Shown here: piece after piece, positions 1 through 64,000 of the stretch
Layout: every line of letters starts with the position of its first letter
How positions within the stretch are numbered: position 1 is the stretch's first letter
Source of the DNA: Ruania alba
Lineage (GTDB): Bacteria; Actinomycetota; Actinomycetes; Actinomycetales; Beutenbergiaceae
Assembly (NCBI RefSeq): GCF_900105765.1
Contig: NZ_FNTX01000001.1
Span: 682,001 to 746,000, forward strand
Direction of reading: 5' to 3'
Length of the DNA: 64,000 nt
Made by a program: the position numbers and the translations under genes
The notes under the pieces: model-generated
What the model saw: only the letters and a program-made list of their open reading frames with translations
Databases searched by the model: none
What the model was told of the DNA's origin: nothing

Positions 1-2
1 GG

Positions 3-389
3 CGCACCTACGTGGACATCGCCTCGTTCCCGTTCCAGATCCCGCTCGGCGCACTGATTCCGGCGCAGGCTGAGAACCTGCTCGCGGCCAACAAGAACAT
101 CGGCACCACCCACATCACCAATGGTGCCTACCGGCTGCACCCGGTGGAGTGGTCGATCGGCGAGGCGGCCGGCGCGGTCGCCGCCTACAGCCTGAACGCC
201 GGGCTCACCCCGGCCGAGGTGCGCCAGGACCCCGCCGAGCTCCGCGCGTTCCAAGAGGTGCTCTCCGATCGGCTCGGCGTGCCGCTGGCCTGGCCGGAGC
301 ACATCCGCCGCACCGGCCGCCCGGATGCCGCCGGTCCCGTGCTGCAGAAGCAGATGTCCAGTGCTGGGGCCAGAAACCTGCCGCGGTGA
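3..389 (+). CDS. FAD-dependent oxidoreductase, C-terminal part (5' end outside window)
   Basis: The reading frame is open from the window edge to a TGA at 387-389, so the gene starts upstream. The visible 128 residues fit the C-terminus of the FAD-dependent oxidoreductase family often found in glycan-use clusters (FAD_oxidored type): a stretch on access to stored intermediates (ALIPAQAENLLAANKNIGTT) followed by the AAGAVAAY-type FAD-site helix near SIGEAAGAVAAY. Substrate is unknown. It points toward the convergent NUDIX gene 30 bp away. Family assignment rests only on this tail. Confidence 0.7.
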   Translation, partial: RTYVDIASFPFQIPLGALIPAQAENLLAANKNIGTTHITNGAYRLHPVEWSIGEAAGAVAAYSLNAGLTPAEVRQDPAELRAFQEVLSDRLGVPLAWPEHIRRTGRPDAAGPVLQKQMSSAGARNLPR

Positions 390-419
390 CCGTGGCGGGC
401 TGCGCCGTCGGGCTCTCGC

Positions 420-959
420 TCAGACCAGCCGCCCCACCGTGGCCAGGGCGGTGCGGACCAGGGCCCCGTGACCGTCCACCATGTCCGCCTGCACCATCGG
501 GGAGACGGATTCCTCGGGGGTGAACCAGCCGATGTCGAGGGCGTCCTGCTGCGGCTGGCAGTCGCCGTCGATCGGCACGATGTAGGCGAGCGAGACGGCG
601 TGCTGGCGTGCGTCGTGGTAGGCGGTGATGCCCGGCGTGGGGAAGTACTCGGCCACCGTGAACGGGGTGAGCGTCACCGGGATGCGGGGCAGCGCCATCG
701 GCCCCAGGTCCTTGTCGATGTGGCGGGCCAGCGCGTCCCGGATCAACTCGTGGAACATCACCCGCCCGGAGACCAGCGCGCGGGAGATGCCGCCGTCGCG
801 CGGGGTGCGCAGCAACATCCCGACTCGCTGGATCACGCCGTCCGGGTCCACCCGCACCGGCACCACATCCACGTACAGGATCGGCAGCCGGCGCCGCACG
901 GCAGCCAGCTCGTCCGGCTCGAACCAGCCGTCACCGGCCTCGACAGTCGTATCACTCAC
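420..959 (-). CDS. NUDIX hydrolase family protein (DUF4916-like)
   Basis: A 179-residue soluble protein beginning with GTG. The sequence matches the actinobacterial DUF4916/NUDIX-fold family: an early RRRLPILYVDVVPVR strand, the GMLLRTPRDGGISRALVSGR segment, and a tail (DIGWFTPEE) typical of NUDIX folds. The canonical NUDIX box is weak, so hydrolase activity is not assured. The start codon lies 6 nt after TACAAC, so transcription may be leaderless. It is downstream of, and on the same strand as, the GH101 gene, but a strong hairpin separates them, so it is probably an independent unit. Confidence 0.75.
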   Translation of the reverse strand: MSDTTVEAGDGWFEPDELAAVRRRLPILYVDVVPVRVDPDGVIQRVGMLLRTPRDGGISRALVSGRVMFHELIRDALARHIDKDLGPMALPRIPVTLTPFTVAEYFPTPGITAYHDARQHAVSLAYIVPIDGDCQPQQDALDIGWFTPEESVSPMVQADMVDGHGALVRTALATVGRLV

Positions 960-1001
960 CCCTGTGTTGTACCCCGCCGAGGGGTCGGTTGGCGAACGCT
1001 C

Positions 1002-1037
1002 GGACGCACGCGCACCCGGGGGAGTGCGCGTGCGTCC
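1002..1037 (-). terminator. Hairpin terminator of the GH101 gene
   Basis: Perfect 14-bp inverted repeat (GGACGCACGCGCAC and its complement) with an 8-nt loop, just 3' of the GH101 stop codon. There is no U tract, as is common in high-GC actinobacteria. Confidence 0.7.
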
Positions 1038-1058
1038 GCTGCCGGTGCCGCCTGATCA

Positions 1059-4000
1059 TCAGCCGGTGCTCGGGCCGCCCCGGGGGATCACCAGCAGCTC
1101 GGTCGATGCCGACGCGCCGCCGCCCGATTCAGCGGCGACCAGGGCACGCGGCCCAGGCTCGGTCTCCGCCGGCACCGTCACCGTGGCCACGGCACTTCCC
1201 TCGGCATCGGTGACCGCGGTGCCCACGGTCTCCTCATCCAGGGCCAGCGTCACCTCGGACTCAGCCGGGAACCCGGTGAGCGTGACCGACACCTCAGCCC
1301 CGGCACGCGCCCGACCTGGCTCGACCTCCACCGCAGGCGGAGCGGTGCACGCGGAATAGTCGTCCTCCGGCAGCGGCTGCGGGTCGTGCGCGGCCGGCGC
1401 AGCACCCGGGTCGCCGTAGAAGACCATCTCGGCCACGGCGGCGAACTGGGTGCCCGAGATCGAGCTCAGCGCCGTCACCCGCACGTACCGGGTGGTGACC
1501 TCGTCGAAGTCGACGTCCTGGTACTGGTCGGTGTTCTCCCAGGCGCCCTCGGCCACCTGCGTCCACGTCTCGCCGTCGGAGGAGACCTCCACCAGGTAGT
1601 CCTTGATCGGACCGTTCTGGTTGGCCGGCCGGCGCAGGTAGGAGATCCCGTCCAGTGCCTGTTCGGTGCCCAGATCGAAGGTGAGCACGTGCGGGTAGCT
1701 GGTGGCGTCGCTGGTCCACCGGCTGTGCCAGATGCTGCTTGGATCACCGTCGAGCATGTTCACCGCGGGGCCACGGGTGGGTGAGACGTTCGTCTCCTCG
1801 CTGCTGGCGGTCACGGTGATCGCCTCGCTGGGGATCCGGCTGCGGGTGGCCGTGTTGGCCGTGAGGTCGGCGGTGACGGTCTTCGTGCACCCGTGCAGGT
1901 ACTGCGCCTGCACCTGCAGGGCCTCCGTGGTCCCGGCGGCCTCCGCCGGCGGGGTGAGCACCCAGTTGGTGCTCATCGACTCGTCGGGCTCGAGCGTCTC
2001 GACCAGGTTCGTCGAGCCCTCGGCCACCTGCACCAGCCACCCCTCCGGGGTGTCGAGCATGGCGCCCACGTTCGTCACCGTCTCGTCCTCGGTGTTGGTG
2101 AACGTGGTGGTGACGACGTTCGCTGTCGCCGGGTTCAGCGTCACCTGGTCTGGCGTCTCCAGCGTGGCGCAGGTGGCGCCGGCCGGGTCCTCGCCGAGGT
2201 CGGTGATCCGCACGTTGTCCAGCACCAGGTCTGCGGCGTTACCCGGGAGGCGCTCCAGACCCACCCACGCCTGCCCGCAGCCTCCGGTGAACTCGTGCGA
2301 GAAGGTGCTGGTCTGCAGGCTCTGCGGGATCGGCACGGTGTCGACAGTGATGGAGCTGAGCGCACCGTCGGCGATCTCGTCACCACCGACGACCCACCGG
2401 AACGCGCCGTCACCGTTGGTCTGGTAGTCCAGCTCCACCCGGTACCGGTGCCCTTCCTCGAACGACACGCTGCTCGGTGCCGTCCGCATCAGCAGCCCGA
2501 CCTTGTCGTTGTGCACGGAGAGCGAGTGGTCGCCGTCCAGCACCGTATCGATCGCCATGCCCGGTTGCGGTCCAGTCTCGTGGTGCGGGTACACCGTGTT
2601 GCGCCACTCGGCGCTCGTGTACGGGTCGTTGCGTACCGAGATGGAGGTGCGCGGGTCGTTCGACCCGCCCGCCGGTCCCTTGTAGAACGGGCCCCAGCCC
2701 GGCTGATTGCCCTCGAAGTCCTCGTGGGCGACCAGATCCGCCGGAGCGTCCGTGGTGGTGTCGACGAACACCCGGGCGGCGTCCACGGTCACCTCGGAAC
2801 GGCCGGGCTCGGCTGCGATCTGCACCGTCACCTCACCCGAGTCCGGTGCGGTGAAGGAGACGGACGCACGCTGGGAGTAGGTCTCCCGCTTGGCGTCGGC
2901 CTGCACCTTGTTCTGCGCCGGGGTGAGGTCGAAAGTGTTCTCGACCTCCTCGCCGTCGGAGGTCACCCCCACGGTCACCGGACGCAGAGCGTCGTGGGCG
3001 ATCTCCACGTGCGCGGAGAAGGTGTACTGCTGCCCGGGCTCCAGGCCGGTCACCTGCTGGGAGATGCTGCTGCGGCCCGGACCGAAGGTCGCCACGTTGT
3101 CGCCGATGGCGTTCACGTCCAGCTCCACCGGTCCGCGCGCGTTCCACGGCTCCAGCGATCCGGAGTTAAACCCGGGGTCGGCCAGCTCCGAGGCGGCACC
3201 GTAGGGGAGCGGATCGTTCAGCGGCTGGTCCCCGGCGGGCACCACCACGTACGGCGTGGCGGCGTCCCCGGTGAGGGTGAGCGTTCCGCCGTCGGGGGTG
3301 ACCGTGCCGGTGTGCACGCGGCCGGTGTCGGTGAGCTGGTACACGTCGAAGCTGGACACCTCGGCGAACCGCTCGGTGAGGTCGAAGGTGCGGTCCCCGC
3401 CGTCGAGGGTGAAGAAGTACATCTTGTCGGCGCTCAGCGGGGAGCCGGTCTCCTCGTTGGTGGCCAGGGACTGCCAGGGGAGCAGGTAGTCATCACCGCG
3501 GAGTACCTCGGCGCCTCCGAGCGTGATCACTCGCTCCTCACTGTCCATCGTGATCGCGACGTCACCGGTGAGGCTGGCCGAGGTGCCCGGCTCCCAGGTG
3601 AGCAGGTCGAAGTGCTGCACGAACTTCGTGGGCAGGCTCGTGGTCCAGATCGCCTCGTAGAAGGTGTTCCAGTCCCGGTTGCCGGTCCATCCCTCGGCGT
3701 CGACCAGGCGCTGGTTGCCCAGCACCGGGTCCGCGTTCCAGATGTCGGCGTCGCTGTTGTGGATGAAGCGCACCATCGTGGAGTTGATGCCCTTGTTGGT
3801 GGCGCCGCCGTAGTTGAGGTCGTTCGGCCAGTGGGCCCACACGGCGTTCCCGACGAACTTGTCGCTCCACTCGGTCCCGATCTCCAGGTCCATGGCGGTC
3901 AGCTCGTCCGCGAGCTCCTCGGCCACCCAGCCGGAGGAGTAGTACACGTCGATGTACACCCCGGAGAGGTTCGGCACCTCCTCGCTCAGCTGCTCGAACC

Positions 4001-5854
4001 GGTCCAGCACCTGCCCGGTGCCGAGGTCGACGTCCTGGTCGATGTAGTAGGACTGGTCCAGCCAGTTCCAGCCGTACGGGTGCGGTCCCACACTGGGGTT
4101 GGTGGAGGTCTGCAGGATGGCGGGATCGAAGGAGTTCGCCTGCGGGTAGATCTCGGTGGCGTTCACGTGCACGGTGAAGTCGGCGTTCAGGTCAGCGCCC
4201 AGGTCGACCAGCTCGTTCAGTTCGGCCAGGCCGCCGGCGCGCTCGTTGTAGTTGCCGCCGTAGTCGGTGTTCGCCGAATCGTGCCCCTCGGCACCGAAGC
4301 CCTTCTCCAGCACCCACTGGCCGAGCTCGTCGGTGGAGTTGGCGAGCCGGATGGTGTTGTCCAGCGTCATCTCGAACGGGTTGGTGGCCTGCGAGGCGAA
4401 GTTGAACGGGATCCGGTTCACCACGCGCTCGGGCACACGCTCGGCGCCCAGCCGCTCCGGCACCACGTCCCGCGCCCGGATGCCGCCGTCGTGCCAGGTC
4501 ACGTGACCGTCACCGTTGAGGTCACCGGCGAAGTACACGGTGGCCTGCGGCTGCTCGAACTGGGTGGTGCGGGGTCCTGCCCGGCCGAGGGCTCATACAC
4601 CCAGCTGTTCGAGGCAATGGTGGCGGTGCGCTCCTCGGTGCCGCTGATCTGGGTGAGCAGGCGCTGGTTCCAGGAGTTCTGGTTGCGGGCCTCCACCGTC
4701 GCGTTGGTCTCCACGCCGCCCACCACGGGTCCGTTCACGAGGAAGGCCGTGTGTGCGCCCACCGGGTCATCGTCGACGGCGGTCGTGGCCGTGATCGGGA
4801 GGTACTGGTCGGCGTTCTGGGTCGAGTCGGGACTGATCGTGGTCCGGTCGAGCTCCACGCCGTCGGTGGCGGAGGTGGCCGAGAGCAGGCTGTGGCCGGG
4901 GATGCCGAGCGTGTTCACCTGCACGTCTCCGGTCACATCCGTGACGGCGAAGGCCACCGTGGCCTCGTCGGTGACGGTGATCGTGGAGGTGATCTCCACG
5001 CCGAGGTCCTCGACGGCGGAGGTGTAGGTGGCCGTGGCACCCTCCACCGTGGAGGTGGTGCTGGCCGAGTAGTCCTGGCCGTTCACCGTCCAGGTGTCCA
5101 GCAGTGACTCGCGCCCGGCGAACGGCTCACCGCCCACGGTGTAGGCAACCACCTGCGGGAACTCCGTCGCCACGGTCGCGGTGAGGTCGCCGTTGACGAG
5201 CTCGACCGTCTCGAAGTCGGTGATCTCCGGCTGATCCACGATCTCTGGCACCGGCTCGGAGGACACGGCGATGATCTCGGCGGCCGAGCCGGCCGGAGCG
5301 TCCTCGACGAGCCCGCTGTTCAGCTGGAAGCGGAGGTAGCGCCCCTCGACGGGGGTGTCGAAGTCGACGCGCTGCCGGGTCTCGGCGGTCTCGGGGGCAT
5401 CCAGGGTGGCCGTCCCCACCGGCTCACCCCACGCCGTCGGGTCTTCCTCAGCGGCGACGGTCGCGCTGTTGGTGACGTAGACGGCGACCTCACCGGCCGC
5501 ACCGTTCTGGCCGGGCTTGACTGCGTAGTCGGCGGCGGTCAGGGGCAGCGTCTGCCCGAGGTCGAGGCTGATCCAGTGCGGGTACGGGGCCTCGTCGGCG
5601 TACCGGGAGGTCCACTGGGACTGGAAGTCGCCGTCGAAGGCCGCCAGCGCGGTCCCGTCGATCGCGGGCGGCGCGGGGTAGGGGTCGGACTCGCTGGAGA
5701 CGGCGACCAGCTCGTAGTCGGTGTGCGGGACGTCGTAGGCCCCGGCGGCGTAGGCGGCACCGGCGGTGCCGCTGATGGCGGTTCCGGCCAGCAGGGCGGT
5801 GAAGGTGAGGGAGGAGGTCAGCCGACGTCGGCGTCGGTGCGGGGTAGCGGTCAC
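1059..5854 (-). pseudogene. Secreted endo-alpha-N-acetylgalactosaminidase (GH101), split by one frameshift
   Basis: GH101 enzymes release the core-1 disaccharide Gal-beta-1,3-GalNAc from Ser/Thr of mucin-type glycoproteins. The upstream frame (start at 5854) has an Arg-rich signal peptide ending near AYAA, an F5/8-type carbohydrate-binding domain and a mutarotase-like domain. The downstream frame (to 1059) has the TIM barrel with the nucleophile Asp in GVYIDVYY and acid/base Glu in GTEWSDKF (about residues 197 and 223 of that frame), galactose-binding domains, a second F5/8 C domain and an Ig-like end. About 1,600 residues in total. The frames join at GGGG 4571-4574; one extra G would restore a single frame reading DPRTTQFEQPQ. 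Everything else is intact, so this is either recent inactivation or a sequencing error. The upstream LacI gene probably controls it. Confidence 0.9.
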
Positions 5855-5937
5855 AGTGGCCTCTCGGTCGCGAAGCGTCCGCTGGCGGGGCTGATCGCTG
5901 GTCAGCGGCCCCGTCGTTGCGGCTTGGTTCGGGACAG

Positions 5938-6018
5938 TAGCACCGATAACACATCGCTGACTAGCCCAGAATCAGGGGAAAGCGATCACAATGAGTCTCC
6001 AATCTGATATCGGTAACA
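5938..6018 (-). promoter_or_regulatory. Probable LacI-family operators in front of GH101
   Basis: Two related 14-mers, TAGCACCGATAACA (5938-5951) and TGATATCGGTAACA (6005-6018), share the CGxTAACA half and a central CG, as in LacI-family sites. The second is a fair palindrome (TGTTAC-CG-ATATCA on the minus strand); the first is degenerate. They lie in the 170-bp gap between the LacI stop and the GH101 start. Assignment to this LacI is inference. Confidence 0.4.
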
Positions 6019-6024
6019 CATACG

Positions 6025-7056
6025 CTACGTGGTGGCTTGCGTGGTTCCTCGAATGATGAGCCGCGGCTGCGGCGCTGCCGCCTCGGGCGCTGCGTGCCCA
6101 CCCATCCGAGCGGTGAGGACCTCCACGGCGTACCGCCCGGTCGCGTCGAATGGTTGCGCGACCGTGGTCAGTGGCGGTGTGGCGTACGCGGCCAGCGGGA
6201 TGTCGTCGCAGCTGACCACCGAGACCTCCTCGGGCACCGATCGGCCGCGTTCGGCGAGCGCGCGTAGCAGCCCGAAGGCCATCTCATCGTTCGCCACGAA
6301 CACGGCCGTGGCATCGGGCATCCGGCTGAGCAACAAGCCTTGCTCGTACCCGCTTGCGGCGGTCCAGTCGCCCCGCAACAGCGGCGGCACCTCCCGGTCG
6401 GCCGCTTCGAGCGTCTCCTGCCAGCCGGAGACTCGCAGCCACCCGTCGGACCAGTCCAGTGAGCCGGCGAGGTGCCACACGGTCTGGTGCCCGAGATCGA
6501 GCAGGTGGGTGGTCGCCAGCTGTGCCACCTCGCGCTGGTCCACCGTCAGCACGCCGTCCTCGGCGGTTCCTGGCTCTTCCAGGATCACGGCCGGCACTCG
6601 TTCGAGGAGGGCGTCCAGGGTGTCGGACCGCTCGGTGAGTGGGGTGGAGACCACCAGTCCGTCCACACCGTGCTCGAGCAGAAACGTGACGGCGCGGGCG
6701 AGGTCGGATTCGGTCGGAGCGTTCGCTGTCGCGGTGATCACGGAGTACCCGGCCGCCGCGGCGGCCTGCTCCACGCCGTACGCGAACTCGATCCGGGCGT
6801 AGCCGCGTGAGGCGAGAGTGATCACGCCGAGCGTTCCGCTCTGGCCGGAGGAGAGTGCACGTGCCGCCAGGTTCCGGGTGTACCCGAGCTCAGCGACGGC
6901 GTCCATCACCCGCTGTCGCAGGTCCGGGCGGACGTACGGGTGGCCGCTCAGCGTGCGCGAGACGGTCTGGGTGGAGACGCCCGCGAGGGTGGCGACATCG
7001 CGCATGCTGGGCCCGCGCCCGGGCCCCTGACTGGTCGGGCGAGTGTTCGCGGTCAT
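6025..7056 (-). CDS. LacI-family transcriptional regulator (next to GH101)
   Basis: 343 residues with an N-terminal LacI helix-turn-helix (about residues 18-65: MRDVATLAGVSTQTVSRTLS, then a hinge helix NLAARALSSGQ) and a periplasmic-binding-protein-like sugar-sensing domain ending with the usual PPLTTVAQPFDATGRYAVE motif. It lies directly upstream of, and in line with, the GH101 gene, so it most likely represses that gene, and perhaps itself, until a glycan-derived sugar binds. The ATG lies six bases after TAGAAC, so the mRNA may be leaderless. The effector cannot be read from the sequence. Confidence 0.88.
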   Translation of the reverse strand: MTANTRPTSQGPGRGPSMRDVATLAGVSTQTVSRTLSGHPYVRPDLRQRVMDAVAELGYTRNLAARALSSGQSGTLGVITLASRGYARIEFAYGVEQAAAAAGYSVITATANAPTESDLARAVTFLLEHGVDGLVVSTPLTERSDTLDALLERVPAVILEEPGTAEDGVLTVDQREVAQLATTHLLDLGHQTVWHLAGSLDWSDGWLRVSGWQETLEAADREVPPLLRGDWTAASGYEQGLLLSRMPDATAVFVANDEMAFGLLRALAERGRSVPEEVSVVSCDDIPLAAYATPPLTTVAQPFDATGRYAVEVLTARMGGHAAPEAAAPQPRLIIRGTTQATT

Positions 7057-7319
7057 CCCTGAGTTCTACCCCACGAGGGGCGATTTCCCTACGTCCATCA
7101 GAGGGGAGGGCGGCCACAGGCGCGGGTGTGGGTGGGCCAACGGGGTGTCGAACAGCGTCCTTCAGTCGGTCCCGGTGACCGGGTGGTCTGCTCGCGAGCG
7201 GTTCGGTCGGTGCAACACTGGCACGCGGGGAGCCGGGTGTTACCCTCGTCGGTAGTTTCGCATCGGTGGATAGGGACATCCACAGATAATTCTCTCCTGG
7301 GGAAAGGGCCCGCGCGCAA

Positions 7320-8144
7320 ATGAAGAACCGAATCTCGACAACTGCTGCCAGCCTCTCGATCATCGCCCTCTCTGCGGGGCTCGCCGGGTGTGCGGGTGAC
7401 GACGGGGGCGAAGGCGGGAACGGCGACGGTGGCCTGCAGGACACCTACGTCGTCGTCTCCGACACCTCCTTCGTGCCCTTCGAGTTCGAAGAGGACGGCG
7501 AGTACGTCGGATTCGATATCGACATCATTAATGCTATTGCGGACGAGGTCGGCTTCGAGGTCGATCTGCAGACCACCAATTTCGATGGAATCATCCCCGG
7601 CCTGCAAACCGGGTCGTTCGATATTGCGATCGCCGGAATCACCATTACCGAAGAGCGCGAAGAGGTCATCGACTTCACCAGCCCGTATTACCAGTCCGGT
7701 CTGCGGATCGGTGTCCCTGCGGACAACACCGACATCCAGGGCGTGGACGACCTGGAGGGTCTGACCATCGCCACCCGCCTCGGCTCCACCAGTGCGAACT
7801 ACATCGAGGAGAACATCGAGGGCGCCACCGCGAACACCTACGAGCAGCTCGACCAGGCCTACCTCTCGGTCGAAGGCGGCGGCTCCGACGCGGTGCTCTA
7901 CGACGCACCGAACGTGGAGTACTACATCCAGACCACGGGTGAAGGCACCCTGAAGATCGTCGGCGAACTGCTCGAGGCGCAGGACTACGGGATCGCCGTC
8001 TCCGCGGGCAACGAAGAACTCGTCGAGGCGATGAACGAGGCGCTCGCCGGCATGATCGAGGACGGCACGTACACCGAGATCTACGAGAGCTGGTTCGGCA
8101 GCGAGCCGGAGTGGCTGGACGAGCTGGCGGCGTCGGGCAACTGA
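7320..8144 (+). CDS. Polar amino-acid ABC transporter, substrate-binding lipoprotein
   Basis: 274 residues. The lipoprotein signal ends at LAGC (Cys24), followed by an acidic Gly-rich linker and an SBP_bac_3 domain with the family signatures [19 protein letters not shown] and [18 protein letters not shown]. It should be anchored outside the membrane and deliver an amino acid to the permease and ATPase that follow at 8207 and 8875. The upstream 263 bp hold a 6-bp hairpin (7266-7283) and a GGGGAAAGGG ribosome site about 10 nt before ATG. The exact ligand is unknown. Confidence 0.9.
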
Positions 8145-8206
8145 TCCACGCGACGGTGGTGCGCCCTGCGGGGCGTACCTGCCTCGACCGGGAAGGCATG
8201 TAGCGC

Positions 8207-8878
8207 ATGGAAACGTTGCTGAACTTCGACTGGGCCGGGGTTGTCGAGTTCCTCCCCGCTCTGCGGACAGGGCTCTACTACACACTGCTGATCTCCGTGG
8301 CGGGGCTCGGGATCGGTTTCGTCCTGGGATCTGTGATCGGGCTCGGGCGGATCAGCCGATTCAGGACCGTGTATGCCCTGAGTTCCATTTACGTCGAGGT
8401 GGTGCGCGGGACTCCGGTGCTGGTGCAGGCGATCTGGATCTTCTTCGCACTGCCGCTGTTCATCCAGTACACCTTGCCCTCCGTGCTGGCCGGCATCATC
8501 GTGATCGGGATCAACTCCGCGGCCTATATCGCCGAGATCGTCCGGGGTGCGGTGCAGTCGGTCGCGAAGGGCCAGATGGAGGCAGGGCGCTCTCTCGGGA
8601 TGAGCCATCACACCACGATGGTCAAGGTGATCTGGCCGCAGGCGTTCAAGCGGATGATCCCGCCACTGGGCAACCAGTTCATCATCAGCATCAAGGACAC
8701 GTCGTTGCTCTCGGTGATCCTGGTGCCCGAGCTGATCTACCAAGGGCGGCAGATTGTCTCGAACCACTTCAACGCGGTGGAGATCTACACCACGGTGGCG
8801 GTGTTCTACCTGGGGATCACCCTCACCTTGTCCGGAGTCCTGCGGATCATCGAGAAGCGTTTGGAGAGCCGATCATGA
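8207..8878 (+). CDS. Amino-acid ABC transporter permease (HisM/GlnP type)
   Basis: 223 residues with about five membrane helices and the polar-amino-acid permease signature: an N-terminal GLYYTLLIS helix, [11 protein letters not shown], and the ATPase-coupling EAA loop at [25 protein letters not shown]. It probably works as a homodimer because only one permease is present. It sits 62 bp after the binding protein and overlaps the ATPase by 4 bp (ATGA), so translation is probably coupled. Confidence 0.92.
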
Positions 8879-9600
8879 TCATCGAGGTCACGAACCTGCA
8901 CAAGTCGTTCGGTGAGAACGAGGTGCTCACCGGGATCGACTGCACCGTTGCCGAGAGCGAAGTGGTCTGCGTAATCGGCCCGTCCGGATCCGGCAAGAGC
9001 ACGTTGCTGCGATGCCTGAACCGCCTCGAGGACATCACCGCCGGCGAGGTCGTGGTGGACGGGTACCACCTCACCGATCGCAAGATCAGGATCGATGACG
9101 TACGCGCGGAGATCGGGATGGTCTTCCAGCAGTTCAACCTGTTCCCGCACAAGTCGGTGATCGAGAACATCATGCTCGCGCCGATGAAGGTACGCGGGCT
9201 CAGCGCCCACGAGGCACGTGAACGTGGCCGCGTTTTGCTGCAGAAGGTGGGGCTGCAGGAGAAGGAGAACGCCTACCCCAGTAGCCTCTCCGGCGGGCAG
9301 CAGCAGCGGGTCGCGATCGCGCGAGCGCTGGCAATGGAACCGAAGATCATGCTCTTCGACGAGCCCACCTCCGCCCTCGACCCTGAGCTTGTCGGGGAGG
9401 TGCTCGCCGTGATGAAGGACCTCGCGCGCGAAGGCATGACGATGGTCGTGGTTACCCACGAGATGGGCTTCGCGCGTGAGGTCGGTGACCGGGTGCTGTT
9501 CATGGATGGCGGAGTCATCGTGGAGGAAGGTACGCCCACCCAGGTGTTCGACCACCCCAGGGAGACGCGCACCCGAGCGTTCCTGGAGAAGGTGCTCTGA
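8875..9600 (+). CDS. Amino-acid ABC transporter ATP-binding protein (GlnQ type)
   Basis: 241 residues with a complete ABC ATPase set: Walker [11 protein letters not shown]-loop [10 protein letters not shown], signature LSGGQQQR, Walker [13 protein letters not shown] and switch His in VVTHEMGFA. It powers uptake through the preceding permease. Last gene of the three-gene operon. The downstream gap before tRNA-Leu has only a short GACGAC/GTCGTC hairpin at 9599-9613 as a possible stop signal. Confidence 0.94.
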
Positions 9601-9683
9601 CGACTCCGTCGTCGTGGTGCACGAGGCGGGGCCGTCGCTGCGCTCCTCCTCGTCCCGCCGCGAGCACAGCTCCTCCGTCGCAG

Positions 9684-9765
9684 TGCGCGAGGCGGGACTC
9701 GAACCCGCACGCCCGAAGGCACAGGAACCTAAATCCTGCGCGGCTGCCAGTTACGCCACTCGCGC
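9684..9765 (-). tRNA. tRNA-Leu (anticodon UAG)
   Basis: The minus strand folds as a class II tRNA of 82 nt: acceptor GCGCGAG/CTCGCGC, anticodon loop TTTAGGT with TAG at 9729-9731, long variable arm with a CCTTCGGG-type hairpin, and a T-arm with GTTCGAGTC. CCA is not encoded. Confidence 0.93.
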
Positions 9766-9787
9766 TTGCCCCTCTAGCCTAGTCGCC

Positions 9788-10501
9788 GTGGCGACAACTG
9801 AACCCCCCGAGCCTGCTCAGCCCTCCGCCGTCCTGGTCCTCGACTTCGACGGAACCCTGTGCATCGGTGACGATCCGGTGCTTTTCTACGCCGAGGAGGC
9901 CGAACGTCGGCACCCTGGCGCGGCGCTGGTCCAACCGACGCGGACCTTCCTCGCCGGCAGCGGCGCGGTCCCTGACGCACCGGACGGGTACCACGCCGTG
10001 GCTGCGATGGCCCGCGCCGCCGGCCTCTCGAACGCGACCCTCAGCGAGGCCTACCTCGCCTCCCGTGCCCGCCTGGACGCAGGCGAGGGGGAGACCAGGC
10101 CGCCCGACGGCGTCCGCCACCTGCTCACCGACGTCCGGTCCGCGGGGGTGCGCGTGGTCCTGGTGACCAACGCCCCCCTGGTGGGTGCGCAGAGCTGGCT
10201 GGACACGCACGAGCTGACCGCCCTGATCGACGAGGTGGTCCCCAACGCGGGCAAGCCGGCCGCGATGCCCCAGATCCTCGACGACCTCGCCGCGCGGTGG
10301 GGCCTGGCGGCGCCACAGCGGCTGGCCAGCGTGGGTGACGTGTGGGTCAACGACATCGGACCGGCGATGGAGCGCGGCTCCGCCGGCTTCTTCATCGACC
10401 GGTTCGGGCTCGGTCACGGGCCGAGCACCTCTGCCGCAGCGACGTTCGAAGGGGTCGTCGCGGCGATTCGCGACTGGGTCCGAACGGTGACCGCACCCTG
10501 A
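9788..10501 (+). CDS. HAD-superfamily hydrolase
   Basis: 237 residues starting at GTG 9788; TAGCCT lies seven bases upstream, so the mRNA is probably leaderless. Any longer start would run through tRNA-Leu. HAD motif I is LDFDGTLC (nucleophile Asp and the Asp two residues on), motif II is VLVTNA, Lys is in AGKPAAM, and motif IV is SVGDVWVNDI. These are the residues of a phosphoaspartate phosphatase; the cap domain lies between motifs I and II. Substrate unknown. Confidence 0.85.
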   Translation: MATTEPPEPAQPSAVLVLDFDGTLCIGDDPVLFYAEEAERRHPGAALVQPTRTFLAGSGAVPDAPDGYHAVAAMARAAGLSNATLSEAYLASRARLDAGEGETRPPDGVRHLLTDVRSAGVRVVLVTNAPLVGAQSWLDTHELTALIDEVVPNAGKPAAMPQILDDLAARWGLAAPQRLASVGDVWVNDIGPAMERGSAGFFIDRFGLGHGPSTSAAATFEGVVAAIRDWVRTVTAP

Positions 10502-10518
10502 TCGCAGAACCTTCGACC

Positions 10519-10540
10519 GTTCAGTGAGTGTTTACCGAGA
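10519..10540 (+). promoter_or_regulatory. Possible PhoP (PHO-box-like) direct repeat
   Basis: Two adjacent 11-nt units, GTTCAGTGAGT and GTTTACCGAGA, resemble the GTTCACC-type direct repeats bound by actinobacterial PhoP. They lie 139 bp before the phnD-like gene. Each unit departs from the consensus, so this is only a candidate. Confidence 0.25.
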
Positions 10541-10679
10541 TGCAACCAGCCATCTCTGGCGCACGTGCCTCAGCCTCAGTAGCGTGCAACTCGTGTTCAT
10601 GGTTCCCGGGAGCCAGGTAATGGCGTTGCGGGGGCCGACCGACGGTGCCGAGTGGTGCCCAGGATGACAAGGGTGAGAG

Positions 10680-11705
10680 ATGAAGCGTGCGATGCGTTGG
10701 GCGGCCGTGGGTGCGGCGGCCGCGTTGGCCCTCACGGCGTGCGGCGGCTCCGGTGACGAGGAGACGACCGGCGGCGAGGACATGACCGATGGCGAGACGA
10801 GCGGCGAGGAGACGGTCGAGGATCCCGACACCCTCGTTCTCGGCCTGGTTCCGTCGCAGGAGATGGACAGCCTGGTGGAGGACGCCGATCAGCTCGGCAC
10901 CCTGATCTCCGACGAGCTCGGCATCCCGATCGAGACGACGGTGACCGAGAGTTACGCGGCGCTCGTGACAGCGATGCAGACCGGTCAGGCGCACATCGGG
11001 ATGTTCGGTCCGATCGCTCTGGTGCAGGCAGCCGACCAGTCCGGTGCCGAGATTGTCCTGCAGTCGGTGCGGTTCGGGGCATCGACTTATCACACGCAGT
11101 GGTTCACCAACGATCCGGACACCTACTGCTTGGACGAGGTGGTGGAGGTGGAGAACGAGGACGGCTCGACCTACACCTTCTGCAACGGCACCGACGAGGC
11201 CGAGACCGGCCCGGCCGGTGAGGACGCCTTGGCCCTGATCGAGCAGGACACCCCGATCTCGATGGTCGACGCTTCCTCCGCCTCGGGCTACTACTACCCG
11301 GCCACCCAGCTCGAGCGCGTGGCCGAGCTCGACCCGCTGTCTCTGAACACGCAGTTCGCCGGCGGGCACCCGAACTCGATCATCAACGTGGCCAGCGGCG
11401 ATTACCCGGTGGGCGTGAGCTTTGATGACGCCCGCAACAACGTGGTGGAGGAGAACCCGCAGATCGGCGAAGAGGTCACGGTGTTCGCCTACTCCGACGA
11501 GATCCCGAACGACGGCGTCGCCGTGGCCGGTGACCTCTCCGAGGACCTGCAGCAGCGGATCGCCGATGCCATGGTGGCCGTGATGGAGACCGAGGAGGGC
11601 GCTCAGGTCTACGACGACGTGTACTCCATCGAGGGCCTGGTGCCCGCGGACCTGGACGCACTCGACGCCGCCCGCCAGGTGGAGGCCAACTTCGCCGGCC
11701 TGTGA
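10680..11705 (+). CDS. phnD: PhnD-family (phosphonate/phosphite-type) ABC substrate-binding lipoprotein
   Basis: 341 residues, lipoprotein signal ending LTAC (Cys21), then an acidic linker and a PhnD-like domain (LVLGLVPSQEMD, AHIGMFGPIAL, DASSASGYYYPA). Compared with usual PhnD proteins it carries an extra segment before the SASGY motif with two Cys (YCLDE and FCNGT) that could form a disulfide. Ribosome site AGGGTGAGAG precedes ATG. First gene of a five-gene operon with ATPase, two permeases and an RpiR regulator. Ligand may be a phosphonate, phosphite or phosphosugar; not decided by sequence. Confidence 0.85.
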   Translation: MKRAMRWAAVGAAAALALTACGGSGDEETTGGEDMTDGETSGEETVEDPDTLVLGLVPSQEMDSLVEDADQLGTLISDELGIPIETTVTESYAALVTAMQTGQAHIGMFGPIALVQAADQSGAEIVLQSVRFGASTYHTQWFTNDPDTYCLDEVVEVENEDGSTYTFCNGTDEAETGPAGEDALALIEQDTPISMVDASSASGYYYPATQLERVAELDPLSLNTQFAGGHPNSIINVASGDYPVGVSFDDARNNVVEENPQIGEEVTVFAYSDEIPNDGVAVAGDLSEDLQQRIADAMVAVMETEEGAQVYDDVYSIEGLVPADLDALDAARQVEANFAGL

Positions 11706-11779
11706 GGCCTGAGTCGATCGGCACGGGCAGCGGCACGCAGTGCTGCCCGTGCCGACGGCGTGTATCAAGGACGTGAGTG

Positions 11780-12556
11780 ATGATCGAGTTCCGTGACGTG
11801 TCCGTCACCTATCCGAACGGGACGAAAGCGCTCGACGGCGTCGACCTCACCATCCCGGACGGTCAGTTCGTGGTGGTGGTGGGGTTGTCCGGGGCGGGCA
11901 AGTCCACCCTGGTGCGCACCATCAACGGCCTCGTCCCGGTGACTGGTGGCGAGCTGCTGGTGAACGGCGAGCGGGTGGCAGCGGCGAACCGCCGGCAGCT
12001 GCGTCAGCTCCGCTCCCAGGTGGGGATGATCTTCCAGTCGTTCAACCTGGTCACTCGCACTACGGTGATGAACAACGTGCTCACCGGACGCTTGCACTCG
12101 GCCAGCGCCCTGCGGTCCCTGCTCGGCTGGTTCCGGGGCGCCGACAAGGAGATCGCCTTCGATGCGCTGGAGCGCGTCGGCATCGTGGAGAAGGCCTACG
12201 TACGAGCCTCCCAGCTCTCCGGCGGCCAGCAGCAGCGGGTGGCGATCGCCCGCGGGCTCGCCCAGCAGCCGCAGATCATGCTGGCCGACGAACCGGTCGC
12301 CTCGCTGGACCCACCGACGGCGAACGCTGTGATGCGGGACCTGCAGCGGATCAATCGCGAACTCGGGATCACCACGGTGGTGAACCTGCACTTCCTCGAC
12401 CTGGCTCGCCGCTACGGTGACCGCATCATCGGGATGCGGGACGGGCAAGTCGTCTTCGACGGCACCGGCGAGGAGGCCGACGACGCCGTGTTCGAGTCCA
12501 TCTACGGCCGGTCCCTCACCGCGGAGGACGTGGCCGAGACGGGACCGGTCGCGTGA
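11780..12556 (+). CDS. phnC: PhnC-family ABC transporter ATP-binding protein
   Basis: 258 residues with Walker A GLSGAGKST, Q-loop MIFQSFNLV, signature LSGGQQQR, Walker B IMLADEPVASLD and switch HFLDLARRYGD, the last being the typical PhnC form. ATG 11780 follows AAGGA by 8 nt; an in-frame GTG at 11777 is possible. It energises the two PhnE-like permeases, the first of which overlaps it by 4 bp. Confidence 0.9.
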   Translation: MIEFRDVSVTYPNGTKALDGVDLTIPDGQFVVVVGLSGAGKSTLVRTINGLVPVTGGELLVNGERVAAANRRQLRQLRSQVGMIFQSFNLVTRTTVMNNVLTGRLHSASALRSLLGWFRGADKEIAFDALERVGIVEKAYVRASQLSGGQQQRVAIARGLAQQPQIMLADEPVASLDPPTANAVMRDLQRINRELGITTVVNLHFLDLARRYGDRIIGMRDGQVVFDGTGEEADDAVFESIYGRSLTAEDVAETGPVA

Positions 12557-13374
12557 GTGTCCCGACCGATGCACCGGCCGCGGCACCTCCGGCGGAACGA
12601 CCGGTCAAACCTCCACTCTCGATCGGCGCCGTCCTTGCCGTCGTGATCTTCCTCGCCATCACGGGGTATGCCGCCTGGGGGATCGACTTCACGCTGCGCC
12701 CCCTGTGGGAGGACGTGAACCGCGGGCGGGAGATCATCGCGCGCTACTTCGAGCCGAACTGGGCCATCCTCACCCGTCCCGCCGTGCGGGAGGGGTTCCT
12801 GGAGACCCTCTACATCGCGATCATCGCCACCCTCGTCGGCTGCATTCTTGCGCTGGTGTGCGCGATGCTCGCCTCCAAGGTGTCCGCACCCAACCTGCCC
12901 GTGTACCGGATCACCAAGCTGGTGCTCTCGGTGCTGCGGTCGCTGCCCGATCTGGCCTGGGGGCTGCTGTTCGTCGCCTTCGTGGTGGACGGTCCGCTGG
13001 CCGGCGTGCTGGCGCTGATCATGTTCAACATCGGCATCGTCGCCAAGCTCACCTCGGAGAGCATCGACGCCGTGGACCGGGGCCCGATCGAGGCGGTGGA
13101 GGCCGCCGGGGCAAGCCGGTTCCAGCGGGGCCGCTTCGCGGTGCTGCCCCAGGTGGCGCCGAACTATCTTTCCTACTGCTTCTACGTCTTCGAGCTGAAC
13201 ATCCGCGCCTCGGCCGTGCTCGGGATGGTCGGCGCCGGCGGGATCGGTGTGGTGATCAACCTGCTGGTGACGCGCCTGCAGCACGAGGACCTCTCCGCCG
13301 TGGTGATCGCTCTCGTCGCGGTCGTCTTCGTCCTGGACCAGGCCTCGCGAGCCATCCGCAGGAGGCTGACATGA
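12553..13374 (+). CDS. phnE: PhnE-family ABC permease, first copy
   Basis: 273 residues. After a Pro/Ala-rich cytoplasmic start there are about six membrane helices. The EAA coupling loop reads DRGPIEAVEAAGASRFQRGRFAVLPQVAP, and FELNIRASAVLGMVGAGGIG is the PhnE signature. It starts by GTGA overlap with the ATPase and its own stop overlaps the second permease (ATGA), so the set is translated together. The two permeases likely form a heterodimeric channel. Confidence 0.9.
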   Translation: MSVPTDAPAAAPPAERPVKPPLSIGAVLAVVIFLAITGYAAWGIDFTLRPLWEDVNRGREIIARYFEPNWAILTRPAVREGFLETLYIAIIATLVGCILALVCAMLASKVSAPNLPVYRITKLVLSVLRSLPDLAWGLLFVAFVVDGPLAGVLALIMFNIGIVAKLTSESIDAVDRGPIEAVEAAGASRFQRGRFAVLPQVAPNYLSYCFYVFELNIRASAVLGMVGAGGIGVVINLLVTRLQHEDLSAVVIALVAVVFVLDQASRAIRRRLT

Positions 13375-14249
13375 GGACGCCAGGATCTCGCGCACGTGGC
13401 GCGCGCCCCACACCGCCGTCGAAGCTGCGCTCCACGCTCTGGCTGATCATCAGCGGCGCCATCGTGATCTGGGCCGTGTGGCAGGTGGGTGCGCGATGGG
13501 AACGCGTGGGTCAGATCTTCACCGAAGCGCCGCGCTATGTGGGGCTGATGGGCCAAGGGCTCGTCGAGAACCCGTTCGCCATGCCGTGGAGCGAGTACTG
13601 GTCCAAGAGCCTGACGTTGATGATCGAATCGCTGCAGATGGCGTGGATCGGGACCCTCATCGGCGCCGTGCTCTCCTTCCCGGTCTCCTTCCTGGCGGCC
13701 AGCAACACCGCGCCGCGGCCCGTGGTGCTGGTCACCCGGCAGGTGCTGAACATCATCCGGGCCGTGCCCGAGATCGTGCTGGCGCTGGTCTTCATGATCC
13801 CGGTCTTCGGGTTCGGGCCGCTCGCAGGTGCGATGGCGCTCGGCGTCGGGTCGATCGGAACGCTTGGCAAGCTCTCCAGTGAGGCGATCGAGGGGATCGA
13901 CACCGGTCCGGTCGAAGCGTTGCAGGCGACGGGAGCGTCGAAGGTCCGGATCCTGCGTTGGGCTGTGCTCCCGCAGGTGTTGCCGGAGATCGTGGCGTTC
14001 TGGCTGTACCGGTTCGAGATCAACATCCGCGCCGGCGCGATCCTGGGCATCGTGGGTGCCGGCGGCATCGGATCGATCCTCAAGCAACTGTTCGACGGTC
14101 GCGAGTGGGAACGCATCGGCATCACCTTGGTGGTGATCATCGTGGTGACAGTGATCGTGGACCAGATCTCGGCGAAGGTGCGTGAGCGCATCATCTCCGG
14201 ACCGGGCGCGGCATCGAAGGCGACCATTCCCGAACCGGTGGCGGACTGA
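13371..14249 (+). CDS. phnE: PhnE-family ABC permease, second copy
   Basis: 292 residues from ATG 13371, preceded by GGAGG. It shares the PhnE layout with its neighbour: EAA loop DTGPVEALQATGASKVRILRWAVLPQV (within about residues 180-210) and FEINIRAGAILGIVGAGGIG. Its N-terminus is Arg/Pro-rich and differs from the first copy. Its stop codon shares its last base with the start of the RpiR gene. Confidence 0.9.
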   Translation: MRTPGSRARGARPTPPSKLRSTLWLIISGAIVIWAVWQVGARWERVGQIFTEAPRYVGLMGQGLVENPFAMPWSEYWSKSLTLMIESLQMAWIGTLIGAVLSFPVSFLAASNTAPRPVVLVTRQVLNIIRAVPEIVLALVFMIPVFGFGPLAGAMALGVGSIGTLGKLSSEAIEGIDTGPVEALQATGASKVRILRWAVLPQVLPEIVAFWLYRFEINIRAGAILGIVGAGGIGSILKQLFDGREWERIGITLVVIIVVTVIVDQISAKVRERIISGPGAASKATIPEPVAD

Positions 14250-15121
14250 TGACCGGCGCGAACCCCGAGCTCGGCAGTGTCCCGGCGATGATCCGTGCCG
14301 GGATCTCCGCGCTGCACCCCAGCGAGCAGCGGGTGGCGCAGGTCTTCATCGACCGCCCGGAATGGACCATCGAGGCATCCGCGCAGGAGGTCGCTGACGC
14401 GGCCGGTACCTCCCGGGCCACTGTCGTGCGAGCCGCGCAGCGGCTCGGGTTCTCCGGTTATCCGCAGCTGCGGGTGCTGCTCGCCCGGGACGTCGGCCTT
14501 GCTGCCAGGGGGAGTGAGGACACCGAGCCGAGGGACGCCGTCGGGGTGGTGCGTGCCGTGGTGCGGGACCTGGCCCGCGCGGCCGAGGATCTGGCGGCGC
14601 TGCTGGACGCCCAGGACGTGCAGACCGGAGTGGAGCTGCTCCGCAGCGCCCGCTCGGTGCTGGTGATCGGCAACGGGCTGTCCGCACCGGTCGCGATGGA
14701 GGCCGCGATGCGGCTGAACGCGATCGGCCGCAGCGCCGAGGCGCCGATGGACCACGTGGCCCAGGGGGTGCGGGCGCGGCTGCTCGGCCCGGAGGACGTG
14801 TGCATCGTGGTGAGCGGATCGGGCAGTACCCGCCCCACCGTGCAGGCCGCCCGCGCCGCCCGGACGGCCGGTGCGGGCCTGATCGCCCTGACGGCGTTCA
14901 CCACCTCACCGTTGACGGAGATCGCCACGGTCAGTTTCGTCTCCGCGCTCGGTGCCTCCTCGTTCCGGGACGAGATCACCCGCACCACGCGACTGAGCCA
15001 GACGATCATGGTGAACGCGCTGATCCGGGCGCTCATCCAGGCGGACCCGGAGAGCGCCCGGCTCGCGCAGGCGCGGATGCTCGACGTGATCGGCGAGGTG
15101 TTCCTGCAGGACCCGCCGTAG
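14249..15121 (+). CDS. MurR/RpiR-family transcriptional regulator with SIS domain
   Basis: 290 residues. The N-terminal RpiR helix-turn-helix (SEQRVAQVFIDRPEWTIE, AGTSRATVVRAAQRLGFSG) is followed by a SIS domain (SVLVIGNGLSAPVAMEAAMRLNAIG and VSGSGSTRPT), which binds phosphosugars in this family. It is the last gene of the phnDCEE-type operon (1-bp overlap). A phosphosugar-sensing regulator here suggests that the imported compound is, or becomes, a phosphorylated sugar rather than a simple phosphonate. That is inference. Confidence 0.88.
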   Translation: MTGANPELGSVPAMIRAGISALHPSEQRVAQVFIDRPEWTIEASAQEVADAAGTSRATVVRAAQRLGFSGYPQLRVLLARDVGLAARGSEDTEPRDAVGVVRAVVRDLARAAEDLAALLDAQDVQTGVELLRSARSVLVIGNGLSAPVAMEAAMRLNAIGRSAEAPMDHVAQGVRARLLGPEDVCIVVSGSGSTRPTVQAARAARTAGAGLIALTAFTTSPLTEIATVSFVSALGASSFRDEITRTTRLSQTIMVNALIRALIQADPESARLAQARMLDVIGEVFLQDPP

Positions 15122-15130
15122 CGGGTGCGG

Positions 15131-15607
15131 TCAGTCGAGCTTCAGGTCGCGGCGCAGCTTGGCCACGTGCCCGGTGGCCTTCACGTTGTACTGCGCCAGG
15201 GAGACGGTCCCGTCGGGTGCCACCACCACCGTGGAGCGGATCACGCCGGTGTAGGTGCGCCCGTAGTTCTTCTTCTCGCCCCACGCACCCCACGGCTCGA
15301 GCACGGTGTGCTCAACGTCACTGACCAACGGAAAGGTCAAGGACTCGTTGTCGGTGAACGTCTTCAGCTTCTCCACCGGGTCAGGTGAGACACCCACGAC
15401 GGCGTATCCGGCCGCCGTGAGGGAGGCGAGCGAGTCGCGGAAGTCGCACGCCTGCGTGGTGCACCCCGGAGTGCTTGCCGCCGGGTAGAAGTACACGATC
15501 ACGCCATTCTTAGCGGATTCGCGGGCCTGCGCGAGGGAGAAGGAGCCACCGTCGGCGGTGGGCAGGGTGAAGTCCGGCGCGGCCTGGCCGGGCTCGAGAC
15601 GTGGCAT
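15131..15607 (-). CDS. bcp: Thioredoxin-dependent peroxiredoxin (BCP/PrxQ type)
   Basis: 158 residues. It reduces hydroperoxides with a peroxidatic Cys49 in YPAASTPGCTTQACDFRD and a nearby resolving Cys54, the PrxQ arrangement. ATG 15607 is chosen because GGAGG lies 5 nt upstream; a longer TTG start would include that ribosome site in the coding sequence. Converges on the RpiR gene with 9 bp between stops. Confidence 0.93.
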   Translation of the reverse strand: MPRLEPGQAAPDFTLPTADGGSFSLAQARESAKNGVIVYFYPAASTPGCTTQACDFRDSLASLTAAGYAVVGVSPDPVEKLKTFTDNESLTFPLVSDVEHTVLEPWGAWGEKKNYGRTYTGVIRSTVVVAPDGTVSLAQYNVKATGHVAKLRRDLKLD

Positions 15608-15716
15608 GGAAACCTCCAAAGATCCGGGTGTGCTCCCACCCTATGCGCCCCCTCGTGGGGCCGATCCACCGGTTCGCATCCGAGGCCAGGAGGCTGCTAA
15701 TATCGCTGACGCGCTA

Positions 15717-15789
15717 GCACCTCTAGCTCAATTGGTAGAGCAAGTGACTCTTAATCACTGGGTTCCGGGTTCGAGTCCCGGGGGGTGTA
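15717..15789 (+). tRNA. tRNA-Lys (anticodon CUU)
   Basis: Cloverleaf of 73 nt: acceptor GCACCTC/GGGGTGT, D-arm GCTC-GAGC, anticodon stem AGTGA/TCACT with loop CTCTTAA (CTT), T-arm CCGGG-TTCGAGT-CCCGG. CCA is not encoded. Confidence 0.95.
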
Positions 15790-15794
15790 CCCCA

Positions 15795-15826
15795 GATCCC
15801 CGTCCGGCAGTAGCCGGGCGGGGATC
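15795..15826 (+). terminator. Hairpin terminator after tRNA-Lys
   Basis: GATCCCCG-t-CCGGC pairs with GCCGG-g-CGGGGATC around an AGTA loop, 5 nt after the tRNA. It may also serve the convergent LacI gene. Confidence 0.7.
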
Positions 15827-15848
15827 ATTGTGTTCGTGACCGGGGTGG

Positions 15849-16877
15849 CTAGCGGACGGTGGAAGCGCGGACGACAAGCTCGAACGGCACGGTGACGTCG
15901 TCCACACGCGGGCTCTGTTCGGTGAGCAGAGTGAGCAGACGGTCGACGGCGGTCGCGGCGATCTCTGTCGTGGCGGGGGCGACCGTGGTGAGCGGGGGTA
16001 CGGCATATCGTGCGTCGGCGATGTCGTCCCACCCGACGACGGCCACATCGTCGGGGATGCGTCGGCCGGCCTCGTGCAGGGCGCTCATGGCGCCGATAGC
16101 GAGGGTGTCGTTGAAGCAGAACAGTGCATCGAAAGGTATCCCGTCGTGGATGAGATTCTGAACGCTCTGGTGGCCGTGCGCTGCGGTCCAGGTCTTGACC
16201 GGGACGCGCAGGTCAGGGGGCGCGTCCACGCCGGCATCGCGGAGCGCGTCGAGATATCCTTGGGTACGGCGCAGACCTGTACCGTTGTTGTTCGATATGC
16301 GCGGCGTCGCGCCGACCGCTGCGATGCGGGTGCGACCGAGCCCCAGTAGATGCTCCGTCGCGGTGCGCGCGGCGGCGACGTTGTCGATGGAGACATGGAC
16401 GAACGCGCCCTGCACACGTTGACCGTCCAGCTCGATTCGCTCACCGAGGAGAACTGTCGGCACGCTGTCGCGGGACAGGGCGAGGTCGTCGACGGTGATG
16501 GAGATCGGATCGATGATCAGCCCATCGATCATCGCCGAGGGGTAACCGGCCAGGACGCTGAGTTCGCGTGCCCTCGTACCACCGGTCTGCTCGATCAGAA
16601 GCACCTTGCCACGTGCCGCCGCTTCTTGCTGGATCAGGTTCGCCAGCTCGGCGAAGTACGGGGCGGCGATCTCGGGCATGGCGAGGGCGATGAGATTCGA
16701 CTGGCCGCCGCGCAGCTTACGGGCGGTGACGTTGGGCTTGTACCCGAGCATGTCGATGGCACGGAGCACCTTCGCGCGGGTCTCCGGTGTGACGTGGACG
16801 TAGTCGTTGACGACGTTGGAGACAGTTCGTTGAGAGACGTTCGCCAGTGCAGCCACGTCGCGCATGCTTGCCGGCAT
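15849..16877 (-). CDS. LacI-family transcriptional regulator of the sugar ABC / GH2 locus
   Basis: 342 residues; HTH at about residues 4-30 (MRDVAALANVSQRTVSNVVN), hinge NVTARKLRGGQ, then a sugar-binding regulatory domain ending PPLTTVAPATTEIAATAVDRLL. GTG 16880 is an alternative start one codon-pair upstream. It is the distal gene of a minus-strand set (permease, permease, binding protein, LacI) and is the best candidate to bind the two TTTGCN6GCAAA operators near 20.5 kb. Confidence 0.87.
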   Translation of the reverse strand: MPASMRDVAALANVSQRTVSNVVNDYVHVTPETRAKVLRAIDMLGYKPNVTARKLRGGQSNLIALAMPEIAAPYFAELANLIQQEAAARGKVLLIEQTGGTRARELSVLAGYPSAMIDGLIIDPISITVDDLALSRDSVPTVLLGERIELDGQRVQGAFVHVSIDNVAAARTATEHLLGLGRTRIAAVGATPRISNNNGTGLRRTQGYLDALRDAGVDAPPDLRVPVKTWTAAHGHQSVQNLIHDGIPFDALFCFNDTLAIGAMSALHEAGRRIPDDVAVVGWDDIADARYAVPPLTTVAPATTEIAATAVDRLLTLLTEQSPRVDDVTVPFELVVRASTVR

Positions 16878-17037
16878 CACGGTTCCCTAGTCGTCGGTAT
16901 CGGTTGCCTGTCCGGAGAGGATGACCAGGTGATCCTAACGGCGACCTCGTCGTCCAACCGAGCAGGTCTCGGGCACCGGGTGCTCCGGGGCCGGGAGCCG
17001 GCGCCGCGGCGGTGACCGTGGCGCCGGCTCCTGAGGG

Positions 17038-18432
17038 TTAGGAGTTCTGGCCCTCGAGTGTGGACGTGATCTGAGAGTTGCCGTTCGCGAGGGCGTCAGC
17101 AATCTCGGTGTCCTGGAACCAGATCGACTCAACTGCCTGAACAGAGACCGTCTCCACAGCGGGCCAGTTCTGGATGTGCGGAAGGGTCTCGGTCGCGTCT
17201 GCTGCAGTAGAGGCGTAGTTGGATCGCTGCGGAGCATCCTGGTACTCCGGAGATTCGAGGACGGAGGTTCGGGCAGCGATGTGCCCGGTTCCCAGCGCCC
17301 ACGCCGCGTTGTTGTCGTACAGGAACGAGATGAACTCGAGGGCTGCACGGTACTTCACCGGGTCCTGGTCCTGCTGCAGCGGGATGGCCCAGGTGTGCTG
17401 GTTCGCCCAGCCGTTGGGCTCCCCATAGAGGTTCGGGAACGTGTGTGCTTGGTAGTCGAACGGCGCGGTCTCGACCAATGTGTTGACCACCCAGGTGCCG
17501 TTGTACATCATCGCGACCTCGCCGTTGATGAAACTCTGGTTGGCGGAGTCATAGGTCTGGTTGCCGTCGGTGTAACCGCCTTCCACGAGCGCGTTCACGA
17601 ACTCGATGCCTGTCCTCACCTCCGGGCTGTCGAGGTTGCCGGCGCTGAGGTCCTCGCTCAGGATCGAACTGCCCTGCTGCATGACCATGGAGTTCACGAA
17701 GTGCCAGCCGAGGTTGTCGCCGACCCGAGGGATCGCGATGAACTCCTTGCCGGTTGCCTCCTTGACGGTTGCGGCGGCAGCGAGGAACTCCTCCTCCGTG
17801 GTGGGCAGTTGCGGGTTGCCGTCCGCGTCGACGAGTCCGGCTTCAGCGAAGATGTCGACGTTCACGTGTGCGAGGGCCGCGTGGTAGTCGAACGGGACGG
17901 CGTACGTCGTGCCCTCGGACTGCACGGCTTCCTGCTCGACCGGGAGCGCATCGTCGAGCTCGATGTTCGCTGTCTCGGTGACGTCGTCGAGCGGAAGGAG
18001 CAGATTGCGTTGTGCGTAGTCGGGCAGGGTCTGCCCGTGCATGACCGTGACGTCGGGCGGCGTGCCACCGGCGATGGCGGTGTTGAGCTGGTCGTAGAAC
18101 GAGTCCCATGCAGCACCACCGAGGCGCTCGACGGTGATACCGAACTCGTTCTCGGCATTGAACTGGTTCATCAGCGTGGTGAGCGTGGCGCACTCACCGA
18201 CGGCGTTGGCCAGATCGACATTGTCGCCGACCTCGTCTTCGCAGTTGCCGAAGAAGTGAGCGAACTGGATGTTCGTGCCATCGAGCTGCTCGCCCGTGAC
18301 CGCGTTGATGCCGGCGGCGACGTCCTCGCCGCCGCCACCACCGGCGTCGGCTGACGTGGTGCCGCCTGAGCAGCCCGCGAGCAGCAGAGCTGCAGTGGTG
18401 AACGCCCCAAGGGCGCCGATTCGAGTTTTCAT
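17038..18432 (-). CDS. Sugar ABC transporter substrate-binding lipoprotein
   Basis: 464 residues, lipobox LLAGC (Cys21), then an SBP_bac_1 domain (ITVERLGGAAWDSFYDQLNTAIAG, PPDVTVMHGQTLPDYA, NGTWVVNTLVE). It captures an oligosaccharide or sugar outside the cell for the two permeases encoded upstream. A 10-G homopolymer lies in the 52-bp gap before it. No ATPase is encoded here, so a shared MsiK-type ATPase elsewhere is likely. Confidence 0.9.
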   Translation of the reverse strand: MKTRIGALGAFTTAALLLAGCSGGTTSADAGGGGGEDVAAGINAVTGEQLDGTNIQFAHFFGNCEDEVGDNVDLANAVGECATLTTLMNQFNAENEFGITVERLGGAAWDSFYDQLNTAIAGGTPPDVTVMHGQTLPDYAQRNLLLPLDDVTETANIELDDALPVEQEAVQSEGTTYAVPFDYHAALAHVNVDIFAEAGLVDADGNPQLPTTEEEFLAAAATVKEATGKEFIAIPRVGDNLGWHFVNSMVMQQGSSILSEDLSAGNLDSPEVRTGIEFVNALVEGGYTDGNQTYDSANQSFINGEVAMMYNGTWVVNTLVETAPFDYQAHTFPNLYGEPNGWANQHTWAIPLQQDQDPVKYRAALEFISFLYDNNAAWALGTGHIAARTSVLESPEYQDAPQRSNYASTAADATETLPHIQNWPAVETVSVQAVESIWFQDTEIADALANGNSQITSTLEGQNS

Positions 18433-18484
18433 GGGTGTACTCCTTTGTGCGGTGGATCGGGTAGGGGGGGGGGAAGGTGGTGCG

Positions 18485-19381
18485 CTACTTCTCTCCGCTG
18501 CCGAGGGTGATGCCGCGGATGAGCTGCTTCTGGAAGACGATGAAGACCACGATCAACGGCAGGCTGCCGACCAGGCCTCGTGCCATCAGGTCGCCGAGGT
18601 TTGTGGCAGAAGCGAAGTTGGACTGCAGCGAGGCGAGTCCGGTGGTGATGGTGAACCACTCCGGCCGGGTGGAGGCAACAAGCGGCCAGATGTAGTCGTT
18701 CCACGTGAGGACGAAGGTGAAGATGGCGAGGGACGCCATGGCAGGGCGAGCCAGCGGCAGCATCACGGCAAAGAATGTGCGCCAGCGTCCTGCGCCGTCG
18801 ATGCGGGCTGCCTCCTCCAGCTCAGGTGGCACCTTGCTGAAGAACTGGGTCATCAGGAAGACGCCCAGCGGAGCGGCGAGGCGCGGCAGGATCAGCGCGG
18901 CGTACGTGTTCTGCCAGTCCAGGCTGGAGATCATCAGGAACAGCGGAACGAACATGGCTTCCTTGGGAACCATCAGTCCAGCCAGGACGATCACGAACAC
19001 GATCCGGCGCCGGGGGAACGGGATGCGGGCGAACGCGTAACCCGCCATCGCGCAGAACACCACGGTCACCACGGTGGTGACGATGCTGACGACGGCACTG
19101 TTGAGGAACCAACGCGGCATGTCGCTGCCCCGCAGCACGGTCAGGAAATTCTCGAACGTCAATGACTGGGGGAACAGGCTCGTGGAGGACCGCTGCAGAA
19201 CCTCGTTGGGCGTGAGTGCCATCGACGCCATCCAGATCATTGGCAACAGCCACGTGATCGCAGCGACCACGAGCAGAAGGTGGAAGCGCGCTGAGCGGCC
19301 TTTCTGCGCCGCCGATCGGGGTCGGTTGCCGATGGCGGCCGGGGCCGGCCGGGTTGTCGTGGTCGGGGTGGATGTGCTCAT
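18485..19381 (-). CDS. Sugar ABC transporter permease (MalG type)
   Basis: 298 residues from ATG 19381, which overlaps the stop of the preceding permease by 4 bp. About six helices, with the EAA loop at PPELEEAARIDGAGRWRTFFAVMLPLARPA and the MalG-type C-terminus. A Thr/Pro-rich cytoplasmic leader precedes the first helix. Partner of the 19378-20508 permease. Confidence 0.92.
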   Translation of the reverse strand: MSTSTPTTTTRPAPAAIGNRPRSAAQKGRSARFHLLLVVAAITWLLPMIWMASMALTPNEVLQRSSTSLFPQSLTFENFLTVLRGSDMPRWFLNSAVVSIVTTVVTVVFCAMAGYAFARIPFPRRRIVFVIVLAGLMVPKEAMFVPLFLMISSLDWQNTYAALILPRLAAPLGVFLMTQFFSKVPPELEEAARIDGAGRWRTFFAVMLPLARPAMASLAIFTFVLTWNDYIWPLVASTRPEWFTITTGLASLQSNFASATNLGDLMARGLVGSLPLIVVFIVFQKQLIRGITLGSGEK

Positions 19382-20508
19382 GAGGTCCTCGCCATCACGC
19401 GGAACTGGATGGCGGACACGGCTGCCATCACAACGAACAGGAACACCGAGACCGCTGCGGCGTAACCCAGCTGATAGTTCTTGAAGCCGGTCTCGTAGAT
19501 GTGCTGGATCAGCACGATGGTGGCGGTGCCTGGGCCGCCTCGGGTCATGATGTAGACCTGCCCGAAGATCTGGAACGACGCGATGAACTGCGTCACGGCA
19601 ACCAGGATCGTCACGTGCGAGAGCCCTGGCACGGTGACATGGCGGAACCGCTCCCACCAATTCGCTCCGTCGAGCGAGGCTGCCTCGTAGTACGAGGGCT
19701 CGATGTCCTGCAGGCCAGCCAGGAAGAGGACCATGTTGAAGCCCACTCCCCACCAGACGCTGGTGACGATGATCGCCGGCATCGCCAGCGCGGGGCTCGA
19801 GAGCCACGGGATCCCCTCGAGCCCGAACCACCCGAGGAAGCCGGCGATCAGTCCGCGGTCGGGGTTGAGCAGGTAGCTCCAGATCAACGTCACGGCCGAG
19901 ATCGGCAACACGTAGGGCAGGAAGAACACGGCGCGATACACGGCACGCCCGCGGCCCTTGGTGTTCACCAGCAGGGCAAGGCCTAGCCCGAGCCCGATGA
20001 GCAACGGTGTGGAGACGATGGTGAAGACCAGGGTGTTACGCAGCGAGATCCAGAAAATCTCGTCGTTCCATGAACCACCGGGGCCGGCGTGGATTCCCAT
20101 GAGCGCCCACAGGACGACACCGGCGGTGAGTACAACCGCCCTGACTCTCGTGGATCGTCTCCGGAGCAGCCACACTCCGCCGGCTGTCAGGGCCAGAACC
20201 GCCGCGCGCGCCCCGAGATCGTGCGTGGCGCTCCAGGTGATGCCGGTCCCCCCGAACATCCGCACGTAGTTCTCCAGACCGATGGCCTCGCGGATCGGAC
20301 TGAGCAGGTCCCAGTTGAACCCGCTCATGTAGATCGCCTGTACGACCGGGCCGAGCAGGAAGATCGCGTACACGACCATGAACGGGGCCAAGAACAGAGC
20401 ACCGTCGACGATGTTGCGGTCGCGAGTGCGCCTAGGGGCCCGTCGTGGGGTCCGCACCCCCGCGTCGGCGGCCGACGGATCCGCCGCAGAGCGTGTGCTC
20501 ATCGTCAT
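19378..20508 (-). CDS. Sugar ABC transporter permease (MalF type) with an extra membrane segment
   Basis: 376 residues, about 70-80 longer than usual MalF-type permeases. The extra part follows NYVRMFGGTG and holds two hydrophobic stretches (AAVLALTAGGVWLL and AVVLTAGVVLWALMGI) before the normal SLRNTLVFTIVSTPL helix. The EAA loop is EPSYYEAASLDGANWWERFRHVTVPGL. First gene of the minus-strand operon; ribosome site AAAGGAG lies just before ATG, inside the operator region. Confidence 0.9.
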   Translation of the reverse strand: MTMSTRSAADPSAADAGVRTPRRAPRRTRDRNIVDGALFLAPFMVVYAIFLLGPVVQAIYMSGFNWDLLSPIREAIGLENYVRMFGGTGITWSATHDLGARAAVLALTAGGVWLLRRRSTRVRAVVLTAGVVLWALMGIHAGPGGSWNDEIFWISLRNTLVFTIVSTPLLIGLGLGLALLVNTKGRGRAVYRAVFFLPYVLPISAVTLIWSYLLNPDRGLIAGFLGWFGLEGIPWLSSPALAMPAIIVTSVWWGVGFNMVLFLAGLQDIEPSYYEAASLDGANWWERFRHVTVPGLSHVTILVAVTQFIASFQIFGQVYIMTRGGPGTATIVLIQHIYETGFKNYQLGYAAAVSVFLFVVMAAVSAIQFRVMARTS

Positions 20509-20518
20509 CCTTGACTCC

Positions 20519-20534
20519 TTTGCTGCGTAGCAAA
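20519..20534 (-). promoter_or_regulatory. LacI-type operator, site 1
   Basis: TTTGCTGCGTAGCAAA is a 6-bp-arm palindrome with central CG/GT, the usual LacI-family form, placed between the TATAGG -10-like box and the ribosome site of the permease operon. Confidence 0.65.
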
Positions 20535-20619
20535 TCGTGAGCCTATACCTTGACCGATGCTTGCCACTGTGTCAACCGAATTGGTTAAAATTACGCCATT
20601 CTGATGGATGACTCATAGA

Positions 20620-20635
20620 TTTGCGCCGTTGCAAA
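20620..20635 (+). promoter_or_regulatory. LacI-type operator, site 2
   Basis: TTTGCGCCGTTGCAAA repeats the TTTGCnnCGTnGCAAA pattern of site 1, 101 bp away, and lies immediately before the ribosome site of the GH2 gene. The pair could allow looping across the divergent promoters. Confidence 0.6.
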
Positions 20636-20645
20636 GAAGGGGGGA

Positions 20646-22538
20646 GTGGTGCATCATGACCGAATGGCACAAGGACAGGTACCCTCGCTCTTCACTGCGG
20701 ACTACCCGCGCCCCCAGGTCGTCCGCGCGTCGTGGATGAGCCTCGACGGCAGCTGGGAGTTCGGGTATGACGACGACTTCACCGAGGCGTTCCCCGCTCG
20801 GCTGGAGCGACAGATCGTCGTGCCATTTCCTCCGGAGTCGCCCGCCTCCGGCGTCGGCGAGCGCGGCTTCCACCCCGTGGTGTGGTACCGACGCACGCTC
20901 TCACCCGACGAGCTCGCCACCGCCGGCTGGCGGGCCGACGGCGATCGACTCGTGCTGCACTTCGGCGCAGTCGACTACCGTGCCGACGTCTGGGTGAATG
21001 ACAGTCTGGCGGGACGGCACGAGGGAGGGCACTCGCCCTTCTCCTTCGACATCACCGACCTGCTCACGACTGATCGTGACGTCGTGATCACCGTCCGCGC
21101 GGAGGACGACCCGCTGGATGTCGGCCAACCGCGCGGCAAGCAGGACTGGCAGGAAGAGCCGCATGGGATCTGGTACGAGCGCACCACCGGAATCTGGCAG
21201 CCGGTCTGGCTGGAAGCGGTCCCGGTCGAACACATCGGCAGGCTCTCCTGGTCCTCCGACCTGCCGCGTGCCAGCGTCACCCTCGAGCTCGAGCTGGCCA
21301 GGCGTCCACACGCTCCCGTGACTGTCGATGTCTCCCTGTCGTACGAGGGCGCCGTTCTCGGTACCGCCCAGTGGCGCACCGGCGAACCGCGTTCCACCCA
21401 GGTGATCTCGCTGCCCAGGCAGACCAACGGTCAGGCCTACGAGTCGCTGCTGTGGACACCGGAGTCGCCACGGTTGCTCGAAGCGCTTGTCGAGGTGACA
21501 GACGCCTCCGGGCAGGTGGATACCGTCTCCTCCTACCTGGGGTTGCGAAGCGTAGGAACCGACGGCGGGCACTTCGTGCTCAACGATCGGCCCTACTACG
21601 TGCGGTCCGTGCTCGGACAGGGTTACTGGCCCGAGAGTCATCTCGCCGCACCGAGCTCCGGTGCGCTCCGTGCGGAAGTGGCGCTGACCAAATCGCTCGG
21701 CTTCAACGCCATCCGACTGCACCAGAAGGTCGAGGACCCTCGCTTCCTCATGTGGGCCGACCGACTCGGACTGATGGTCTGGGAAGAGGCGCCGAGCCAC
21801 TTCGAGTTCTCTTCCACGGCGGTAACCCGGCTCACCAGGGAGTGGAGCGATGTCGTGCTTCGCGACCGTTCCCACCCCTCGATAGTGACCTGGGTGCCTT
21901 TGAACGAGAGCTGGGGAGTGCAGCACATCTCCCATGACTTTGCACAGCTCGATTACGCCCAGGCCCTGTATCACCTCACCAAGGCTCTGGACCCCACCCG
22001 GCCGGTGATCAGCAACGACGGCTGGGAGCATGCCGAGTCCGACATCATGACGATCCACGACTACGCCATCACCGGGCCGGAGCTGGCTGCGTGCTATACC
22101 GATGCGCCGGCGCTCGAGTCTGTGCTGTCGGGCTTGGGGCCGCTGGGGCGCCGTATGCGTCTCCTGGCCTCGGCATCGCGCACCGCACCGGTCATGGTCA
22201 GTGAGTTCGGGGGCATCAGCTTTGCCCCGTCCCATGACGATGGCACGGCCTGGGGGTACGGGACTGCCGCCTCCGGCGAGGAGTTCGAGTCGATCGTCCG
22301 GGAGCTGTTCACGGCTCTGCAGTCCAGTCCGGTCCTCGCTGGTTTCTGCTACACACAGCTTGTCGACACCCGTCAGGAGTCGAACGGATTGGCAGATGCC
22401 CACCGAACCCCGAAACTGGCCCCGGAGGTCATCGCCGCGATCGTGCGCGGCGACACCGTGGACACAAGCGGCCATCGCCGCCCGAGAAAGCCGGCCGAGC
22501 AGCCGCACGACATCCCGTGCGGTCAGCCGAACGCCTGA
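20646..22538 (+). CDS. Glycoside hydrolase family 2 (beta-galactosidase/glucuronidase/mannosidase type)
   Basis: 630 residues, no signal peptide, so intracellular. N-terminal jelly-roll sugar-binding domain (about 25-190), Ig-like domain (190-300), TIM barrel (305-610). Acid/base Glu is in WVPLNESWG (about residue 421) and the nucleophile Glu in VMVSEFGG (about 520), both intact. It most likely cleaves the sugar imported by the divergent ABC transporter. GTG 20646 or 20649 follows AGAAGGGGGG; ATG 20664 is possible but far from that site. Exact sugar specificity cannot be told from the sequence. Confidence 0.92.
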   Translation: MVHHDRMAQGQVPSLFTADYPRPQVVRASWMSLDGSWEFGYDDDFTEAFPARLERQIVVPFPPESPASGVGERGFHPVVWYRRTLSPDELATAGWRADGDRLVLHFGAVDYRADVWVNDSLAGRHEGGHSPFSFDITDLLTTDRDVVITVRAEDDPLDVGQPRGKQDWQEEPHGIWYERTTGIWQPVWLEAVPVEHIGRLSWSSDLPRASVTLELELARRPHAPVTVDVSLSYEGAVLGTAQWRTGEPRSTQVISLPRQTNGQAYESLLWTPESPRLLEALVEVTDASGQVDTVSSYLGLRSVGTDGGHFVLNDRPYYVRSVLGQGYWPESHLAAPSSGALRAEVALTKSLGFNAIRLHQKVEDPRFLMWADRLGLMVWEEAPSHFEFSSTAVTRLTREWSDVVLRDRSHPSIVTWVPLNESWGVQHISHDFAQLDYAQALYHLTKALDPTRPVISNDGWEHAESDIMTIHDYAITGPELAACYTDAPALESVLSGLGPLGRRMRLLASASRTAPVMVSEFGGISFAPSHDDGTAWGYGTAASGEEFESIVRELFTALQSSPVLAGFCYTQLVDTRQESNGLADAHRTPKLAPEVIAAIVRGDTVDTSGHRRPRKPAEQPHDIPCGQPNA

Positions 22539-22650
22539 CGCATTCAGGAGGCGCGCCTTGACCATACCGCGGCTGACGCCGTCGGAATCAGGGTTCCCTT
22601 CCCGGGCCGCGAGGTGGTTCGCAGCGTGCCACCATTTCCCTGCTGGCGTC

Positions 22651-23658
22651 TCAGCGAGCCCTAGGCCGTCGACGGCGGACCAGAAGCGCCCCCGGACGTA
22701 GCGTGATGGTGACGGCGGAGACCAGACCGAAGCTGTCGCCGTCGAGCTGGATGTGCTGGGCCCGGTCGAACCGGGCCGTGAGCGTGCGATCGCGCACGTA
22801 CTGCATGGCGCGCAGGTCGGGTGCGGCGCGCAGGACCACGCGACCGCCCTCAGTGCGGTGGAGCAGTCCGCCGATGCCGAGCCTGGCCGCCACACGGAAC
22901 CACTGCCAGAACCCCTTGGGTCGCAGTAGCACCACGTCGAGCAGTCCGTCGTCGGGCTGAGCGTCCGGGAGCAGAAGGATCCCCGCGGTGATCGTGCCGC
23001 AGTTTCCGACGATCACCGTGTGCGCGAGGACCGAGCGTTCCTTGGCATCGCCCACCCGGAAATGCATCTCAAACTGCTCGTTGCCGAGCACCGACCGGCT
23101 GATCGGCTCGGTGTAGGCGAGCCACCCGATCCGCTTCTTCAGCACCATGTTCGTGTCGTTCGCCATGCGCGCGTCCAGACCGACGCCGGTCATCACGAGG
23201 AACACCTGGGTGCCCACCCGGCCGTCCCGGTGGGTGAGCTCGGCGACGCCAACGTCGATCGGGTGGGCGGACCCGGTGAACGCGGTGCGCACCGCCGTCT
23301 CGATACTGCCCATCAGGTCGAGGTTGCGGGCCAGGAGGTTCCCGGTGCCCGCGGGGACCACGGCCACCGGGGTTCCGCTCGAGTGCACGACCTCGGCGAC
23401 CGCGCGGACCGTGCCGTCACCGCCGGCCACGATGATGACAGTCGGGTCGTGCGCCAGGGCCGTGCGCGCGACCTCCTGCCCGGGGTCATCGGCGGAGGTC
23501 TCGAGCCACACCGACCGGCGCCAGCCGCCCGCCTGCTCCTCGGCTACGACGGCCGATCTCAGCCGCACCGCATCCACCTTCACCGGATTGACGATGAGCA
23601 CCGCTCGGCGCTCGCTCGGAGCATGCTGCTCACGGCGCTGTCCTGGCACGCACACCAC
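22651..23658 (-). CDS. Diacylglycerol kinase-family lipid kinase
   Basis: 335 residues. DAGK catalytic domain with the ATP motif AGGDGTVRAV (about residues 78-87), PAGTGNLLARNL and a C-terminal beta domain typical of YegS/DgkB-like lipid kinases. It probably phosphorylates diacylglycerol or a related lipid at the membrane. Several GTG codons (23658, 23655, 23649) are possible starts. Single gene between GH2 (convergent) and the aldo/keto reductase (divergent). Confidence 0.9.
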   Translation of the reverse strand: MVCVPGQRREQHAPSERRAVLIVNPVKVDAVRLRSAVVAEEQAGGWRRSVWLETSADDPGQEVARTALAHDPTVIIVAGGDGTVRAVAEVVHSSGTPVAVVPAGTGNLLARNLDLMGSIETAVRTAFTGSAHPIDVGVAELTHRDGRVGTQVFLVMTGVGLDARMANDTNMVLKKRIGWLAYTEPISRSVLGNEQFEMHFRVGDAKERSVLAHTVIVGNCGTITAGILLLPDAQPDDGLLDVVLLRPKGFWQWFRVAARLGIGGLLHRTEGGRVVLRAAPDLRAMQYVRDRTLTARFDRAQHIQLDGDSFGLVSAVTITLRPGALLVRRRRPRAR

Positions 23659-23931
23659 CCCTCGGACCTGTGCCGTTCAAGCCGGCCCGCTCGCGTGGGC
23701 GCGGACCGACCTTGATGACCATGATCCCATCACCCCTCCCCGACGCCGGCCGACCTAGGACTCATGATCTGAGTTTCTGAGATTGAACAGATATTGCTGT
23801 TGGACTTGTGGGTGATGGCGGTTCTATCGTCGAGGCGGTCGGTGGCTCGGATCCGTCTGCGCACCCGCGTCGCCGGACTTGCGCCGATCGCGCGCCACTC
23901 ACCGCCGAGCACACCCGAGGAGATCCTCCGC

Positions 23932-24981
<1,050 letters not shown>

Positions 24982-25039
24982 GCCTCACTCGGGCGACGAG
25001 CAGCACCGGCGTCGGGCCGAGGTTTAGTACGGTTTCACC

Positions 25040-25993
25040 GTGACCACCACACCTGACGCCGGCGCACGGCTCGCCCTCGTGACCTGCTCCGACCTGCCCG
25101 ACCTGGACCCTGAGGACGCTCCACTGATCGGCGCTCTCGCCGAGCGGGAGGTGGCCGCCGACGTCGTCGTGTGGGACGACCCGGAGGTGGACTGGTCGGT
25201 CTACGACCTAGTGGTGCTCCGCTCGGTGTGGGACTACACCTCCCAGCGCAAGAAGTTCCTGCGGTGGGCCGGTTCTGTGCCGCGCCTGGTGAACCCGCCG
25301 AACGTGGTGCGCTGGAACATCGACAAGCACTACCTGCAGGCCCTGGAGGACCACGGGTTGCCGGTGGTGCAGACCACCTGGCTCGAGCCGCACCACGGCT
25401 ACGACAAGCGCGGACTGCACAACCGCTTCCCGGCGCGCGAGGACTTCGTCATCAAGCCCGCCGTCGCGGCAGGGTCCGAGGGTGCCGGCCGGTACACGGC
25501 CACGAACGCGAACTCCCGCCGGTACGCCATCGAGCACGCCAAGCGACTCATCGACGACGGGCACAGCGTGATGGTCCAGCGGTACATGCCGGAGGTGGAC
25601 TCGCACGGCGAGATTGCGCTGGTCTTCTTCCACGGCACCTTCTCGCACGCGATGCGCAAGGGCGCCATGCTCACCGGCATCGACGACCCGAACGCCTTCC
25701 AGGTGGAGGAGATGGAGGCCTACAAGGCCACCCACGCCGAGATCGAGGCCGCGCAGCAAGCACTCGCGTTCGCCCGCGCTCGGATCCCCGGCCGGAACAT
25801 CTCCAGCAGGCCGCTGCCGTACGCCCGCGTGGACCTGATTCCTTCCGGGCGTACTCCCGTGGTGATGGAGCTCGAGCTCGTCGACCCTGCCCTGCACTGC
25901 ACCCTCGGCCGCGACGCGATGGCCCGGTTCGCGGACTCCCTCGCCGCCGAGATCCGGATGGGGCCGGACTCGAACAACATCGATCTCGCCTGA
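25040..25993 (+). CDS. ATP-grasp enzyme, DcsG-like
   Basis: 317 residues. It matches the ATP-grasp group that includes O-ureido-serine cyclo-ligase DcsG of D-cycloserine synthesis: LALVTCSDLPDLDPED, VWDDPEVDWSVYDLVVLRSVWDYT, FVIKPAVAAGSEGAGRY and a metal-binding end VVMELELVDPALH. The start GTG lies six bases after TACGGT, so the mRNA is probably leaderless. No other cycloserine genes are nearby, so the role is more likely another ligase or a resistance-type function; unknown. Confidence 0.8.
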   Translation: MTTTPDAGARLALVTCSDLPDLDPEDAPLIGALAEREVAADVVVWDDPEVDWSVYDLVVLRSVWDYTSQRKKFLRWAGSVPRLVNPPNVVRWNIDKHYLQALEDHGLPVVQTTWLEPHHGYDKRGLHNRFPAREDFVIKPAVAAGSEGAGRYTATNANSRRYAIEHAKRLIDDGHSVMVQRYMPEVDSHGEIALVFFHGTFSHAMRKGAMLTGIDDPNAFQVEEMEAYKATHAEIEAAQQALAFARARIPGRNISSRPLPYARVDLIPSGRTPVVMELELVDPALHCTLGRDAMARFADSLAAEIRMGPDSNNIDLA

Positions 25994-26077
25994 TGGTCTG
26001 TGCCCGGTGCGCTAGGACCTCGCGCGAATAGGAGCACGGGCATGGAGGCACCGGTTCCCGCTGTTAGCATGTGCACC

Positions 26078-26134
26078 ATGTCAGCCGCTTCGTGCTCGGC
26101 CGCTTGTGCGGCAGTGACCAGGACGTCCCGCTAG
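26078..26134 (+). CDS. 18-codon leader peptide upstream of the MFS exporter
   Basis: A short frame encodes MSAASCSAACAAVTRTSR. Its ATG lies exactly seven bases after TAGCAT (26065-26070), the same leaderless spacing seen at many genes of this window. Its stop codon sits in the loop of an 11-bp hairpin (26121-26147). This is the layout of ribosome-controlled attenuators before drug-resistance genes. Function is inferred; no homolog is recognised. Confidence 0.5.
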   Translation: MSAASCSAACAAVTRTSR

Positions 26135-26147
26135 CGGCGGGACGTCC
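26121..26147 (+). promoter_or_regulatory. Attenuator-like hairpin overlapping the leader stop codon
   Basis: GGACGTCCCGC pairs perfectly with GCGGGACGTCC around a TAGCG loop that contains the leader peptide's TAG. No U tract follows. A ribosome on the leader would open it. Alternative pairing GGCCGCT (26099-26105) with AGCGGCC (26202-26208) is possible. Confidence 0.5.
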
Positions 26148-26217
26148 GGCTCTCAGCACTACCTCACCCTGGAACGTCCAGTCGCTTCGTGATCCATCCG
26201 GAGCGGCCCTTTGTGCT

Positions 26218-26244
26218 GCTCGTCATTCTTCAGAGCGACGGAGC
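26218..26244 (+). promoter_or_regulatory. Hairpin hiding the MFS ribosome site
   Basis: GCTCGTC can pair with GACGGAGC (one bulged G), which would cover the GGAG ribosome site 6 nt before the MFS start codon at 26250. Confidence 0.4.
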
Positions 26245-26249
26245 AATCG

Positions 26250-27662
26250 ATGCGTTCAGGCATTTCCCCTTCTACCCGCGTGCACAGTCCTACCCCTGTG
26301 CGCGCATGGCTCGTGCTGTGCGCGATGTCCATGCTGCAGTTCTTCATCGCGGTCGACGTGACCGTGGTCAACATCGCGCTGCCCTCGATCGGCGCGGATT
26401 TCGGCGTCGAAGGCCACTCCCTGACCTGGGTCGTGGTCGGCTACACCATTACCGGCGGCGGCCTGCTGATGCTCGGCGGCCGGCTCGGTGACCTTCTCGG
26501 CCGCCGCCACACCCTGCTGGTCGGCACGACTCTCTTCGGCGCGGCTTCCCTGCTGGCGGGCCTGGCCCCGTCCTTCCCGGTCCTGGTCGCCGCGCGCCTG
26601 CTCCAGGGTGCCGGCGAGGCCATCGCGCTACCCGCGGCGATGGCGACCATCGTGCTGCTCTTCCCGGAAGGCCCGCGCCGGTCGCGCGCCTTGAGCGTGT
26701 GGGCGGCCGTGGCCAGTTGCGGACTGGTTCTCGGGTTCGCCTTGTCGGGGATCATCACTGCGCACCTGGGCTGGCGCTGGATCTTCCTGATCTCGGTGCC
26801 GTTCATCCTGGTCGTGATCGTGGCCACGCTCCTCCTGGTCCCGGCCGACCGGCCGGTACCCCGCGAGCGGGTCCGCCTCGATCTCCCGGGCTCGTTCTTG
26901 CTGACAGCGTGCCCGTTGCTGTTCGTCTACGCCGCGGTCGAAGCGGGCGAGCCGGGGACCGCTCCGTGGGTGAGTGTGGCCGCGCTGGTCGGCGCGGTGC
27001 TGGCCGCCGTCGGGTTCGTGCGGGTCGAGTCGCGGTCGCCGAACCCGCTGGTCCCGCTGACGTTCTTCGCGGACCGCGCTCGGCTGCGGGCGAACCTGAC
27101 GACGATGCTGCTCAGCGGTGCGTTGTCGACCTCGTTCCTGCTGTTCACCTTCTACCTGCAGGACAGGCTCGGTATCGGGCCACTGGGGGCGGGCCTGACG
27201 ATGCTGCCCCTGGCCGTAGCGCTGATCGCGGCATCGGTGCTCGTGCCCCGACTGTTGGGACGCTGGGGCGCACGGGTGTGCGTGCTGGTCGGGCTCGCGG
27301 CCGCTGCGGGCGCGATGGCGGTGGTCGCGTTCGTGGCCGTCCTGGGCGGCGGGGCGGCATGGCTGCTCCCGGCGATGCTGCTGATCGCAGCGGGCATGGG
27401 CTTCGGAATCGTGGGTCTGCAGTACATCGCGGTCAGCGGGACCACCGACGAGGACGCCGGGATCGCCTCCGGGGTCCAGCGAGCAGCAGACCAGCTCGGT
27501 GGAGCAAGCGGTGTGGCCATCTACGTAGGTCTCGGGTTCGCCCCGGCCCTGCACGCCGGTGACCCGTTCGTCATCGCGGCGGTACTCGCCGTCGCCGGGC
27601 TGATCGTCGGTGCGATGGTCATCTCCCGCTCGCCGGGCACCGTGGAGGGGCAGGCCGGGTAG
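26250..27662 (+). CDS. MFS drug exporter (DHA2/EmrB-QacA type)
   Basis: 470 residues from ATG 26250 (GGAG six nt upstream). MFS signatures are present: MLQFFIAVDVTVVNIALPSIG (helix 1, motif D1), GGRLGDLLGRRHTLL (motif A) and RLLQGAGEAIALPAAM (motif B). About 12-14 helices. It should expel drugs or other small molecules by proton antiport. The 180-nt leader with a small peptide and two hairpins suggests induction by a translation-blocking compound. No regulator gene is adjacent. Confidence 0.9.
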   Translation: MRSGISPSTRVHSPTPVRAWLVLCAMSMLQFFIAVDVTVVNIALPSIGADFGVEGHSLTWVVVGYTITGGGLLMLGGRLGDLLGRRHTLLVGTTLFGAASLLAGLAPSFPVLVAARLLQGAGEAIALPAAMATIVLLFPEGPRRSRALSVWAAVASCGLVLGFALSGIITAHLGWRWIFLISVPFILVVIVATLLLVPADRPVPRERVRLDLPGSFLLTACPLLFVYAAVEAGEPGTAPWVSVAALVGAVLAAVGFVRVESRSPNPLVPLTFFADRARLRANLTTMLLSGALSTSFLLFTFYLQDRLGIGPLGAGLTMLPLAVALIAASVLVPRLLGRWGARVCVLVGLAAAAGAMAVVAFVAVLGGGAAWLLPAMLLIAAGMGFGIVGLQYIAVSGTTDEDAGIASGVQRAADQLGGASGVAIYVGLGFAPALHAGDPFVIAAVLAVAGLIVGAMVISRSPGTVEGQAG

Positions 27663-27790
27663 TCGAGCAGGCTAGCCGCGCCCATGCGACTGCGGCGCGG
27701 CAGCCTCGCCGTTCGCTCCGGCGGCGACGATCGGAAGATCACGTGCCGACACTCTGCATCAGACGGTGCGGGAAGATTCCAGGAGAGCCG

Positions 27791-28690
27791 TCATTCGGCG
27801 CGGAGCCCCGGGCGACCGCTGGAGCGCGCCACGAGCCCTACGGCGACGACGATCGCCGCACCCCACACCACCCAGCTGACGGCGTTGTGCAGCCAGTAGG
27901 CACCCGCACCGAGGTCAGCGGTGGGGATGATGAAGTTCGCGTAGGCGTACACCAGGACCGTGTTCAGCAGTGCGTGCCCGAGCACGGCCGGCCACACTGA
28001 GCCCGAGAGGTATCGGACGGCGCTGAGCACGAACGCCGAGAGGAACAGGTTCACCGTGGTGGCCAGCACCTCACGGCCGGGGATCGCGCCGTCGAGGAGG
28101 TAGGTCGCCGTCAGCGGCAGGTGCCACAACGACCACAGGGCCGCGATCGCCCCGCTCGCCCGCCAGAAACCCCAGGGCGCCAGCAGGGTGGCCAGATACC
28201 CACGCCAGGCGACTTCCTCGCCCACGGTCAGGATCATGGTGACCGCCACCAGGGGCGCGATCATCAGCGCGGCTGAACCTGCGCCGTCGGCAATCGTGAA
28301 CTCTTCCGCCCCGACCAGCACAGACCCCGCGATGGTGACCACCGGCACGGCGACCAGCATCACGAGGATCAGCCCGCTGGTCCGTGCGATCGGACCGAAC
28401 GGCCGCACCGGGGTGAGGGCGGACTGGCGCAGGAAGGATGTCCCACGGCGGGTGGCCAGGTGCACCCCGAGCATCACCAGCAGCGGCAACCACTGCAGCG
28501 CCGGGGTGATGGTGACCAGCAGGTCGGTGCTCGTGCCGCCGAACCAGAACGGGATCATGATCACCGCGGTGACGGCCAGCAGCGCCGCGGTGAACCAGCC
28601 CACGGCCCGCATCGACTCCCGCGGCAGGCGCCCGTCCGGGCGGAATGGGAGGGGGATCTCGGCCATATTTGTACGGCGTACAGATGCCAT
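27791..28690 (-). CDS. CPBP-family intramembrane glutamic endopeptidase
   Basis: 299 residues, about eight membrane helices, with the CPBP (Abi) motifs: EEVAWRG (EExxxR), WSLWHLPL, and SVWPAVLGHALLN. Such proteins act as membrane proteases or protect against self-made bacteriocins. ATG 28690 lies seven bases after TATAGT on this strand, suggesting a leaderless mRNA; ATG 28666 is an alternative. It diverges from a TetR gene with only 21 bp between, and both probably share one operator. Confidence 0.87.
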   Translation of the reverse strand: MASVRRTNMAEIPLPFRPDGRLPRESMRAVGWFTAALLAVTAVIMIPFWFGGTSTDLLVTITPALQWLPLLVMLGVHLATRRGTSFLRQSALTPVRPFGPIARTSGLILVMLVAVPVVTIAGSVLVGAEEFTIADGAGSAALMIAPLVAVTMILTVGEEVAWRGYLATLLAPWGFWRASGAIAALWSLWHLPLTATYLLDGAIPGREVLATTVNLFLSAFVLSAVRYLSGSVWPAVLGHALLNTVLVYAYANFIIPTADLGAGAYWLHNAVSWVVWGAAIVVAVGLVARSSGRPGLRAE

Positions 28691-28705
28691 GGTCAGCACT
28701 ATACT
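28670..28705. promoter_or_regulatory. Shared divergent promoter and TetR operator
   Basis: Palindrome TGTACGGCGTACA (28670-28682) lies within the first codons of the CPBP gene and over the -35 position of the TetR promoter. The two -10 boxes overlap: TATACT (28700-28705) for TetR and TATAGT (28703-28698, minus) for CPBP, each 6-7 nt from its start codon. Confidence 0.6.
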
Positions 28706-28711
28706 TTGTTG

Positions 28712-29365
28712 ATGCCACAGCGCCGCAACCGGGGTCCTCGCGGGGACCTCAGCCTGGAGCGCGTGCTGGCCGTGGGGGAGGAGTTGCTCGCCGCCGGCGA
28801 CCCCGACCGGGTGAGCATCCGGGCGGTCGCAGCCGGCCTCGATGTCGCCCCGAACGCCCTCTACACCTACGTCTCCTCCAAGGGCGAGCTGCACCAACGC
28901 CTCGCCGACCGGGGGCTCGCCCGGCTCGAGCTGGGCGTCCTCGAGGCCGCCGGGGCGCCGGGGGAGCGGCTGCGCACGTTCGCCCTCGCTGCGCGCCGGG
29001 CCCTGCTGAACGACCCGGGCGTGCTGCGTATCCTGGCCACCACGCCGGTGCGCGGGCCGGCCGCGGTGGCCCTGAGCGAGGCGTTGCTGCGCACCTGTTC
29101 CGACGGCGGACTGAGCCTCGGTCAGGCCAGTCGCCTCACGTATGCCCTCACCGTGTTCCTGTACGGCTACCTGTTCGTCGAGATCGGTGATCGGGAGCGC
29201 AGTCAGGAGCCGGAACCGTTCGACGTGGACCTCGCCTCGGTGCCGCTGACCGCCCGGATGGCCCAGCTGCCGTGGGATCCCGCGGAGGAGTTCGAGCGGG
29301 CCGTCGAGACGCTCCTCGCCGGGTACGGGCTGCCGGCGGGCGCGAGGGGCCAGATCAGGGAATGA
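28712..29365 (+). CDS. TetR-family transcriptional regulator
   Basis: 217 residues. N-terminal HTH (SIRAVAAGLDVAPNALYTYVSSKGELHQRLADR) followed by a helical ligand domain of the TetR_C type. Leaderless start at ATG 28712, six bases after TATACT. Likely represses the divergent CPBP gene and itself through TGTACGGCGTACA. Its end overlaps the convergent dehydrogenase gene by 11 bp. Confidence 0.88.
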   Translation: MPQRRNRGPRGDLSLERVLAVGEELLAAGDPDRVSIRAVAAGLDVAPNALYTYVSSKGELHQRLADRGLARLELGVLEAAGAPGERLRTFALAARRALLNDPGVLRILATTPVRGPAAVALSEALLRTCSDGGLSLGQASRLTYALTVFLYGYLFVEIGDRERSQEPEPFDVDLASVPLTARMAQLPWDPAEEFERAVETLLAGYGLPAGARGQIRE

Positions 29366-30596
29366 CGGCGTCCGGCCGGTTGTCCATCGCTGCCCGGTTG
29401 GCTGAGGCGATGCTCCAGGCCGTCTCGCGCGGCGACGTTCCGGTGCGCAGGGAATCCTCGAGCAGGCGTGCCACCTTGGTGCGCATCTCGGTGTAGAGCC
29501 GATCGAAGGACTCGGCAGGGTCGCTGCCCACCCATCCGAACAGCAGCCACCAGGCCCAGGCAGCGGCGCCGGTGTTGGCCACGACGTCGGGGATCACCAT
29601 CACGTCGCGCTTGGCGAGCAGTGCCTCGGCCTCGCGGGTGACGCCGGTGTTGGCGGCCTCCACGATCACGGCGGCGGCGACGTCGTCGACGTTGGCCGGG
29701 GTGATCGCGTAGGAGATCGCTGCCGGGACGAGGATGTCCGCCTCGACGGCCAGCACCGCCTCGCGGGGGAGCTGGGTGATCGTAGCGGGTACCCGGGTGC
29801 GGTCGATCGTGCCGTAGTCATCGCGCAGGTCGAGCAAGGTGGGCACGTCCAGCCCGTTCGGGTCGTACAGGGTGCCGACGGCGTCGGCCATCGCCACCAC
29901 GTGCACGCCCGCCTCGTGCAGGTAGAACGCGGCGGCGCCGCCCATCGTGCCGACGCCCTGGATCGCGACCTCCGGCTGCAGCCAGGCGCGTGTCTCGAAG
30001 ACACCGAGGCAGGCCTGCGCCACGCCGTACCCGCCGATCACGTCACCGAGGACGCATCCGTCGTCGGTGATGATGTCGAGGCCGGTGCGTACCCGCTCGA
30101 GGGTGGCTGCGGGGTTGACCGAGCGCTGGATCGCTGCGTGGAAGGACTGGCCCAGCCCGACGGCGGCGAATGCCTCGTCGATGCGCTGCTGCGTGACGCC
30201 GAGGTCCTCGGCGGTGACCCAGTGGGCGTCCAGCCACGGCTTCATGTGGGCGAAGAAGCGCTCCAGCACCCCGGTCGCGCGGGGGTCCTGCGGGTCGAAG
30301 TCGATCCCGCCCTTCGCTCCGCCGACCGGCAGGCCGAAGACGGCCGTCTTGGCGGCCATCCCGCGAGCCAGATCCTCCACCTCCGAGAGCGTGCAGCCGG
30401 GGCGCATCCGGGTGCCGCCGGTGGCCAGTCCGGAGACGAGCGTCTGGACGACGAGATAACCGCGCGCGCCGGTGACCGGGTCGGTCCAGTGGACCCGCCG
30501 GTACGGTTCGGTTGTCGGCTCGACGTGCTTGATCGACGAGCCGGAGCGGCCGTCGTCGGCGGGTGTGTTCTGCCACCGTGTGTCGAGAGTCGTCAT
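29355..30596 (-). CDS. Glu/Leu/Phe/Val dehydrogenase
   Basis: 413 residues. The N-terminal dimerisation/catalytic domain has GGTRMRP, AAKTAVFGLPVGGAKGGIDFDP (with the substrate and catalytic Lys residues) and the catalytic Asp in TAEDLGV; the Rossmann domain has VAIQGVGTMGGAAAFYL. It deaminates an L-amino acid to the 2-oxo acid with NAD(P). ATG 30596 is chosen because AGGAGG is 8 nt upstream. Divergent from a LysR gene that may regulate it. Confidence 0.93.
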   Translation of the reverse strand: MTTLDTRWQNTPADDGRSGSSIKHVEPTTEPYRRVHWTDPVTGARGYLVVQTLVSGLATGGTRMRPGCTLSEVEDLARGMAAKTAVFGLPVGGAKGGIDFDPQDPRATGVLERFFAHMKPWLDAHWVTAEDLGVTQQRIDEAFAAVGLGQSFHAAIQRSVNPAATLERVRTGLDIITDDGCVLGDVIGGYGVAQACLGVFETRAWLQPEVAIQGVGTMGGAAAFYLHEAGVHVVAMADAVGTLYDPNGLDVPTLLDLRDDYGTIDRTRVPATITQLPREAVLAVEADILVPAAISYAITPANVDDVAAAVIVEAANTGVTREAEALLAKRDVMVIPDVVANTGAAAWAWWLLFGWVGSDPAESFDRLYTEMRTKVARLLEDSLRTGTSPRETAWSIASANRAAMDNRPDAVIP

Positions 30597-30759
30597 CACG
30601 ATCACCTCCTGCTGGTTGCCTACGAGGTCTCGGGGGAGAGCGCCTGACGGCGTCCCTCATCTGGTGTCTTCAGAGTGCGGCCTGGGTGCTGTGCGCGTCT
30701 AGCAACGGTTCATGCACAGATCCGTTCAGTTCTGCTTCACAGTGCGTACCCTGGCGATC

Positions 30760-31683
30760 ATGGAGCTGTCCCTGCGCCGATTGCGGATGCTGCGCGAACT
30801 ACATCGCCGCGGCACCGTGACCGGTGCGGCAGCGAGCCTGCACTACAGCCCGTCGGCGGTGTCCCAGCAGCTGGCGCAACTCGAACGGGAGGTAGGGGCG
30901 ACCCTCTTCGAGCGAATGGGGCGCAGGATCCGGCTCACCGAGCTGGGGGTGTTGCTCACCGAGCACGCCGAGGACATCCTCGACTCCGTCGAACGCGCCG
31001 AGATGGCACTCGAGCATGCCCAGGGCGGCGTGGTCTCCCGCCTCGAAGGGGGAGTGTGGGCGTCGGTGGCATCGGGTCTGCTGCCGGCCGCGCTGGCGAA
31101 GCTCGCCGAGGAGCATCCGGGCATCGAGGTGCGCACCATCGAGCTCGCACCCGAAGACACTGCGGGGGCTGTGCTGGACGGGTCCCTCGACTTCTCCTTC
31201 GTGATCGACTACTCCGACTATGCGATGCCGTGGGATCCCGCACTGGTGCGGGAGGTGATCGCGGTGGAACGACTGCACGGGGCAGTGCCGACAGGCTCGA
31301 TGCTCGAACCCACGGTGGCTCTGGCCGCGCTCGCCGACCAACGCTGGGTGCTGGCCGGTGGCAAGTCTCACTTCGGGCGTGCGGTGCGGATCGCCTGCCG
31401 CCGGAACGGGTTCGAACCGCGCATCGTGCACCAGGTGGAGGAGCAGTCCACGGCGCTTGCGATGGTCGCCGGGGGCCTCGGAGTGACGCTCGTCTCCGAC
31501 CTCGTGCTGGACTCGGTCCCTGAGGGCGTCGACATCGTGGCGCTCACCGAGCCGGTGCTGCGCACCGTCTCCCTCGCGCACCGGGCCACGAACCCGACCC
31601 GTCGGTCGCTCGAGCTGGTGATCGATGCCGTGCGGACCGCTGCGGCGGAGCGGGGGCTGGCGGCGAGCTCGACGCCACCGTGA
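30760..31683 (+). CDS. LysR-family transcriptional regulator
   Basis: 307 residues. LysR HTH (MELSLRRLRMLRELHRRGTVTGAAASLHYSPSAVSQQ shows the usual pattern, residues 1-40) and a two-lobed effector domain. ATG 30760 lies seven bases after TACCCT, so probably leaderless; an in-frame start at 30712 would precede that box. Divergent from the amino-acid dehydrogenase with 163 bp between, the classic layout for a LysR activator of its neighbour. Confidence 0.88.
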   Translation: MELSLRRLRMLRELHRRGTVTGAAASLHYSPSAVSQQLAQLEREVGATLFERMGRRIRLTELGVLLTEHAEDILDSVERAEMALEHAQGGVVSRLEGGVWASVASGLLPAALAKLAEEHPGIEVRTIELAPEDTAGAVLDGSLDFSFVIDYSDYAMPWDPALVREVIAVERLHGAVPTGSMLEPTVALAALADQRWVLAGGKSHFGRAVRIACRRNGFEPRIVHQVEEQSTALAMVAGGLGVTLVSDLVLDSVPEGVDIVALTEPVLRTVSLAHRATNPTRRSLELVIDAVRTAAAERGLAASSTPP

Positions 31684-31684
31684 C

Positions 31685-31852
31685 ATGCGTTTGTACGCCG
31701 CCACGGATTGGCTCAGTCGGCACGGTGCCAGATATGGCTTGTGCCAGATCGACGGCAGCGACAACTGGCACTTCGAACTGCACCCGGATGCTACGCGACA
31801 CGGGTGCCCGCCGATGTATACCGATCCCACCAAGGGTCCCCGGCTCCGGTGA
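31685..31852 (+). pseudogene. Remnant of an M15 (VanY-like) D-Ala-D-Ala carboxypeptidase
   Basis: Only the last 55 codons of a carboxypeptidase remain: WLSRHGARYGLCQIDG, then the Zn-ligand region NWHFEL and the conserved tail HGCPPMYTDPT. The rest of the enzyme, including the other Zn ligands, is missing, and the fragment starts 1 bp after the LysR stop. It is probably the scar of a deletion that placed the LysR gene next to it. Confidence 0.7.
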
Positions 31853-31854
31853 TA

Positions 31855-31926
31855 CACGAGGGTGGCCTGAGTGTCACGGATTGGCCCCCAATGTTAAGTG
31901 GTCGTTGCGACACTCAGGCCCCCGTG
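31855..31926. repeat. 72-bp inverted-repeat element
   Basis: GGCCTGAGTGTC (31864-31875) is perfectly repeated in reverse at 31909-31920, and the arms extend outward (CACGAGGG against CCCGTG) with a small bulge. The 33-nt centre contains GGCCCCCAATGTTAAGTGG. It could be a bidirectional terminator for the fragment above and the SRPBCC gene, or a small mobile repeat. Confidence 0.65.
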
Positions 31927-31937
31927 AGGCGCCATGA

Positions 31938-32474
31938 TCAGAGAGCGGCGGCGTACCTCGTCTCGAGCGCTGCGGTGCGCTCGGCGTCGAACAGGTCGGC
32001 CCGGTCCTCGTGCACGTGAGCCACCAGTGCGTCGATACACAGGTGGTACCCGGTGGCCGTGCTGGCGAACCCCCGTGGGGCCGGCTTCTCGGCACGCACG
32101 GTCAGGGTCAGCAGGGTCCCAGCACCGTCTGGAATCAGATCGAATCGGAGCTGTTCGGTCTCCCAGGTGAACTCGAACGTGTGCGGAGGGTCCCACGTCA
32201 GCAGCCGACCCGGAAGGCTGGCGTCGTCGAGATCGAGACCAGCCGCTTCGATCTCGGAGCCGGCCTGCTCGATCGACTCGGGCCAGAAGGTGATCGTCAG
32301 TTCGGCTCCCGCCGTCCGCTCGCCGATGATGTCCGCCGGGAACCAGTGGCGTAGGTGCTCTGACTCGGTGATCGCGCGCCACACCGTCTCGCGCGGGTGA
32401 GTCAGCGTGCGTTGATAGCGGAGCACCACGATCTCACCGTCGCGGGTGACTTCTCCCAGTGATTCAGGCATCAT
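31938..32474 (-). CDS. SRPBCC/AHSA1-domain protein
   Basis: 178 residues with an AHSA1-type START-like fold: RTLTHPRETVWRAITESEHLRHWFP, ITFWPES, LLTWDPPHTFEFTW and a C-terminal amphipathic helix. Such proteins bind small hydrophobic ligands; the partner is unknown. The start codon overlaps the ArsR stop by one base (TGATG), a standard ArsR-SRPBCC pair. ATG 32471 is also possible. Confidence 0.87.
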   Translation of the reverse strand: MMPESLGEVTRDGEIVVLRYQRTLTHPRETVWRAITESEHLRHWFPADIIGERTAGAELTITFWPESIEQAGSEIEAAGLDLDDASLPGRLLTWDPPHTFEFTWETEQLRFDLIPDGAGTLLTLTVRAEKPAPRGFASTATGYHLCIDALVAHVHEDRADLFDAERTAALETRYAAAL

Positions 32475-32800
32475 CAATCTCCTTGGTCGTCCGACATGTC
32501 GTCCAGGTGTGCCTCGAGGGCGTCGAGGCGGCTCGCCCACATACGCCGGTAGGGCTCGAGCCAGTGATCGAGCTCGCGCAGCGGTTCCGGCGCAAGCGCA
32601 TAGTGGCGACGAGGGCCATCCACACGGGCCTCGACCAACCCTGCCTCGCCCAGCACCTTGAGGTGCTTGGAGACGTTCGGCTGCGCTGTCCGGATCTGCT
32701 CGACCAGCTCCGAGACCATGAAGTCTCGCCCGCGAAGGAGGTCAAGGATCTGGCGCCTGGTGGGGTCGGCCAGGACCGTGAACGGATCGCGGGTGGGCAT
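32474..32800 (-). CDS. ArsR-family transcriptional regulator
   Basis: 108 residues, winged helix only: DPTRRQILDLLRGRDFMVSELVEQIRTAQPNVSKHLKVLGEAGLVEAR. No Cys metal site is visible, so it is not a metal sensor of the classic type. Leaderless start: ATG 32800 is six bases after AATAAT. It should repress its own promoter, and thus the SRPBCC gene. Confidence 0.88.
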   Translation of the reverse strand: MPTRDPFTVLADPTRRQILDLLRGRDFMVSELVEQIRTAQPNVSKHLKVLGEAGLVEARVDGPRRHYALAPEPLRELDHWLEPYRRMWASRLDALEAHLDDMSDDQGD

Positions 32801-32806
32801 GCAGGC

Positions 32807-32841
32807 ATTATTCCTACGAAAGAATATTCCTGTCAAGGAAT
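32807..32841 (-). promoter_or_regulatory. ArsR promoter with overlapping operator
   Basis: Minus-strand TTGACA (32836-32831) and AATAAT (32812-32807) are 18 bp apart. A perfect repeat ATTCCT-N4-AGGAAT (32826-32841) covers the -35 box, with another GAATATTC palindrome beside it. Confidence 0.6.
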
Positions 32842-32971
32842 GTGATATGCGTATCGCCGGGCGATGCCGGGGCAGGTGTGCAGCGGCAGTGCGGGCGAAG
32901 TGGCGTCGTCGAGGGCGTCAGGGCCAGTCGCCGATCGCCTACGGGCGGTCGCCGCAGGCCCGCCTACGTGA

Positions 32972-33757
32972 TCATTCCCAACGGAAGAATGCGGACGCTA
33001 CACCGACGCCGAGCGCGGTGGTGACTCCGAGGCTGACCCAGCTCTCCCACGCCACTGTCTCGCCGATCCAGGTGGACTGGAACGCTTCGACGGCGGCACC
33101 GAAGGGTAGCCAGGCGCCGATTTCGGCCAGCTGCTCGGGCAGGTTCTCCATGGGGCCGAACATGCCGCCGAGTGCAGCCATAGCGAAGAACGCGATCAAG
33201 CCGATGGCCGCAGCCGTGTTCGGCGTGGGAGCTACTGAGGCCACGATCATGCCCAATGCGTACATCGCCACGCAGCACGTCAGCAGCACCAGCAGGGCCG
33301 TGAACGTATCGGCGGGGAGACCGGCATCGAAGAACAACATCGCGACTCCGAAGGCGAGGGTGATGCCTACGAGTACTTGGACCAGACCGACCACCATCTG
33401 AGCCACCATCACCATGGCTGGAGAAGCCGGGGTGACCGCCAAGCGGCGCAGTACTTTGGTCTTGCGATACGTCGACAGGAAACTGGGGAAGTTCATCACC
33501 CCGATATAGGTCACCACTATGCTCAGCACGACTGGCAACGCGTAATAGTCCATCGCTGTGACGCCAGGAGCTACTTCCTGGCTCAGGTCATCAGTTCTCA
33601 GGCCCTGCATCACCAGCAGCAGGATGGGTAGACCCAGGGGAACGATGAGGTTGGCAGTAGAGCGGGTGATCATCTTGGCTTCGGCCTGGATCATCCGCAT
33701 CCAGGCGTGGGGCCCCGGTCGGCGCGCATGGACGGTAGGCGTGGTCATGGTGGTCAT
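32972..33757 (-). CDS. ABC-2 type exporter permease
   Basis: 261 residues, six predicted helices, ABC-2 membrane fold with the conserved SFLSTYRKTKVLRRLAVTPASP loop and VASVAPTPNTAAAIGLIAFF. Its start overlaps the ATPase stop by 4 bp. Closely related to the frameshifted permease at 58.5-59.2 kb. Probably exports a drug, lipid or peptide under PadR control. Confidence 0.9.
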   Translation of the reverse strand: MTTMTTPTVHARRPGPHAWMRMIQAEAKMITRSTANLIVPLGLPILLLVMQGLRTDDLSQEVAPGVTAMDYYALPVVLSIVVTYIGVMNFPSFLSTYRKTKVLRRLAVTPASPAMVMVAQMVVGLVQVLVGITLAFGVAMLFFDAGLPADTFTALLVLLTCCVAMYALGMIVASVAPTPNTAAAIGLIAFFAMAALGGMFGPMENLPEQLAEIGAWLPFGAAVEAFQSTWIGETVAWESWVSLGVTTALGVGVASAFFRWE

Positions 33758-34503
33758 CGGCCGTATTCCTCCTCGTTCAGAAGCGCTCTGCCGGTCAGCG
33801 TCACGAAGGCATCCTCCAGGGTGGTCGCTGAGGCCTGAGCTTTCAGGTCATCCGGGGCACCCTGGGCGATGATGCGCCCGGCATCGATGAGTGCCACCCG
33901 GTCGCAGAGTCGTTCGACTTCATCCATGGCATGGCTGACGAGAACCACTGTCTGTTCTTGTAGAGCCTCGATCGTCGACCACACCCGACGTCGGGCCAGG
34001 GGATCCAGCCCGGTAGTCAGTTCATCGAGGATCACCACTTGTGGTTGCCCCACCAGCGCCAAAGCAATCGAGAGTCGCTGCATCTGTCCGCCGGAGAGAT
34101 TGCTGAAGCGGGTTGTGGCCTTCTCCTGCAACTCCACCATGGCCAAGGCCCGGCTGGCGTCCAAGGGGTTCGGATAGAAACTGCGGTAGAGGTCCACGAG
34201 CTCACGAGCAGTCAGCGCATCATGCAGATTGGCATGCTGCAGCTGGACGCCGAGCACCTGACGGACCTCGGCTCGGTCGGCGAGAGGATCTAGGCCCAGA
34301 ATCCGGACCGAGCCCTCGGTGGGCTTGCGCAGTCCGGCGATCATCTCCATCGTGGTGGTCTTGCCTGCACCATTTGACCCCAGCACACCAAAGGTCTCCC
34401 CAGCAGGGATTCGCAGGCTGATGCCGTCGACTGCTGTCTTGTTCTTGTATCGCTTGACCAGCCGCTGGGCTTCGACGGCCAGAGGTGGAGTCGTATCCGT
34501 CAT
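33754..34503 (-). CDS. ABC exporter ATP-binding protein
   Basis: 249 residues from ATG 34503. Walker A GSNGAGKTT, signature LSGGQMQR, Walker B VVILDELTTGLD and switch His in LVSHAMDEVE; C-terminal end of the drug-exporter type (LEDAFVTLTG). Works with the permease that follows. ATGA overlap with the PadR gene puts all three in one operon. A longer frame to 34623 is rejected because it would overlap PadR by 120 bp. Confidence 0.92.
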   Translation of the reverse strand: MTDTTPPLAVEAQRLVKRYKNKTAVDGISLRIPAGETFGVLGSNGAGKTTTMEMIAGLRKPTEGSVRILGLDPLADRAEVRQVLGVQLQHANLHDALTARELVDLYRSFYPNPLDASRALAMVELQEKATTRFSNLSGGQMQRLSIALALVGQPQVVILDELTTGLDPLARRRVWSTIEALQEQTVVLVSHAMDEVERLCDRVALIDAGRIIAQGAPDDLKAQASATTLEDAFVTLTGRALLNEEEYGR

Positions 34504-35102
34504 GCTGATCCCTGCTCTTGCCGCGGACCGTGCTCGGTCGGGTCGGTTTGCGGTGATGGTCCCTTCTCCGGGATCTGGGGTGGTTCGGCTATTCCGAGAA
34601 GTTGTCGTGTTTCGCGCAGCCATTCCCGTTCTGCCCTGGCGTGGAGGAGGCCGTTGCGCAGAGTCGCCTTCTGCAACCGTCCCGTCATGTCATCGGCTTC
34701 GATCGTGATCGAGGCCAGTTCGGTCAGTGCCTCGTTCACCTGGCGGTCTCGTTCGTCGAGCAGTCGCTCCACTCCTTCGCGGCCGATCGGGGTAGCGAAG
34801 AACAGTCGGGCGAGGAACGGCTCCTTGGGCTGGTCTGCCTCGACGGGGGATGACAGCCAGTCGGCCAGCTCCTGGTGCCCGACGTCGGTCAGGGAGTGCA
34901 CCTTGCGGTCGGGTTTCCCATCCTGCGGAACCACCTCGGTCGTGATCGCTCCGGCCGCGCTCAGTCGGTCCAGTGTCCGATAGATCTGGGATCGGTCGGC
35001 ATGCCAGAAGTGCGCCACGGTACCGGCGAAGGCGCGGCTCAGGTCGTAGCCACTCAACGAACGGATCGACAGCAGTCCGAGGATCGCGTGTTTCAACTCC
35101 AT
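34500..35102 (-). CDS. PadR-family transcriptional regulator
   Basis: 200 residues. PadR winged helix (HAILGLLSIRSLSGYDLSRAF, TLDRLSAAGAITTE, YSLTDVGHQEL-like end) and the long C-terminal dimerisation helix with a Vir_act_alpha_C-type domain. First gene of the PadR-ATPase-permease operon. An inverted repeat (TGCACA-N10-TGTGCA) just upstream is a likely autoregulatory site. Confidence 0.88.
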   Translation of the reverse strand: MELKHAILGLLSIRSLSGYDLSRAFAGTVAHFWHADRSQIYRTLDRLSAAGAITTEVVPQDGKPDRKVHSLTDVGHQELADWLSSPVEADQPKEPFLARLFFATPIGREGVERLLDERDRQVNEALTELASITIEADDMTGRLQKATLRNGLLHARAEREWLRETRQLLGIAEPPQIPEKGPSPQTDPTEHGPRQEQGSA

Positions 35103-35115
35103 GATCGTAGTCTAC

Positions 35116-35137
35116 TGCACACATATATGATTGTGCA
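35116..35137 (-). promoter_or_regulatory. Probable PadR operator
   Basis: TGCACA (35116-35121) and TGTGCA (35132-35137) flank an AT-rich centre 13 bp before the PadR start; TAGACT on the minus strand next to it may be the -10 box. Confidence 0.45.
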
Positions 35138-35297
35138 CCTATGCGCTGTGAGGTCGACTGCTGCAGTCGGTTCGGCCAGGTGACTGCTGCTTGCAGCGCC
35201 AGCGAGGGGTTGGGTGAGTGTCGGCCGCCGGGGGAGCTGGGATCACCGCTCACGGAATGGAGCCACGTCGTGGATGGAGAACCGCGCGATCACGTGG

Positions 35298-35361
35298 CAG
35301 AAGACTGCACTACTGCCGACGGCGTCGCGCGCAGCCAGTGTGTCGTTCCGGCAGTCTTCTG
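35298..35361. repeat. Inverted repeat with 11-bp perfect arms
   Basis: CAGAAGACTGC at 35298-35308 and GCAGTCTTCTG at 35351-35361, with 42 nt between. It lies in the 275-bp gap between the PadR and glyoxalase-like genes, just after the stop of the latter. Could be a terminator or a relic of a small transposable repeat. Confidence 0.6.
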
Positions 35362-35377
35362 ACGTTCAGGGCCTGCG

Positions 35378-35908
35378 TCAGTCGTTTGTCTCGCAGAGGC
35401 GTAGGACGTTGCCGAAGGGGTCCGTGATCTCGATCGTGGGTCCGCCGGGGGCGTCGCGGTCGATGCCGGGGTTGAGCCGTGGGTGCGATCGTGTGGAGAT
35501 CTCGGCGAGGAAAGTGACAGCGTTGGCTACGGGTACCCAGACTACGGTTCCTGGCGTGCCATCACCGTGATGCTCGGAGAGGTCGAGGGTCGTCTCGTCG
35601 CGGCGTATTCGCAGGTACAAGGGCATCCCAGGCTCGAAACGGTGTTCCCACTCGACGGTGAAGCCCAGATAGTCCAGGTAAAACTCTCTTGCGAGGGATT
35701 CGTCGTGGATGCGGAGCACCGGGACCGATGCACCCATGCCAGGGCGCACGGCGGACAGTCGAGCTGATGCGGTGTTCCAGTCGGTGAAGCCGAGTTGTTG
35801 CGAGACGATCTCCAGAGCGCGGCTATGACTGATGGAGGCGTCAGCCGCGGCCAGGCTCCGTCGCAGCGTTCGCGCGGCCGTCTTGGCATCATTCAGGGTG
35901 AAGTGCAT
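35378..35908 (-). CDS. Glyoxalase/bleomycin-resistance (VOC) superfamily protein
   Basis: 176 residues. An N-terminal helical part (DAKTAARTLRRSLAAADASISHSRALEIVSQQLGFTDWNT) precedes a VOC domain (about 60-173: VPVLRIHDESLAREFYLDYLGF, TVVWVPVANAV, IEITDPFGNVLRLCE). Fits the glyoxalase-superfamily group with this extra N-terminal helix bundle; ligand unknown, metal ligands not clear. Confidence 0.85.
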   Translation of the reverse strand: MHFTLNDAKTAARTLRRSLAAADASISHSRALEIVSQQLGFTDWNTASARLSAVRPGMGASVPVLRIHDESLAREFYLDYLGFTVEWEHRFEPGMPLYLRIRRDETTLDLSEHHGDGTPGTVVWVPVANAVTFLAEISTRSHPRLNPGIDRDAPGGPTIEITDPFGNVLRLCETND

Positions 35909-36219
35909 GAGTTCATCGCTATCTCGGTGCCGTCAGCATGGTCGGTGCCCGCGTTGCCGTCCGGGGCGCCGTGACAGTCACGAGAACCTCTGGCAGAAGA
36001 TGCGCTCGATGTGTTCACCAGGCCGAAAATCTCGGCGCGGGCGGCAGGCTCATCGAGAAGCCCTGCCCGCAGACTATCAAGGCCGCGGTCCGGCATCCGG
36101 ACCTGGGCCGCCCCGCGCTCGGCTGTCGTCGCACGCATGCCAGCCGACCAGCCCTGTGCGCACGCACGGTCAAGAGGTGGATTCCGACGTCGAACTTGCA
36201 CGGGTTCCCGCGAAGGAGC
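35909..36219. other. Gene-free stretch with no recognised content
   Basis: About 310 bp between the VOC gene and the XRE promoter. Open frames exist on both strands (for example minus-strand 35893-36255) but none shows a known domain, ribosome site or sensible start. It may be decayed coding DNA. Confidence 0.5.
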
Positions 36220-36256
36220 CATGGTTCTCATGATTCTTAGAGTCATGGAAACCATG
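36220..36256. promoter_or_regulatory. Large palindrome before the XRE regulator
   Basis: CATGGTTCTCATGA (36220-36233) and TCATGGAAACCATG (36243-36256) match in 12 of 14 positions as an inverted repeat with a 9-nt loop. It ends 9 bp before TACGAT, the probable -10 box, so it is a likely operator. Confidence 0.55.
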
Positions 36257-36278
36257 ACGTCTGGCTACGATGGTGCGC

Positions 36279-37058
36279 GTGACCGCCATGAGTGCGACAC
36301 CGATTGGTGAGCTCCTGCGGGCCTGGAGGGTCAGGCGGCAGTTGAGCCAGCTCCAGTTGTCGTCACGGGCCGATGTGTCGACGCGTCATCTGAGTTACGT
36401 GGAGACGGGGCGGTCCACGCCGACACGACAGATGATCGAACGGCTCGCGCACCATTTGGAGGTTCCACTGCGCGAACGCAATCATCTGATGCTAGCCGCG
36501 GGCCTTGCGCCGACCCATCCCGAGCGTGGACTCGATGCACCTGAATTGCTGGCAGTGAGCAGGGCACTGCAGTCGCTCCTAGAGGCGCACATGCCCTTTC
36601 CCGCACTTGTCCTCGACCGGTGGTGGGACATCGTCGATCGCAACGCGGCGACCGATCTCCTGCTCGCCGGATGCGCGGCCCATCTCTTGGAGCCGCCCAT
36701 GAACGCGGTGCGGTTGACGTTGCACCCTGAAGGTCTGGCTCCGTGGATTGCCAATCTGGGGCAGTGGCGCTCGCGCCTGCTTGCCCAGGTTCGGGCCAGA
36801 TTCGACCGTGACGGTGATGTGCGATTGCGTGATCTCGCCGTGGAAGCAGCCGCCTACCCGGGTGATGGTGCCGGTCGGCTGGCACCCTCCGATGTGGTGA
36901 TGCCACTTGAACTCACCATCGATGGCGCCATGCTGCGCTTCTTCAGCATCTCCGCAACAGTGGAGTCCGCACGAGACGTCACCGTCGACGAACTCCGTAT
37001 CGAGGCGTTCTACCCGAGCGACGATGCGACGAGAAGCGCCGTCTTCGCTCTGACCTGA
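36279..37058 (+). CDS. XRE-type regulator with MmyB-like ligand domain
   Basis: 259 residues. Helix-turn-helix at about 10-65 (LLRAWRVRRQLSQLQLSSRADVSTRHLSYVETGRSTPTRQMIERLA) followed by the PAS-like MmyB C-terminal domain (FPALVLDRWWDIVDRN, NAVRLTLHPEGLAPWIANL). This family often controls a neighbouring reductase or dehydrogenase. GTG 36279 is chosen because TACGAT ends seven bases upstream; ATG 36270 would overlap that box, and ATG 36288 is also possible. Confidence 0.85.
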   Translation: MTAMSATPIGELLRAWRVRRQLSQLQLSSRADVSTRHLSYVETGRSTPTRQMIERLAHHLEVPLRERNHLMLAAGLAPTHPERGLDAPELLAVSRALQSLLEAHMPFPALVLDRWWDIVDRNAATDLLLAGCAAHLLEPPMNAVRLTLHPEGLAPWIANLGQWRSRLLAQVRARFDRDGDVRLRDLAVEAAAYPGDGAGRLAPSDVVMPLELTIDGAMLRFFSISATVESARDVTVDELRIEAFYPSDDATRSAVFALT

Positions 37059-37194
37059 AGCGGGCGGGTGCCGAAGAGCTGGGCGCCGAGGAGTCGGGGG
37101 TGCATGACCTGTGAGGTCATCGGCAACCAGCCGCTGCAGAGGCGATTCTTGAACGCCAGCACGATCGTCACCGCCTCGACTACCCGGAGTCCAC

Positions 37195-37632
37195 ATGCAC
37201 CCGCTTGCCAATCACTGGATCGAGAACATCGTTCTGCAATCGCCCGTCGCGCAGACTCTCAGCATCACCGCGCGCTCAGCGGACATCGATCACGTGACCT
37301 TCGTGATGCCGTTCTCCGAAGCATTGACGACCACTCCCGGCGTGCTGCACGGCGGTGCCGTCGCGACCTTGATCGACACCGTCGGTGCCGCCGCATCGGC
37401 ATCCGGTATCTCACCCGATGTCCCGGCCTCCGGTGGCGCGACCACGAATCTCCTCGTGAACTATCTGAGATCAGCCAGCACGGACCTCACCGCAACAGCC
37501 ACGGTCGTGCATCGAACCCATTCGGGAACACTCACCGAAGTGCACGTCACGGACACCCAAGGGGATCTCGTCGCAACCGGACAGGTCAACAGCCGCATCT
37601 TCTACGAGGGCCCCGATGCAAACCCAAAATAG
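37195..37632 (+). CDS. PaaI-family thioesterase (hotdog fold)
   Basis: 145 residues with the hotdog-fold thioesterase core: GVLHGGAVATLIDTVGAAAS (the HGG motif and central helix) and TTNLLVNYLRSASTDLTATATVVHR. It hydrolyses an acyl-CoA, probably an aromatic or short-chain one. Its stop codon overlaps the TetR-type operator at 37630. Confidence 0.88.
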   Translation: MHPLANHWIENIVLQSPVAQTLSITARSADIDHVTFVMPFSEALTTTPGVLHGGAVATLIDTVGAAASASGISPDVPASGGATTNLLVNYLRSASTDLTATATVVHRTHSGTLTEVHVTDTQGDLVATGQVNSRIFYEGPDANPK

Positions 37633-37645
37633 TACGGTCGTGCTA
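37630..37645 (+). promoter_or_regulatory. TetR-type operator before the 37721 gene
   Basis: TAGTACGGTCGTGCTA differs by one base from the perfect palindrome at the TetR promoter 1.07 kb away (38699). It runs into TAGGAT (37644-37649), a probable -10 box. Confidence 0.6.
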
Positions 37646-37720
37646 GGATGGGAACTGTCCACTCGGAGGCGCAGTGCTCGCCCCCTTCGGGGTCTGAGTC
37701 GATGTCAGGGAGGTGTCACG

Positions 37721-38029
37721 ATGAGTGATCTGGGGAACTTTGTGGAAGAACGGCTTGCCGAGGAGGATCTTCCTACGGAGGTGCTGCAGGCCTATGGGCG
37801 CGTCCTCAAGGTCGCGGGGCAGATGCGCAGGGCTGGTGCGGAGGGTGATCTGATGTCGTGGTTCACCGGCGCAAGCGCCTTGGTCAAGGCGGGGGAGTAT
37901 GTCTTCGGCGCCGATGCCGAGGCGGAAGCCGCTCGTTTCAGTGACCAGCTCCTGGCTTCCCTGGCAGCAACATGGAGCGACCACCCTGATTACAGGTCCC
38001 GGTGGGCCAAGAAGCTCACCTCGAAGTAG
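37721..38029 (+). CDS. Small soluble protein of unknown function, probable TetR target
   Basis: 102 residues, acidic and helical, with no signal peptide or membrane helix; repeated Ala/Glu-rich stretches (EAEAARFSDQLLASLAATWSDHP). AGGGAGG lies 7 nt before ATG 37721. I do not recognise the family. It carries the same operator as the TetR gene 50 bp downstream (convergent), so the two probably form one regulated unit. Confidence 0.7.
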   Translation: MSDLGNFVEERLAEEDLPTEVLQAYGRVLKVAGQMRRAGAEGDLMSWFTGASALVKAGEYVFGADAEAEAARFSDQLLASLAATWSDHPDYRSRWAKKLTSK

Positions 38030-38079
38030 TCACGGTTGGTGACTCATGACTGAAGGTGCGCAACCCGAGGAATGTCGGC

Positions 38080-38688
38080 TCAGCGCGAGATTCCACAGGT
38101 GCTCGCCTCGCCGGCGATAGTGGCCAACTCATCCTGGATGAAGTAGAGCGCCCAGGTGACATCGCTGTCAACGGGCTGGTGGAACAGGTGGAACGCGAGC
38201 CCGTCGATCAGTGCGTGAAGTCGACGTGCCAGTGATGCCGCATCTGGCGTCCCAGCCTGCCCTGTCAGCATCTCGACGAGGCGGGCGCAGAGTCCGGCGA
38301 GCTGCCGATGTGCATCGAGGCTCACCTGCTGTAGGCCCGGCACTGCGGCGCGTTCCGCAAGGAGTGCGAGGTTGACTTCATATTCGGCCCGACTGTCCGG
38401 GTCGAGGGGGAGAACACTCTTGATGATCGCCAGCGCATATTCGCGTGGGTCATCGTGGGGTGCGGTGGCGAGAAGCCGCTCGGTCACGCGTTCCATCATG
38501 AGCTCGGCGGAGAACTGCACGAGTTCCGAACGCGTCGGAAAGACGTGCCTGAGGGAGCCGACGACGACGCCCGCGCGCTCGGCGACTGTGCGAACCGACA
38601 CCGCCGAGATGCCCTGATCGAGGATCACCTGCCACACCGCCTCCGCAAGCTGAGCTTTGCGTGCATCCCTGTCCATTCTTCGAGGCAT
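38080..38688 (-). CDS. TetR-family transcriptional regulator with three local operators
   Basis: 202 residues. HTH: ISAVSVRTVAERAGVVVGSLRHVFPTRSELVQFSAEL, then a helical ligand domain (DPREYALAIIKSVLPLDPDSRAEYEV), of the BetI-like group. ATG 38688 is chosen because TAGCAT (38700-38695) ends seven bases before it; the -10 box touches the palindrome TAGCACG-GT-CGTGCTA, so it is autoregulated. Confidence 0.88.
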   Translation of the reverse strand: MPRRMDRDARKAQLAEAVWQVILDQGISAVSVRTVAERAGVVVGSLRHVFPTRSELVQFSAELMMERVTERLLATAPHDDPREYALAIIKSVLPLDPDSRAEYEVNLALLAERAAVPGLQQVSLDAHRQLAGLCARLVEMLTGQAGTPDAASLARRLHALIDGLAFHLFHQPVDSDVTWALYFIQDELATIAGEASTCGISR

Positions 38689-38698
38689 GGGCACATGC

Positions 38699-38747
38699 TA
38701 GCACGGTCGTGCTACACTGCGTGAATTATAGAAGCACACTTGTGCTA
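38699..38747. promoter_or_regulatory. Two TetR operators in the TetR promoter region
   Basis: TAGCACGGTCGTGCTA (38699-38714, perfect 7-bp arms) and AAGCACACTTGTGCTA (38732-38747, one mismatch), 33 bp centre to centre. A plus-strand TACACT (38713-38718) could start a divergent transcript. Confidence 0.65.
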
Positions 38748-38986
38748 CAACGTGAAGGCGCAGAGGAGGGAGGAGCGCTCACGCCCGACGCCATGAGTCT
38801 GGGGACCTTGCTCGCGCTTGCAATTTTTCGTCGTCAGCATCCGGATGGATAGCAAGGGCACGAGGGCGCGGTCCTCGCCGTGTGAGACAAATCCGCGCTG
38901 GAGTGGATCGGCAGATGAGCAACGCGCCGTCATCGTCCAGAACTTCCCCGATCGTCGAAGCTCACTGAACTATCTGGAGATTCCCC

Positions 38987-39367
38987 ATGAAAGAGACACG
39001 CACCCTCCTGTGGCGACCAGTGAGCAAGTGCCTTCTTGCCGTGGTCGCCTTATCCCTCGCGTCGCTCGGGCTGGTCGGCTGCACTACAGAGGCTTCGAAC
39101 GCCGATCCGGAGATCAAGACCTTCCCCTACTCCGGCGAGACCCTGATTCTCAAGACGAACGAAGTTGCCACAGATGTTGTCGCGACCGATCGCGAGGATA
39201 TCCAAGTCACCCGCTGGTTCGAACATACGGCAGGCTTCGAGCGGCTCACGTGGGAACTCAACGGCGACACCCTGGAGATCGATGCCGGATGCCACGGCAT
39301 CGCGATCTGCGACGCCCGCTTTGAAGTCGAGGTGCCACAGGATCTCAATGTCGAACGGGACTGGTGA
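38987..39367 (+). CDS. Short lipoprotein, probably truncated DUF4097-type
   Basis: 126 residues with a lipobox LVGC (Cys32). The exported part (TFPYSGETLILKTN, VTRWFEHTAGFERLTWELNGDTLEIDAGC, DARFEVEVPQDLNV) resembles the start of beta-repeat proteins of the DUF4097 kind, which normally continue for another hundred or more residues. Here the frame stops right after NVERDW and no continuation appears in other frames, so the 3' part is probably deleted. Confidence 0.6.
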   Translation: MKETRTLLWRPVSKCLLAVVALSLASLGLVGCTTEASNADPEIKTFPYSGETLILKTNEVATDVVATDREDIQVTRWFEHTAGFERLTWELNGDTLEIDAGCHGIAICDARFEVEVPQDLNVERDW

Positions 39368-39474
39368 GCAGGCACCCGCAGACCCGCAAGGCGCTCACCC
39401 GTGACCCATGCGCCGCCAACGGTCAGAGCCAGTCACGGTTGGGTCGAAGAATAGCCACCGAAAGGTAAGAACTC

Positions 39475-39699
39475 ATGCGAGCAGTCATAGAAATCGTCGG
39501 AATCATTCTGGTAATCAACGGAGTCGGTGGCTTGTGGAACGACGACTTCGGGCTACTGGCCCGGCTCGCCGACGGCACAGCGCTCACCGCACTCCAGATA
39601 GGAGCAATCGCAGTGGGCGCAGCACTGATCGGTGGAAGTCTGCTGGGGCGAAAGAACGCGAAACAGCGCCAGCAAAAGACCACAGAGTTTGATAATTGA
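39475..39699 (+). CDS. Small membrane protein of unknown function
   Basis: 74 residues, two membrane helices (IEIVGIILVINGVGGLW and LQIGAIAVGAALIGGSLL) and a basic tail (RKNAKQRQQK). GAAAGG lies 8-10 nt before ATG. Not recognised; it may go with the lipoprotein gene upstream. Confidence 0.65.
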   Translation: MRAVIEIVGIILVINGVGGLWNDDFGLLARLADGTALTALQIGAIAVGAALIGGSLLGRKNAKQRQQKTTEFDN

Positions 39700-39867
39700 C
39701 GGAGCCAATGGCGATCTCGCCTGACGCAGTCGGGTCATGCGACTGTGCGTGGACGATATCCGTGTTCCACGCGAACGCTTGGGGCGCGTCTCGCATCTCT
39801 CGATGAGTCATCGGCGTCCCTCGATGCTGAGCGGGGCGTTGGAGTGGGTCACGACGTGACCCTGGTG

Positions 39868-41223
39868 TCATGTGTGCTGTGGTCCGCAGCGGTGGGTGGG
39901 GATCGTGGCCGCCGCGGCGATCACGGCGACGACGGCTGCGGCCATGAGGAGGAAGGCGGCTCTGTCGGTGCCGGTGATGGCGGCCGCGGTGGTCGCGGCG
40001 GCGAGACCGATCGTGCCGCCGAACTGCTTCGCCGTGTTCATCAGGCCAGAGGCTGCGCCGGCGTATTCGGGGCGGACTCCTGTGGTGACGAGCGTGGCGA
40101 GCGGAGTGTTCATCAGGCCACCGCCGATCCCGATCGCGACGGTGGGCACCAGGATGGTGAGGGCGAAGGGACCGTGGTCGAGAACTGTGAGCCAGATCAG
40201 GCCCGGAACGGTGCTCACGACACCTGCCACGATCAGCGACCGGGGCGTGCGTCGTTTCATGAGGCGGGGCGTGAGCCAGAGGTTGACGACCAGCATGCTG
40301 GCGGTGAGCGGGAGGAAGGCCAGACCGGCCTGGATCGGCGAATAGCCGAACTGAGTCTGCATCCGGTAGGTCAAGAAGTACCACAAGCCGACTTGGAAGC
40401 ATGCGCCCGTCAGTGCGGTCGCGATGTTACCGAGGACGATCAGTCGGTCTCGTGCGAGCGCACCCGGCACGAGTGTGTGAGGCGTGCGGTGCTGCTGAAC
40501 AAAGAGCGCGATGAACAGCGCGACTGCTGTCGTACCGACGACGACTGGAAGGCCCCTCATCGCTCCCTCGCCGGGGACGGACAGCGCGTAGGTGGCACAC
40601 GTGAATGCGGCCGTTGCTAGCCCTGCGCCGAGCAGGTCGATACGTCCCGCGCGGCGCTGGTCCGGGGTTCGTCGATGGAGGACGAGTGCTGAGATGAGGA
40701 CTCCGAGTCCAATGGGTAGATTGATCAACAAGGTGGCTCGCCACGAGATGAGGTCGGTGAGCACCCCGCTGACGATGTTGCCCATTCCGCCTCCTGCGAG
40801 GCTCACGGCAGTCCAGACTGCGATTGCTCGCGTTCGACCCGGGCCTTCGGCATGGGTGGTCGTCAGCAACGTGAACGTCGCCGGAGACAGCGCGGCGGCA
40901 GAGATGCCCTGTGCGGCACGGGCTGCGATGAGCACCCAACCGTCCGTCGCGAGGCCCCCGATGAGGCTCGCCAGGGTGAATGTCCCCACGCTCCAGGCGA
41001 GCAATCTCGCGGTGCCCACGACGTCGGCCAGTCGCGCGCCGACCAGGAGCAATCCGGCGAAGCCGAGGCTGTAAGCCATTGCCACCCACGACGCGGAGAC
41101 CCTTCCGAGTCCGAGGTCGGCCTGGATCGAAGGCAGTGCGACGTTCACCACCGAGATGTCCAGCACCACGATCAGCTGAGCCAGACAGGACGTCCACAGC
41201 CCGCGTTGCGACGGAGATGGCAT
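39868..41223 (-). CDS. MFS drug exporter (DHA2 type) under TetR control
   Basis: 451 residues from ATG 41223. MFS motifs: QLIVVLDISVVNVALPSIQ in helix 1, GARLADVVGTARLL (motif A) and RAAQGISAAALSPATF. About 12-14 helices. The start is 25 bp or less from twin TetR operators shared with the divergent TetR gene, the standard efflux pump/repressor pair. Longer in-frame starts up to 41373 would cover the operators and the TetR gene and are rejected. Confidence 0.9.
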   Translation of the reverse strand: MPSPSQRGLWTSCLAQLIVVLDISVVNVALPSIQADLGLGRVSASWVAMAYSLGFAGLLLVGARLADVVGTARLLAWSVGTFTLASLIGGLATDGWVLIAARAAQGISAAALSPATFTLLTTTHAEGPGRTRAIAVWTAVSLAGGGMGNIVSGVLTDLISWRATLLINLPIGLGVLISALVLHRRTPDQRRAGRIDLLGAGLATAAFTCATYALSVPGEGAMRGLPVVVGTTAVALFIALFVQQHRTPHTLVPGALARDRLIVLGNIATALTGACFQVGLWYFLTYRMQTQFGYSPIQAGLAFLPLTASMLVVNLWLTPRLMKRRTPRSLIVAGVVSTVPGLIWLTVLDHGPFALTILVPTVAIGIGGGLMNTPLATLVTTGVRPEYAGAASGLMNTAKQFGGTIGLAAATTAAAITGTDRAAFLLMAAAVVAVIAAAATIPTHRCGPQHT

Positions 41224-41232
41224 TCCCCTCCT

Positions 41233-41266
41233 TGATACGCGTGTATCACCTGATACGAATGTATCA
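41233..41266. promoter_or_regulatory. Twin TetR operators between MFS and TetR genes
   Basis: TGATACGCGTGTATCA (41233-41248) and TGATACGAATGTATCA (41251-41266) are both perfect TGATAC-N4-GTATCA palindromes, 18 bp centre to centre. Confidence 0.85.
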
Positions 41267-41290
41267 TCGGGAGATGGAGGGATCCTTTCG

Positions 41291-41875
41291 ATGACGGAGT
41301 CCGGGCGCAGGGCCGAGATCATGGAGGCTGTTGAGCGCCTCCTGGCCCGCGGTGGAGTCAACGCCGTCACCATGAGAGCCGTGGCCGCCGAAGCGGACGT
41401 ATCCCTCCGGCTCGTCCAGTACTACGGCAGCACCAAGGACGAGCTCCTCGGAGCCGCGCTCGACCGGCTCGCTGACAAGAGTGTCGAACGATGGCGGGCC
41501 CGCGCCCGTCGACAGAGGGGATGTGAATCGCGACTCGACGTCATCAAGGCGTTCGTCGACGAGGCGCTACCGACCGATACGGCGAGCGAAGGTTTCCATC
41601 GAGTCGGGGTTTCCCTGGAGGGGGTGGCGATCGCCAACCCCGGCATGGCAGGGCGGGCCTATCAGAAGCATCTGAGCGGGCTTGCTGACCATCTTGCCGG
41701 GGTCTTGCAGTCCGACGAACTCAGCGCCACAGCCGCGCGCCGCCTCGCCCTGGAAGTGATGGCGCTGGCGCACGGCGTCGGGACACTGTTGATGGCAGGG
41801 CAGCTCTCGGAGCGCGACGCCCAGGCGCTCGTCAAGAACTACCTCGAACGACTTGAACCACACCTATCTCCATGA
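41291..41875 (+). CDS. TetR-family repressor of the MFS exporter
   Basis: 194 residues: HTH (VNAVTMRAVAAEADVSLRLVQYYGSTKDELLGAAL) and a TetR_C helical domain. GGAGGG lies about 9 nt before ATG 41291. Almost certainly binds the TGATAC-N4-GTATCA pair and controls the divergent exporter and itself. Confidence 0.9.
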   Translation: MTESGRRAEIMEAVERLLARGGVNAVTMRAVAAEADVSLRLVQYYGSTKDELLGAALDRLADKSVERWRARARRQRGCESRLDVIKAFVDEALPTDTASEGFHRVGVSLEGVAIANPGMAGRAYQKHLSGLADHLAGVLQSDELSATAARRLALEVMALAHGVGTLLMAGQLSERDAQALVKNYLERLEPHLSP

Positions 41876-42138
41876 CTCCGGACGTCTTGGCGGCTGCCAA
41901 GAACCTCCTGCTCCGCAGCATCAGCAACCACAGTTTGCTTCTCCTGGCACCGTCTGAGCGCAACAGGGTCTGGTGCATCCGCGGCCACGAAGCGGCTCGG
42001 CCGGTGTTCACCGATGCCCGCGAGCTTTCCCTCAACTATCTGACGATGCTGCGGATCGAGGAGATGGCCGCCACTGCAACTTCCCGATATCGCATGGCGT
42101 GCTGGAAGATTCCGTATCGTTGGCGCGGGCGACCCCTC

Positions 42139-42747
42139 TTACAGAACCACGTGCGCCACGAGGGGCGCGAGGCCGGCTGCGACAATCGATTCGCTGTCTA
42201 CGGCATGGTCTCGGTGCAGTCGCGAGTAGAGCGGGGCGATCTCAGGATCGACAGGGGCCGTGCGTTCATCTCCTGCCATCGAGGTGGTGGTCGCGCTCCC
42301 GATCACGAAGTTGGAGAGTGCATAGGCGGCTCCGAGCGGGTCCCGGGCGCCTGCATCGGCGAGGAGTGCGCACATGCGCTCCGAGAGTTGAAGGTAGTGC
42401 GGCCCGCGGGGCGCGCGCATCGCGATCACCTGGGTTGCCCAGCGGTGGCGGGCGAGATGTCGGTAGTAGGTCAGCATCAGGTCGTGCAGGCCGGCGTCCG
42501 TGATGGCCCGCTGGATGGCCGTGTCCTGTGCGAGGGCGTTGTCCAGGGCAAGGTCGAACAGGTCGTCTACGCGTGCAACGCGCGAGTAGAGGCTCGCCGG
42601 CGCGACACTGAGCTTCCCCGCGACAGCGCGGATGGTTAGGGCTCGCAAGCCTCCGTCGTCCAGCAGTTCGGTGGAGATGCGGGCGATGCCGTCCACGTCG
42701 ACCACGCGCGTGCGGCGTTGCGGCTTGCGGTGCTCCCAGTAGCTCAC
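42139..42747 (-). CDS. TetR-family transcriptional regulator (TetR/TetR_C type)
   Basis: 202 residues; HTH LRALTIRAVAGKLSVAPASLYSRVARVDDLFDLALDN and a C-terminal domain like that of TetR proper (HLARHRWATQVIAMRAPRGPHYLQLSERM). GTG 42747 lies six bases after TACGGT on this strand, so leaderless; a TTG at 42768 would precede that box. Divergent from the GNAT gene with 59 bp between. Confidence 0.87.
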   Translation of the reverse strand: MSYWEHRKPQRRTRVVDVDGIARISTELLDDGGLRALTIRAVAGKLSVAPASLYSRVARVDDLFDLALDNALAQDTAIQRAITDAGLHDLMLTYYRHLARHRWATQVIAMRAPRGPHYLQLSERMCALLADAGARDPLGAAYALSNFVIGSATTTSMAGDERTAPVDPEIAPLYSRLHRDHAVDSESIVAAGLAPLVAHVVL

Positions 42748-42806
42748 CCCTCCACCGTATCCAAACAATGTTCGGCCCTGTAGCCGTACTATGTTAGTTT
42801 TGCGGG

Positions 42807-43352
42807 GTGAGTGAGGCGGTTTCGTTCCCTGTCTGCACTGACCGTCTGCGCCTGCGCCGGCACATCCCAGGTGACTGTACGTGGCTGCATAGCGTCTACT
42901 CGCGCCCTGATGTCGCCCGGTATCTCCTGGATGAGCCGTGGACGATCGAGGATGCGGAACGGCACGCCGCCGAGCGTGCGGAGAAGACCGACCTGGACGG
43001 CGACAGCGGGGCGCTGGCCCTCATCATCGAACGGGACGATGAGCCGATCGGGGACGTGACGCTGTGGTTCACGGATCGCAAGCGGCGGGTGGCGGAGATC
43101 GGCTGGGTGCTCGATCCCGGGTTCGGAGGCCACGGTTACGCGGCCGAGGCGGTGCGTGCCGTACTCGACCTCGCTTTCGACCACTACCGGGCGCACCGGG
43201 TGGCCGCGCAGATGGACGGCCGCAACGCGGGGTCCGCGAAACTCGCCGCGAGCGTGGGGATGCGGCAGGAGGCACATCTGCGGCAAGACTGGTGGAGCAA
43301 GGGCGAGTGGACCGACACCCTGATCTACGCGATTCTCGCCACCGACCGGTAA
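42807..43352 (+). CDS. GNAT-family N-acetyltransferase
   Basis: 181 residues of the RimJ/RimL-like group: TDRLRLRRHIPGD start, EIGWVLDPGFGGHGYAAEAVRAVLDLAF (acetyl-CoA motif A) and GRNAGSAKLAASVGMRQEAHL. Acceptor unknown (a protein N-terminus or a drug). GTG 42807 is six bases after TAGTTT, so probably leaderless; it likely shares control with the divergent TetR gene. Confidence 0.9.
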   Translation: MSEAVSFPVCTDRLRLRRHIPGDCTWLHSVYSRPDVARYLLDEPWTIEDAERHAAERAEKTDLDGDSGALALIIERDDEPIGDVTLWFTDRKRRVAEIGWVLDPGFGGHGYAAEAVRAVLDLAFDHYRAHRVAAQMDGRNAGSAKLAASVGMRQEAHLRQDWWSKGEWTDTLIYAILATDR

Positions 43353-43362
43353 CTCCGCGGTC

Positions 43363-43600
43363 GGCGTGCGCCCCGCCTACGTCTTGGATGTCTCTCAGAC
43401 CGCCGGGGAGCCGATTCCAGCACCGCCGTCACCGGCTCAACTCGAAGCGGGGACGCCCGACGGACTCTGGCCGGTCTGGCGCAGAACGTGCGGACGGCCG
43501 GGTTCGTGCTGATGGTGCCGCATGAGGCATGGCGCCACGGTGGCGCGACTGGTCGAGTGGCACCGCGAGAAGGTGCCGATCAGCACTGAAACGCGGCGCG
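43363..43600 (+). pseudogene. Decayed ArdC-like antirestriction/ssDNA-binding gene fragment
   Basis: One frame reads RPAYVLDVSQTAGEPIPAP and continues to GTPDGLWPV, typical of ArdC-like proteins of plasmids and mobile elements; the next part is in another frame (GLAQNVRTAGFVLMVP, then GGATGRV). Stop codons interrupt each frame. The N-terminal ssDNA-binding and C-terminal protease parts are missing. It lies between the GNAT gene and tRNA-His. Confidence 0.55.
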
Positions 43601-43652
43601 CCGTGGGGGCGCATCTGCATGCCAGTCGGCTACGCATGAACACCCGGAACGA

Positions 43653-43711
43653 GAGCGAGGTGCGAACCCCACCCGAGAATGGTCTCTCGGGCGAAAGTTC
43701 ACACCTCGCTC
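43653..43711. repeat. Nested inverted repeats next to tRNA-His
   Basis: Outer arms GAGCGAGGTG (43653-43662) and CACCTCGCTC (43702-43711); inside them CCCGAGA pairs with TCTCGGG. Just 3' of the tRNA on its strand, so it may end tRNA transcription. Confidence 0.6.
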
Positions 43712-43717
43712 GTCTGG

Positions 43718-43791
43718 GGTGGCTAACGGGGCTTGAACCCGCGACCCCCGCGACCACAACGCGGTGCTCTACCAACTGAGCTATAGCCACC
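43718..43791 (-). tRNA. tRNA-His (anticodon GUG)
   Basis: Minus-strand cloverleaf: acceptor GTGGCTA/TAGCCAC with the extra G at position -1 (43791), anticodon stem CCGCG/CGCGG around loop TTGTGGT (GTG), T-arm GCGGG-TTCAAGC-CCCGT, discriminator C. CCA is not encoded. Confidence 0.94.
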
Positions 43792-43850
43792 AAGTACATC
43801 CGCACACGGCGGCTGCGATCCACCAGTGTAGCGAACGATCAGGCCGCCTC

Positions 43851-43894
43851 GGGACGCCCGATGGTGTGGTGATCGGCACACCACCGGGCGTCCC
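43851..43894 (-). terminator. Terminator of the sulfatase operon
   Basis: GGGACGCCCG then GGTGTG pair with CACACC and CGGGCGTCCC, an almost perfect 16-bp hairpin, 25 bp after the sulfatase stop codon. Confidence 0.7.
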
Positions 43895-43918
43895 GTGCTG
43901 TCGAGCGTGCTGCAGTAT

Positions 43919-45499
43919 TCATCCTTCGTAGCCAGCCAGCACCTGATCTCTGGGAATGACGCCGTAGCGGGCCGCCCGATCTTCATACACCCCGCTCATC
44001 AGGCTCAACAGTCGGGGCTCGGCCGAAGCGAGGTTGTTGAGCTCGGTCCGGTCCTCGTCCAGGTCGTACAACTCCCATGGCTGGCCGTGCTTACGGACGG
44101 CTTTCCACCGCCCCCATCGCAATCCTGCGTTTCCTTCGTGCTCCCAGAAGAGCACGCGCGGGGGAGTGTCTGAACCGCGGAGCTCCGGCAGCAGACTTCG
44201 TCCCTCCGTCTGGGGTGAACCGGACCCCGGCGTTCGCCCCGCGCCTGCCACATCAAGCAAGGTCGTCGTGAGGTCGACCAACTGGCCCGGCGCCCGGCAG
44301 AGCTGGTGGCCATCGATACCGTTCGGCCAGTGCACGATGAGCGGAGTGGCGATCCCGCCTTCGTGGACCCAGTGCTTGTACTCGCGGAACGGAGTGTTCG
44401 AGAGGTTCGCCCACTCGCGGCCGTAACTGGTGAACGTGTCGGGCGGACCAGGGTTGATCTCGGAAGAGTTGCCGAAGCGAACCTCCTGGCCCGATCGGGT
44501 GGTCGCGGACACAAAAGGCAATCGGGTGAACCGTGTGTCCTGCCCGACGGGGACCTCTTCGGCGCAGCCCCCGTTGTCGGTGAGGAACACGATCAGCGTG
44601 TTCTCCAGCCGCCCCTGGGCGTCCAGCGCCTCCACGACCCGACCGATGGCAGCGTCCATCCGCGTCACTTGCGCCGCATAGGTCTGCATCCTGCGCGCTT
44701 GCCACTCCTGGTCCGGTGCGTCGTGCCACGAAGGGACGTGAGAGTCGCGCTCGCTGAGCCTGGCGTGGCCGTCCAGGATGCCTTCCTCCTCCAGGCGTTC
44801 GCTTCGACGTCGGCGCAACTGATCCCACCCCTCGGCGTACCGACCGTCGTACCGTGCAATGTCGTCCTCGTCGGCGTGCAGTGGCCAGTGTGGGGCCGTG
44901 AATGCGAGGTAGAGGAAGAACGGATCGTCCCCTCGCTCCCGGACATGCTCGGTCACGAACGTCGCGCCCCGATCGGCGATGGCATCGGTGTAGTAGAAGT
45001 CATCCGGAAGGGCTGACACGTCCACCGGATCTTCCCCGTCCATCAGAGAGACGGGTTCGTAGAACGAGCCGGCCCCGTGCAAGGTGCCGAAGAAGCGTTC
45101 GAAACCTCGGCGAGTCGGCCACGACGACTGTGGCGAGTCCACCTCCGCCGAGAGGTGCCACTTCCCGCTGAGATACGTGCCGTAGCCGGCATCCCGGAGT
45201 CGCTCCGGCAGTGTCGCGCAGTTCGCGTCGAGGTCCCCAGGGTACCCGTGCGGACGCTCGTCACCGGTGAGAATTCCGACGCCCACCTGGTGTGGATGAA
45301 GGCCGGTGAGGAGAGACGCCCGTGAGGGGCTGCACCGTGGCGAGCAGTAGAACTGCGAGAAGCGTGTGCCCGCCCGGCCCAGTCCGTCCAGCACGGGTGT
45401 GTCGATCTCGCCGCCGTAGCAGCCGATGTCGGAGAACCCCAGGTCGTCGGCAACGATCAGGACGATATCGGGTGATCGTCCCTCATCTGCGTGAAGCAC
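43919..45499 (-). CDS. Cys-type sulfatase (arylsulfatase family)
   Basis: 526 residues. Metal-binding start IVLIVADDLGFSDIGCYGG, formylglycine motif CSPSRASLLTG with Cys56-x-Pro58-x-Arg60, and LTDNGGCAEE. The Cys must be turned into formylglycine by an FGE enzyme, not seen in this window. It has no signal peptide, so it likely removes sulfate from a sugar imported by the ABC transporter encoded upstream in the same operon. GTG 45499 follows AAAGGAC by 8 nt; 58 bp separate it from the permease gene. Confidence 0.92.
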   Translation of the reverse strand: MLHADEGRSPDIVLIVADDLGFSDIGCYGGEIDTPVLDGLGRAGTRFSQFYCSPRCSPSRASLLTGLHPHQVGVGILTGDERPHGYPGDLDANCATLPERLRDAGYGTYLSGKWHLSAEVDSPQSSWPTRRGFERFFGTLHGAGSFYEPVSLMDGEDPVDVSALPDDFYYTDAIADRGATFVTEHVRERGDDPFFLYLAFTAPHWPLHADEDDIARYDGRYAEGWDQLRRRRSERLEEEGILDGHARLSERDSHVPSWHDAPDQEWQARRMQTYAAQVTRMDAAIGRVVEALDAQGRLENTLIVFLTDNGGCAEEVPVGQDTRFTRLPFVSATTRSGQEVRFGNSSEINPGPPDTFTSYGREWANLSNTPFREYKHWVHEGGIATPLIVHWPNGIDGHQLCRAPGQLVDLTTTLLDVAGAGRTPGSGSPQTEGRSLLPELRGSDTPPRVLFWEHEGNAGLRWGRWKAVRKHGQPWELYDLDEDRTELNNLASAEPRLLSLMSGVYEDRAARYGVIPRDQVLAGYEG

Positions 45500-45557
45500 T
45501 TAGCGTTGTCCTTTCGGTGTCGGTGCATTTTTTCTGTACAGTTCTTAGTTGATGTGG

Positions 45558-46418
45558 TTATCCCTTGATCCCGGAGGCTGCGACGCCATCGACCAGCATC
45601 CGTTGGAAGATCGCGAAGACGACGAGGACCGGAATGAGGGACAGTACGGCCATGGCCATGAGGGGTCCCCATGCTGATTCCCCGCCAGTGGAGTCGATGA
45701 ACAGCCGAAGCGCGAGTGGCACGGTGTAATTGCTCTGACTGCTCAAGTAGATGAGCTGGCTGAAGAAGTCGTTCCACGTCCACAGAAACGTGAAGATCGC
45801 CGTCGTGAGGAGTGCTGGCAATGAGAGTGGCAGGATTATTCGCCGGAAGATGTGCACAGGGCTGCACCCGTCGACCGCCGCTGCTTCGTCATATTCGCGT
45901 GGGATTCCTCGGATGAATTGCACCATCAGAAAGATGAAGAATGCGTCGACTGCGAGAAATTTCGGTAGTGCGAGGGGAACGATCGTGTTGATCAGGTCGA
46001 GTGAGCTGAACAGTACGTATTGAGGGACGACCGTGACGTGGAACGGCAGCATGATGGTGACGAGCATGCTGGCGAAGAGCCATCGCTTCGCACGAAAGTC
46101 GAGGCGGGCGAAGGCATAGGCGGCCATTGAGCAGGAGATCAGATTGCCGATGATTGCCAGGGCGGAGATGACGAACGAGTTGGTGAAGAACACCCCGAAC
46201 GGGTATTCCATCTGCCACCAGCCATCGGTGTAGTTGCCGAGATCCCATTCGGTCGGCCACAGGCTCGCTTCAGTGAAGATGTCGGTCTCAGCCTTGACCG
46301 AGGCCGAGAGCATCCATGTCAGCGGGTACAGCATCACGACCAGGCCGGCGCACAAGGCCACGTAGATCGCGATCCGCCGTACTGGGACTGACCGTTCCTC
46401 GAGCTTCGTTACTCGCAT
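45558..46418 (-). CDS. Sugar ABC transporter permease (MalG type)
   Basis: 286 residues from ATG 46418. Six helices; EAA loop IPREYDEAAAVDGCSPVHIFRRIILPLSLPA; MalG-type C-terminus. Its start shares one base with the stop of the preceding permease (TGATG). Probably pairs with the 46418-47362 permease to import a sulfated sugar. Confidence 0.92.
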   Translation of the reverse strand: MRVTKLEERSVPVRRIAIYVALCAGLVVMLYPLTWMLSASVKAETDIFTEASLWPTEWDLGNYTDGWWQMEYPFGVFFTNSFVISALAIIGNLISCSMAAYAFARLDFRAKRWLFASMLVTIMLPFHVTVVPQYVLFSSLDLINTIVPLALPKFLAVDAFFIFLMVQFIRGIPREYDEAAAVDGCSPVHIFRRIILPLSLPALLTTAIFTFLWTWNDFFSQLIYLSSQSNYTVPLALRLFIDSTGGESAWGPLMAMAVLSLIPVLVVFAIFQRMLVDGVAASGIKG

Positions 46419-47362
46419 CAGGTATCCCTCCCGTCCTGATAGTGAACCCATCGCCGAGAGGTGAGGAACATGAATGCTGTGAAGACTCCGATGATGAGTA
46501 GGAGGACCCATGCCATCGCGGAGGCGTAACCCATCCGATAGTTTCCGAAACCCTCGAGGTAGATGTAGAGCGTGTAGAAGAGTGTGGAATTCACCGGGCC
46601 GCCCGTTCCGCCGCTGATGATGAAGGCCGGAGCAAAGGCCTGGAAGGACACGATTGTCTGCATCACCAGGTTGAACAAGATGAGTGGCGTGAGCAGTGGC
46701 AGTGTGATCACGGCGAATGTTCGGATCGCCCCGGCGCCATCCACTGCAGCTGCTTCCTTCAGTTCTGGCGGGATCTGCTTGAGCCCGGCGAGAAAGATCA
46801 CCATGGGGGAACCGAACTGCCATACATGGAGGAAGATCAGCGCCCAGATCGCATACTCCGGGGTGGAGATCCATCCCGGGCCGTCGATGCCGACGAGCGC
46901 CAGGATGTTGTTGATCAGACCGTCGTTCCCGAAGATCTGCCGCCAGAGAATGGCGATCGCGACGCTGCCGCCCAACAATGACGGTAGGTAGTAGGCGCTT
47001 CGGAAGAATCCGAGGGCGCGGACCTTCTGGTTCAGCAGAACGGCAACAAGGAGTGCCACCGTGACCGAGAGCGGCACCGAGATCAGAACGTACATCGTGG
47101 TCACTTTGATCGATGCGAGATACCGCGGGTCGTCGGTGAACATCCGCTCGTAGTTGTCCAGGCCTACCCAGGACGGTGTCGAGAGCAGGTCGAAGTCTGT
47201 CATCGACAGGAACAGCGAGGCGAGCATGGGCCCTGCAGTGAGGAGTGCGGCCCCGAGCAGCCAGGGTGCCAGGAACGCGAACGCGGCGCGATTCTCGCGT
47301 CCGCGGCGCAGCGTTGGTCTGCCACGAGTGCGCGGTCGGGAGTCGTCGGTTCGTACCGCCAT
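46418..47362 (-). CDS. Sugar ABC transporter permease (MalF type)
   Basis: 314 residues. Arg-rich start, then FAFLAPWLLGAALLTAGPML, and the EAA loop IPPELKEAAAVDGAGAIRTFAVITLPLLTP. Start overlaps the binding-protein stop by one base. No ATPase in the operon, as usual for this importer class in actinobacteria. Confidence 0.92.
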   Translation of the reverse strand: MAVRTDDSRPRTRGRPTLRRGRENRAAFAFLAPWLLGAALLTAGPMLASLFLSMTDFDLLSTPSWVGLDNYERMFTDDPRYLASIKVTTMYVLISVPLSVTVALLVAVLLNQKVRALGFFRSAYYLPSLLGGSVAIAILWRQIFGNDGLINNILALVGIDGPGWISTPEYAIWALIFLHVWQFGSPMVIFLAGLKQIPPELKEAAAVDGAGAIRTFAVITLPLLTPLILFNLVMQTIVSFQAFAPAFIISGGTGGPVNSTLFYTLYIYLEGFGNYRMGYASAMAWVLLLIIGVFTAFMFLTSRRWVHYQDGRDT

Positions 47363-48693
47363 CAGCCGAGCAGCCGTTCCGCTTCGCTGAAGAACTGCTC
47401 AGTCGCTTCGCCGACGGTCGCCTCGCCATAGGCGACCTGCTGGTTCACGCGGTCGATCACCGGGTCGGTGCCGCCGAGGAGCTCGCTTGCGCCTGCCGGG
47501 TACATGGGTCGTGGAGTGGAGAACTCGATTGCCTCGGCAACGTTGTCGTACACCTTCTGGACCAGCGGATCCAACTCACCCGAGGCGGCGAATGCCTCTC
47601 GAATCTGGTTGTTGACGGGCACTCCGTGCCCGATCCCCATGGCTCTCGCCGCACCTTCGTCGTTCACCAAGAAGTTCAGCAGCTCAGCCCCCAGCTGGTG
47701 ACTGGGTGATTCCGCCGCCAAGCCCATCCACTCGACCGGTGCCACCAGTTCGCGCCGATCGGTCGATGCGTCGTAGCGGGGGAAGGGGAGGAAGTCGAGG
47801 TCGTGGTCGGTCAGCGACGCGTATCCCTGAATGCCCTTCGAGGAGTAGGCGTACGCGATGGGCGCCTGGCCCGTGATGAGCGGAGAAGCCTCGAAGCCGC
47901 TTCCTTCGATGAGGCGCGGGTGGACGACGAGCTCGCGTTGGCGAAGGTCTTCCCAGAACTGCAACCATTCGCGGAGATCGTCGGATTCGAACGCGAGCGC
48001 ACCATCGGTGGTGAACGCCTCCTTGCCTTTGGAGCGGACGAAGGCTTCGAACACGATTCCGTCGCCCCCGAACTCGGCCGATCCGAAACCATCGCTTCCG
48101 AGCGCGTCGGTGAGCGATTCGAGGAGTGTGACGTAGTCGTCCAGCGTCCAGTCCGGATCCGGGTCCGGTGCCCCGAGCTCTGCGAACACGGTCCGGTCGT
48201 AGATCAATGCAGGCTGGGTCGACAGGCCCAGGGGGAGGAAGAAGAGCTGATCCTCCAGCAGGCTCCCCTCGATCGCGCCTGTCTCGAGATTCGTGTCGTC
48301 GATCGTCTCGCCGAGGAACTCGGACAGGTCGTGCAGGGCGTTTCGGTCGGCGTACTCGCCCATCGTCGGCATGTACAGCTGGAAGACATCGGGCGCGTTG
48401 CCGCCTGCTACTTGGGTGGCAAGGCGGTCAAAGTAGCCCTCGAAGTTCGTCGGTTGAGTCTCGATCTCTACGCCGCGATCTTCGGCGAAGGCGGCGATGG
48501 CGTCGGACTGGCGCGTGTTCTGGTCGCCTTCGCCCCACCAGGTCACGGTCAGAGCGGAGCCCTCGGTGCCACCGCCGGCATCTTCCGGTCGAGAGCAACC
48601 GGAGGCGCCGATCATGGCCGCGACTGACGCGCCTGTGACGGTGAGGAAGCTGCGGCGGCGCAGCGCAGGTGTCCTGTATCCCTGAGATTTCAT
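47362..48693 (-). CDS. Sugar ABC transporter substrate-binding protein (Tat-type lipoprotein)
   Basis: 443 residues from ATG 48693, with GGGAGAA just upstream. The leader has a twin-arginine run (LRRRSFLTVTGA) and a lipobox GASGC (Cys33), so it may be exported folded through Tat and lipidated. SBP_bac_1 domain: TVTWWGEGDQNTRQSDAI, GNAPDVFQLYMPTMGEYA. First gene of the four-gene sulfatase operon. Confidence 0.9.
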   Translation of the reverse strand: MKSQGYRTPALRRRSFLTVTGASVAAMIGASGCSRPEDAGGGTEGSALTVTWWGEGDQNTRQSDAIAAFAEDRGVEIETQPTNFEGYFDRLATQVAGGNAPDVFQLYMPTMGEYADRNALHDLSEFLGETIDDTNLETGAIEGSLLEDQLFFLPLGLSTQPALIYDRTVFAELGAPDPDPDWTLDDYVTLLESLTDALGSDGFGSAEFGGDGIVFEAFVRSKGKEAFTTDGALAFESDDLREWLQFWEDLRQRELVVHPRLIEGSGFEASPLITGQAPIAYAYSSKGIQGYASLTDHDLDFLPFPRYDASTDRRELVAPVEWMGLAAESPSHQLGAELLNFLVNDEGAARAMGIGHGVPVNNQIREAFAASGELDPLVQKVYDNVAEAIEFSTPRPMYPAGASELLGGTDPVIDRVNQQVAYGEATVGEATEQFFSEAERLLG

Positions 48694-48876
48694 CGATTCT
48701 CCCGTTCCGATCCGTCTGGAGTCGATTGCAGATGTTGTCGTGGCGTCGGCTGAGCGCACGACGGCGGAGCGTGCGGCGCTGCCACGGTCACCGGGAGGAT
48801 GTGGTGCCTCTGGAGTCCGAGGTCTGCAGCACGGTTTGGCAGGTGTGCCTGGACCGCTACACGTCGCTGTGATATT

Positions 48877-48908
48877 CGTTGGGTTAACCAACGTTGGCAA
48901 GACCAACG
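48877..48908. promoter_or_regulatory. Two overlapping MarR operators
   Basis: CGTTGG-N5-CCAACG occurs at 48877-48893 and again at 48892-48908; the two share CG, giving centres 15 bp apart. They lie 52 bp before the MarR gene and 184 bp before the sulfatase/ABC operon. Confidence 0.8.
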
Positions 48909-48959
48909 ATATGAGATCGTGCGAGTCTGTCAAGTCCCACCGGAATAGGATCGATAGTC

Positions 48960-49412
48960 GTGAAACCGAAGCCGCCTCCGCCTCGCCCCATCCGTGGGCA
49001 CGTCACCTGGCTGCTCAACCAAACCGGTCGGCGTGGGCGTCTTCTGGTGAACGAGCACCTCGCCATCCACGACTTCCGACCGCCGCCCTATGTCATGCTC
49101 CTGACGCTGCAAGAGTCCGGCGCCATGAGTCAGGCGGAGCTGGGGGCGCGCACGGCGCTGGACCGTAGCGACGTCACGGAGGGTGTCCGCCTACTCGTGG
49201 CGCGCGGTTGTGTCCGGCAGTCCGTCGATCCGCATGACCGCCGACGAAATGTGGTGTCGCTGACCCCCGCGGGCGACCGGATGGCCACTGACCTGCTTGC
49301 CGAGGTCGATGCGGCTCAAGCGGAGTTCATGGCGCCATTGGATGCCGATCAGCGTGAGCAACTTCGCGGCCTGCTCACGGTCCTCCTCGACTACCACGTC
49401 AGCCGGGAGTAA
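48960..49412 (+). CDS. MarR-family transcriptional regulator
   Basis: 150 residues: dimer helices at both ends and a winged helix (MSQAELGARTALDRSDVTEGVRLLVARGCVRQSVDPHDRRRNVVSLTPAG). GTG 48960 is eight bases after TAGGAT, so probably leaderless. Divergent from the sulfatase/ABC operon and next to twin palindromes, so it probably controls both. A MarR for a sugar operon is less usual than LacI or GntR. Confidence 0.85.
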   Translation: MKPKPPPPRPIRGHVTWLLNQTGRRGRLLVNEHLAIHDFRPPPYVMLLTLQESGAMSQAELGARTALDRSDVTEGVRLLVARGCVRQSVDPHDRRRNVVSLTPAGDRMATDLLAEVDAAQAEFMAPLDADQREQLRGLLTVLLDYHVSRE

Positions 49413-49473
49413 TCGCTCCCGTCGGGCGCGCCGTGACGCGGCCGCGCAACGGGCGGCTGGCGGCGCTGCCCGC

Positions 49474-50145
49474 TCACGTGCTCGCTTGTGCGTCCGGGTC
49501 TGCCGGCGACGGCAGCGTGGGGGAGGAGGCAATCAGTGCCGCCGCACGCTGCGCAGACTTGGAGTCCGGCAGTTTGGAGTCCTCCGGGAACAGTACGGCC
49601 CGGTAGTACCGCAGCTCGTCGATGCTCTCGGCAATATCGGCCAGGGCGCGGTGCCCGCCGTCCTTCTTCGGGGAGTTGAAGTACGCCCGCGGGTACCAGC
49701 GTCGGGCGAGTTCCTTGATGGAGGAGACGTCGATGATCCGGTAGTGCAGGTGCCCGGTCAGTTCGGGCATGTCCCGCTCCAAGAACGCCTTGTCGGTTCC
49801 CACTGAGTTCCCTGCCAGCGGCGCCTTGCCCGGGTCCGGCACGAACTGCTTGATGTAGTCGAGCGTCTGTGCCTGCGCGTCTGCCAACGAGATTCCGTTC
49901 GGCAGCTCCTCGAGCAGCCCCGAGGTGGTGTGCATGGTGCGCACCACCTCGTTCATCTGCTCCACCACGCCGTCGGGGGGCGCGATCACGAGGTCCAGAC
50001 CCGCGTCGAGGGTGTGCAACTCGGAATCGGTCACGATCACGGCGATTTCGATCAGCGCGTCGCCATGCAGGTCGAGGCCGGTCATCTCGCAGTCGATCCA
50101 GACGATCGGATCGCCGCGGCCAGGGGTCTTGGACGAAGAACTCAC
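49474..50145 (-). CDS. orn: Oligoribonuclease (DEDDh exonuclease)
   Basis: 223 residues. It degrades 2-5 nt RNA and pGpG. DEDDh residues are visible: IVWIDCEMTGLD (Asp18, Glu20), GNSVGTDKAFLERDM, and HRALADIAESI with the final His and Asp. The C-terminus is longer than in E. coli, as in other actinobacteria. GTG 50145 is seven bases after TACAGT on this strand; upstream in-frame starts would run into the LacI promoter. Confidence 0.93.
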   Translation of the reverse strand: MSSSSKTPGRGDPIVWIDCEMTGLDLHGDALIEIAVIVTDSELHTLDAGLDLVIAPPDGVVEQMNEVVRTMHTTSGLLEELPNGISLADAQAQTLDYIKQFVPDPGKAPLAGNSVGTDKAFLERDMPELTGHLHYRIIDVSSIKELARRWYPRAYFNSPKKDGGHRALADIAESIDELRYYRAVLFPEDSKLPDSKSAQRAAALIASSPTLPSPADPDAQAST

Positions 50146-50228
50146 GCGCCTCACTGTATCCATCGCCGCCCACGCCGCTTGCCACAGCGCATGCGCCACC
50201 TCACAGAAGCCGATTTTCATCAAACGAA

Positions 50229-50264
50229 TCAAACCGGTTGACCTGCAATCGTCAAACCGGTTAG
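50229..50264. promoter_or_regulatory. Twin LacI-family operators
   Basis: TCAAACCGGTTGA (50229-50241) and TCAAACCGGTTAG (50252-50264), each with the AAACCGGTT core, 23 bp centre to centre, 36 bp before the LacI start. Confidence 0.75.
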
Positions 50265-50299
50265 CGTCACGATCGTCAGCCCAGCGAAGGAGGTGCGCA

Positions 50300-51340
50300 G
50301 TGCCCCAACAACCGAGCCCGGCGAAACCGACCATCGGCGACGTCGCCGCCAAGGCCGGCGTGACCAAGGCGACCGTCTCGCACGCCTTCAGCGGCCGCCG
50401 TCCGATCTCGGAGGCGACCAAGGCGCGCGTGTTCGCCGCTGCCGAGGACCTGCAGTGGCTGCCGAGTGCCAGCGCTCGCGCACTGGCCACCAGCCGCGCC
50501 AACGCGATCGGCATCGTGCTCGCCCGCGACCCGGCCATCCTCGCCTCGGACACCTTCTTCCCCGCCTTCATCGCCGGGGTGGAGTCGGTGCTCGCCGATG
50601 CCGAAGTGGCCCTGGTGCTTCAGGTGGCAGGCTCGCGTGAGGCGGAAGAGCGCGCCTACCGGGCGATGGCGAGCGGTCGTGCCGACGGCGTGATCATCCT
50701 CGATCTGCACCGCGCCGACTGGCGGGTGCCGTACGTGCACCAGCTCGGCCTGCACGGTGTGGTACTCGGCGCCTACGACGCCCCCAGCCCCTTCACCTGC
50801 GTGCGCACCGACGACGCCACCCCGATGGCCGAGATGGTCGACCACCTGCGCGGCCATGGCCACACTCGGATCGCCCACGTGGCGGGACCCTTGGACTACG
50901 TCCACTCCCACGTGCGCTCCCAGGCCTACGTGGCCGCCGTCGGGAGTGACGATCTGCTCACCGAGGGTGATTTCGGCGCCGGTAGCGGCCGTGACCGCAC
51001 GGCTGAGCTGCTTGCTCGGCCCGAGCCGCCTACGGCCATCATCTACGCCAACGACACCATGGCGATCGCCGGCCTCTCTTATGCGCGCAGCATCGGTTTG
51101 TCAGTGCCTGCGGACCTAGCCATCGCCGGCTTTGACGACGACCACCTCTCCGCTCACCTCTCTCCCGCCCTGACCACCGTGGCCACCGACCCGACCGAAC
51201 GTGGCCGGGTCAGCGCCACGGCACTGCTCGCCGACATCGCCGGCGAGCCCGCGCGCAATATCGAGCTCGATTGCACTCGCCTCCAGCTGCGCGACAGCAC
51301 CCGTACTGCCCCCATCCCCCAAGGAGAAGAAGGACGATGA
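50300..51340 (+). CDS. LacI-family regulator of the GH130 operon
   Basis: 346 residues from GTG 50300, with GAAGGAGG 7 nt upstream. HTH TIGDVAAKAGVTKATVSHAFSGRRPIS, hinge SASARALATSRAN, and a PBP-like sensor domain ending SPALTTVATDPTERG. First gene of a six-gene operon (ATGA overlap with the binding protein), so it controls itself and the whole transport/enzyme set through the AAACCGGTT sites. Confidence 0.9.
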   Translation: MPQQPSPAKPTIGDVAAKAGVTKATVSHAFSGRRPISEATKARVFAAAEDLQWLPSASARALATSRANAIGIVLARDPAILASDTFFPAFIAGVESVLADAEVALVLQVAGSREAEERAYRAMASGRADGVIILDLHRADWRVPYVHQLGLHGVVLGAYDAPSPFTCVRTDDATPMAEMVDHLRGHGHTRIAHVAGPLDYVHSHVRSQAYVAAVGSDDLLTEGDFGAGSGRDRTAELLARPEPPTAIIYANDTMAIAGLSYARSIGLSVPADLAIAGFDDDHLSAHLSPALTTVATDPTERGRVSATALLADIAGEPARNIELDCTRLQLRDSTRTAPIPQGEEGR

Positions 51341-52611
51341 AGTTCACCAAGACTGCGGCGCTCGTCGGCGCCACCACCCTGATGCTTGCCGCCTGTTCCG
51401 GCGGCGGCGACGAGTCCGGCGGCGGGAACGATGCCGCTGCCGGCACCGGCCCGATCGAGATCTGGCTGTCCAACAACGAGGCTGAGATCGCCTGGGGCGA
51501 GGCGGTGGTGGAGGCGTGGAACGCCGAGAATCCCGACCAGCAGGTCACCGCCCAGGAGATCCCTGCCGGCTCCTCCTCCGAGGAAGCCATCACCGCAGCG
51601 ATCACCGCCGGGACCGCCCCGTGCCTGGTGTACAACATCGCCACCGCCGCCGTCTCCGGTTGGGTGCAGCAGGGCGGCCTGGTCGACCTGAGCACCTTCG
51701 ACGACGGCGCCTCCTCCATCGAGGAGCGCGGCGGTGACTCCACCACCGCTTACCAGACCGACGGGGGCTACTACCAGCTGCCATGGAAGTCGAACCCGGT
51801 CATGGTGATGTACAACAAGGACCTCTTCGAACAGGCCGGCCTCGACCCGGAGGACCCGGGGATGAGCACCTATTCCGACTTCCTCGACGGCGCCCGCCAG
51901 CTCGTCGACTCGGGCGTGGAGTCCGCCATCTGGCCCTCCCCGACGAACGAGTTCTACCAGCCGTGGTTCGACTTCTACCCGCTCTACCTCGCTGAGACCG
52001 GCGGCACGCAGCTCGTCGAGGACGGGGCCGCCACCTTCGACAACGAGGCCGGCGCCGCCGTGGCCGAGTTCTGGTCCACGATCTACTCCGAGGGACTCGC
52101 CCCGCAGGAGGCCGCCACCGACGACGCCATGGTCTCCGGGAACACCGCCATGCAGCTCGCCGGACCCTGGGCGATCGCCTCCTACGGCGAGGACGTGAAC
52201 GTCGGGTTCATGCCGGTGCCGACATCGGGTGGGAGCGAGGAGGTCGTCACCTTCGCTGACTCCAAGAACATCTCCATGTTCACCGCCTGTGAGAACCAGG
52301 CCACTGCCTGGGAGTTCCTGAAGTTCTCCACCAGCGCCGAGGCCGACGGGCAGCTCCTCGAAGCCACCGGGCAGATGCCGATGCGCGTCGACCTGGCCGG
52401 CACCTTCCCGGACTACTTCGAGGCCAACCCCATGTACGCCGAGTTCGCCAGCCAGACCGAACGCGTGGCCGATGTGCCGAGCATCCCGAACTCCGTGGAG
52501 GCCTGGCAGGTGTTCCGCGAGGCCTACTCCTCGGCGGTGATCTTCGGCAACACCACCACCGAGGAGTTCCTCTCCGGTTCCGCTGAAGAGATCACCGGGC
52601 TCGTGGGCTGA
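51337..52611 (+). CDS. Sugar ABC transporter substrate-binding lipoprotein (GH130 operon)
   Basis: 424 residues, lipobox LAAC (Cys20), Gly/Asp-rich linker, SBP_bac_1 domain (IEIWLSNNEAEIAWGEAVVEAWN, YYQLPWKSNPVMVMYNKDLFEQAGL, GNTAMQLAGPWAIASY). It likely binds a mannose-containing oligosaccharide, judged by the GH130 neighbour. AAGGAGAAGAAGGA precedes the start. Confidence 0.92.
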   Translation: MKFTKTAALVGATTLMLAACSGGGDESGGGNDAAAGTGPIEIWLSNNEAEIAWGEAVVEAWNAENPDQQVTAQEIPAGSSSEEAITAAITAGTAPCLVYNIATAAVSGWVQQGGLVDLSTFDDGASSIEERGGDSTTAYQTDGGYYQLPWKSNPVMVMYNKDLFEQAGLDPEDPGMSTYSDFLDGARQLVDSGVESAIWPSPTNEFYQPWFDFYPLYLAETGGTQLVEDGAATFDNEAGAAVAEFWSTIYSEGLAPQEAATDDAMVSGNTAMQLAGPWAIASYGEDVNVGFMPVPTSGGSEEVVTFADSKNISMFTACENQATAWEFLKFSTSAEADGQLLEATGQMPMRVDLAGTFPDYFEANPMYAEFASQTERVADVPSIPNSVEAWQVFREAYSSAVIFGNTTTEEFLSGSAEEITGLVG

Positions 52612-52612
52612 C

Positions 52613-53542
52613 ATGAGCGTCGCGACCGCCCCTCCCGCGCGCACCCAGCGCGCGGGAGGCCCGCTCCGGAGCCGGCTGCTGGGCCGGAACCCCATCGGCT
52701 CGCTGTTTGCGCTGCCGTACATGGTGTTCGTGGCGGTGATCTTCGCCTTCCCGCTCGGGTTCGCCTGCTACATCGCCTTCCACGACTACTTCTTCACCGC
52801 ACCCGGCGTGGAGGTGGAACGCCCCTTCGTGGGGTTGGACAACTTCGCCGCAGTGCTCACCGACCCCCAGGTGCTGGAGTCGTTCCGCAACACCGCCGTG
52901 TTCCTGGTGATCAACGTGCCCCTGACGGCGGTCGCAGCGCTCGTCCTGGCCAGTGCCCTGAATGCGGGGATCCGGTGGGCGGCCGCGTTCCGGGTGGCCT
53001 TCTACGTGCCGTACCTGACGGCGAGTGTCTCCCTGGTGGGCGTGTGGATGCTGCTGTTCTCCTCCGGCGGGCTGGTGAACAGCGTGCTGGGTCCGCTCGC
53101 CCCGGACCCGTCCTGGCTGGTGAACTCCGCACTGGCGATGCCGAGCATCGCCCTGTATGTCACCTGGAAGCAGCTCGGCTTCTACATCCTGCTCTACCTC
53201 GCCGCCCTGCAGAACATCCCCTCCGAGCTGCACGAGTCCGCCGCCACGGACGGCGCCACCACCCTGCAACGTTTCCGGCACGTGACCATCCCCGGCGTGC
53301 GCAGCGCTACCACGCTGGTGCTGATCCTGGCCATCATCACCGGCGCGAACCTGTTCACCGAGCCGTATCTGCTCACCAACGGCGGCGGCCCGGACGGGGC
53401 AAGCACCACACCCGTGTTGCTCATCTACCAGCAGGGGATCCAGCAGCAGAACCCGGACACCGCCTCGGCCATCGGCATGCTGCTGGTGATCGCCGTCGGG
53501 CTGCTCTCGCTCACGGCCAACCGACTCACCAGGGAGACCTGA
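52613..53542 (+). CDS. Sugar ABC transporter permease (MalF type, GH130 operon)
   Basis: 309 residues; FALPYMVFVAVIFAFPLGFACYIAF start helix, six helices, EAA loop IPSELHESAATDGATTLQRFRHVTIPGV. One base separates it from the binding-protein stop codon and one from the next permease. Confidence 0.92.
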   Translation: MSVATAPPARTQRAGGPLRSRLLGRNPIGSLFALPYMVFVAVIFAFPLGFACYIAFHDYFFTAPGVEVERPFVGLDNFAAVLTDPQVLESFRNTAVFLVINVPLTAVAALVLASALNAGIRWAAAFRVAFYVPYLTASVSLVGVWMLLFSSGGLVNSVLGPLAPDPSWLVNSALAMPSIALYVTWKQLGFYILLYLAALQNIPSELHESAATDGATTLQRFRHVTIPGVRSATTLVLILAIITGANLFTEPYLLTNGGGPDGASTTPVLLIYQQGIQQQNPDTASAIGMLLVIAVGLLSLTANRLTRET

Positions 53543-53543
53543 G

Positions 53544-54374
53544 ATGACACGGACCACGACCTGGTGGCGTTACGTCCTGCTCGCCCTCGCAGCCATCGTC
53601 TTCGCATTCCCGTTCTACTTCATGGTGGTGGGCGCCTTCCAGGAGAACCCGACCAACACCCCGGACGAGATGTTCCCCACCTCCGGTTGGACGTTCGGGA
53701 ACTTCACTGCCATCAACGCCCGGATCGACCTGCTCGGCTCACTGGCGAACTCCCTCATCTTCACCGCCGGGGTGCTGCTCGGCACTGTCACCTTCGGGCT
53801 GCTCGCCGGGTACGCCCTGGCCCGGCTGGACTTCCGCGGCAAGAGCGCCACCTGGGTGCTGATGATGCTGGTGCAGATGGTGCCCTTCCAGCTGCTGATG
53901 ATCCCGCTGTACGTGCAGATCACCCGCAGCTACGGCCTCGGCGACACCTACCTCGGGATGATCCTGCCGTTCCTGATCAACACCACGGCCGTGTTCATCT
54001 TCACCCAGTTCTTCAAGGCTCTCCCCAAGGAGATGTTCGAGGCCGCGCGCATCGACGGTGCCTCCGAACTGCGCATCCTGCGCTCAGTGGCCGTCCCGAT
54101 GGTGCGGCCCGCGCTGGTCACGGTGGTGCTGGTGACCTTCATCGGCCCGTGGAACGAGTTCCTCTGGCCGTTCCTGATCACCAAGGACACGTCCCTGCAG
54201 CCCCTGGCCGTCTCCCTGGCGAACTACATCTCCAACGCTGCCCAGTCCACCGCCAACCCCAACGGGGCCATCCTCGCCGGCGCCACCGCGCTCGCGTTCC
54301 CCGTGGTGATCCTCTTCCTGCTGTTCCAGCGGTACTTCACCGCCTCCGACATCGGCGCTGCCGTCAAAGGCTGA
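53544..54374 (+). CDS. Sugar ABC transporter permease (MalG type, GH130 operon)
   Basis: 276 residues; six helices; EAA loop LPKEMFEAARIDGASELRILRSVAVPMVRPA. Completes the importer; no ATPase in the operon, so a shared one is expected. GGAGA precedes ATG within the end of the previous gene. Confidence 0.92.
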   Translation: MTRTTTWWRYVLLALAAIVFAFPFYFMVVGAFQENPTNTPDEMFPTSGWTFGNFTAINARIDLLGSLANSLIFTAGVLLGTVTFGLLAGYALARLDFRGKSATWVLMMLVQMVPFQLLMIPLYVQITRSYGLGDTYLGMILPFLINTTAVFIFTQFFKALPKEMFEAARIDGASELRILRSVAVPMVRPALVTVVLVTFIGPWNEFLWPFLITKDTSLQPLAVSLANYISNAAQSTANPNGAILAGATALAFPVVILFLLFQRYFTASDIGAAVKG

Positions 54375-54383
54375 AAGGAATCC

Positions 54384-55427
54384 ATGTCTACCGTCCCCTC
54401 CACTGAGCCCGCCACCGCGTCCACGGTGCCCAGCATCTTCACCGGGGCCACGTTCCCGCTTGGCCCGTTCACCCCGTTCGAGGGCAACCCGATCCTGCGG
54501 CCCCGCGGGAACTCCTGGGAGTCGGCCAACCTGTACAACCCGGCGGCCCTCGTCGACGGCGACGAGGTGCTGCTGCTCTACCGCGCGCACGCCGAGGACA
54601 TCGTCTCCCACATCGGCCTGGCCCGGAGTAAGGATGGCTACCACTTCGAACGCGAGGACACCCCGATCCTGTCCCCGAGCGAGGACTACGAACGGTACGG
54701 CTGCGAGGACCCGCGGATCGCCGTCATCGACGGCACCTACTACCTCACCTACACCGGCTGGGATCGCCGCAGCGCCCAGCTGTGCCTGGCCACCTCCACC
54801 GATCTACGCACCTGGACCAAGCACGGGCCCCTGTTCGAGGACTTCGACACCTTCAAGACTATGGATCCGCGCGGCTTCAACTGGTCCAAGGCCGGCGTGA
54901 TCGTGCCCTTCCAGATGCAGGGCCAGTGGTGGATGTACTTCGGCGAGGGCGGCATCTACTGGGCCACCAGCGACGACCTCATCCACTGGACCCCGGGCAC
55001 CCCCGACACCGAGCCGATGTACGTGCCCACCCCCGGTTCCTTCGACGCCGACCTGGTCGAGATCGGCACCTCCCCGGTGCTCGCCGACAACGGCCTGCTG
55101 GTGTTCCTCACCAACGGCGCCACGCGCACCGTGCACGAGGACGGGAGCGTGGACGTGGACTACCGGTGCGGTCAGATCGCGATCGACCCGGACAATCCCA
55201 CCCGGGTGCTCGCCCGCCTGCAGGAGCCGTGGTTGCGGCCACAGACCTTCGAGGACACCCACGGGCTGGTCTCCAACGTCACCTTCGTGGAGGGCCTGGT
55301 GACGTTTGACGGGAAGTGGTTCGCCTACTATGGCCAGTCCGACACCACGCTCGCTGTGGCCGTGCACGATCCCGCCATGGGCTGGGGTTCCTCGGTCACG
55401 ATTCCCGACGGCGGAGGGTCACGATGA
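54384..55427 (+). CDS. GH130-family glycosidase/phosphorylase
   Basis: 347 residues, no signal peptide. Five-bladed beta-propeller family that splits beta-mannosides by phosphorolysis or hydrolysis. Visible marks: FEGNPILRP, YNPAALVDGDEVLLLYRA, the catalytic Asp109 in YGCEDPRIA, and the propeller repeats TYYLTYTGWD and WWMYFGEGG. Whether the phosphate-binding basic residues are all kept needs an alignment, so phosphorylase versus hydrolase is open. Follows the transporter by 9 bp; AAAGGA precedes ATG. Confidence 0.88.
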   Translation: MSTVPSTEPATASTVPSIFTGATFPLGPFTPFEGNPILRPRGNSWESANLYNPAALVDGDEVLLLYRAHAEDIVSHIGLARSKDGYHFEREDTPILSPSEDYERYGCEDPRIAVIDGTYYLTYTGWDRRSAQLCLATSTDLRTWTKHGPLFEDFDTFKTMDPRGFNWSKAGVIVPFQMQGQWWMYFGEGGIYWATSDDLIHWTPGTPDTEPMYVPTPGSFDADLVEIGTSPVLADNGLLVFLTNGATRTVHEDGSVDVDYRCGQIAIDPDNPTRVLARLQEPWLRPQTFEDTHGLVSNVTFVEGLVTFDGKWFAYYGQSDTTLAVAVHDPAMGWGSSVTIPDGGGSR

Positions 55428-57436
55428 GCACGTCACGTCGCGCGTTCCTGGGGCTCGCTGCCGGGACTGCCCTCGGCACGGGGTCGGCCCTCACCGCACC
55501 GTCCCTCGCTGTTCCTGCCGCTGCTGCTCCCGGCCGCCCGGGAGGCGCCGCCCGCCTGACGAACCTCGATCACCTGCGGTTCCTGACCGACGAGGTGCCA
55601 CTGCCTGAGCTGGAGCACCACCGCACCTACGATCAGGGCAGCCCCGGGCTCGCCCCCTGGACCTATGCGGACTACGACGGCGAGACGTTCACCCGCGTCG
55701 GCGGCGGCACCCTCGACCCGGACACCGGGCACTGGACCCAGGGCGCCTACAACGCCGACGACATCACCCGGGCCGCCGTCGTCTTCCTGCGCGACTGGCA
55801 GGCCGGCGGCGACCCGCGCAGCCGGGAGCACGCCGTCGGGACCCTGCGCACGCTCGCCTACCTGCAGAACGACTCCGGCCCGGACGCCGGGCGGGTGGTG
55901 CTCTGGCAGCAGGCCGATGGCACGCTGAACCCGAGCGCCGAACCGGTCGAGTACCCCGACCCATCCGACTCGGCCGAGTCCTACTGGCTCGCGCGCACCG
56001 TGTGGGCCTTCGGGGAGGGGTACGCGGCTTTCCATCGCACCGACCCGGCGTTTGCTGCCTTCCTCGCCGGCAGGCTGCACCTGGCGCTCGCCGCGCTCGG
56101 CGAGGAGTCGCTCGCCCGGGTGGGTGAGACCGTCACCAGCGACGGCGTGGATCTGCCCGACTGGTTGATCGCCGGCGGCGCGGACGCCACCGCTGAGGCG
56201 GTGCTCGGGCTGGTCGCCGTGCACCAGGTGGATCCCGACGATGCGGTGGTGGCCGAGGCGTTGCGCGACTACGCCGAGGGCATCGCACGGATGGGCACCG
56301 GCACCGACGCGTGGCCGTTCGGTGCCGTGCTGCCGTGGACCGGGTCGCTCGGGTTCTGGCACGGCTGGGGCGCGGCCGCACCCGAGGCGCTCGCCCGCGC
56401 CGGAGGTGTGCTGGGCCGGGCGGACCTGGTGGACGTGGCGGTCGCCGACGCCGGATCTTTCACCCCGCTGCTGCTCGCCACCGGTGGCCCGGCGAATGCC
56501 TGGGCGCCCACTCCGGCCGAGGCGCAGATCGCCTACGGTGTGCACGGTCGGGTGGTGGCGGCGCTCGCCGCCTCGGACGCCACCGGCGGGCCCGGGCTCG
56601 CCGAGGTGGCGGCGCTCGCTGCCGGTTGGTTCTTCGGCGCCAACCCCGCCGGTGAGCCGGTATACGACCCGGCCACCGGGGTCACCGTGGACGGGATCGA
56701 ACCGGACGGGCGGATCAACCGCAACAGCGGCGCCGAGTCCACCATTCACGCCCAGCTGGTCATGCTGCTCCTGGACGCCCATCCCGAGGTGGCGGCGGCC
56801 GCTGTGGCGATGCGGGAGATCACGCACCTCCACGGGGTACGGGTGGTCGAGGCCGAGACGGCGACCCTGAGCGCCGGGTGCGTCGTGGAACGTCCCGACA
56901 CCGGCGCGTGGACCGGGGAGGGCAACCTCTCCGGCGGTGCGTACGTGAGCGTGCCCGCGGGGGAGTGGGTGGAGCTGCAGATCGACACCCCTGACGGCGG
57001 CTGGCTGCACCCGATCGTGTGGCAGCGTGCCGAGGAGGCAGGTCATGCCGAGTGGGAGATCGTCGACGGCCCCGTTCTCGGATCCACACCAGCCGGCGGT
57101 CTCGGCGACGCCGGGCTGACCGAAGCCCCCGGCGCGCTGCGACCGCTCCCGCTGGATCGGCCGATCCCGGCCGGACCGGTGCGGGTGCGGTGCACCAGCG
57201 CCGGAAACCTGCGCCTGGACGGGGTGCTGATCCGGCCCGCGGTGGCCGGCGCCGTGTACCGCACCGAGACCGGCGAGACGGCGCTGTACGTGAACGCCGG
57301 TGACGATGGGGTGCGCACCGAGCCACTCACCGACGGGACGGGCCGTACCTTCACCGTGCGGGGCGCCCAGCGTGGCCGGGCCGAGGCCGGGGACCGCGTG
57401 CGCGTGGCCGGGGGCGGCTTCACCATCACCCGGTAG
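55424..57436 (+). CDS. Tat-exported protein of unknown function, alpha-helical barrel plus C-terminal beta domain
   Basis: 670 residues. Tat signal STSRRAFLGLAAG followed by an Ala-rich h-region. The middle (about 60-480) is rich in helices with repeated aromatic/Gly turns (ESYWLARTVWAFGEGYAAF, LGFWHGWGAAAPEALARAG, GRINRNSGAESTIHAQLVML), as in (alpha/alpha) barrel glycan enzymes. The last 180 residues look like a beta-rich binding domain. ATGA overlap with GH130 ties it to glycan use outside the cell; I cannot assign a CAZy family. Confidence 0.75.
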   Translation: MSTSRRAFLGLAAGTALGTGSALTAPSLAVPAAAAPGRPGGAARLTNLDHLRFLTDEVPLPELEHHRTYDQGSPGLAPWTYADYDGETFTRVGGGTLDPDTGHWTQGAYNADDITRAAVVFLRDWQAGGDPRSREHAVGTLRTLAYLQNDSGPDAGRVVLWQQADGTLNPSAEPVEYPDPSDSAESYWLARTVWAFGEGYAAFHRTDPAFAAFLAGRLHLALAALGEESLARVGETVTSDGVDLPDWLIAGGADATAEAVLGLVAVHQVDPDDAVVAEALRDYAEGIARMGTGTDAWPFGAVLPWTGSLGFWHGWGAAAPEALARAGGVLGRADLVDVAVADAGSFTPLLLATGGPANAWAPTPAEAQIAYGVHGRVVAALAASDATGGPGLAEVAALAAGWFFGANPAGEPVYDPATGVTVDGIEPDGRINRNSGAESTIHAQLVMLLLDAHPEVAAAAVAMREITHLHGVRVVEAETATLSAGCVVERPDTGAWTGEGNLSGGAYVSVPAGEWVELQIDTPDGGWLHPIVWQRAEEAGHAEWEIVDGPVLGSTPAGGLGDAGLTEAPGALRPLPLDRPIPAGPVRVRCTSAGNLRLDGVLIRPAVAGAVYRTETGETALYVNAGDDGVRTEPLTDGTGRTFTVRGAQRGRAEAGDRVRVAGGGFTITR

Positions 57437-57444
57437 GGCACAGC

Positions 57445-57477
57445 AGGGCCCCGCAGGAACGAAGCCTGCGGGGCCCT
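57445..57477 (+). terminator. Strong terminator of the GH130 operon
   Basis: AGGGCCCCGCAGG pairs perfectly (13 bp) with CCTGCGGGGCCCT around AACGAAG, 8 bp after the last stop codon. Confidence 0.85.
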
Positions 57478-57535
57478 GGTGTTCTGTCAGCGCGTCAGCG
57501 CCAGCCGCCACCACCGAACGACTGGCGCGACGGCG

Positions 57536-57751
57536 TCAGCTGGCTCGGATGTAGTCGGGGTTCTCCTCCTGCTGTTCAGCAACTGTGCCCTGGACAGCAA
57601 AAAGGCGGCCGGTGGACCGACCGCCTCGAGTGAGTTGCGCGATGATCTTCCGGATCCTCAACTCCCGCAGGATCGTCCTGCGGTGGGTGAGCTCGGCGAG
57701 TCGCTGCCTGTGCTCGAGGCGGTGTATGTCGTAGACGACGATCGGGTGCAT
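57536..57751 (-). CDS. Small basic protein of unknown function
   Basis: 71 residues from ATG 57751 (AGGA about 9 nt upstream). It starts MHPIVVYDIHRLEHRQRLAELTHRR, a pattern seen in many short actinobacterial proteins found near membrane or regulator genes; the rest is Arg/Ile-rich and helical. The function is unknown. A longer frame to 57952 has no supporting start. Confidence 0.5.
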   Translation of the reverse strand: MHPIVVYDIHRLEHRQRLAELTHRRTILRELRIRKIIAQLTRGGRSTGRLFAVQGTVAEQQEENPDYIRAS

Positions 57752-57855
57752 GGGTGGATCCTGCTTTCGTGGTGGTGTGGACGTACCCGGCCGGGCACGG
57801 TGACCACCCTGGCAGGGGCGCCTCTCCTGGTCACGGCTTTTTCCGCCGTCGGCGA

Positions 57856-58467
57856 TCAGGCTGAGATGGCCAGTAGCACGGCGAGCCACGACCATCCGAC
57901 GAGAATGGTCAGCCGCTGCCACAACCCAGTCCTTGCGGAGTCGTTCTCCCACGCCTGGCCGAAGGCGAGGAACCCGACGGTCACCACAGCGGCGATCACC
58001 GCTGAGTACACCCGAAGAGGGTCGCTCAGCTGCGGCGTGAAGGTCGCGATCCCCGCAGCGATCGGTACTGTGGCGAAGACCACCATCCCGGCGTGATCAT
58101 GCAGCTCGTGGCGGCGCGAGAACGACGCTGGATTCCCGGCAGGAGTGCCCGGTGGGTAGCTCCGCATCGGGTCCATCGTGAACACGCCGGAGGCGATGAG
58201 GGCCATCCCGAACACGCCGATGCCGAGTGTCAGCAAGATGCTCACCTCGATCAGTGCGAGGCTTCCGATGGCGATCCCGCCCCCGCAGACTATGAAGTTG
58301 GCCTTCTGTAGCCATCCTCGGCCTCCCAGCGCGAGTGCGCTGACAGGGTGGTAGTCGGGTCGGTATCCGGTACGTGTCCATCCATCGACGGTGAACACGA
58401 GCATGAACAGCACGGCAGCGGTCGCGCCCGCCCACCCCACTGCGTCGACGATCCCCAACCCGGTCAC
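57856..58467 (-). CDS. DUF998-family membrane protein
   Basis: 203 residues, six predicted helices, DUF998 pattern: PDYHPVSALALGGRGWLQKANFIVCGG, GVFTMDPMRSYPPGTPAGNPASFSRRHELHDHAG. Role unknown. GTG 58467 overlaps the permease stop by 4 bp (GTGA), so it belongs to the exporter operon; GTG 58473 is another possible start. Confidence 0.83.
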   Translation of the reverse strand: MTGLGIVDAVGWAGATAAVLFMLVFTVDGWTRTGYRPDYHPVSALALGGRGWLQKANFIVCGGGIAIGSLALIEVSILLTLGIGVFGMALIASGVFTMDPMRSYPPGTPAGNPASFSRRHELHDHAGMVVFATVPIAAGIATFTPQLSDPLRVYSAVIAAVVTVGFLAFGQAWENDSARTGLWQRLTILVGWSWLAVLLAISA

Positions 58468-59230
58468 TCCCACCGGAACAGGGCAGCGGAGATGGCGAAC
58501 CCGAGCACCGCCGTCACGGCCATGCCGATCAGGGGTGTCGCCTCCAGTGGGGCACCCACCCACGCTGCGCCGAGGGACTGGACGGCACCACCGAACGGAA
58601 GCACCTCGCCGACCGTCTGCAACCCCTCTGGCAGGGAGCCCGGGCCACCGAACATGCCCCGAGCGCACCGAGAGCGAAGAACGCCACCAGGCCGATCGCC
58701 ACGGCCGAGTTCGGCGTCGGAGCCACCGAGGCCACCACCATCCCGACGCTGTACATCGCCAGGCTGGCGAGGGTGAACGACCCGATCGCTGCCGCCAGAT
58801 TCTCCGGTGGGCCTGCACCGAAGGCGAGCGCTGCCACGGCCAGGGCGATACCGATGCCGAGGGCCGCTTGGATCAGGCTGACCACCAGCTGCGCAACCAG
58901 GACCAGGGCGGGGGAGGCGGGCGTCACGGCGAGCCGGCGCAGAATGCCGGTGCGCCGGTAGTAGGCGAGGAAGCTCGGCATATTCACGATCGCGATCATC
59001 GCGATCACGATGGTCAGCGCCAGCGGCAGCACGAACACCTCCAGGGCGGTGCGACCGTTCTGCACCACCTGTTCGCCCGCGCTCGAGGCGCTCATCAGCA
59101 GGATGAGCAGCGGCAGCCCGAGCGGCACGATCAGGCCGGAGGTGTCGCGAGCGACCATCTTGGCCTCGCACACCACCAGCGTGCGCCAGGCGCGCAGACC
59201 TGGACGCTGAGCCTGGATCTCCGTCGTCAT
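58464..59230 (-). pseudogene. ABC-2 type exporter permease with one frameshift
   Basis: The first frame (from ATG 59230) matches the ABC-2 permease at 33 kb up to FFALGALG, then derails; the other frame continues with GMFGGPGSLPEGLQTVGEV to the end ISAALFRWE. The break is at CCCC 58657-58660; one extra C restores a complete 255-residue protein. Either a real mutation or a base missed in a homopolymer. The ATPase upstream and DUF998 downstream overlap it by 4 bp each. Confidence 0.85.
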
Positions 59231-59964
59231 CGAACCTCCTCCGGTTCTTGCCCTGTGAGGGCAACGAAAGCCTCGTCGAGCGAGGAGACCCCCGCTCGAT
59301 CAGTGAGACCTTGCGGCGTGTCGAGTGCTTCCACCTGCCCAGCCACGAACAGCGCCACCCGGTCGCAGAGCGCCTCCACCTCCTCCATGGCGTGACTGAC
59401 GAGCAGTACGGTCACGCCGCCCGCCCGCAGGTTCTCGATCGTCCGCCACATCTCGCGCCTGGCGCGAGGATCCAGCCCGGTGGTCAGCTCGTCCAGGATC
59501 ACCACCCGTGGCCTCCCGACCAGAGCGAGCGCGATCGAGAGCCGCTGCTGCTGCCCACCAGAGAGCTTCTCGAACCGGGTGGTGGCCTGCTCGGTGAGGC
59601 CGACCTGCTTGATCAACTCGCCGGTGGGCACCGGGCGTGGGTACAAGCTCGAGTAGAGGCCGACCAGCTCGGTGACGGTCAGCGACCCGTGCAGGGCCGA
59701 TGACTGCAGCTGCACTCCCAGCACCTGCCGGACCTCCCCACGATCGACCGCAGGGTCCAGTCCGAGCACCCGCACCTGCCCCGCATCGGGCCGGCGCAGG
59801 CCGGCGATCATCTCCACCGTGGTGGTCTTTCCTGCCCCGTTGGTCCCGAGGATTCCGAACACCTCGCCCCGGTGGACGCCCAGACTGATCCCGGCCACCG
59901 CCGTCGTGCTGCCGTAGCGCTTGTGCAGATCGATCGCCTCGATCGCCAGGTCATGAGAAGTCAT
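59227..59964 (-). CDS. ABC exporter ATP-binding protein
   Basis: 245 residues: Walker A GTNGAGKTT, signature LSGGQQQR, Walker B VVILDELTTGLD, switch His LVSHAMEEVE, tail SSLDEAFVALTG. Very like the ATPase at 33.8-34.5 kb. First gene of the exporter operon; divergent from the two-component system. Confidence 0.92.
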   Translation of the reverse strand: MTSHDLAIEAIDLHKRYGSTTAVAGISLGVHRGEVFGILGTNGAGKTTTVEMIAGLRRPDAGQVRVLGLDPAVDRGEVRQVLGVQLQSSALHGSLTVTELVGLYSSLYPRPVPTGELIKQVGLTEQATTRFEKLSGGQQQRLSIALALVGRPRVVILDELTTGLDPRARREMWRTIENLRAGGVTVLLVSHAMEEVEALCDRVALFVAGQVEALDTPQGLTDRAGVSSLDEAFVALTGQEPEEVR

Positions 59965-60074
59965 ATCTGAACGCTAGGGAACCGATCGCTCGTGCACAGG
60001 TGCCGGTGGTCACCACTGCGACCCATGACTTCTGGCACGGGTGCCAGACGCAGCCTCGCCCGTACGCTGAGGGG

Positions 60075-61172
60075 ATGCGGCGGATGGGGTCGGACGAGTG
60101 GGCGGGCCTGGTGATGCTCGCTGTCGCCGTCGGTGTCTCGCTACCCGTCCTGCTTGGTGCTGTGCCTACTGATATCGGGCGCGGCGCCTGGACCGGGATA
60201 TTGATCGCGTTCGTACTCTGCCTGCTGCTCGCCGTGATCGCCCTCGGTCCCCGGAGCCGCTACCTGGCGCTCACCGGGGCAGTACTCTCCTCGTGGGCGC
60301 TCGTCCTCGCGGTCGGCGCTTCGGGGCTGGTGGCCGTGATCCTCGTGGTCGTGGCTGCGGTGAGCGCGTATCTGGTGCCTGTTCGGGTGGTCGCCGGCAT
60401 CGTCGTCGCCAATACCGTGGTGCTCTGGATCGCACATCTGCCGGTGGAGGCGTTCGGTGAGCCGCTCGCGATGGTCGGCTTCTATCTGCTGATCCAGATC
60501 GCTTCTGTGCTCAGCTCCCTTGCCCTCATTCGGGAGCAGCGGATGCGCCGCGATCTGGCACATGCGCACGTGGAGCTGCAGACGGCTGCCGTACTGATGG
60601 AACAGTCGGCACGATCGGCCGAACGGCTGCGGATCTCCCGAGACCTGCACGACCTGATCGGGCACCAGCTCACCGTGCTCACGCTGGAGCTCGAGGCCGC
60701 GCGGCACCTCCCGGGGGAGCGCTCCCGCGAGCACATCGACCGCGCCGACTCGGTGGCACGGGACCTCCTCGCCGACGTGCGGCACACCGTCTCCGAGCTG
60801 CGCGAGGCACCGTCTGATCTTCCGGCGGCGGTGCACCGGATGGTCGCCGACATCCCCGGCCTGAACGTACGCCTCGACCTCGAAGCCGATGTCAGGCTTG
60901 ACGAGGAACGCAGTGCCGCGGTCCTGCGAGCCGTCCAGGAGATCGTCACCAACACGCTCCGGCACGCCGAGGCGAGCACCCTGACGATCCAGATCGCCCG
61001 CCACGGGCAGGAGGTGGTCCTGACCGGGGTCGACGACGGCCGTGGGGCCGACCGCCCCACCTGGGGCAACGGGCTGCGCGGAATGGCCGAACGCCTGACC
61101 GACCTGGGCGGCAGGCTCGACATCGATGGCGCCCGCGGCTTCACCGTCACCGTCCGGGTTCCGGCCACATGA
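60075..61172 (+). CDS. Sensor histidine kinase (NarL-partner, HisKA_3 type)
   Basis: 365 residues: five or six membrane helices (about 10-155) with no large outer loop, HisKA_3 with phospho-His192 in ISRDLHDLIGHQL, and an ATPase domain (EIVTNTLRHAEAS, GVDDGRG, NGLRGMAERL). The sensor resembles the membrane-sensing DesK/LiaS group. ATG 60075 is six bases after TACGCT, so leaderless. Divergent from the ABC exporter operon, which it may control. Confidence 0.9.
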   Translation: MRRMGSDEWAGLVMLAVAVGVSLPVLLGAVPTDIGRGAWTGILIAFVLCLLLAVIALGPRSRYLALTGAVLSSWALVLAVGASGLVAVILVVVAAVSAYLVPVRVVAGIVVANTVVLWIAHLPVEAFGEPLAMVGFYLLIQIASVLSSLALIREQRMRRDLAHAHVELQTAAVLMEQSARSAERLRISRDLHDLIGHQLTVLTLELEAARHLPGERSREHIDRADSVARDLLADVRHTVSELREAPSDLPAAVHRMVADIPGLNVRLDLEADVRLDEERSAAVLRAVQEIVTNTLRHAEASTLTIQIARHGQEVVLTGVDDGRGADRPTWGNGLRGMAERLTDLGGRLDIDGARGFTVTVRVPAT

Positions 61173-61813
61173 CGCGCGTCGTGGTGGTCGACGACCAGGC
61201 GCTGGTGCGCCAGGGAATCCGGACGTTGCTGACGATCGCCGAGGTCGACGTCGTCGGGGAGGCCGACGATGGTGCACGGGCCGTGGAGGTGGTGGCCGCC
61301 ACCGGCCCCGACGTGGTGCTGCTGGACCTGCGGATGCCGGGCCGGGACGGTATCTGGGTGCTGGAAGAGTTGCGGGCGCGCGGCGTGGACGTTGCCGTGC
61401 TGGTGCTGACCACTTTCGACGACGACACCCTGGTGCTCCAGGCTCTGGCGGCCGGGGCGCGCGGTTACCTGCTCAAGGACGTCACCGTGGAGCAACTCAC
61501 CGATGCGGTACGCACCCTCGCCGACGGCGGAACGCTGGTCTCCCCGTCACTCACCGACCGGATGCTGCGGGCCATCCGCTCCGGACCGGTGCCGCAGAGT
61601 GTGCAGAATGCCGTGGTCGAGGACCTCACCGCCCGTGAACTCGAGGTCTTGCGGCTCGTGGCCGAGGGGCACAGCAACCGCCAGATCGCGGGCACACTCC
61701 ACCTGGCCGAGGGCACGGTGAAGAATCACGTCTCCACGGTGCTGGTCAAGCTCGGCGCGAGGGATCGCACCAATGCTGTGCTGCGCGCCCTGCACCACGG
61801 CATCCTGCGATAG
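61169..61813 (+). CDS. Response regulator, NarL/LuxR family
   Basis: 214 residues: receiver domain with Asp8, Asp9 and phospho-acceptor Asp53 (VVLLDLRMPGRDG), Lys in YLLKDVTVEQL, and a LuxR-type HTH at the end (LTARELEVLRLVAEGHSNRQIAGTLHLAEGTVKNHVS). ATGA overlap with the kinase gene. Confidence 0.94.
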   Translation: MTRVVVVDDQALVRQGIRTLLTIAEVDVVGEADDGARAVEVVAATGPDVVLLDLRMPGRDGIWVLEELRARGVDVAVLVLTTFDDDTLVLQALAAGARGYLLKDVTVEQLTDAVRTLADGGTLVSPSLTDRMLRAIRSGPVPQSVQNAVVEDLTARELEVLRLVAEGHSNRQIAGTLHLAEGTVKNHVSTVLVKLGARDRTNAVLRALHHGILR

Positions 61814-61823
61814 CGTCCTCATC

Positions 61824-62357
61824 ATGAGGACGCAGGTGGTGCTGCTGCGCGGGGTGAACGTACAGGGCACGACGATGACGATGGCCGACCTGCGCGCCAC
61901 CCTGGACGCGGCCGGATTCCCAGGCGCGCGGACCGTGCTCGCCAGCGGCAACGTGATTCTCGCCGACGACCGGCCCGGGGAACAGATCCGTGAGCTGGTG
62001 GAGGTCGCTCTGCGGGACCGGTTCGGCTATGACGCCTGGGTGCAGGTGGTCGAGCAGGACGAGCTGGCCCGGATCGCCGCCGACTACCCGTTCGACACCG
62101 ACGAGTCCACGCACCATCCGTACGTGGTGTTCTGCCGGGACGCCGGCGCGCTCGCGGCGCTGCAGGAGACGGTCCACGGCCCGCCGGAGCGGGCCGACGA
62201 CGTGGAGCGGGTTGCTGCAGGGGAGCGGGTGCTCTACTGGGAGACCCCCAAGGGGCGCAGCCTGGACACGCCGATCGCCAAGGTGCTGGCACGGAAGCGG
62301 TTCAAGGCGGACACCACCACCCGCAACCTGCGCACCGTCCGCAAGCTCCTCAACTGA
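61824..62357 (+). CDS. DUF1697 family protein
   Basis: 177 residues of the DUF1697 family (VVLLRGVNVQGTTMTMADLRATLDAAGF, VLASGNVIL, and the C-terminal RKRFKADTTTRNLRTVRKL). Function unknown, very common in actinobacteria. ATG 61824 is seven bases after TAGCGT, so leaderless and separate from the response regulator gene. Confidence 0.9.
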   Translation: MRTQVVLLRGVNVQGTTMTMADLRATLDAAGFPGARTVLASGNVILADDRPGEQIRELVEVALRDRFGYDAWVQVVEQDELARIAADYPFDTDESTHHPYVVFCRDAGALAALQETVHGPPERADDVERVAAGERVLYWETPKGRSLDTPIAKVLARKRFKADTTTRNLRTVRKLLN

Positions 62358-62369
62358 GCCACCGGCGGA

Positions 62370-63341
62370 TCAGGAGCTGGGGGAGCGGGAGTCCCACCAG
62401 TCCAGCACCCGGCGGGCGTAGAACGTCAGCCACTTGGACGATTCACCAGCCGGAACATCGATCTCGAACCACATCCGGCCCGGGTGTCGACCCGCCTGCA
62501 CCCAGGTGCCGTCCGGTTGCTCGGCCGCCCGGATCATTTCGATCGCCTCGGCCATCCGCGGGTCCGGCCCGCGCTCCTCGGCGAGGCAGACCGCACGGAA
62601 GTAGTCACATCCGCGGAGCACGTTGTAGGACCACCGCAGCGGATACCGGAACCGGGTGACCCAGTCGCCGACCGGTTCACCCGTGCTCAATCGCCGGAAC
62701 AGGTTCCGCGTGAGCAGGTACTCCTCACCGGCATGCCGGGCGTCCCGGAGCGCATCAGCGCCGCCCGTGGTGTTCTCCCACTCGAGGATCCCGACCAGGC
62801 TGTTCAAGGTGGAGTGGAAGGAGGACCGGGTCGAGCCTTCCACCCACTCACAATTCCAGCCGCCGTCGGGCAACTGCCGGGCGACGAACCACTCCGCGAC
62901 CGGCGTGACATCCACTCCGAGCCAGGCGCCGTTGGCGAGCGTGAAAGCGTTGATGCAGGCATCCACCTCACCGCCCCAGTAGGGCAGGTCGTCGTACTCC
63001 CAGCGGCTGTTCGCCGCCAACCGGTCAGCGGTGTCGCCGAGTGCCGACGGCGGAACTCCCCACTCCCGGAGTGCGTTCAGACTCCATGTGGTCGCCGTCC
63101 ACGGCTGCCCCTCGGCGTCGAACAGCTCACTGGAGAAGTCGGCCGGGAAGTATGCCCCGCCGGCCCACTGGCCGTCGGCGTCCTGGTGGGCCAGCAGTCG
63201 GGCACCGAAACCCTCGGCCGCCACGCGAGCGCGGGTCGCCTGCCAGACCCGCTCCGGCTCGCCGGCGAGATCGCGCTCCACCTGCCAGCGCAGCGCCGGG
63301 TCGGAGTCGAGCAGCCAGTCGGTCAGGGACGACGCCGTCAT
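62370..63341 (-). CDS. Squalene-cyclase/prenyltransferase-fold protein
   Basis: 323 residues with repeated helix pairs and QDADGQWAG, RQLPDGGWNCEW and EQPDGTWVQAG, the QW-like motifs of terpenoid-cyclase toroids. The DXDD/DCTAE acid motif of squalene-hopene cyclases is not seen and the protein is half their size, so it is probably not a cyclase. ATG 63341 is eight bases after TACGCT. No signal peptide. Function unknown. Confidence 0.75.
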   Translation of the reverse strand: MTASSLTDWLLDSDPALRWQVERDLAGEPERVWQATRARVAAEGFGARLLAHQDADGQWAGGAYFPADFSSELFDAEGQPWTATTWSLNALREWGVPPSALGDTADRLAANSRWEYDDLPYWGGEVDACINAFTLANGAWLGVDVTPVAEWFVARQLPDGGWNCEWVEGSTRSSFHSTLNSLVGILEWENTTGGADALRDARHAGEEYLLTRNLFRRLSTGEPVGDWVTRFRYPLRWSYNVLRGCDYFRAVCLAEERGPDPRMAEAIEMIRAAEQPDGTWVQAGRHPGRMWFEIDVPAGESSKWLTFYARRVLDWWDSRSPSS

Positions 63342-63405
63342 GGGCGCTCAGCGTACTCAGCCCCAGCGCGACGGCAAGGGCTGAGTACGCGGCGATGCTC
63401 CGCCG

Positions 63406-64000
63406 TCAGGACTTGCGGTTGTAGATGAACATCGAGATCGGGCCGAACACGGCCACCAGCACCACGCAGTAGATCAGCACGGTCACCAGCGAACCGGCGT
63501 CGTAGACCCCGGTCATCAGCTCGCGGACGGAGGTGACCACCACCGAGACCGGGTTGACCTCCACGACGCTCTCCAGCCAGCTGGGCATCGTCGTCGGGTC
63601 GACGAAGATGTTCGAGGCGAACGTCAGTGGCATCAGGATGAACATGGAGATCCCCATCGCCGCCTGCTCGCTGCGCACGGACAGGGACACCACCGTCCAG
63701 ATCCAGGAGACGGCGAACGAGAACACCAGCAGCAGCACGAACGCGGCCACCACACCGGGCAGACCGCCGTCGGGACGGAAACCCATCACAAACCCGACCG
63801 CCAGGATGATGATCCCGGCGAGGGTGTAGCGCACCTGGTCCCCGAGCAACGCACCCACCAGCTGGGCGGGCCGCCACGTGGGCAGCGAGCGGAACCGGTC
63901 GAAGACACCCTTGGAGATGTCCTTGTTCAGGGTCAGACCCGTGTACATCGTGATCATGATCAGTGTCTGCACGAAGATCCCCGGGATCAACCACTGCACG
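63406..64000 (-). CDS. ABC-2 permease of the DrrB/daunorubicin-resistance type (5' end outside window)
   Basis: The last 197 residues are visible; the frame is still open at the window end. DrrB-type marks: GLTLNKDISKGVFDRFRSLPTWRPAQLVGALLGD and FASNIFVDPTTMPSWLESVVEVNPVSVVVTSVRELM. It probably works with an ATPase gene lying upstream beyond the window. Confidence 0.9.
   Translation of the reverse strand, partial: VQWLIPGIFVQTLIMITMYTGLTLNKDISKGVFDRFRSLPTWRPAQLVGALLGDQVRYTLAGIIILAVGFVMGFRPDGGLPGVVAAFVLLLVFSFAVSWIWTVVSLSVRSEQAAMGISMFILMPLTFASNIFVDPTTMPSWLESVVEVNPVSVVVTSVRELMTGVYDAGSLVTVLIYCVVLVAVFGPISMFIYNRKS

Follow-up and report, generated by a model that had tools for sequence, protein, structure and literature searches.

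Organization of the locus

The window, that is the whole analysed stretch of 64,000 nucleotides of Ruania alba DNA, carries a gene for an LmrA-like drug exporter that is preceded by a short open reading frame and by RNA segments able to pair with one another in alternative ways. The features are given by their positions in the window, all on the forward strand (+).

26062..26070, +: extended -10 promoter TGTTAGCAT, predicted to give a leaderless transcript whose 5' end coincides with or adjoins the leader ATG
26078..26134, +: leader ORF MSAASCSAACAAVTRTSR with its stop, 18 codons, TAG stop at 26132-26134
26087..26093, +: leader codons 4-6, GCTTCGT, complementary to ACGGAGC (26238-26244) of the exporter Shine-Dalgarno (SD) region, a possible second lock
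26121..26131, +: stem segment 1, GGACGTCCCGC, identical with leader codons 15-18, pairs with segment 2
26137..26147, +: stem segment 2, GCGGGACGTCC, together with 26133-26136 pairs alternatively with segment 3
26171..26189, +: stem segment 3, GGAACGTCCAGTCGCTTCG, pairs with segment 2 or 4
26199..26207, +: stem segment 4, CGGAGCGGC, pairs with segment 3 or 5
26213..26224, +: stem segment 5, GTGCTGCTCGTC, pairs with segment 4 or with segment 6/SD
26230..26244, +: segment 6 with the exporter ribosome-binding site GACGGAG (26237-26243)
26250..27662, +: LmrA-like DHA2-type MFS drug exporter, 470 aa (MFS_1, E 6e-53)

The leaderless 18-codon frame seven bases after TAGCAT that an earlier note on this DNA had described is present, with TAGCAT at 26065-26070, a 7 nt spacer and the leader ATG at 26078. 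The encoded peptide contains two Cys and is rich in Ala and Ser. A further TAGCAT occurs on the reverse strand of the window (38686-38700, -), six bases before the ATG of a regulator-like gene with an apparently leaderless start. Among NCBIfam models, the exporter is best matched by the lincomycin efflux protein LmrA (NF000031), with 454.8 bits and hence below the cut-off of 850. The gene just upstream (25040-25993) encodes an ATP-grasp relative that scores 246 bits against the D-cycloserine synthetase DcsG model, below the cut-off of 360. Rfam covariance models gave no match in 26000-26300, either at the gathering threshold or at E values up to 1.

Conservation and mobility of the leader-exporter unit

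A single protein search of Actinomycetota with the exporter alone provided 80 loci, and the leader precedes the exporter in every one of them; 79 leaders were recognised by script and the last, MSAASCSAACPAVTETSR, by reading. The loci belong to Brevibacterium, Brachybacterium, Nocardia, Rhodococcus, Streptomyces, Nonomuraea, Pseudonocardia and others, and the unit spans dozens of genera of soil bacteria. The leader was also found in two genus relatives. The earlier note had named a lack of conserved peptide or stems at orthologous loci as refuting its idea. That refutation did not come about: the peptide, the promoter, the hairpin that loops out the stop codon and the alternative stems all proved to be conserved, with compensatory changes. 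Moreover, a DNA pattern composed of the leader end and the hairpin, and built without reference to the exporter, matched 11 sites in 395 class-wide genomes, all 11 of them just 5' of this exporter; the control, a reversed pattern, matched once. Two weak additional hits of a covariance model (L111 and L112) lack the hairpin core and were taken as chance.

In Streptomyces, the leader was found at 13 of 15 matches to the LmrA model, all 13 being at least 68% identical to the exporter studied here, and it was absent at the remaining two, which are about 50% (at most 51%) identical. The leader thus marks one exporter subfamily. The R. alba genome itself holds a second copy of leader and exporter (G000:C1:1473540-1475130), the exporter being 96% identical; its neighbours are aconitase-like and S9-peptidase-like genes. 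The exporter is closer to that of Brevibacterium renqingii (94% identity) than to that of the congener G007 (79%), which points to horizontal transfer.

Exporters with 61-70% identity were found on plasmids of Enterobacter hormaechei, Klebsiella, Salmonella, Brevundimonas and Escherichia coli, some of them of hospital and farm type. The E. hormaechei copy lies between two IS26 elements with armA and blaTEM-1 nearby, and this Enterobacter stretch is matched at 99.9% by Klebsiella and Salmonella. In the copies from Enterobacter and Brevundimonas, MISLDSESAAAAAASAVTRTLR is preserved along with the stop-in-loop hairpin, and E. coli pN56338-1 keeps SSAAAVTKTLR with the hairpin. Among 5426 complete E. 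coli genomes, the Enterobacter-type copy was absent, and a query with the pN56338-1 copy returned only edge matches of about 83 bases. A 61%-identical exporter with the same leader, located between IS26 copies of a multiresistance IncHI2 plasmid (Salmonella NZ_CP022454, Enterobacter NZ_CP135271, Klebsiella NZ_MF156708), bears no resistance-gene flag in the plasmid tables shown. On a 7.6-kb IncQ1 plasmid of E. coli (NZ_CP010245) the exporter and the SD region are kept and the leader is lost, so that control of this exporter must differ.

Evolution of the leader peptide

The sequence TANNNT stands exactly 7 nt 5' of the ATG in all 80 scored leaders, as against 2.3% of 5271 control ATGs, and in most of the 80 it is preceded, one base upstream, by TG at -16/-15. 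An SD sequence is missing from 77 of the 80 leaders. Codon differences between the loci are synonymous in 69% of cases in the leader frame versus 9% and 7% in the other two frames, and every gap in the aligned leaders is a multiple of three. In 78 sequences A11-A12-V13 is invariant although the third positions of these three codons vary, while both Cys positions are variable, many loci having Ala, Ser, Phe or Pro there instead. Judged by its evolution, the leader is a translated leaderless peptide. We predict A-A-V-T as its putative arrest motif.

Mutually exclusive stems between leader and exporter

The perfect 11-bp hairpin previously described for this region is formed by 26121-26131 and 26137-26147, and its 5-nt loop, TAGCG, holds the leader stop codon. 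A hairpin over the exporter SD was likewise found in the minimum free energy structure, in which GCTCGTC (26218-26224) pairs with GACGGAGC (26237-26244). Both hairpins of the earlier description are therefore present, but they are part of a larger set, comprising stems 1:2, 3:4 and 5:6 and the alternatives 2:3 and 4:5. The RNA from 26080 to 26275 folds 3.5 sd better than shuffled sequences, and the GGAG of the exporter SD is conserved in nearly all loci.

Stem statistics were derived from 78 aligned leaders. Stems 1:2, 3:4 and 5:6 together are paired in 94.7% of cells and include nine pairs in which both partners have changed (0 of 500 shuffles); the alternatives 2:3 and 4:5 are paired in 94.2%, with seven such pairs. 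Stem 1:2, the stop-codon hairpin, covaries: both-side changes were observed at 5 of 10 pairs, one of which is UA in 32, CG in 21 and UG in 12 sequences. Alternative 2:3 is paired in 95% of cells, again with both-side changes at 5 pairs. Stem 4:5 is paired in 92.9% and stem 3:4 in 97.6% of cells, the latter with little covariation. The ON stems (2:3 and 4:5) exceeded control (a) only moderately. Cognate duplexes were more stable than swapped ones for 1:2 (z -6.1), 2:3 (z -3.2), 5:6 (z -2.4) and 4:5 (z -2.0); no such advantage was seen for 3:4 or for combinations of non-neighbouring segments. Since the loci are related by descent, and kinship inflates every covariation measure, we regard the covariation and duplex tests as indicative.

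Modelled effect of a ribosome on the leader

We modelled the refolding of the RNA under ribosome footprints at different leader codons. With a footprint at codon 13, the probability of stem 1:2 fell from 0.83 to 0.01 and that of 2:3 rose from 0.08 to 0.75; concomitantly, 3:4 decreased from 0.64 to 0.18, 4:5 increased from 0.27 to 0.66 and 5:6 decreased from 0.55 to 0.24. No such flip was seen when the footprint was placed at codon 1, 5 or 8 or on the stop codon. By computation, the stems are mutually exclusive and switchable by a ribosome on the leader. Because the first hairpin arm consists of the last four leader codons and the modelled refolding requires a ribosome on codon 13, the switch appears to depend on the ribosome.

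A stalled ribosome would, as proposed earlier, free the exporter SD. In the models the stems flip at codon 13, but the SD opens little as long as no ribosome covers codons 3-6 as well. The probability of an unpaired SD was 0.05 in the free RNA, 0.14-0.17 with footprints at codons 1-8 and 0.22 in the best modelled state, a ribosome at codon 13 with a second ribosome. With the codon-13 ribosome alone, most of the SD stays bound to leader codons 3-6 in the thermodynamic models; pairing of the SD was mainly with codons 2-7 (0.71 in the free RNA, 0.76 with the ribosome at codon 13). Release of the SD is accounted for only in part, since codons 3-6 are able to pair with it too. The two sequences formerly suggested to pair between leader and pre-SD region, GGCCGCT (26098) and AGCGGCC (26202), are present, but the strongest modelled leader/SD pairing is that of codons 3-6 with the SD.

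The codons 3-6/SD pairing is possible in 84% of cells, with no covariation seen in the aligned loci. The codons used at positions 2-7 promote pairing with the SD, as was the case in 66 of 77 loci, and avoid arm 1. Furthermore, the rare Ala codon GCT (5% in exporter genes) accounts for 58 of the 70 cases with Ala at codon 4. As the chain of stems alone flips and yet leaves the SD masked in the folding, we infer that codons 3-6 probably act as a second lock, which would be released by a further ribosome, either following the first or initiating.

Proposed mode of regulation

The conserved peptide, promoter and hairpins, together with the modelled refolding, support the view of the earlier note that this region is a ribosome-controlled attenuator. 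We consider it likely that the attenuator, which is probably translational, renders the exporter inducible by drugs acting on the peptidyl transferase centre. In the absence of drug, ribosomes would complete the 18 codons and depart, stems 1:2, 3:4 and 5:6 would form, and both segment 5 and leader codons 3-6 would mask the exporter SD. In the presence of drug, a ribosome would halt while reading the Ala/Ser-rich leader; the likeliest position places Val13 in the P site, so that Ala12 is the penultimate residue. Occupying segment 1, the halted ribosome would allow 2:3 and then 4:5 to pair, so that segment 5 leaves the SD, and a following or initiating ribosome on codons 1-6 would remove the second mask and permit translation of the exporter.

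Chloramphenicol and linezolid arrest ribosomes at a penultimate Ala and less often at Ser or Thr (PMC8987054), and phenicol- or oxazolidinone-like inducers would best match this rule. The relationship to LmrA suggests lincosamides as inducers; S. lincolnensis LmrA itself is reported to be regulated by GlnR (PMC8546547), which was counted as a point against.

Alternative explanations

Since no stem has a consistent U tail, we favour translational control over transcription attenuation, in which 1:2 (or 4:5) would be a terminator and a stalled ribosome would create the antiterminator, the mode known from lmrC or bmrCD. Tails with 5 or more T out of 9 follow 1:2, 3:4, 4:5 and 5:6 in 1, 8, 1 and 0 of 78 loci, respectively, and these loci thus yielded no intrinsic terminator with a consistent U tail on any leader stem. 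Actinobacterial terminators can lack a U tail, so termination of that kind is compatible with these counts; stem 1:2 is moreover very GC-rich, and a terminator-like match lies at 26201-26221. In Streptomyces, the ABCF genes lmrC and are5sc do have attenuators that act on transcription (PMC8546547, PMC12421871). Nevertheless, 4:5 forms in the stalled state and would then switch the exporter off, and the conserved 5:6/SD arrangement would be left unexplained, which makes this reading rather improbable. A serious rival, although we judge it unlikely, relies on the codons 3-6 lock alone: a ribosome stalled early, within codons 1-8 and not at codon 13, would cover the anti-SD in codons 3-6 and uncover the SD. 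The higher SD accessibility modelled for such footprints (from 0.05 to 0.14-0.17) and the codon choice in favour of the anti-SD agree with it, and LSAP drugs stall ribosomes at the start codon of the are5sc and tiaA leaders in Streptomyces (PMC12421871). It needs neither the invariant A11-A12-V13 nor the covarying 1:2/2:3 switch, which an early stall leaves unchanged.

The two Cys and the abundance of Ala and Ser would fit an attenuator that senses starvation for Cys, Ala or Ser, of the trp/his or polycysteine type. However, neither Cys codon is kept throughout, each being replaced in many loci, whereas A-A-V persists, and what is regulated is in every case a drug exporter and never a biosynthetic gene; a starvation attenuator or a cysteine-responsive leaderless uORF is therefore very improbable and was rejected. 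GC-rich DNA readily forms hairpins, which could speak for chance hairpins beside a spurious short ORF, or for an unrelated mRNA-stability element. This is hardly credible in view of the conserved peptide and promoter spacing, the covariation and the retention on plasmids of other phyla. As an account of the hairpins and the ORF, chance is refuted, since all 80 of 80 homologous loci have conserved them.

Returning to the drug-inducible attenuator, a more specific version is tentative: codons 11-13 (A-A-V) might arrest drug-bound ribosomes and trigger a three-hairpin domino, with the codons 3-6 anti-SD lifted only by loading of a second ribosome, and the unit might be a mobile inducible resistance module, still working after transfer from Actinomycetota to Proteobacteria, that represents a new family of arrest peptides.

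Comparison with known systems

The class of mechanism is known from the erm, cat, cmx and lmrC attenuators. Our literature searches returned the principle and neither the exact leader peptide string nor the RNA element, and the leader family, its arrest motif and the RNA appear undescribed in the sources searched. If our interpretation is true, a widely conserved, undescribed family of leader peptide and RNA would join drug-inducible resistance, and an uncharacterised exporter already carried by Enterobacter, Klebsiella and Salmonella on multiresistance plasmids would be silent until a ribosome-targeting drug is present. LmrA (NF000031) is the best-matching curated exporter model, yet its 455 bits fall below 850.

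The chloramphenicol-inducible cat and cmlA genes and the actinobacterial cmx resemble the present locus in having a short leader before the resistance gene, which in cmlA and cmx is an MFS exporter. An Ala-penultimate arrest is plausible, but peptide and exporter differ. In the erm attenuators (ermC and the six-segment ermA type), the first arm is supplied by leader codons, and the mutually exclusive stems that follow it in a chain end on the SD of the resistance gene, as they do here. Unlike in erm, the leader of our system is leaderless, carries Ala-Ala-Val in place of macrolide motifs and has additional complementarity to the SD, and the controlled gene encodes an exporter and not an rRNA methyltransferase. 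A summary of ermC is available (PMC10219788). The Streptomyces genes lmrC, are5sc and tiaA are alike in their ribosome-mediated attenuation by peptidyl-transferase drugs (PMC8546547, PMC12421871); they differ in their very short, unrelated uORFs (MLV, MVGDDDISG), in the proposed transcription terminators and in encoding ABCF proteins.
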